Below are positions 1 to 32,164 of a DNA stretch of 32,164 nucleotides, piece by piece. Origin of the DNA: an uncultured Gemmiger sp. (GTDB lineage Bacteria > Bacillota > Clostridia > Oscillospirales > Ruminococcaceae). The translations under genes were made by a program, and so were the position numbers. Within the stretch, counting starts at the first letter, position 1. Each line of letters starts with the position of its first letter. The stretch covers positions 1-32,164 of the forward strand of contig CANRBN010000005.1 of the NCBI GenBank assembly GCA_947628865.1. The letters are read 5' to 3'. The notes under the pieces are model-generated. The model had not been told where the DNA came from. It saw only the letters and a list, made by a program, of their open reading frames with translations, and did no database searches.

Positions 1-1782
1 GACCTCTGCCCGCGCTACATCGGGCACTATGTGCACGACATCACCCCCGGCCAAAGCCCCGCGTGGCTGCGCCGGCGGCTGGCGCTGTGCGGGCTGCGCA
101 GCATCTCCAACGTCGTCGACATCACCAACTACGTCATGCTCGAGATCGGCCAGCCGATGCACGCTTTCGATATGGACACGCTCGAGAGCTGTGCCATCAT
201 CGTGCGCCGCGCCGCCCCCGGCGAGACCATCACCACGCTGGACGGCAAGCAGTTTGCCCTGACGCCGGAAAACCTTGTGATCTGCGACGGCGAGAAGCCC
301 GTCGCCCTCGCCGGCGTCATGGGCGGCCTCAACAGCGAGATCAAGGACACCACCACCCAGCTGCTGTTCGAGAGCGCCAAGTTCGCGCGCGACAACATCC
401 GCCGCACCGCCCGCGGCCTTGGGCAGAACACCGATGCCTCCAGCCATTACGAGAAAGGCATCGCCGAGTATACGACCGAGCTCGGCATGGCGCGCGCTTT
501 GCACCTCATCCAGGAGCTCCGCTGCGGCGAGGTCACGGCCAGCCACTTTGACGTCAAGGACGGCAAGCCCAACGCGGGGCCCGCCGCGCCGCGCACCATC
601 GCGGCCAGCGTGCACGGCATCAACGCCATTTTGGGCATCGAGGTGCCCGCCGGCGCGGTGTTCGACATCCTGCGCCGCCTGCAGTTCACGGTCGAGCCCG
701 CCGCCGACGGCGACGCGTTCACCGCCGTGGCCCCGCCCTGGCGCGAGGACATCGAGATCGGCGAGCCCGACCTCGCCGAGGAGGTCATCCGCGAATACGG
801 CTACGAGCACATCGTGCCCACGTTCCTGAAGACCGCGCAGGTCACGGGCGGCGGCCTCAGCGCCGACCAGCGCACCCGCGCCGCCCTCAAGCGCGCCGCC
901 TGCGCGCAGGGCTTCTGCGAGGCATCGACCTTCGCGTTCTACTCCGACGCCGACCTCGACATGCTGCACGTCGCGCCCGACGCGCCGGAGCGCACCGTCG
1001 TGCGCATCTTGAACCCCATCTCCTCCAACCTGACCATCATGCGCCCGCTGCTGGCCCCCTCGCTGCTGAACGCCGCGGTCGAAAACCTCAAGCGCGGCAA
1101 CGCCGCCGGGCGGCTGTTCGAGCTGTCCAACATCTACATCCCCAGGCAGCTCCCCGTCACCGAGCTGCCGGAGGAGCGGCTGCATCTGGGCCTCGCGGCC
1201 TTTGGCGGGGAGGAGGACTTCTTTGCCATGAAAGGCGCCATCGAGGCGCTGGGCGAGACGTTCCGGCTGGACTTTGCCTTTGAACGCGCCGCCGACGTGC
1301 CGTGGCTGCACCCCGGCATCGCCGCGTATGTGCTGTGCGGGGGCGAGCGCGTGGGCTGGTTCGGCAAGCTGGCCAGCGATGTCACCGCCGGGCTCAAGCT
1401 CCCCAAGGACAGCCGCGCCAACCAGATCATCTATCTCGCCGAGCTCGACTACGCCGCGCTCGCCGCCAAAATGCCGTCCGGCATCCGCTACCGGCCCATC
1501 CCGCAGTTCCCCGCCGTGCAGCGCGACCTGGCCCTGACCGTCGACGAGGCGACCGCCTGCGGCGACCTGATGGCCGAGATGCGCCGCGCCTGCCCGCACC
1601 TGACCGGGGTGGAGCTGTTCGATATCTACCGCGACGAAAAGCTGGGCGCCGGCAAAAAGAGCATGGCGTTCACCCTGCAATTCACCGCGGCGGACAAGCC
1701 GCTCGACGCCGCCGAGGTCGACCGCTTCGTCAAAAAGATCCTCGGCAACCTGAAATTCCGCCTCGGCGCCGAACAGCGCTGA
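1..1782 (+). CDS. pheT: Phenylalanine--tRNA ligase beta subunit, 5'-truncated by window edge
   Basis: Frame open from base 1; B3/B4-like region and C-terminal anticodon-binding-like domain ([16 protein letters not shown]...[22 protein letters not shown]) typical of PheT. Confidence 0.96.
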
Positions 1783-1897
1783 CGCGCTGCAAAAGAGGGG
1801 CTCGGCGACGCTGGCTGCGCCCCTCTCACAGCACGCATCCCATCGCAAAAAAAGCTCGTTCTCATGCCAAAGGGCGTTCGAACGAGCTTTTTTGCGC
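1783..1897 (+). repeat. Dispersed palindromic intergenic repeat, copy A (short form)
   Basis: gac..gctgcaaaagaggggctcggc...gcgcccctctc then terminator-like aaaaaaagctcgttc...gaacgagctttttt; shared with copies at 24023-24258 and 26814-26992. Confidence 0.85.
1848..1893. terminator. Bidirectional intrinsic terminator inside repeat copy A
   Basis: A-tract, GCTCGTTC...GAACGAGC stem, T-tract. Confidence 0.75.
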
Positions 1898-2123
1898 CGG
1901 CGGAGCCGTCCCTGCGTCTGCCGGCGCGGCCGCACAGGCCGACCGGGGCCGACGGAAAGGAGATGCACCCTGCCGCCGGGTTCACGCCGGGCGGCAGCTT
2001 GTGCTTGCTTTTCGCCATGGGTTGTGATATTGTTACATAAAGGTAACAGCCGGATGCACACACTTGCTTTTGGCAGGTTTCGCGGGCTTTATCTTCTGTT
2101 TTTTCCAAAGCGGGCGGTTTCGC

Positions 2124-2152
2124 TTGCCGGGAGCGCGGTTTTGTGGTATTCT
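2124..2152 (+). promoter_or_regulatory. Sigma-A promoter for a structured RNA / glmS leader
   Basis: TTGCCG - 17 nt - TATTCT. Confidence 0.65.
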
Positions 2153-2158
2153 TTTCTC

Positions 2159-2295
2159 TGCGCGGCTCCTCTGCGGGCAACGGCGGCCTGGCCGCCTGGT
2201 GTAAGAGACCGGAAAGGGAGCATGAGCGCGGCAGACGGCCGTTGCCCTTGACGGTCGTCTGTTTTTGCCCGCAGCGCCGTGTGCCGCGAAGCGGC
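2159..2295 (+). ncRNA. Candidate multi-branched structured RNA or glmS leader attenuator (family unknown)
   Basis: CGCGGC(2161-2166)/GCCGCG(2283-2288); CTGCGGGCAA(2171-2180)/TTGCCCGCAG(2265-2274); inner hairpins 2182-2196 and 2232-2261; alternative 10-bp pairing 2175-2184/2238-2247. Confidence 0.55.
2232..2266 (+). terminator. Intrinsic terminator upstream of glmS
   Basis: CAGACGGCCGT / ACGGTCGTCTG stem followed by TTTTT. Confidence 0.7.
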
Positions 2296-2384
2296 GGCCC
2301 GGGGCTTTCCGATTTTGCATTTTTGCGTTTTTCGGCATACACTATAGCCAAAACGCTCCACAACACATTCGGAGGTGACGCACC

Positions 2385-4226
<1,842 letters not shown>

Positions 4227-4279
4227 AGCGGGATGCGTAAACTGCACGCGCCGGCGCCCGCCGGCGGAGAAGAGGATGT

Positions 4280-6278
<1,999 letters not shown>

Positions 6279-6286
<8 letters not shown>

Positions 6287-6887
6287 GGCTTATGTCAAAC
6301 GGCTGCTGGATCTTGTGCTGGCGCTTGCCGCCTGTGTGGTGCTGGCCATCCCCATGGGCATCATCGCCGTGTGGATCAAGCTGGACTCCAGGGGGCCGGT
6401 GTTCTTCCGCCAGCGGCGCGTGGGCGCCGGCAAGACCTATTTCAACATCCTCAAGTTCCGCACCATGCGCGGCGATACCCCGCACGACGTGCCCACCCAC
6501 CTGCTCAAGGATCCCGACAGCTACATCACCAAAAGCGGGGCGTTCTTGCGCCGGACGAGCCTGGACGAGCTGCCGCAGATCTACAACATCGTCGCCGGCC
6601 AGATGAGCATCATCGGCCCGAGGCCCGCGCTCTACAACCAGTATGACCTGATCGAGGCGCGCGACGCCGTGCACGCCAACGACCTGCGCCCCGGCCTGAC
6701 GGGCCTTGCCCAGGTCAACGGGCGGGACGAGCTGCCCATCGACGTCAAGGCCCGCTATGACGGCGAGTACGCCGCCAACGTCACCTTTTTGGGGGACGTG
6801 CGCATCTTTTTCGCCAGCATCGGCTATGTGCTGCACCGCCGCGGCGTGGTCGAGGGCGGCACCGGCACCCTGCAAAGCAAAAAATGA
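6279..6887 (+). CDS. Bacterial sugar transferase (phosphoglycosyl transferase, PglC/WcaJ-type)
   Basis: N-terminal hydrophobic helix, KFRTMRGDTP, SFLRRTSLDELPQ-like, IIGPRPAL, RPGLTGLAQVNGR; overlaps upstream stop by 8 bp. Confidence 0.95.
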
Positions 6888-6894
6888 CGTCCGT

Positions 6895-6928
6895 GCCCGC
6901 AAACCACCAGTTCTGGTGGTTTGCGGGC
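6895..6928. terminator. Perfect 15-bp inverted repeat after sugar transferase (no clear T-tract)
   Basis: GCCCGCAAACCACCA GTTC TGGTGGTTTGCGGGC. Confidence 0.55.
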
Positions 6929-7043
6929 GCGCTGTCAGCAAAATGCCGAGGCTTTGCGCCCCCGGCGCGCGGCGCGCGCGTGCCGCTTTAACCCGCTAAA
7001 ACAAAATTGTACAAGAGAAACTTTGTTTTTTTGTTAAAATATG

Positions 7044-7072
7044 TTGCAAAAGACAAAGGGATTGTGTAAAAT
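7044..7072 (+). promoter_or_regulatory. Sigma-A promoter of the CdaR/PucR-type regulator
   Basis: TTGCAA - 17 nt - TAAAAT. Confidence 0.7.
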
Positions 7073-7163
7073 ATACAGTAGCAGCATTTCCGTTTGGGCA
7101 GAATAACGGGTAGGCGGTTTTCGTCGATTTGCAAAAGGGCCTGCCGCAAAGGAGCGAAGAAAT

Positions 7164-8249
7164 ATGGCGAACAGGGTGTTCCAGACCGTCGTCTACCAGA
7201 TGAAGGACGCGCTTGACCGTGTCGTCGGCGTGGTGGACGAGACCGGTGCCGTTGTTTCCTGCTCGGAGCTGGATCAGATCGGCCAGCTGCATGAGGGCTT
7301 TGCCGCCGCCCGCCTGACGGCTGGCGACGCGTTCACGCGCGACGGCTACGCCTACCACCAGTTCACCGGCGCCAAGCACAACGACTACGCCGCCTTTGTC
7401 GAGGGCGGCGATACCACCGCCGCGCAGTTTGCCGCGATGCTCTCGGTCAGCCTGCAGAGCATCAAGCAGTACCACGACGAAAAATTCGACAAGACCAACT
7501 TCATCAAAAACGTCGTGCTCGACAACATCCTGCCCGGCGATATCTACGCCAAGGCGCGCGAGCTGCATTTCGTATCGGACGTGCAGCGCGTGGTGCTGCT
7601 CATCCGCGTGATCAGCGGCAACGACATCTCGGCCTATGACATCGTCAGCGGCCTGTTCCCCGACAAGCAGAAGGATTTCGTGTTCAACATCTCCGAGAGC
7701 GACACCGTCCTCGTCAAGGAGATCCGCCCGGAGAACACCACCCGCGATATGGAAAAGCTCGCCGCCTCCATCGTCGATACCCTCTCGGGCGAGCATTACA
7801 TCAAGGCTGTGGTCGGCATCGGCACGCCCATCGGCAACCTCAAGGATCTGGCCGCCAGCTTCAAAGAGGCGCAGATCGCCATGGAGGTCGGCAAGGTGTT
7901 CGATACCGAGCGCCAGGTCGTCAGCTATGACCACCTGGGCATCGCGCGGCTCGTCTACCAGCTGCCCACCACGCTGTGCGACGCGTTCCTGCGCGAGGTC
8001 TTCAAGCAGGACAGCATCGACAGCCTGGATTCCGAGACGCTGTTCACCATCCAGCGCTTTTTCGAGAACAACCTCAACGTATCCGAGACGAGCCGCGGCC
8101 TGTTCGTGCACCGCAACACGCTGGTCTACCGCCTCGAAAAGATCAAAAAGCTCACCGGCCTTGACCTGCGCAAATTTGACGATGCCATCGTTTTCAAGGT
8201 GGCGCTGATGGTCAAAAAATACCTGGCCGCCAATCCCGCCAAGTACTGA
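7164..8249 (+). CDS. CdaR/PucR-family transcriptional regulator
   Basis: C-terminal PucR-type HTH: LFTIQRFFENNLNVSETSRGLFVHRNTLVYRLEKIKKLTGLDLRKFDDA. Confidence 0.9.
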   Translation: MANRVFQTVVYQMKDALDRVVGVVDETGAVVSCSELDQIGQLHEGFAAARLTAGDAFTRDGYAYHQFTGAKHNDYAAFVEGGDTTAAQFAAMLSVSLQSIKQYHDEKFDKTNFIKNVVLDNILPGDIYAKARELHFVSDVQRVVLLIRVISGNDISAYDIVSGLFPDKQKDFVFNISESDTVLVKEIRPENTTRDMEKLAASIVDTLSGEHYIKAVVGIGTPIGNLKDLAASFKEAQIAMEVGKVFDTERQVVSYDHLGIARLVYQLPTTLCDAFLREVFKQDSIDSLDSETLFTIQRFFENNLNVSETSRGLFVHRNTLVYRLEKIKKLTGLDLRKFDDAIVFKVALMVKKYLAANPAKY

Positions 8250-8269
8250 GCGCCCGCCCCGCCTACGCC

Positions 8270-8296
8270 CGCCCCCGTGCCAGCTGCACGGGGGCG
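8270..8296 (+). terminator. Probable terminator hairpin after the regulator
   Basis: CGCCCCCGTGC CAGCT GCACGGGGGCG, 11-bp perfect stem; weak T-tract. Confidence 0.5.
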
Positions 8297-8410
8297 GCTT
8301 TGCGCGCGGGGCACCGTGCCACAGGCAGGCAAAATTTACATCCTTTCCACAAAAAGCACATATTATGCGCAATATCGAGCTTTTGTGTGTTGAACGGCTG
8401 GGGAAAACGC

Positions 8411-8439
8411 TTGACGGCAAACCGCTTACGTGGTAAAAT
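8411..8439 (+). promoter_or_regulatory. Sigma-A promoter upstream of ftsE
   Basis: TTGACG - 17 nt - TAAAAT. Confidence 0.7.
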
Positions 8440-8503
8440 CAAGCTGTATGTGTATGCCTGCCGCGCCCGGCGGTCGGGAATGGAAAAAACACAGGAGACC
8501 AAA

Positions 8504-9262
8504 ATGATCGAATTTCAGCATGTGTACAAGACCTACGAGACCCACAGTGACGAGAACGTGGCGCTCGAGGATATCAGCCTGAAGATCAACGAGGGAGAGT
8601 TCGTTTTTGTGCGCGGGCATTCCGGCGCCGGCAAATCCACGTTCCTCAAGCTGATGCTGATGGAGGAGCGCCCCGACAAGGGCCGCGGCAGGATCATCAT
8701 CAACGGGCAGGATCTCACCAAGCTGCGCCGCGGCAAGATCCCGTACATGCGCCGCAAGCTCGGCGTCGTCTTTCAGGACTTCCGCCTCATCCCCACCATG
8801 ACGGTGTACGAGAACGTCGCGTTCGCCATGCGGGTCACGAACATCTCAAACAAGGTCATCCGCAACCGCGTGCCGTATGTGCTCAGCCTCGTCGGGCTGG
8901 AGGACAAGATGGACCGTCTGCCGGACGAGCTTTCCGGCGGCGAGCAGCAGCGTGTGGCGGTGGCCCGGGCGCTCGCCCACGGGCCCAAGGTCATCATCGC
9001 CGACGAGCCCACCGGCAACATCGACCCCGAGCTCAGCATGGACATCATGCAGCTGTTCGAGGCCATCAACAAGGTACATATCACGGTGGTCGTCGTCACG
9101 CACGAGCACGAGCTCGTCAACAATCTGGCCGCGCGCTATCACAACCGCGTCATCACGCTCTCGCACGGGCACATCGCGGACGATACGGCGAACCCGGAGG
9201 TCGCGCGCCGGTATCTGGCCAACGGCGGCCAGCCGGTGCCGGAGCTCAGCTACAGCGTGTAA
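8504..9262 (+). CDS. ftsE: Cell division ATP-binding protein FtsE
   Basis: MIEFQHVYKTY, Walker A GHSGAGKST, LSGGEQQRVAVARAL, ADEPTGNIDPE; AGGAG upstream of 8504. Confidence 0.96.
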   Translation: MIEFQHVYKTYETHSDENVALEDISLKINEGEFVFVRGHSGAGKSTFLKLMLMEERPDKGRGRIIINGQDLTKLRRGKIPYMRRKLGVVFQDFRLIPTMTVYENVAFAMRVTNISNKVIRNRVPYVLSLVGLEDKMDRLPDELSGGEQQRVAVARALAHGPKVIIADEPTGNIDPELSMDIMQLFEAINKVHITVVVVTHEHELVNNLAARYHNRVITLSHGHIADDTANPEVARRYLANGGQPVPELSYSV

Positions 9263-9274
9263 GGGGGCGGCGAG

Positions 9275-10180
9275 ATGCGTTTTTCCAGCTTCATCTATCT
9301 GGTCGGGCAGGGCCTGCACAACATGCGGGCCAACCGCCTGATGACCTTTGCCTCGATGGGCGTGCTGACCGTGTGCATGCTGCTCATCGGCACGGCGTTT
9401 CTGCTCGGCGTCAACATCGACTACATGGTCGATTACCTCGGCGACCAGAACTTCGTCGTCGCGTATCTCGAGCAGGGCACCACCGAGGAGGAGCGCGCCC
9501 AGGTCGAGGCGAGCCTCGGCGGCATGGCCGGCGTGGGCGGCATCACCTACAATTCTCCCGAGGACGTCCTGCAGGAATACAGCGGCATGCTCAGCCAGTA
9601 TACCAATCTGGAGAGCGTTTTTGCCAACGACAATCCGTTCCTGGCCAACTACGAGGTCACGCTGACCGACGTCGGGCAGATGGAGGCCGTCGTCGCGCAG
9701 CTCGGGGCGCTGCCGCACATCCTGCGCGTCAACGCGCCGCTGGCCGTGCAGCAGCTGTTTCTGTCGCTGCAAAAGGTCATCACCTACGGCAGCTACGGCC
9801 TCGTCGCGGTGCTGGGGCTCGTGAGCATGGTGGTCATCAACAACACCATCCGCATCACGGTGTTCGCCCGCCGGCGCGAGATCGGCATCATGAAGCTGGT
9901 CGGCGCCACCAACGGCTTCATCCGCTTCCCGTTCTTTGTCGAGGGCACGGCCAGCGGCCTGCTCTCGGCGGTGCTGGCCTCCGGCATCGTGTGCGGCGGG
10001 TACTACTACCTGTGCCAGTGGTATGCCGAGCACCCCACCAACCTGACCGAGATGTTCGGCGGCGAGCTCGTGCCGCTCTCGCAGGTGTGGTATCTCATCG
10101 TCGGCACCTTTGTGGTGTTCGGGTTCGTGCTCTGCGGCATCGGCACCGCCACCAGCATCCGCAAGCACCTCAACGTGTAA
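9275..10180 (+). CDS. ftsX: Cell division permease FtsX
   Basis: LVGQGLHNMRANRLMTFASMGVLTVCM N-terminus, extracellular domain, VVINNTIRITVFARRREIGIMKLVGATNGFIRFPFFVEG. Confidence 0.96.
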   Translation: MRFSSFIYLVGQGLHNMRANRLMTFASMGVLTVCMLLIGTAFLLGVNIDYMVDYLGDQNFVVAYLEQGTTEEERAQVEASLGGMAGVGGITYNSPEDVLQEYSGMLSQYTNLESVFANDNPFLANYEVTLTDVGQMEAVVAQLGALPHILRVNAPLAVQQLFLSLQKVITYGSYGLVAVLGLVSMVVINNTIRITVFARRREIGIMKLVGATNGFIRFPFFVEGTASGLLSAVLASGIVCGGYYYLCQWYAEHPTNLTEMFGGELVPLSQVWYLIVGTFVVFGFVLCGIGTATSIRKHLNV

Positions 10181-10247
10181 CAGTTGGCAAGATTTTCCGT
10201 CATTACGGGTATCGGAAACAAACCTGCAAAAAAAAGGAAGTACATCC

Positions 10248-11543
10248 ATGCGTACACGCGACCGTTTTTCCGCGGCAAAGCGGCTGGCCTGTCTCGGGCT
10301 GGCGGCGCTGCTGCTGCTTGCCCCCGTGCCCGCCGCCCACGCCGAGACCGGCACCACGCCCGCGCCGCCGTCCTCCTCGGCGGAGGATCTCAAGGATCTG
10401 CAAAACCGCCGCGACGAGGCACAGAAAAAGCTGGACGAGATCAACGCGCAGATCAAGCAGGCCAAGGATCGCGCCGATGCGGCCGCGAGCCTGAAGGCGC
10501 AGTACCAGCAGCAGCAGGCCGCCATCAAGGAGACCATCGAGCTCATCAAGGAGCAGATCGAGCGGCTGGAGCAGCAGATCGCCGACCTCGAGGAGCTCAG
10601 CCGCCAGAAGGCGGCGGAGATCGAGCAAAAGCAGCAGGAGATCGACGCCCGCTGGGCCGGCTTCAAGGAGCGCATGGCCGCCATGCAGATGCTCAACGAC
10701 GGAGGCTCCATCGCGCTGCTCTCCAACGTGACCAACATGTACGAGCTGCTCACGTTCCCGCAGACGATGCAGGACATCGCCTCCAAGGACCAGCAGGTGC
10801 TGGCCGAGCTGGACGCCGAGTACGACGAGCTCAACACCCTCAAGGAGGCCTACGACGCCGCCGCCAGCCAGCTGGACGCGACCAAGGCCGACTGCGAGAA
10901 GCAGCAGGCCGACTTGGATGCCAAGGTCAGCGAGCTGGCCGCCAGCATCCAGGCGCAGAACAACAAGATCAGCGCGGCCGAGGCCGAGGAGCAGGCTTAT
11001 GAGGAGAGCCTGACCGAGGCCGAAAAGGAATTTGAGAACGCTGTCGCCGCCCTGCAAAACTATCTGGCCGCGCAGAACAGCAAATACAGCACGCCGGATC
11101 TCTACTGCTCGCTCAACTTCGGGTTCCCCATCGCCTACTACAGCCGCATCTCCAACGGGTTCGGCAGCTACGGCACCAACAACTGGCGCAAATCGGCCCA
11201 CGGCGGCTCCGACCTGGTCGCCCCCCGCGGCACCGAGATCTACGCGGCCGCCGACGGCATCGTCTCGGCCTCCCATGTATGGCAGGGCGGCAAGACCGGC
11301 AACGACAGCTACGGCAACTATGTGATGATCCTGCACGGCACGGCCGACGACGGCAACACCTACGCAACGCTCTACGGCCATATGAACACCGCGCCGCTCG
11401 TCAGCGAGGGGCAGGCCGTCACCAAGGGGCAGCTCATCGGCTATGTGGGCACCACCGGCAACTCGACCGGCTACCACCTGCATCTCGAGCTGCGCATCAA
11501 CAACGTCCGCTCCGACCCCACCCGCTACATCCCGCTGCCATAG
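10248..11543 (+). CDS. Secreted coiled-coil murein hydrolase, M23/LytM domain (EnvC-like)
   Basis: Signal peptide (10248 ATG), long coiled coil, M23 domain with HGGSD and HLHLE motifs. Confidence 0.93.
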   Translation: MRTRDRFSAAKRLACLGLAALLLLAPVPAAHAETGTTPAPPSSSAEDLKDLQNRRDEAQKKLDEINAQIKQAKDRADAAASLKAQYQQQQAAIKETIELIKEQIERLEQQIADLEELSRQKAAEIEQKQQEIDARWAGFKERMAAMQMLNDGGSIALLSNVTNMYELLTFPQTMQDIASKDQQVLAELDAEYDELNTLKEAYDAAASQLDATKADCEKQQADLDAKVSELAASIQAQNNKISAAEAEEQAYEESLTEAEKEFENAVAALQNYLAAQNSKYSTPDLYCSLNFGFPIAYYSRISNGFGSYGTNNWRKSAHGGSDLVAPRGTEIYAAADGIVSASHVWQGGKTGNDSYGNYVMILHGTADDGNTYATLYGHMNTAPLVSEGQAVTKGQLIGYVGTTGNSTGYHLHLELRINNVRSDPTRYIPLP

Positions 11544-11571
11544 ATCCTGACCAAAACGGAGGCCCTGCCCT

Positions 11572-11676
11572 TTGAGACCGCAAAAAACCAAACTGGCCGT
11601 GCGCATCGTCTGCCTTGTCATCGCCGTGCTGATGGTCGCCGGCCTGCTCTCCACCATCCTCTACTCGCTGCTGTAA
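11572..11676 (+). CDS. Putative 34-aa single-TM microprotein (TTG start): MRPQKTKLAVRIVCLVIAVLMVAGLLSTILYSLL
   Basis: GGAGG about 10 nt upstream of TTG, basic N-terminus then about 24-residue hydrophobic stretch; fills an otherwise unassigned gap in the directon; absent from the ORF track. Confidence 0.6.
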   Translation: MRPQKTKLAVRIVCLVIAVLMVAGLLSTILYSLL

Positions 11677-11770
11677 GGCGGCGCGCCGCCCGAAGACCGG
11701 CCCTGTGCGCCGGGCGCGGGCGGCCTTGCCGTTTTCCGTCATGCCGGTATTTCGCAAAGGAGCCGTTTTC

Positions 11771-13090
11771 ATGAGCAAAAAGATCAGTGTCAGCGTGGCC
11801 GCCACCGTCGCGCTCATCGCCATGGCCGTGACGTTCAGCCTGACCATGGCGTTCGCGATGAACCGCTTCAACGGCACGGTCACGAGCGTCAAGGACAAGG
11901 AGCGCATGTACAACAAGCTTGCCGAGATCGACCGCTATGTGCGCGCCAACGCCTACTATGACATCAACGACGACACCCTCAACGATACCATCGGCTCCGG
12001 CTACATGCTGGGCATCTCGGACAAATATGCCCGCTACTATTCCGCCCGCGCCTACGCCGAGCGCCAGGGCCTTGCCTCGGGCCGGCTGATGGGCATCGGC
12101 GTCTCGGTCGTGCGGGATCCCTCGTCGGGGTATGCGCGCATCCTGCGCGTGTACGAGAATTCCCCCGCCGACGAGATGGGCCTGCAGGCCGGCGGCTTCA
12201 TCACCGTCATCGGCGAGACGAGCACCCGCACCATGGCGGACGCCGCGGCCATGTCCTCGGCGCTGGTGGGGGAGGAGGGCACCTCGGTCACGCTCGGCTA
12301 CCTCACCCCCGACCGGCAGGAGACCACCGTCGAGCTCCGCCGCGCCAACTATACCGTCACCACCGTCACCGCCCGGCTGCTGGAGAGCGGCTGCGGCTAT
12401 CTGCGCGTCGACGCGTTCAACGAGAGCACCGGCACCGAGCTGCGCACCGCCGTCGACGGCCTTTTGCAGCGCGGCGCGGCCTGCTTTGTGTTCGACCTGC
12501 GCGACAACACCGGCGAAAGCCTGAACGCCGCGCTGGTCGCGGCGGATCGCTGCGTGCCCGCGGGCCTGCTGGCGCAGAGCCGGAGCCGTGACGGCACCGC
12601 GACCGACCTGCGCGTCTCGGACGAGCAGGAGATCACCGTGCCGATGGTGTGCCTTGTCAACGGCGGCACGGCGGGCGGCGCCGAGCTGTTCGCCAACGCG
12701 CTGCGCAAGATGGGCGGCGCGCTGCTCGTGGGCACGAACACCGCGGGCCGCGGCGTCGTGCTCTCGGAGCCGCAGAGCTTCTCGGACGGCAGCGCCGTCG
12801 TCATCACCACCGGCATCCTGCTGGACGGCGAGGGCGCCGCCTGGGACGGCACCGGCCTTGCGCCCGATATCGAGGCCGCGCTCTCGGCGGACGAGCAGAG
12901 CCTTTACTATGACTTTACCGTCGACGATGACCCCCAGATCCAGCGCGCCGTCAACGCGGCGCTGGGCGCGGCGGGCATCGCGACCGCCCCGCCGGAGGAG
13001 GACGCCCCGCCGCAGGACGGGCAGGACGAGCCCGCCGGCCCCGACACCGGCACGCCGGACGCCGGCGACGGGGCGGAGCCCGCCGCATGA
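11771..13090 (+). CDS. S41 (CtpA-like) peptidase family protein with PDZ domain; predicted catalytically inactive
   Basis: TM anchor, PDZ (GIGVSVVRDPSSGYARILRVYENSPADEMGLQAGGFI), S41 core VCLVNGGTAGGAELFANAL...GTNTAGRGVVL. Confidence 0.88.
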   Translation: MSKKISVSVAATVALIAMAVTFSLTMAFAMNRFNGTVTSVKDKERMYNKLAEIDRYVRANAYYDINDDTLNDTIGSGYMLGISDKYARYYSARAYAERQGLASGRLMGIGVSVVRDPSSGYARILRVYENSPADEMGLQAGGFITVIGETSTRTMADAAAMSSALVGEEGTSVTLGYLTPDRQETTVELRRANYTVTTVTARLLESGCGYLRVDAFNESTGTELRTAVDGLLQRGAACFVFDLRDNTGESLNAALVAADRCVPAGLLAQSRSRDGTATDLRVSDEQEITVPMVCLVNGGTAGGAELFANALRKMGGALLVGTNTAGRGVVLSEPQSFSDGSAVVITTGILLDGEGAAWDGTGLAPDIEAALSADEQSLYYDFTVDDDPQIQRAVNAALGAAGIATAPPEEDAPPQDGQDEPAGPDTGTPDAGDGAEPAA

Positions 13091-13962
13091 GCGCCGCTCC
13101 CGCCCTGACCGACCGCGCCGTCATCCGCGAGCTCTGCCGGCGGTACGGGTTCTCGCTGTCCAAGGGGTTTGGGCAGAATTTCATCGTCAACCCCGGCGTC
13201 TGCCCGCGCATGGCGGAGGCCGCCGGCGTCGACAAGGGCTGGGGCGTTTTGGAGATCGGCCCCGGCATCGGCACCCTCACGCGGGAGCTGTGCGCCGCGG
13301 CGGGCAAGGTCGCGGCCATCGAGGTGGACGAGCGCCTCTATCCGCTTTTGGCCGAAACGATGGCCGGGTATGACAATTTCACCCTCATCCCGGGCGATGT
13401 GCTCAAGCTCGACCTGCGCAGGATCCTCGCCGGGCAGTTCGGCTCGATGCCGGCGGCGGTGTGCGCCAACCTGCCCTATTACATCACCAGCCCCATCCTC
13501 ATGCGCCTTTTGGAGGAGCGCCTGCCGGTGCAGAGCATCACCGTCATGGTGCAAAAGGAGGCCGCGCTGCGCCTGTGCGCCGCGCCCGGCACGCGGCAGG
13601 CGGGCGCCGTGAGCTATGCGGTGGCCTATTACGCCACGGCACAGCTGCTGTTCGCCGTGCAGCCCGGCAGCTTTTACCCGCCGCCCAGGGTCACGAGCGC
13701 CGTCATCCGCCTGTGCCCGCGCAAGGCCCCGCCCGTGCAGGTGCCGAACGGTGATGAGGCCGGCTTTTTCCGGCTCGTGCGGGCGGCGTTCTCCCAGCGG
13801 CGCAAGACCGCCGTCAACGCCGTGGCGGGCGCCCTCGGCCTGCCCAAGGCGCAGGTGGAGGCGGCGTGGCGGCGCGCCGGCCTGCCGGCGGGCGCCCGGC
13901 CCGAGCAGCTCACGCTGGCAGATTTCTGCGCGCTGCAAACGGCGCTGTCGGCTCCGGTTTGA
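13087..13962 (+). CDS. rsmA: 16S rRNA (adenine(1518)-N(6)/adenine(1519)-N(6))-dimethyltransferase
   Basis: KGFGQNFIVNPGV, EIGPGIGTLT, ANLPYYITSPIL, FYPPPRVTSAVI; ATGA overlap with upstream CDS. Confidence 0.98.
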   Translation: MSAAPALTDRAVIRELCRRYGFSLSKGFGQNFIVNPGVCPRMAEAAGVDKGWGVLEIGPGIGTLTRELCAAAGKVAAIEVDERLYPLLAETMAGYDNFTLIPGDVLKLDLRRILAGQFGSMPAAVCANLPYYITSPILMRLLEERLPVQSITVMVQKEAALRLCAAPGTRQAGAVSYAVAYYATAQLLFAVQPGSFYPPPRVTSAVIRLCPRKAPPVQVPNGDEAGFFRLVRAAFSQRRKTAVNAVAGALGLPKAQVEAAWRRAGLPAGARPEQLTLADFCALQTALSAPV

Positions 13963-13999
13963 CAACGCCGCCCCGCGCGTGGTACAATAACGGCACCGC

Positions 14000-14072
14000 G
14001 CTGGTGTAGCTCAACTGGCAGAGCAGCTGATTTGTAATCAGCAGGTTGCGGGTTCGATTCCTGTCACCAGCT
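14000..14072 (+). tRNA. tRNA-Thr, anticodon TGT
   Basis: Acceptor GCTGGTG/CACCAGC; anticodon arm GCTGA TTTGTAA TCAGC; T-arm GGTTCGATTC; CCA not encoded. Confidence 0.96.
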
Positions 14073-14086
14073 TTGGTATATCCGCA

Positions 14087-14127
14087 AAAATCAATTTCAG
14101 GCACCCGCTGCCGAAATTGATTTTTTT
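14087..14127 (+). terminator. tRNA terminator
   Basis: AAAATCAATTTC / GAAATTGATTTT stem then T-tract. Confidence 0.85.
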
Positions 14128-14165
14128 GCATAGTATGGGCCTGTACGGGCAAGGGGGGCGGCACA

Positions 14166-15269
14166 GTGGAACGCACGCAGGGCATCATCCGCACCAGCGC
14201 CTTGGGCATCGCCGTCAACCTGCTGCTGGCGGCGCTCAAGGCGGCGGTGGGCTTTGTCTCGGGCTCCATCGCCGTCATCATGGACGCGCTCAACAATTTG
14301 AGCGACGCGCTCTCCTCCGTCGTCATCATCGCCGGCATCGTGCTGGCGGGCCGCGCGCCCGACAAGGAGCACCCCTACGGCCACGGGCGGGTCGAGTACG
14401 TCAGCGCGCTGGCGGTGGCGGTGCTCATCCTGCTGGCCGGGCTTTCCGCCCTGTGGGAGTCGGTGCAAAAGATCCTCGCGCCCGCGCCCGCGCACTACAC
14501 CCCCGCCATGCTGGCGCTGCTCGCCGTCGGCGTCGCGGCCAAGGTGCTGCTGGGCCGCCATGTGCAAAAACGGGGCGCCGCGCTCCACTCCGATTCGCTG
14601 CGCGCCTCCGGCGCCGACGCCCTGTTCGACGCCGCCATCACGTTCGCCACGCTGGCCGGCGCCTTCGCCAGCTGGCGCTTCGGCTTTTCCATCGAGGGCT
14701 GGCTCGGCGCGGCCATCGCCGTCGTCATCCTGCGCGCGGGGCTCGGCATCCTGCTCGAGAGCTACAACAACATCATCGGCGTGCGCGCCGACACCGCTTT
14801 CGTCAACGACATCAAGCAGGCGGTCTGCGCCTGCCCCGAGGTGCTCGGCGCCTACGACCTCGTGCTCAACCAGTACGGGCCGGAAAAATGGATCGGCTCG
14901 GTACACGTCGAGGTCGCCGATACCATGACCGCCAAGGCCATCCACGCCCTGACGCGGCGCATCGCCGAGACGGTGTTCAAGGAGTTCGGCGTCGTGCTCA
15001 CCGTGGGCATCTACGCCACCAACACCGACAATGACGAGTACGCCGCCATCAAGCGCCGCATCGAGGCGCTCATCGCCGGCTACCCCACCGTTTTGCAGCT
15101 GCACGGCTACTACGTCGATTCCGAGGCGCGCCTCATTTCGTTCGACCTCGTCTTTGATTTCGCCGAGAAAGACCCCGCCGCCATCCGCGCCGCCATCCTG
15201 CGCGCCCTGCAGGCCGAGTACCCGGCCTGGCGCTTTGCCATCGTGCAGGATCAGGATCTCAGCGGCTGA
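14166..15269 (+). CDS. Cation diffusion facilitator (CDF) family transporter
   Basis: IAVIMDALNNLSDALSSVV, HPYGHGRVEYVSAL, C-terminal cytoplasmic domain with VHVEVADTMTAKAIHALTRRI. Confidence 0.95.
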   Translation: MERTQGIIRTSALGIAVNLLLAALKAAVGFVSGSIAVIMDALNNLSDALSSVVIIAGIVLAGRAPDKEHPYGHGRVEYVSALAVAVLILLAGLSALWESVQKILAPAPAHYTPAMLALLAVGVAAKVLLGRHVQKRGAALHSDSLRASGADALFDAAITFATLAGAFASWRFGFSIEGWLGAAIAVVILRAGLGILLESYNNIIGVRADTAFVNDIKQAVCACPEVLGAYDLVLNQYGPEKWIGSVHVEVADTMTAKAIHALTRRIAETVFKEFGVVLTVGIYATNTDNDEYAAIKRRIEALIAGYPTVLQLHGYYVDSEARLISFDLVFDFAEKDPAAIRAAILRALQAEYPAWRFAIVQDQDLSG

Positions 15270-15330
15270 GCCCGCCAAGCGGCCAGGCGCGGCGCCCGGG
15301 CCGAAAACGCGGGGCCGATCTTCCCTCAGG

Positions 15331-15377
15331 CAAAAAATGCCGTTCTCGTCGCCCGTGGGCGCGAGAACGGCATTTTT
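15331..15377. terminator. Bidirectional terminator between convergent CDF gene and asnA
   Basis: AAAAAATGCCGTTCTCG ... CGAGAACGGCATTTTT; shares GCAAAAAATGCCGTTCTC with repeat copy C. Confidence 0.9.
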
Positions 15378-15383
15378 GTGCCC

Positions 15384-16394
15384 TTACAGCAGGGCCACGC
15401 CGGCCTCGCGGCAGAGGCGCTCGGTCTCCTCGTCCCACAGGCTCGCCTGGACCTCGCCAACATGCGCCTTGCCCAAAAGCAGCATGCACAGCCGGCTCTG
15501 GCCGATGCCGCCGCCCATCGTCAGGGGCAGCGTGCCGTCCAACAGCAGCCTGTGGAACGGCAGCCCGGCCCGCTCGGGGCAGCCGGCCACCTCCAGCTGG
15601 CGGCGCAGCGCGGCGGCGTCGACGCGGATGCCCATGCTGGAAAGCTCCAGCGCGCAGTGCAGCGTGTGGTGCCAGAACAGGATGTCGGCGTTGAGCGACC
15701 AGTCGTCATAGTCCGGCGCGCGCCCGTCGTGCGGCACGCCGCTCCGGAGCCTGCCGCCGATCTGCAAAATGCAGGCGGTGTGGTGCTCGCGCACAAAGGC
15801 GTTCTCCCGCTCCCTGGGGGTCAGGGCGGGGTATCTGTCCTCCAGCGCCTGCGTCGTGATAAAGGCTACCTCGCGGTCAAGGCGGATGCGGCGCAGGGCC
15901 GGGAACTGCCAGCGCATCTCGTCGGCGGTGGCGCACACGGCATCGACGATGTCGCGCACCGTGTCCTGCAAAAAGGCCATGGTGCGCTGTTTTTGCGTGA
16001 TGACGCGCTCCCAGTCCCACTGGTCGACGTAGATGCTGTGCAGGTTGTCGGGCGCCTCGTCGCGGCGGATGGCGTTCATGTCGGCCACCAGCCCCTGCCC
16101 GGGGCGGAAGCCGTAGCGGTACAGCGCGTAGCGCTTCCACTTGGCCAGGCTGTGCACGACCTCGGCGGTGCCGCTGGTGATGCTGGGCGCCTCGAACGCG
16201 ACCGGGCGCTCGACGCCGTTGAGATCGTCGTTGAGGCCGCTGGATCTCAATACGAACAGCGGCGCCGTCACGCGCTTCAGGTGCAGCGCGGTGCACAGCT
16301 TTGCCTGAAAGATCGTCTTGATCAGGCCGATGGCTTTTTGCGTATCATACAGGCCCAGGGCGCTTTTGTACCCCTTGGGGATCACGGTCGGCAT
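15384..16394 (-). CDS. asnA: Aspartate--ammonia ligase
   Basis: VTAPLFVLRSSGLNDDLNGVERPVAF, LHSIYVDQWDWERVI, GGGIGQSRLCMLLLGKAHVGEVQASLW. Confidence 0.97.
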   Translation of the reverse strand: MPTVIPKGYKSALGLYDTQKAIGLIKTIFQAKLCTALHLKRVTAPLFVLRSSGLNDDLNGVERPVAFEAPSITSGTAEVVHSLAKWKRYALYRYGFRPGQGLVADMNAIRRDEAPDNLHSIYVDQWDWERVITQKQRTMAFLQDTVRDIVDAVCATADEMRWQFPALRRIRLDREVAFITTQALEDRYPALTPRERENAFVREHHTACILQIGGRLRSGVPHDGRAPDYDDWSLNADILFWHHTLHCALELSSMGIRVDAAALRRQLEVAGCPERAGLPFHRLLLDGTLPLTMGGGIGQSRLCMLLLGKAHVGEVQASLWDEETERLCREAGVALL

Positions 16395-16549
16395 AAGTGT
16401 TCCTCCCTTTTTTGCACGGCAGCGCCCTTATTATAGCACGCCGCGCGCCGCTTGCCTACCGCCCGGCGGGATTTTCGGATGATTATTTCGCCCCTCGCCG
16501 CCTATACTGTTTTGAGGAACACCGAACACACGGCAGGGGGAACGGCGGT

Positions 16550-18850
16550 ATGCTCTATCATTATAAGGGCCTTTCGCGCGCGGCGCAGCGCACGGTGGAC
16601 ACCGCCCGCCGCCTGGCGGGCCGGCAGGGCTGCGCGGCGGTCGATACCGGGCACCTGCTGCTGGCCCTGCTCGAGACCGACGATGCCGCCAGCGCCACGC
16701 TGCGCTTTCTGCGGGAGAAAAACGTCACCGCCGCCGCCGTGCGGGAATGTGCGGCGCGGCGCGCCTGCCCGCAGCGCGCCGTGCGTCTGAGCAGCCGCGA
16801 CCTTGCGCCCGAGGCACGCAAAACGATGGAGTTCGCCGTGCTCGGCGCCCATGCCGCGCGCCGGCCCCGCGCCGAGAACGAGCACCTGCTCTGCGCCATG
16901 CTGGAGGACAGCGCCTGCACGGCCAGCGTCTGGCTGGCGGGGCTGGGGGTGGAGGTCGCGCAGGCGGCCCGGGAATGCCGCCAGCTCTCCGGCCAAAGCC
17001 AGCCGTTCGGCCCCGCCGCCCAGCCGCACATGAGCACGGCCCGCACCGGCACGCGCCCGAGCGACAAATATGGCCGTGACCTCACGCGGCTCGCGCAGGA
17101 GGGCCGGCTCGACCCCGTGCTCTGCCGTGACCAAGAGCTCGAGCGCATGATCGAGATCCTCTGCCGCCGCCAGAAAAACAACCCCTGCCTGCTGGGCGAG
17201 CCGGGCGTGGGCAAGAGCGCCCTGGCCGAGGCGCTGGCCCAGCGCATCGCGGCGGGGCAGGTGCCGCCGCCGCTGCTCGGCAAGCGGGTGCTGGCGCTGG
17301 ATATGGCCAGCTTGGTCGCCGGCACCAAATACCGCGGCGATTTTGAGGAGCGCTTCAAGGCCCTGCTCGAGGAGCTTTACCGCGAGCGCATGACCATCCT
17401 GTTCATCGACGAGATGCACACCATCGCCGGGGCTGGCGCCGCCGAGGGCGCCATCGACGCCGCCAACATCCTGAAGCCGCTGCTGGCCCGCGGCGAGCTC
17501 CAGCTCATCGGTGCCACCACGCCGGAGGAATACCGCAAGACCATCCAAAAGGACGCCGCGCTCGACCGCCGCTTCGGCAAGGTGGAGGTCGAGGAGCCCA
17601 CCCCCGACGAGGCCGGGCAGATCCTGGCCGGCCTCATGCCGCGGTATGAGCGCTACCACGGCGTCCGCATCCCGGAAACGACCATCCGCGCCGCCGTGCG
17701 CCTGAGCGTGCGCTACCTGCCGGGCCGCTGCCTGCCCGACAAAGCCATCGACCTGCTGGACGAGGCCGCCGCCGCGCTGCGCATCGCCCGGGCGGGGGAG
17801 CACGCCGCGTTCGCCGACACCGACCCCACGCTGAGCCCCGCCGATGTGGCGCGGGTGGTCAGCCGCGCCTCCGGCGTGCCGGCGGAGCAGGTGAACGAGG
17901 AGGAGCGCGAGCGCCTGCAAAACCTCGAGAGCCGCCTTTCCGCCGAGGTCGTCGGCCAGCCGCGAGCCGTGGCGGCCGTGGCGGCGGCCATCCGCCGCAG
18001 CCGCACCGGCCTGCGCGAGGCGGGCAAGCCCATCGGCGCCATGCTGTTCCTGGGCCCCACCGGCGTGGGCAAGACCCAGCTGGCGCGCACGCTGGCCAAG
18101 GGCTGGTTCGGCAGCGAGAAAGCGCTTTTGCGCTTTGATATGTCGGAATATATGGAGCAGCACACCGTGGCGCGGCTGCTGGGCTCACCGCCCGGCTACG
18201 TCGGGCACGACGAGGGCGGCCAGTTGACCGAGGCCGTGCGCCGCCGCCCCTACAGCGTGGTGCTGTTCGACGAGGTCGAAAAAGCCCACGCCGACATCCA
18301 AAACCTGCTCTTACAGATCCTCGAGGACGGCCAGCTCACCGACGCGCAGGGCCGCCGGGCGGATTTTTCCAACACCATCGTGCTGCTCACCTCAAACCTC
18401 GGCGCGCGGTGCCTGGCCGGGCAGAGCGGCATGCTCGGCTTCGGCGCCTCGGATGCCGAGACCGCCCGCCGCGGCCAGCGCGCCTTGCAGGAGGCAAAGG
18501 AGTATTTCCGCCCCGAGCTGATGGGACGCCTCGACGAGGTCGTCCTGTTCGACCCGCTGGGCCCCGGCCAGCTCACGGCCATCGCCGACCGCCTGCTCGC
18601 CGAGCTCGAGCAGCGCGCCGCCGCGCAGGGTTATACGCTGCGCCACACCCCGGCAGCCGCCCGGGCGCTGGCCGGCGAGCGCGTGCCGCCCTACGGCGCG
18701 CGCGAATTGCGGCGGACGGTGTCCCGCGCGGTGGAGCAGGCGCTGGCCGACCGCATCGCCGCCGGCGCGCAGCCCGGCAGCGCCTACACCGCCGACGTCA
18801 CCCCCGAGGGCGGCATCACCCTCGTCGCCGGCGACCTTGCCTGTGTGTGA
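16550..18850 (+). CDS. ClpC/ClpA-type AAA+ ATPase (Clp N domain, two AAA+ modules, no middle domain)
   Basis: [74 protein letters not shown] tripeptide. Confidence 0.94.
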
Positions 18851-18872
18851 TGCCACCGGCCACAAATGAGAT

Positions 18873-18904
18873 CGCCGCCCGGCGCCTGTTGGCGCAGGGC
18901 GGCG
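18873..18904. terminator. Hairpin between convergent clp-like gene and SDR gene
   Basis: CGCCGCCCgGCGCC TGTT GGCGCaGGGCGGCG. Confidence 0.5.
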
Positions 18905-18920
18905 TTGTGCCGATCAGGTT

Positions 18921-19712
18921 TTACGGCTGCTTGCCGATGTAGGCAAGGATGCCGCCGTCGACATAGAGGATGTGCCCGTTGACGAAATCGCTGGCGGGGC
19001 TGGCCAGGAACACCGCCGGGCCGGCCAGGTCGTCGGCCTCGCCCCAGCGCCCGGCGGGCGTGCGCGCGGTGATGAAGCTGTCGAACGGGTGGCGGCTGCC
19101 GTCCGGCTGGCGCTCGCGCAGCGGCGCCGTCTGCGGCGTGGCGATGTAGCCGGGCCCCAGGCCGTTGCACTGGATGTTGTACTGGCCGTATTCGCTCGCG
19201 ATGTTGCGCGTGAGCATCTTCAGCCCGCCCTTGGCGGCGGCGTAGCTGCTCACGTTCTCGCGGCCAAGCTCGCTCGTCATCGAGCAGATGTTGATGATCT
19301 TGCCCGCGCGCTTTTCGATCATCGCCGGCAGCACCGCCTTGGCCGTGATGAACGCCGCGGTCAGGTCGACATCCACGACCTTGCGGAAATCGCCGGCGGG
19401 CATGTCGCACATCGGCACGCGCTTGATGATGCCGGCGTTGTTGACAAGGATGTCCACCGGCCCGAGCTCGACGGCGATCTTGAGCACCATCGCGTCGACG
19501 GCGGCCTCGTCGGTCACGTCGCAGACATAGCCGTGCGCCGTGATGCCGGCGGCCTTGTAGGCGGCGATGCCTTTCTCCATGCTGCCCTCGCTCGAGCAGT
19601 TGAAGCATAAGGTCGCCCCGGCCTGCGCGAGCGCCGTGCCGATGGAGAACCCGATGCCGTGCGCCCCGCCGGTGACGAGCGCGACCTTGCCGGTCAAATC
19701 AAAACTGACCAT
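18921..19712 (-). CDS. SDR-family oxidoreductase (gluconate 5-dehydrogenase/KduD-like)
   Basis: VALVTGGAHGIGFSIG, LVNNAGIIKR, SSYAAAKGGLKMLTRNIASEYG, GPGYIATPQTAPLR; start at 19712 with upstream GGAGGG. Confidence 0.93.
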   Translation of the reverse strand: MVSFDLTGKVALVTGGAHGIGFSIGTALAQAGATLCFNCSSEGSMEKGIAAYKAAGITAHGYVCDVTDEAAVDAMVLKIAVELGPVDILVNNAGIIKRVPMCDMPAGDFRKVVDVDLTAAFITAKAVLPAMIEKRAGKIINICSMTSELGRENVSSYAAAKGGLKMLTRNIASEYGQYNIQCNGLGPGYIATPQTAPLRERQPDGSRHPFDSFITARTPAGRWGEADDLAGPAVFLASPASDFVNGHILYVDGGILAYIGKQP

Positions 19713-19740
19713 ACCAAAACCCTCCTTATATTGCAAAAAA

Positions 19741-19938
19741 TCAATCCTTGACGTACAGCCCGCAGTGGCAGGGGCCATGGTAATCCGGGTCTGCCAGCTG
19801 CTCCTTGAACTCCTTACAGATGCAGATGTTCTCGGGGATATGCTGCAGCCGGCAGGGGCAGTAGCCGCCGGTGCGCGCAAGCCCCTCGCGGATCGTCTTG
19901 ACGAGCGCCTCGTCGGGGTTCAGATGAAAGTTCGCCAT
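19741..19938 (-). CDS. Ferredoxin-thioredoxin reductase catalytic-chain (FTRc)-like protein, 65 aa
   Basis: GGYCPCRL...ENICICKEF...GPCHCGLYVKD, cysteine pairs CPC/CIC/CHC. Confidence 0.88.
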   Translation of the reverse strand: MANFHLNPDEALVKTIREGLARTGGYCPCRLQHIPENICICKEFKEQLADPDYHGPCHCGLYVKD

Positions 19939-19948
19939 GATGTCCTCC

Positions 19949-20380
19949 TCACTGCGGCCTGACGCGGAACTCCTGCTCGCAATACACGCACCGGTAGCGG
20001 CCGCTCGGCGTCAGGGCAAAGATGTGGTCGCACTCCTCCTCGACGGCGGTGATGCAGCGGGGGTTCGTGCATTTGATCACGTTGACGAGCCGTCTGGGCT
20101 GCTCGGGGCGTATCTTGCGCGCGATGGCGCCGTTCTCGATGACGGTGATGGAGATCTTGGGGTCAAGATAGCCGAGGATGTCAAAATTCAGGCGGCTCAC
20201 ATCGCCCTCGATCTTGATGATGTCCTTTTTGCCGGTCTTTTCGCTGCGCACGTTCTGCAAAAGCGCCACGCTGGCGCCGGTCAGCTTTTCCAGCTCCATC
20301 ATGTGGTAGAGCGCCAGCCCCGTGCCGGCCGTGATGTGGTCGATGACCACGCCGTTTTGGATCTCGTCCACCTTCAGCAT
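19949..20380 (-). CDS. pyrI: Aspartate carbamoyltransferase regulatory subunit
   Basis: [20 protein letters not shown]-like start; zinc site CTNPRC...YRCVYC. Confidence 0.97.
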
Positions 20381-21327
20381 GCGAACGCCACCTCCCCGGT
20401 CTTGGGGTCTTTCAGCCCCAGCAGCGTCATAATGAGCGCCATGCGCATGTACACGCCGTTGTGCGCCTGCTCAAAATAGGCGGCGCGCGGGTCGTCGTCG
20501 ACGGCCAGGCTGATCTCGTTCACGCGCGGCAGCGGGTGCAGCACCGCCATATCAGGGCGGGCCAGCGCCATCTTTTCGGCGGTGAGGATGTAGCTGTTTT
20601 TGAGGCGCACATAGTCCTCCTCGTTGAAAAACCGCTCGCGCTGCACGCGGGTCATGTACAGGATGTCCAGCTCCGGCAGCGCCTGCTCGAGGCTGCGCAC
20701 CTCGGTGTAGGGGATGCCGCGGGGGCTGAGCACCTCCTCGATGATATAGTCCGGCACGCGCAGCTCCTCGGGCGAGATGAGCACAAAGCGCATGCTTTCG
20801 CAGCGGGCGAGGCTTTTGATCAGCGAATGAACCGTCCGCCCGAACTTGAGGTCGCCGCAAAGCCCGATGACGAGCCCGTCCAGCGTGCCCTTGCGGCGGC
20901 GGATGGTCATCATGTCGAGAAGCGTCTGGGTGGGGTGGCTGTGGCCGCCGTCGCCGGCGTTGATGACCGGGATGCGGCTGTAGCGCGCGGCGCGCGCGGC
21001 GGCGCCCTCCTTGGGGTGGCGCATGGCGGCGATGTCGGCGTAGCAGCTCACGATGCGGATGGTATCGGCCACCGTCTCGCCCTTGGCGGCGCTGGAAACG
21101 CCGGCATCCGGAAAGCCGATGACCTGCCCGCCCAGATTGAGCATGGCCGCCTCGAACGAGAGGCGCGTGCGGGTGCTGGGCTCATAAAACAGCGTCGCCA
21201 GCCGTCTGCGCGCCGCCACGTCGCGGTAGGCGGCGGGGTCGTCGCGGATGCGGTCGGCAAGATCCATCAGGCGCAGCGTCTCGGGCAGGGTGAAATCCGC
21301 GGGGTCGATCAGATGGCGCATGGGCAC
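20374..21327 (-). CDS. pyrB: Aspartate carbamoyltransferase catalytic subunit
   Basis: [58 protein letters not shown]. Confidence 0.98.
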
Positions 21328-21336
21328 ACTCCCTTT

Positions 21337-21999
21337 TTATACGGTCAAAGTCTCTTTGGGCGCCGCCACGCCGTTTTTGGCGCAGAGATCGGCAAGGCAG
21401 CAGCGCGCGCAGGCGGGCGCGGTGCGCGCCGAGCAGACGGCGCGCCCGTGGTATACGAGACGGTGGCAGAAATCGCTGCCCTCGGCGGGCGGGATGATGG
21501 CCCACAGCGCTTTTTCCACCTTGGCCGGCTCCCGGACACCGTCCACCAGCCCGATGCGGTTCGCAAGGCGGATGCAGTGCGTATCGGTCACGATGGCGGG
21601 CTTGCCGAACACGTCCCCCATGATGAGGTTGGCGCTCTTGCGCCCCACGCCCGGCAGGGCCAGCAGCTCGTCGAACGTGTCGGGCACGCGGCAGGCGTAG
21701 CGGTCGCGCAGCACGCGCATGCAGGCGCTGATGTCCCGCGCCTTGCTGCGGCCCAGCCCGCAGGGGCGGACGATGGCCTCGATCTCGTCGGGCCCGGCGT
21801 CGGCCAGCGCCTGGACGGTGGGGTATTTGGCGAACAGATCCCTGACCACCACGTTCACCCGCTCGTCGGTGCACTGGGCGGCCAGGCGGACCTCGACCAA
21901 AAGCTGCCACGCGTGGTCATAATCCAGCGTGCAGGCGGCCAGCGGATATTCGTTTTTGAGGCGCTCGATGCAGGCGAGCGCCAATTCCTGCTTGTCCAC
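21337..21999 (-). CDS. nth: Endonuclease III (GTG start proposed; alternative ATG at 22047 overlaps the divergent promoter region)
   Basis: LPGVGRKSANLIMGDVFGKPAIVTDTHCIRLANRIGL; C-terminal Cys cluster CSARTAPACARCCLADLC. Confidence 0.94.
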   Translation of the reverse strand: MDKQELALACIERLKNEYPLAACTLDYDHAWQLLVEVRLAAQCTDERVNVVVRDLFAKYPTVQALADAGPDEIEAIVRPCGLGRSKARDISACMRVLRDRYACRVPDTFDELLALPGVGRKSANLIMGDVFGKPAIVTDTHCIRLANRIGLVDGVREPAKVEKALWAIIPPAEGSDFCHRLVYHGRAVCSARTAPACARCCLADLCAKNGVAAPKETLTV

Positions 22000-22028
22000 G
22001 GCAAAGCCCCATCCCCTGAACCTTTTAC

Positions 22029-22057
22029 TTGATAATACCACGCCCATCCGCTATAAT
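22029..22057 (+). promoter_or_regulatory. Sigma-A promoter of rarA
   Basis: TTGATA - 17 nt - TATAAT. Confidence 0.8.
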
Positions 22058-22093
22058 GCAAGTAAAACAGTAAATGTCAGGGGGCTTTTTGGC

Positions 22094-23353
22094 ATGGAAC
22101 CTTTGGCGCACCGTTTGCGCCCGCGCACGCTCGGCGAGGTCTGCGGCCAGCAGCATCTGCTGGGGCCGGGCAAGGTCTTCCGCCGCACGGTGGAAAGCGG
22201 CCATATCCCCAACATGATCTTCTACGGCCCCTCCGGCGTGGGCAAGACCACGGTGGCCGGCATCATCGCCGCGCAAAGCGGCATGCGGCTGCACAAGCTC
22301 AACGGCACCACCGCCTCCACCAGCGACATCAAGGGCGTGCTGGCCGAGATCGGCACGCTGGCCGACGAGGGCGGCATCCTCTTGTACCTCGACGAGATCC
22401 AGTATTTCAACAAGCGCCAGCAGCAAAGCCTGCTCGAATGTGTCGAGCAGGGCACCGTCACGCTCATCGCCTCGACCACCGAGAACCCCTACTTTTACGT
22501 CTACAACGCGCTGCTCTCGCGCTGCACGGTGTTCGAGTTCAAGGCCCTGACCGCCGACGATATCGTCGACGGCCTGCGCACCGCCGCCGTCCGCCTGTCC
22601 GAGGAGGAAACGCCCGTCGACATCGCCCCGGATGCGCTCGAATACCTCGCGCAGAGCGCCGGGGGCGACATGCGCAAGGCGCTTGGCAACCTGGAATTCG
22701 CGTACAACGCCGCCCCGGTGGAGGCCGGGCGCCGCGCCGTCACGCTCGAAATGGTGCGGCAGGTCGCGCAGCACACCGCCATGCGGTATGACAAGCTCGG
22801 CGACGACCACTATGACATCGTCTCCGCCTACCAGAAATCCATGCGCGGCTCCGACCCCGACGCCGCGCTGCACTACCTGGCCCGCCTGCTGGAAGCGGGC
22901 GACCTGCCCAGCGCCTGCCGCCGGCTGATGGTCTGCGCGTGCGAGGATGTCGGCCTTGCGTGGCCGCAGATCATCCCCATCGTCAAGGCGGCGGTGGACA
23001 TCGCCAACGCCGTCGGCCTGCCCGAGGCCCAGCTGCCGCTGGCCGACGCCGTCATCCTCGTGGCCACGGCGCCCAAATCGAACGCCGGGTGCATGGCCAT
23101 CGAGGCGGCTGCCGCCGACATCAAGGCGGGCCGCAGCGGCCCCATCCCGCGCCAGCTGCAAAACAAGCACTATGACGGCGCCGACGCGGTCGTCAAGGGC
23201 CAGCACTACCTCTACCCGCACAGCTTTGAGAACCACTGGGTCGAGCAGCAGTACCTGCCCGATGCCATCCGCGACGCGCGCTACTATGTCCCCGGTGACA
23301 ACAAAAATGAGCAGGCTTTCGCCGAATATTGGAAAAAAATCAAGAAAAAATGA
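22094..23353 (+). CDS. rarA: Replication-associated recombination protein A (AAA ATPase)
   Basis: [63 protein letters not shown], clamp-loader-like C-terminus. Confidence 0.97.
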
Positions 23354-23387
23354 GCCATCCCGCACAGGATAGCGATTCTCCTTATTT

Positions 23388-23425
23388 ACGGGCAGGCGCG
23401 CCGCGATGCGCCCGCCCGTTTTGAT
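23388..23425 (+). terminator. rarA terminator
   Basis: ACGGGCaGGCGC ... GCGCCcGCCCGT then TTTTGATTT. Confidence 0.75.
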
Positions 23426-23471
23426 TTGTAATTTGTTCCTGTTATTCGTAAAAATATCACAGTTTGAATGA

Positions 23472-23500
23472 TTGCAAAGCACCCCGCCATCCCCTATAAT
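23472..23500 (+). promoter_or_regulatory. Sigma-A promoter of Fur/PerR-family gene
   Basis: TTGCAA - 17 nt - TATAAT. Confidence 0.8.
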
Positions 23501-23574
23501 AAACATAAGAAAAAGTTGTAGTTTTGCCCGTGATTCCGCTGTTCAACACATCCCACAAGCAAGGAGCCACCCCC

Positions 23575-23949
23575 ATGCGTTACTCTCATCAACGGGAATT
23601 GATCCTGCGGGAAGTACGCTCCCGCAAAGACCATCCCACAGCTGAGATGATCTGCACCGCACTGCGGGCGGAGTCACCGCGGCTGAGCCTTGGCACCGTC
23701 TACCGCGACCTCAACACACTGGTCGAGCGCGGCGATATCAGCAGGGTCTGCGTACCGGGCGGAGCGGATCGCTTTGACGGGGAGACCGTGCCCCACCAGC
23801 ATCTGTACTGCCGCCGCTGCCATAAGGTCGAAAGCCTGTACATCCCCACCCAGAAGCTGCAGGGCTTCCTGGATGCCTGCCCCGGCGTCAAGGCCGAGAG
23901 CTACAGCCTCATCGCGTTCGGCCTGTGCTCCGACTGCGCCGGAAACTGA
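23575..23949 (+). CDS. Fur-family transcriptional repressor (PerR-like)
   Basis: HPTAEMI, LSLGTVYRDLNTLVERG, DRFDGETVPHQHLYCRRC, C-terminal CSDC zinc pair. Confidence 0.93.
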   Translation: MRYSHQRELILREVRSRKDHPTAEMICTALRAESPRLSLGTVYRDLNTLVERGDISRVCVPGGADRFDGETVPHQHLYCRRCHKVESLYIPTQKLQGFLDACPGVKAESYSLIAFGLCSDCAGN

Positions 23950-23967
23950 TACCCTACCACAAGACCG

Positions 23968-23994
23968 TCGGGCGCCCCTTTTGCGGGGCGCCCG
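23968..23994 (+). terminator. Hairpin after PerR-like gene
   Basis: GGGCGCCCC TTTTGC GGGGCGCCC. Confidence 0.5.
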
Positions 23995-24022
23995 CATGCT
24001 GTCAAAATATATTCATTTTTTA

Positions 24023-24258
24023 GATCCATCGCCCTCGGCTGACATGCTCGCGCCCGCAGGCGCATGTCGGAGGCCAACCGCGCAGAGCGCGGCTCTCAGG
24101 CCGCAGACGCAGACGAGGTCGATACCTCTAGAGCAAAAAATGCCGTTCGAGTCGCCTTTAGGCATGAGAACGGCATTTTTCGCGACGGGGTGTGTCCTGT
24201 GAGAGGGGTGCCGGCGGACTGGCGCGGCCAGCGCAGCCGAACCCCTCTTTTGCAGCAT
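24023..24258 (-). repeat. Dispersed palindromic intergenic repeat, copy B (long form, inverted relative to A and C)
   Basis: Reverse complement aligns along its length to copy C with an extra roughly 60-bp GC-rich block; contains TGCCGTTC..GAACGGCA terminator hairpin and AGAGGGGT/ACCCCTCT stem. Confidence 0.88.
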
Positions 24259-24312
24259 GTCGCCCGATTTATGTGTCTCTCCGTGGCAGCCAACAAAAAT
24301 GCGGGGCGGCCC

Positions 24313-24340
24313 TTGCGTTTTTTTGTACACATGGTACAAT
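24313..24340 (+). promoter_or_regulatory. Promoter of lipase-glpK operon, with a TGTAC-N5-GTACA palindrome overlapping the -10
   Basis: TTGCGT - 16 nt - TACAAT; TGTAC 24324-24328, GTACA 24334-24338. Confidence 0.6.
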
Positions 24341-24371
24341 GATACCAACAACAAAAAAGGAGGCTCCGCCC

Positions 24372-25315
24372 ATGCCCGAGCTGCACTGTGAAAACATCAC
24401 CTATCCCTCCGCGGATGGGGCGCACACCATCGCCGCGTATCTCTACACCGTGCCGGGGGTCAAGGTGCGGGCCGTCATCCAGCTGTGCCACGGCATGACC
24501 GAATACATCGGTCGCTACCGCCACATGGCGCAGTTTTATGCCGAACACGGCATCGCGCTGGCCGGCAACGACCATCTGGGCCACGGCAACAGCGCCGCGC
24601 CGCAGGAGCGCGGCCATTACGGCGAGAAGAACGGCCGCTTCCACCTGCTCAAGGATCTGCACACGATGAACGGCATCCTGCACGAGCGCTTCCCCGGCCT
24701 GCCGCTCATCTTTTACGGGCACAGCATGGGCAGCTTCTACGCGCGCTGGTATGCCGAGGTCTGGCCCGATACCATCTCGATGCTCGTCATCAGCGGCACG
24801 GCGGGGCCTGGCCTCAAGAACCCGTTTGGCCGCCTGCTGGCCGGCGCCGTGGCCGGTGTGCGCGGTGACCGGTACGTCTCGCGCATCATCCCGGCGCTGG
24901 CGCACGGCAGCTACAACGCCCGCATCCCGGACGCCGCCGATCACGATGCCTGGCTCACGCGGGACACGGGCTGGTCAAAGAGGCAGCTCTCCGACGGCAT
25001 GGGCGGCTTTACGTTCACCGCCGGCACCTACCGCGAGATGCTGGCGACGCTCTGCCACGTCAGCAGCAAAAGGTGGGCGCGGCACATCCGCAAGGATCTG
25101 CCGGTGCTCCTCATCGCCGGCGCCGAGGATCCGGTGGGGGACTACGGCAAGGGCCCGCGCGCGGTGTGGGCGATGCTCGGCGACGCCGGCGTGCGCGACC
25201 TGACCTGCCAGATCTGGGAGGGAGGCCGCCACGAGATGCACAACGAGCTCAACCGCGACGAGGTGTTCGACTACTGCCTGACCTGGATGGAAGACCGCAT
25301 CGGAAGGGAGACGAA

Positions 25316-25319
<4 letters not shown>
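24372..25319 (+). CDS. Alpha/beta hydrolase, monoacylglycerol lipase/lysophospholipase-like
   Basis: [37 protein letters not shown]; nucleophile elbow GHSMGS; ...[11 protein letters not shown]...GGRHEMHNE. Confidence 0.93.
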
Positions 25320-26845
<1,526 letters not shown>

Positions 26846-26992
26846 GCTGGCTGCGCCAGACCGCCTGCGCCCCTCTCTTGGACACACCCCGTCGCAAAAA
26901 ATGCCGTTCTCATGCCTAAAGGCGACTCGAACGGCTTTTTTTGCTCTAGAGGTATCGCCCTCGTCTGCGCATGTCAGCCGAGGCCGATGGAT

Positions 26993-27631
26993 TCAGAGAA
27001 CACCTTTTTCGACAGTCTGAAGCCGCAGCTGTGCATGCCGCACGCCGAACGCGGCGGCGAACAGCGCCGCCGCGCCCGCCAGCACGGCGCCCTTGGGCAT
27101 GCCCTGCCCGGTCGTGACGCGCAGCAGTGAGAACGCCCCCAGCCGACCGGTCAGCTGGTCGAACAGCAGCCAGGCCATCGGCGGCAGGGCGCCGGCCACC
27201 GTGCCGCCCGCCGCGGTGGCCGCGAGCAGCGCCAGCCCGCCCAAAAACAGCGCGTTCACAAAAAAGGCGGAGGCCATCCGGGGCCCCGCCGCACAGCCGC
27301 GCAGCCAAAGCGCGAGCGTGCACAGGGCGGCCAGCACGGCGGCGGCCAGCGCGCCCCGCACGGCGCGCAGCGCACAGCAGACAAGGTACGGCACACGCCG
27401 CGCGGCCACGCAGTCCCGCAGACCGCGCCCTTGCTCGGGCGCGAACAGGCCGATGAACAAAAGCACGCCGCACACCGGGGCATACCCCTCGAGCAGGCGG
27501 GCCGTCTCGGCGCCGGACAGGTTCTCAGTGCCGAACACGAGCGTCAGCCCCGCCAGCCAGGCCAGCGCCGCCAGCACCGGCTCCGGCCCCGTTACGCGCG
27601 CCTGCCAGCGCATCAGATGCCAGACCGCCAT
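26993..27631 (-). CDS. ABC-2 type exporter membrane protein (second permease)
   Basis: About 212-aa multi-TM protein (MAVWHLMRWQARVTGPEP...); start overlaps the end of the upstream permease. Confidence 0.75.
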   Translation of the reverse strand: MAVWHLMRWQARVTGPEPVLAALAWLAGLTLVFGTENLSGAETARLLEGYAPVCGVLLFIGLFAPEQGRGLRDCVAARRVPYLVCCALRAVRGALAAAVLAALCTLALWLRGCAAGPRMASAFFVNALFLGGLALLAATAAGGTVAGALPPMAWLLFDQLTGRLGAFSLLRVTTGQGMPKGAVLAGAAALFAAAFGVRHAQLRLQTVEKGVL

Positions 27632-28770
27632 ACCGCCACCCCCCTGCGCCGGCAGCGCAGCGCCCAAACCGCCGCCGCCAGCAGTACGCCGGCCAGCGCC
27701 AGCGCCGCCGCGCGCCCGGCCAGCAGCCGCGCGAGCCCCCGCCGAAACACAAGATATCCGCCCACCGCGTTGTGCCGCGGCGTGAGCAGATTTGCATAGG
27801 TCGATCCGTTCGACAGCCCGCCCGCCCCCGACGCCGCGCACAGCCAGCCCAGCGCCGGCCACAACGCCGCCCCCGCCGCCGTGCCGGTGGCGAGCGTGAG
27901 CGCCGCGCCGCCCGCGATCTCCAGCGCCAGCGTCGGCAGCAGCCACAGCGCGCTGTAGCCGAAAAACGCGCCCGGGGCGATGCTCCGCCACCCGTACAGG
28001 CCGGCATAATACGCCGTCAGGCCGATGTCCATCACAAGGACCGGCAGAAACTCCAGCGCCAGCAGCGCCGCGCAGCGCGCCCCCACGAGCGCCGCGCCCG
28101 GCACCCGCCGCACCCATATGGCGGCAGCGCCGCCGCGCCCTGCGCCAACATCCTGCCGGAACAGCGCCACCGCCGGCAGCGCGCCGAACAGCGCCAGCGC
28201 GATGACCGCGTAATCGCAAAAGAGGCGCGCGAACGCCCCGGTGTAACGGTCATGCGCCATGCAGGCCTCGTATTCCGCCACAAGGTCGGCATAGGTGGCC
28301 GGCACAAGGCCGTATTTCTGTTCAAGGCCCGCCGGCGCCCAGTCGCTCCCGCCGCCGAGGATGCGGTCGGCCTTTTCCATGCCGGCGGTGAACGCCTCCC
28401 ACGTCACACCGGGCCGCAGCGTGCCGTCCGGCGCGCACAGGGCGTCCAGAACCTCGCCCAGCGCTGCGTGCTGCGCATCGCTCGGGCGCACCGAGCGGTA
28501 GATGCACAGCGGCGGGGGATAGGTCACGAAGCGATCCTCCTGCCAGGCGGCGCGCAGCGCGGCGGCCGCCTCGGGCATGATGCGCGCCTCGTCCCCGCTC
28601 GGCACCAGCGTGTTCAGCTCGTCGCCCGGCTGCGGGGGCACGAAAGCGCTCAGCCCCTCGTTCACCGGCAGGGCGTCCTGCCCCCACAAAAACAGCACGA
28701 GCGCCGCCGCGTACAGCCAATAGACCACGCTTTTCGCCACCCGGCGGCATTCCCACAAAAACAGCTGCAT
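27613..28770 (-). CDS. ABC-2 type exporter membrane protein with large extracytoplasmic loop
   Basis: TM1 near N-terminus, about 150-residue soluble segment, then several TMs; abuts ATPase gene. Confidence 0.78.
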   Translation of the reverse strand: MQLFLWECRRVAKSVVYWLYAAALVLFLWGQDALPVNEGLSAFVPPQPGDELNTLVPSGDEARIMPEAAAALRAAWQEDRFVTYPPPLCIYRSVRPSDAQHAALGEVLDALCAPDGTLRPGVTWEAFTAGMEKADRILGGGSDWAPAGLEQKYGLVPATYADLVAEYEACMAHDRYTGAFARLFCDYAVIALALFGALPAVALFRQDVGAGRGGAAAIWVRRVPGAALVGARCAALLALEFLPVLVMDIGLTAYYAGLYGWRSIAPGAFFGYSALWLLPTLALEIAGGAALTLATGTAAGAALWPALGWLCAASGAGGLSNGSTYANLLTPRHNAVGGYLVFRRGLARLLAGRAAALALAGVLLAAAVWALRCRRRGVAVWRSGI

Positions 28771-29498
28771 CAGTCCTTGCCTCCCTGCACGCAGGCAAGA
28801 TATGCCCGCTCCAGATCACCGGCCCCCGTGCGGGCCTTGAGGTCCGCCACCGTGCCGGCGTAGCGCACCCGCCCCGCGTCCAGCACGGCCAGACCGCCGC
28901 ACACGGCCTCGATGTCCGGCGCGATGTGGGTCGAGAACAGCACCACCCGCCCGCCGGCGGCCAGCCTTGCCAGCAGCGCGCGCAGGCGCACGCGCTCCTC
29001 GGGGTCAAGGCCGGCTGTCGGCTCGTCGACGATGAGCACCGGCGGGTCGTGCAAAATGGCCTGTGCCATGCCCAGCCGCCGCAGCATCCCGCCCGAGAGC
29101 GCGCCCACCCGCTTGTCGGCCTGCTCCTCCAGATGGAGCAGGCGCAGCACCGCCGGCACGCGCCGCCGCAGCAGCGGGCGCTCAAGGCCCGAGAGCGTGC
29201 CGAGATAGCCGAGCGCCTCGCGCACGGTGAGGGACGGGTAGGCCGCGAAATCCTGCGGCAGATACCCCACCATCGCCCGCACCCGCGCCGCCTGCGCGGT
29301 GGGCACGCCGTTCACCGTCACGCGGCCCTCACGGCAGGGCAGCAGCGTGGCGACGGTGCGCATCAGCGTCGTCTTGCCGGCGCCGTTGCGCCCCAACAGC
29401 CCGTACAGCCCCGGCGGCACGGTCAGGCTCACGTCGCAGAGCGCCGCCTTGCGGCCATAGCGCAGGGTCAAATGCTCGATACAAATGCCTGTCTGCAT
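28770..29498 (-). CDS. ABC transporter ATP-binding protein
   Basis: ICIEHLTLRYGRKAAL, Walker A GRNGAGKTT, LSGGMLRRLGMAQAI, VLIVDEPTAGLDPEERVRLR. Confidence 0.95.
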   Translation of the reverse strand: MQTGICIEHLTLRYGRKAALCDVSLTVPPGLYGLLGRNGAGKTTLMRTVATLLPCREGRVTVNGVPTAQAARVRAMVGYLPQDFAAYPSLTVREALGYLGTLSGLERPLLRRRVPAVLRLLHLEEQADKRVGALSGGMLRRLGMAQAILHDPPVLIVDEPTAGLDPEERVRLRALLARLAAGGRVVLFSTHIAPDIEAVCGGLAVLDAGRVRYAGTVADLKARTGAGDLERAYLACVQGGKD

Positions 29499-29500
29499 AC

Positions 29501-29536
29501 AAAAAAGCCCCCTTTGCGTTTTCTGCAAGGGGGAGC
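29501..29536 (-). terminator. Terminator/SD-sequestering hairpin between histidine kinase and ABC ATPase genes
   Basis: Minus strand: GCTCCCCCTTGC AGAAAAC GCAAAGGGGGC TTTTTT; GGGGG also serves as the SD 9 nt before the ATG at 29498. Confidence 0.7.
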
Positions 29537-29551
29537 ATAGCACCGGATCAT

Positions 29552-30844
29552 CTATTTTTTATCAACTGTGCCGAACGACGCCGTCACCCGCGCGCCGCCG
29601 CCCTCGGCGTTGGACAGGGTCAGCGTGCCGCCGTGCTTTTGGCACAGCGCGCGGCAGATGGCCAGCCCCAGCCCGACATGCCCGCCGCGCGCGGCGTCCG
29701 GCGCGCCCTCGCCGCGCCAGAACGCATCCGCCGCGTGTGCCAGCGCCGCCGCCGAAAAGCCCGGCCCGTCGTCCGCGACCGTCAGCAGGAGCGCCTCGCC
29801 GCGAACGGTGAGCGCCGCCGTGACGGCGCCGTCGGCGTGGCGCGCCGCGTTCGCGCAGAGGTTTTCGAACACCTCGCGCAGCAGCGCCTCGTCGAGCAAA
29901 AAGCTGCCGCCGCACCCCGTGAGCGCAAAGCGCTTGCGCCCGCAGATGGCCTGCCCCTCGGCGGCAAGGCTCTCGCACAGGGGCGCGAGCGCGGCGGGCG
30001 CCGCGCGGGGCTCGAGCGCCTCCAGGCTGCGCAGCCGCCCCATGCGCGCGGTGTAGCTTTCCAGCCGCGTGAGATTGCCGTGCATCGTTTTGAGCGTGGC
30101 GCGCAGCTTTTCCGGCGGCATCGTGCCGCCGTATTTGAGCAGCAGCTCGTCGTAGCCCTTGAGGACCGTCAGCGGCGTGCGCAGGTCGTGCGCGAAGGCC
30201 GCCTGCACGCGGCGCTCCTCCTCGAGCGTGCGCCACAGCGTGCGGTTCGTCTCGGCCAGGGCGGCGCGCATCGTCTCAAAGCTCGTGCCGAGGCGCGCCA
30301 GCTCGTCCTTGCCCGGCACCGCGACGGCAAAGTCGAGATTGCCCGCCGCGATGCGCCCGGCGGCGGCGTCCAGCGCCTCCAGCGGGGCTTTCAGCCTGCG
30401 GCGGTAGAACAAAACGCTCGTCACCGCCACGCTCGCGGTGCAGATGCCGGTATACAGGCAGAAGGCAAAAAAGGGATCGTTCAGCAGCCTGTAGGCCCAC
30501 GCCTCACCGGGGGACAGGGAAGACAGGAAATCGGCATAGTTGGCGGGGCCGCCGAAGCCGATGAGCTGCTGCCCGACGACGGAGCCGTCGCTGGTGACGA
30601 GGTCGACCGGCACATACCGCTCTTTCTCCTGCACCGTATAGTAGCGGTCTTCCAGGCAGCCCGTGTAGGTGCCGATGCCCCACAGCGCCGCGCTGCACAG
30701 CCCCGCCGCCACCGCCACGCAGGCGATCAGATACCGCGCGAACGCCCAGCGCAGGCTGTCATGCCCGCCGGCCTTTTTCCAGCGCAGCCAGGCGGCGCCG
30801 CGCCACACGGCCACGCCCGCCAGGATCACAAGGACGAAACCCAT
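29552..30844 (-). CDS. Sensor histidine kinase with HAMP domain
   Basis: Two TMs, HAMP, H-box AAFAHDLRTPLTVLKGY, N-box ENLCANAARHA, G-boxes VADDGPGFS, GLGLAICRAL. Confidence 0.95.
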   Translation of the reverse strand: MGFVLVILAGVAVWRGAAWLRWKKAGGHDSLRWAFARYLIACVAVAAGLCSAALWGIGTYTGCLEDRYYTVQEKERYVPVDLVTSDGSVVGQQLIGFGGPANYADFLSSLSPGEAWAYRLLNDPFFAFCLYTGICTASVAVTSVLFYRRRLKAPLEALDAAAGRIAAGNLDFAVAVPGKDELARLGTSFETMRAALAETNRTLWRTLEEERRVQAAFAHDLRTPLTVLKGYDELLLKYGGTMPPEKLRATLKTMHGNLTRLESYTARMGRLRSLEALEPRAAPAALAPLCESLAAEGQAICGRKRFALTGCGGSFLLDEALLREVFENLCANAARHADGAVTAALTVRGEALLLTVADDGPGFSAAALAHAADAFWRGEGAPDAARGGHVGLGLAICRALCQKHGGTLTLSNAEGGGARVTASFGTVDKK

Positions 30845-31500
30845 TTGTACCCCAGCCCCCACACGGTTTGGATGTGCGCGCCCGCCGCGCCCAGCTTGCG
30901 CCGCAGCCGCTTGATGTGCTCGGCCACCACGCTGGCCGAGCCCTCGCCCTCATACCCCCAGAGGGCCTCGTAGATGCGTTCCTTATCGAACACCTGCCCG
31001 CGGTTCTGCGAGAGGTAGCACAGGATCTCCCACTCCTTTTTGGCCAGCGGCACGCGCTCGCCGGCCAGATACACCGCGCAGGCCGCGTAGTCGATGACGA
31101 GCTCGCCCTCAAAGCGCACCTGCGCCCTGCCGCCCGCGCGCTGCTGCCGGCGCAGATGCGCCGCCACGCGGGCCGTGAGCTCGTCGAGCGAAAAGGGCTT
31201 GGTGATGTAATCGTCGCCGCCGGCGGCAAAGCCGCGGATCTTGTCGGCGTCCTCGACGCGGGCGGTCAAAAACAGGATCGGGCAGTCGACGAACTGCCGG
31301 ATGCGCCGGCACACCTCCATGCCGTCCAGCCCCGGCAGGCCGACGTCCAGCAAAATGAGGTCGGGCTGCCGCCCGGCCAGCGCGAGCGCCGCCTCGCCGT
31401 CGGCGGCGCAGCTCACGCGGTAGCCCTGCAAGGTAAAGGTATCGCGCAAGAGCGCCAGCACGTCCGGCTCGTCGTCGGCCAGCAGGAGTTGGTACGCCAT
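30826..31500 (-). CDS. OmpR/PhoB-family response regulator
   Basis: LLLADDEPDVLALL, LILLDVGLPGLDGMEVCRRIR, LTARVEDADKIRGFAAGGDDYITKPFS, winged-helix C-terminus. Confidence 0.97.
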   Translation of the reverse strand: MAYQLLLADDEPDVLALLRDTFTLQGYRVSCAADGEAALALAGRQPDLILLDVGLPGLDGMEVCRRIRQFVDCPILFLTARVEDADKIRGFAAGGDDYITKPFSLDELTARVAAHLRRQQRAGGRAQVRFEGELVIDYAACAVYLAGERVPLAKKEWEILCYLSQNRGQVFDKERIYEALWGYEGEGSASVVAEHIKRLRRKLGAAGAHIQTVWGLGYKWVSSL

Positions 31501-31523
31501 CCAAAACGCCCCTTTCGGCATCC

Positions 31524-31552
31524 ATAGTAATAGGGTAGGGCACAAAAATCAA
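31524..31552 (-). promoter_or_regulatory. Sigma-A promoter of the two-component/ABC directon
   Basis: Minus strand TTGATT - 17 nt - TACTAT. Confidence 0.65.
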
Positions 31553-31626
31553 CTTTTTATCAACCGCGGCGGCAAACTGCCCAAAAACCGCGCCAAAAGA
31601 TTGTGCAGCCGGGCGGGGCGGGATTT

Positions 31627-31634
31627 GGTATAAT
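31627..31634 (+). promoter_or_regulatory. Extended -10 promoter of PsiE-like gene
   Basis: TGGTATAAT (TGn extended -10); no good -35 at 17 nt. Confidence 0.55.
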
Positions 31635-31672
31635 GGCAGTACACCGAACAAAAAAGGAAAGGGAGTGCCCCC

Positions 31673-32128
31673 ATGAAAAACGAGCTGCGCCGCAAGCTGG
31701 GCGACGGCGTCGTCCTTGCCGCCAGCCTGCTCGAGACCGTGCTGGCGGCCATCGTGCTGGTGGCGCTGGCCATCAGCTGCCTGCCCACGCTGATGGAGCT
31801 GCCGAAGCTGCTCACCACCGGCGCCGAGGGCTTCCACGATTTTTTGGGCACCGTGCTCAACCTCGTCATCGGCGTGGAATTCATCGAGATGCTCACCAAG
31901 CACAGCCCCGGCAGCGCGCTCGAGGTGCTGCTGTTCGCCACCGTGCGGCACATGCTCGTCGGCCACGGCGCCGCGCTCGACAACCTGTTCAGCGTGGCCT
32001 CCATCGCCGTGATCTTCCTTGTGCGCAAATTCGCGTTCAGCCCCTCGTTCAGCGAGGAGCACACCGCCCCGCCCGAACACCCGGAACAGCCCGAACAGCC
32101 GGAACATCCCGCGGCCCACGCCAAATAA
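31673..32128 (+). CDS. Small multi-TM membrane protein, PsiE-like, with Pro/Glu-rich C-terminal tail
   Basis: Four predicted hydrophobic segments, VIGVEFIEMLTKHS...VLLFATVRHML pattern resembling PsiE-family proteins; tail PEHPEQPEQPEHP. Confidence 0.65.
   Translation: MKNELRRKLGDGVVLAASLLETVLAAIVLVALAISCLPTLMELPKLLTTGAEGFHDFLGTVLNLVIGVEFIEMLTKHSPGSALEVLLFATVRHMLVGHGAALDNLFSVASIAVIFLVRKFAFSPSFSEEHTAPPEHPEQPEQPEHPAAHAK
32072..32107 (+). repeat. Four tandem 9-bp units encoding PEH/PEQ/PEQ/PEH
   Basis: cccgaacac ccggaacag cccgaacag ccggaacat. Confidence 0.85.
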
Positions 32129-32143
32129 TGCTGGCCACACCCG

Positions 32144-32163
32144 CCCGCCGCATCCGCGGCGGG
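32144..32163 (+). terminator. Terminator hairpin at window end (T-tract beyond window not visible)
   Basis: CCCGCCGC ATCC GCGGCGGG. Confidence 0.5.
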
Positions 32164-32164
32164 T

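Follow-up and report, generated by a model that had tools for sequence, protein, structure and literature searches.

A genus-restricted structured RNA family predicted upstream of glmS in Gemmiger

Introduction

The gene glmS is a classical feedback-controlled gene and is among the best known of the genes that are controlled by RNA. The glmS ribozyme follows the promoter as part of the mRNA itself and needs no terminator. In the DNA analysed here (called the window: 32,164 nt from an uncultured Gemmiger sp., contig CANRBN010000005.1, forward strand), reading of the sequence had instead predicted a multibranched RNA upstream of glmS, flanked by a promoter and a terminator, containing mutually exclusive 10-bp stems and matching no named class. 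This raises the question of whether such an RNA is conserved, and if so, whether it is a leader of glmS or an RNA in its own right. In the literature searched, no paper connected Gemmiger to riboswitches or Ruminococcaceae to the glmS ribozyme.

Results

Distribution of the element

In 26 of 35 Gemmiger genomes, glmS is immediately preceded by an RNA element of about 105 nt (2158–2266 of the window). The predicted arrangement, in which a structured RNA has a promoter and a terminator to itself, is conserved in homologues. Seven further genomes have glmS without the element, one (G029) has kept the terminator with a degenerate core, and the search for glmS in the last (G028) found none; the tally combines a covariance-model search, the glmS loci and direct reading of the loci. 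In all homologous loci retrieved, glmS is directly downstream of the RNA, and the GlmS proteins encoded there are 79–84% identical. Across species, 26 columns of the homologue alignment are invariant. The window copy is among the most divergent, with a model score of 65 bits compared to up to 113.

Matches in a blastn search of 61 genomes were restricted to Gemmiger and were concentrated on query positions 48–117, corresponding to 2197–2266 of the window. A model search of about 390 genomes of the order gave no credible copy, the few weak matches being bare terminators, and a gapped pattern matched at chance level only in 398 genomes of the family outside Gemmiger. The element is also absent from the nearest outgroup glmS loci. 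The weak model matches in G012, G019, G025 and other genera were rejected, because they consist of terminators from which the core is absent; the core is therefore the part that distinguishes the element. These comparisons indicate a real, undescribed and genus-restricted family of structured RNA adjoining glmS, with a putative regulatory function.

Three exact matches to the core, in L080 (labelled 'Faecalibacterium'), L076 and L088, were counted as chance. None has glmS nearby, the match in L088 sits in apparent coding sequence, and a model search of the L080 and L076 genomes gave nothing significant. A mini-ORF within the element (ATG...TGCCCTTGA) was rejected, its frame and start not being kept in L008, L010, L018, L021, L023 and L024.

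In a tree of GlmS, some of whose deep forks are weakly supported, the window species and L023 are sister to the remaining Gemmiger. Absence of the element is scattered over separate clades and implies at least three changes, with L094 and L095 nested among carriers. The simplest history would be presence in the ancestor of the genus followed by several later losses. The window GlmS is 53% identical to L157, the glmS product of the 'Faecalibacterium'-labelled genome that holds L080, but 65–67% identical to L103, L104 and L146, which come from other genera in the family, a contrast suggestive of two GlmS lineages.

Structure of the element

The features of the window are collected in Table 1. 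The RNA, its core and its terminator form the conserved part, and their boundaries and fold differ from those originally predicted. In homologues, promoter 1 is followed by the 5' strand of P1, a segment of variable sequence, the 5' strand of P2 and a near-invariant GGUGUAAGA. Next come the 3' strand of P2, in which an A is bulged, then GGAAA and further purines (usually GGGAG), and lastly the 3' strand of P1, which the terminator adjoins directly. The purine core GGUGUAAGA…GGAAAGGGAG is invariant to near-invariant, and GGTGTAA and GGAAA are nearly invariant in 25 sequences. The insert of the window (2164–2197) is not alignable with homologues, where the equivalent stretch holds the 5' strand of P2. 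In L022 the core carries a tandem AAGA duplication within otherwise invariant sequence (GGTGTAAGAAAGAAACT).

Table 1. Features of the glmS upstream region in the window.
Feature	Position	Strand	Remarks
Promoter 1 of the RNA, TTGCCG-17-TATTCT	2124..2152	+	TGG before the -10 gives an extended -10; best match in the region
P1, 5' strand, CTGCGC	2158..2163	+	At the expected transcription start; pairs with 2226-2231
Variable insert, longer than in relatives	2164..2197	+	Contains the GGCGGCCTGGCCGCC hairpin and the 10-nt arm of the original prediction
Invariant core, GGTGTAAGAGACC-GGAAAGGGAG	2198..2220	+	AAGG 2214-2217 is the 5' side of a putative pseudoknot
P1, 3' strand, GCGCGG	2226..2231	+	Covariation
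Terminator hairpin, CAGACGGCCGT-TGCCCTTG-ACGGTCGTCTG, with T5	2232..2266	+	Putative pseudoknot: 3' side at CCTT 2246-2249
Possible weak promoter 2, TTGCAT-17-TACACT, before glmS	2315..2343	+	Position homologous to TAGACA-17-TATACT of relatives
glmS, glutamine-fructose-6-phosphate aminotransferase, 613 aa	2385..4226	+	Named by earlier reading of the sequence

P1 begins about 3–8 nt after promoter 1 in 25 sequences and closes the domain, with compensatory changes in relatives (GUACGC/GCGUGC, UGCGCA/UGCGCA, GUGCGC/GCGCGC and UGCAC/GUGCA). P2 likewise shows compensatory changes (GGUU/AACC, AGCC/GGCU, CGUU/AACG and UGUU/AACA). The terminator stem, helix 6 of the alignment, covaries strongly, with 99% of cells paired and two-sided changes in 7 pairs.

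Overall, in a model-fitted alignment of 26 sequences, 89.9% of cells are paired, 18 of 29 pairs have two-sided changes (8.0 in shuffles, 2–8 in slid controls) and the covariation score is 0.249 (0.147 in shuffles, 0.03–0.12 for slid structures), figures that lean toward these stems because the model already contained them. Partner-swap tests on unaligned segments agree with the covariation count, swaps doing as well in 37/5000 cases for P1, 19/5000 for P2 and 0/5000 for the terminator. Besides the terminator, unconstrained RNAalifold recovered P1 together with a 3-bp extension on its inner side (CUC/GAG), and it preferred a UGGU/ACCG hairpin over P2. Covariation in homologues, proposed as a check in the original prediction, was thus found for P1, hairpin P2 and the terminator, and supports all three stems. 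Conservation and covariation together point to a conserved, aptamer-like structured domain upstream of glmS.

The loop of the terminator is invariant, reading (U/A/G)GCCCUUG with GCCCTTG common to all, and a T-run follows the stem. AAGG in the core is complementary to CCUU in this loop in 93% of cells, that is, in nearly all sequences, and this conservation suggests a putative core–loop pseudoknot. We infer it in this way because the AAGG and CCUU bases hardly vary, so that covariation cannot test them. In L094, where the RNA is lost, a matching terminator stem survives with a UAUA loop in place of GCCCUUGA, as expected if the loop is maintained by its pairing partner; L102 retains the loop despite having lost the core.

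Stems peculiar to the window species

The sequence elements originally described are all present in the window at the positions given for them. They comprise the promoter hexamers (TTGCCG at 2124–2129 and TATTCT at 2147–2152, 17 bp apart), an outer stem of CTGCGGGCAA (2171–2180) with TTGCCCGCAG (2265–2274), closing CGCGGC at 2161 and GCCGCG at 2283, and an antiterminator-like pair of GGGCAACGGC (2175–2184) with GCCGTTGCCC (2238–2247). A perfect 10-bp helix within 2150–2290 is uncommon by chance, occurring in 19 of 1000 dinucleotide shuffles (about 2%). The multibranched fold is seen in the minimum-free-energy structure, but its energy is ordinary (z = -1.22 for 2150–2320, with 23 of 200 shuffles as stable).

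Relatives do not share the sequence that holds the outer stem and the GGCGG-CCTGG-CCGCC hairpin. The proposed switch between mutually exclusive 10-bp stems belongs to the window species only, its antiterminator pair being found in 1 of 25 homologues. When homologues were searched for a conserved helix against the 5' half of the terminator, only a 5-bp AAGGG/CCCUU recurred, the others being weak and unrelated; an antiterminator-like helix of 10 bp is seen in the window species and one of 8 bp in L023. Since the 10-bp stems are peculiar to the window species, the antiterminator switch is not conserved in the family. Attenuator control is possible in the window species itself, which has this private helix and no clear promoter 2.

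Promoters and neighbouring genes

Promoter 1 of the window is matched in score by 0.3% of shuffles. It occurs at the same place in 25/25 homologues as TTG(nnn)-17-TATnnT, with a spacer of exactly 17 bp. Between the terminator and glmS, 19 of 25 carriers have a strong promoter 2 (TAGACA-17-TATACT), which is also retained in L093, L094 and L095, all three without the RNA. The candidate in the window is the best match in this gap, yet does not rise above chance (p ~0.24). The six carriers with no promoter 2 above chance (the window, L010, L011, L016, L017 and L023) include the earliest branches, and glmS may there need read-through.

Upstream of the RNA the neighbour is of three kinds: a sortase-like gene with a TLSTC motif, pheT, or an ORF on the opposite strand. 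Adjacency to glmS and orientation are constant throughout. Most relatives (L003, L012, L019 and others) have the sortase-like gene, ending ...LLTLSTCEYSS.NGRYVVVARR, between pheT and the RNA; in the window species this gene is missing and pheT is the direct neighbour. A strong intrinsic terminator after pheT (1848–1895, AAAAAAGCTCGTTC...GAACGAGCTTTTTT) would insulate glmS from pheT read-through.

A near-palindrome (AAGAATCTT / AAGATTCTT) recurs upstream of promoter 1 in L006, L017, L020, L022, L097 and L100, and downstream of promoter 2 in L003, L008 and L012, and is possibly a regulator site. Elsewhere in the window, a tRNA gene at 14000–14072 is the sole Rfam match over its gathering score.

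Discussion

Discrete RNA or cis-acting leader

The original prediction left a choice between a leader attenuator and a discrete small RNA, and these are still the two leading readings. The one that we favour over a classical riboswitch, at about even confidence, is a discrete, self-terminated small RNA specific to Gemmiger and linked to glmS. Transcription would start about 7 nt after the -10 of promoter 1, directly at P1, which would enclose a compact domain formed of hairpin P2 and the invariant purine core. The terminator loop, (U)GCCCUUG, would probably pair with AAGG of the core, bringing the terminator into the fold of the RNA, and polymerase would halt there by default to give a discrete RNA. 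Such an RNA would most likely be regulatory and tied to GlmS supply, with glmS itself served in most species by the separate promoter 2.

This reading draws on the RNA having its own promoter and terminator in the carriers, on the lack of a conserved antiterminator, and on promoter 2, which persists even in three genomes that have no RNA. Against it stand the six carriers that have no promoter 2 above chance, the survival of the L102 loop, and the fact that its place and orientation relative to glmS stay the same whichever of the three upstream neighbours is present, which a cis-acting leader would explain at least equally well.

In such a leader, a serious contender to which we give somewhat short of even weight, the domain would respond either to a protein or to a ligand, such as GlcN6P or UDP-GlcNAc, and so determine read-through of the terminator into glmS, promoter 2 providing a basal supply in some lineages. 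Besides the fixed position, this agrees with glmS being a classical feedback-controlled gene, with the absence from Gemmiger of the ribozyme by which many relatives control it, with the basal species among those lacking a clear promoter 2, and with the antiterminator-like helices of the window species and L023. However, the family has no conserved antiterminator, and the strong promoter 2 that 19 of 25 carriers possess would bypass the terminator; the RNA of these carriers is nevertheless retained without change.

A more specific proposal, which we regard as rather unlikely, is a new class of metabolite-sensing RNA that controls glmS in the ribozyme-less Gemmiger and is read out by the pseudoknot onto its own terminator loop, not by an antiterminator. 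It would be an unusual design for a terminator loop to be kept invariant through apparent pseudoknot pairing with the core.

Comparison with known RNAs

It is highly improbable that the element is a derived or degenerate SRP RNA (RF00169) or 6S RNA (RF00013), or a highly diverged glmS ribozyme. It is, like these, a small structured RNA, of similar length and multistem shape, and its purine-rich GGAA motif recalls SRP RNA, but bona fide SRP and 6S RNAs were found elsewhere, over the cut-off, in 5/5 Gemmiger genomes (that of the window and four relatives). An Rfam scan of the window and five relatives gave nothing credible, even at permissive E-values, which agrees with the original assignment to no named class, and the RF00234 covariance model has no match in the window or in the loci of relatives. 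To the extent that sequence and covariance models can decide, this reading is refuted. Equally improbable, and refuted by conservation, is an ordinary intergenic promoter with a G+C-rich terminator, chance folds and no specific RNA: the originally predicted fold is indeed no more stable than shuffles, but the invariant columns, the covariation of three stems and the coreless nature of the weak matches in other genera argue against it.

The closest comparison by position is the glmS ribozyme-riboswitch (RF00234), likewise a structured RNA that immediately precedes glmS in Clostridia. The Gemmiger RNA differs in its length of about 105 nt, which includes an integral terminator, and in having no similarity to the covariance model. 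As had been supposed, the ribozyme is missing here: genome scans found RF00234 in 27 of 120 genomes of relatives and in 0 Gemmiger, under stricter filters by which weak matches may be lost. The idea that the element directly replaces the ribozyme is unsupported, since L103 and L104, the two of the nearest outgroup glmS loci that were read directly, are also without the ribozyme.

Transcription-terminating riboswitches and leader attenuators resemble the element in having a compact conserved domain followed by an intrinsic terminator before a biosynthetic gene. The Gemmiger RNA differs from them in having no conserved antiterminator, in the bypass promoter of most species, and in being restricted to one genus and a single gene. 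The enterobacterial GlmY/GlmZ are small RNAs governing GlmS supply, of which the Gemmiger RNA may be a functional parallel, although they belong to another phylum and the Rfam scan shows no relation in sequence or structure. Pairing of the RNA with its own glmS start region is marginally better than with those of other species (212/5000 partner swaps were as good). A different conserved RNA at glmS, in a common gut genus that has no ribozyme, would represent a second natural solution, or a Gram-positive counterpart to GlmY/GlmZ.
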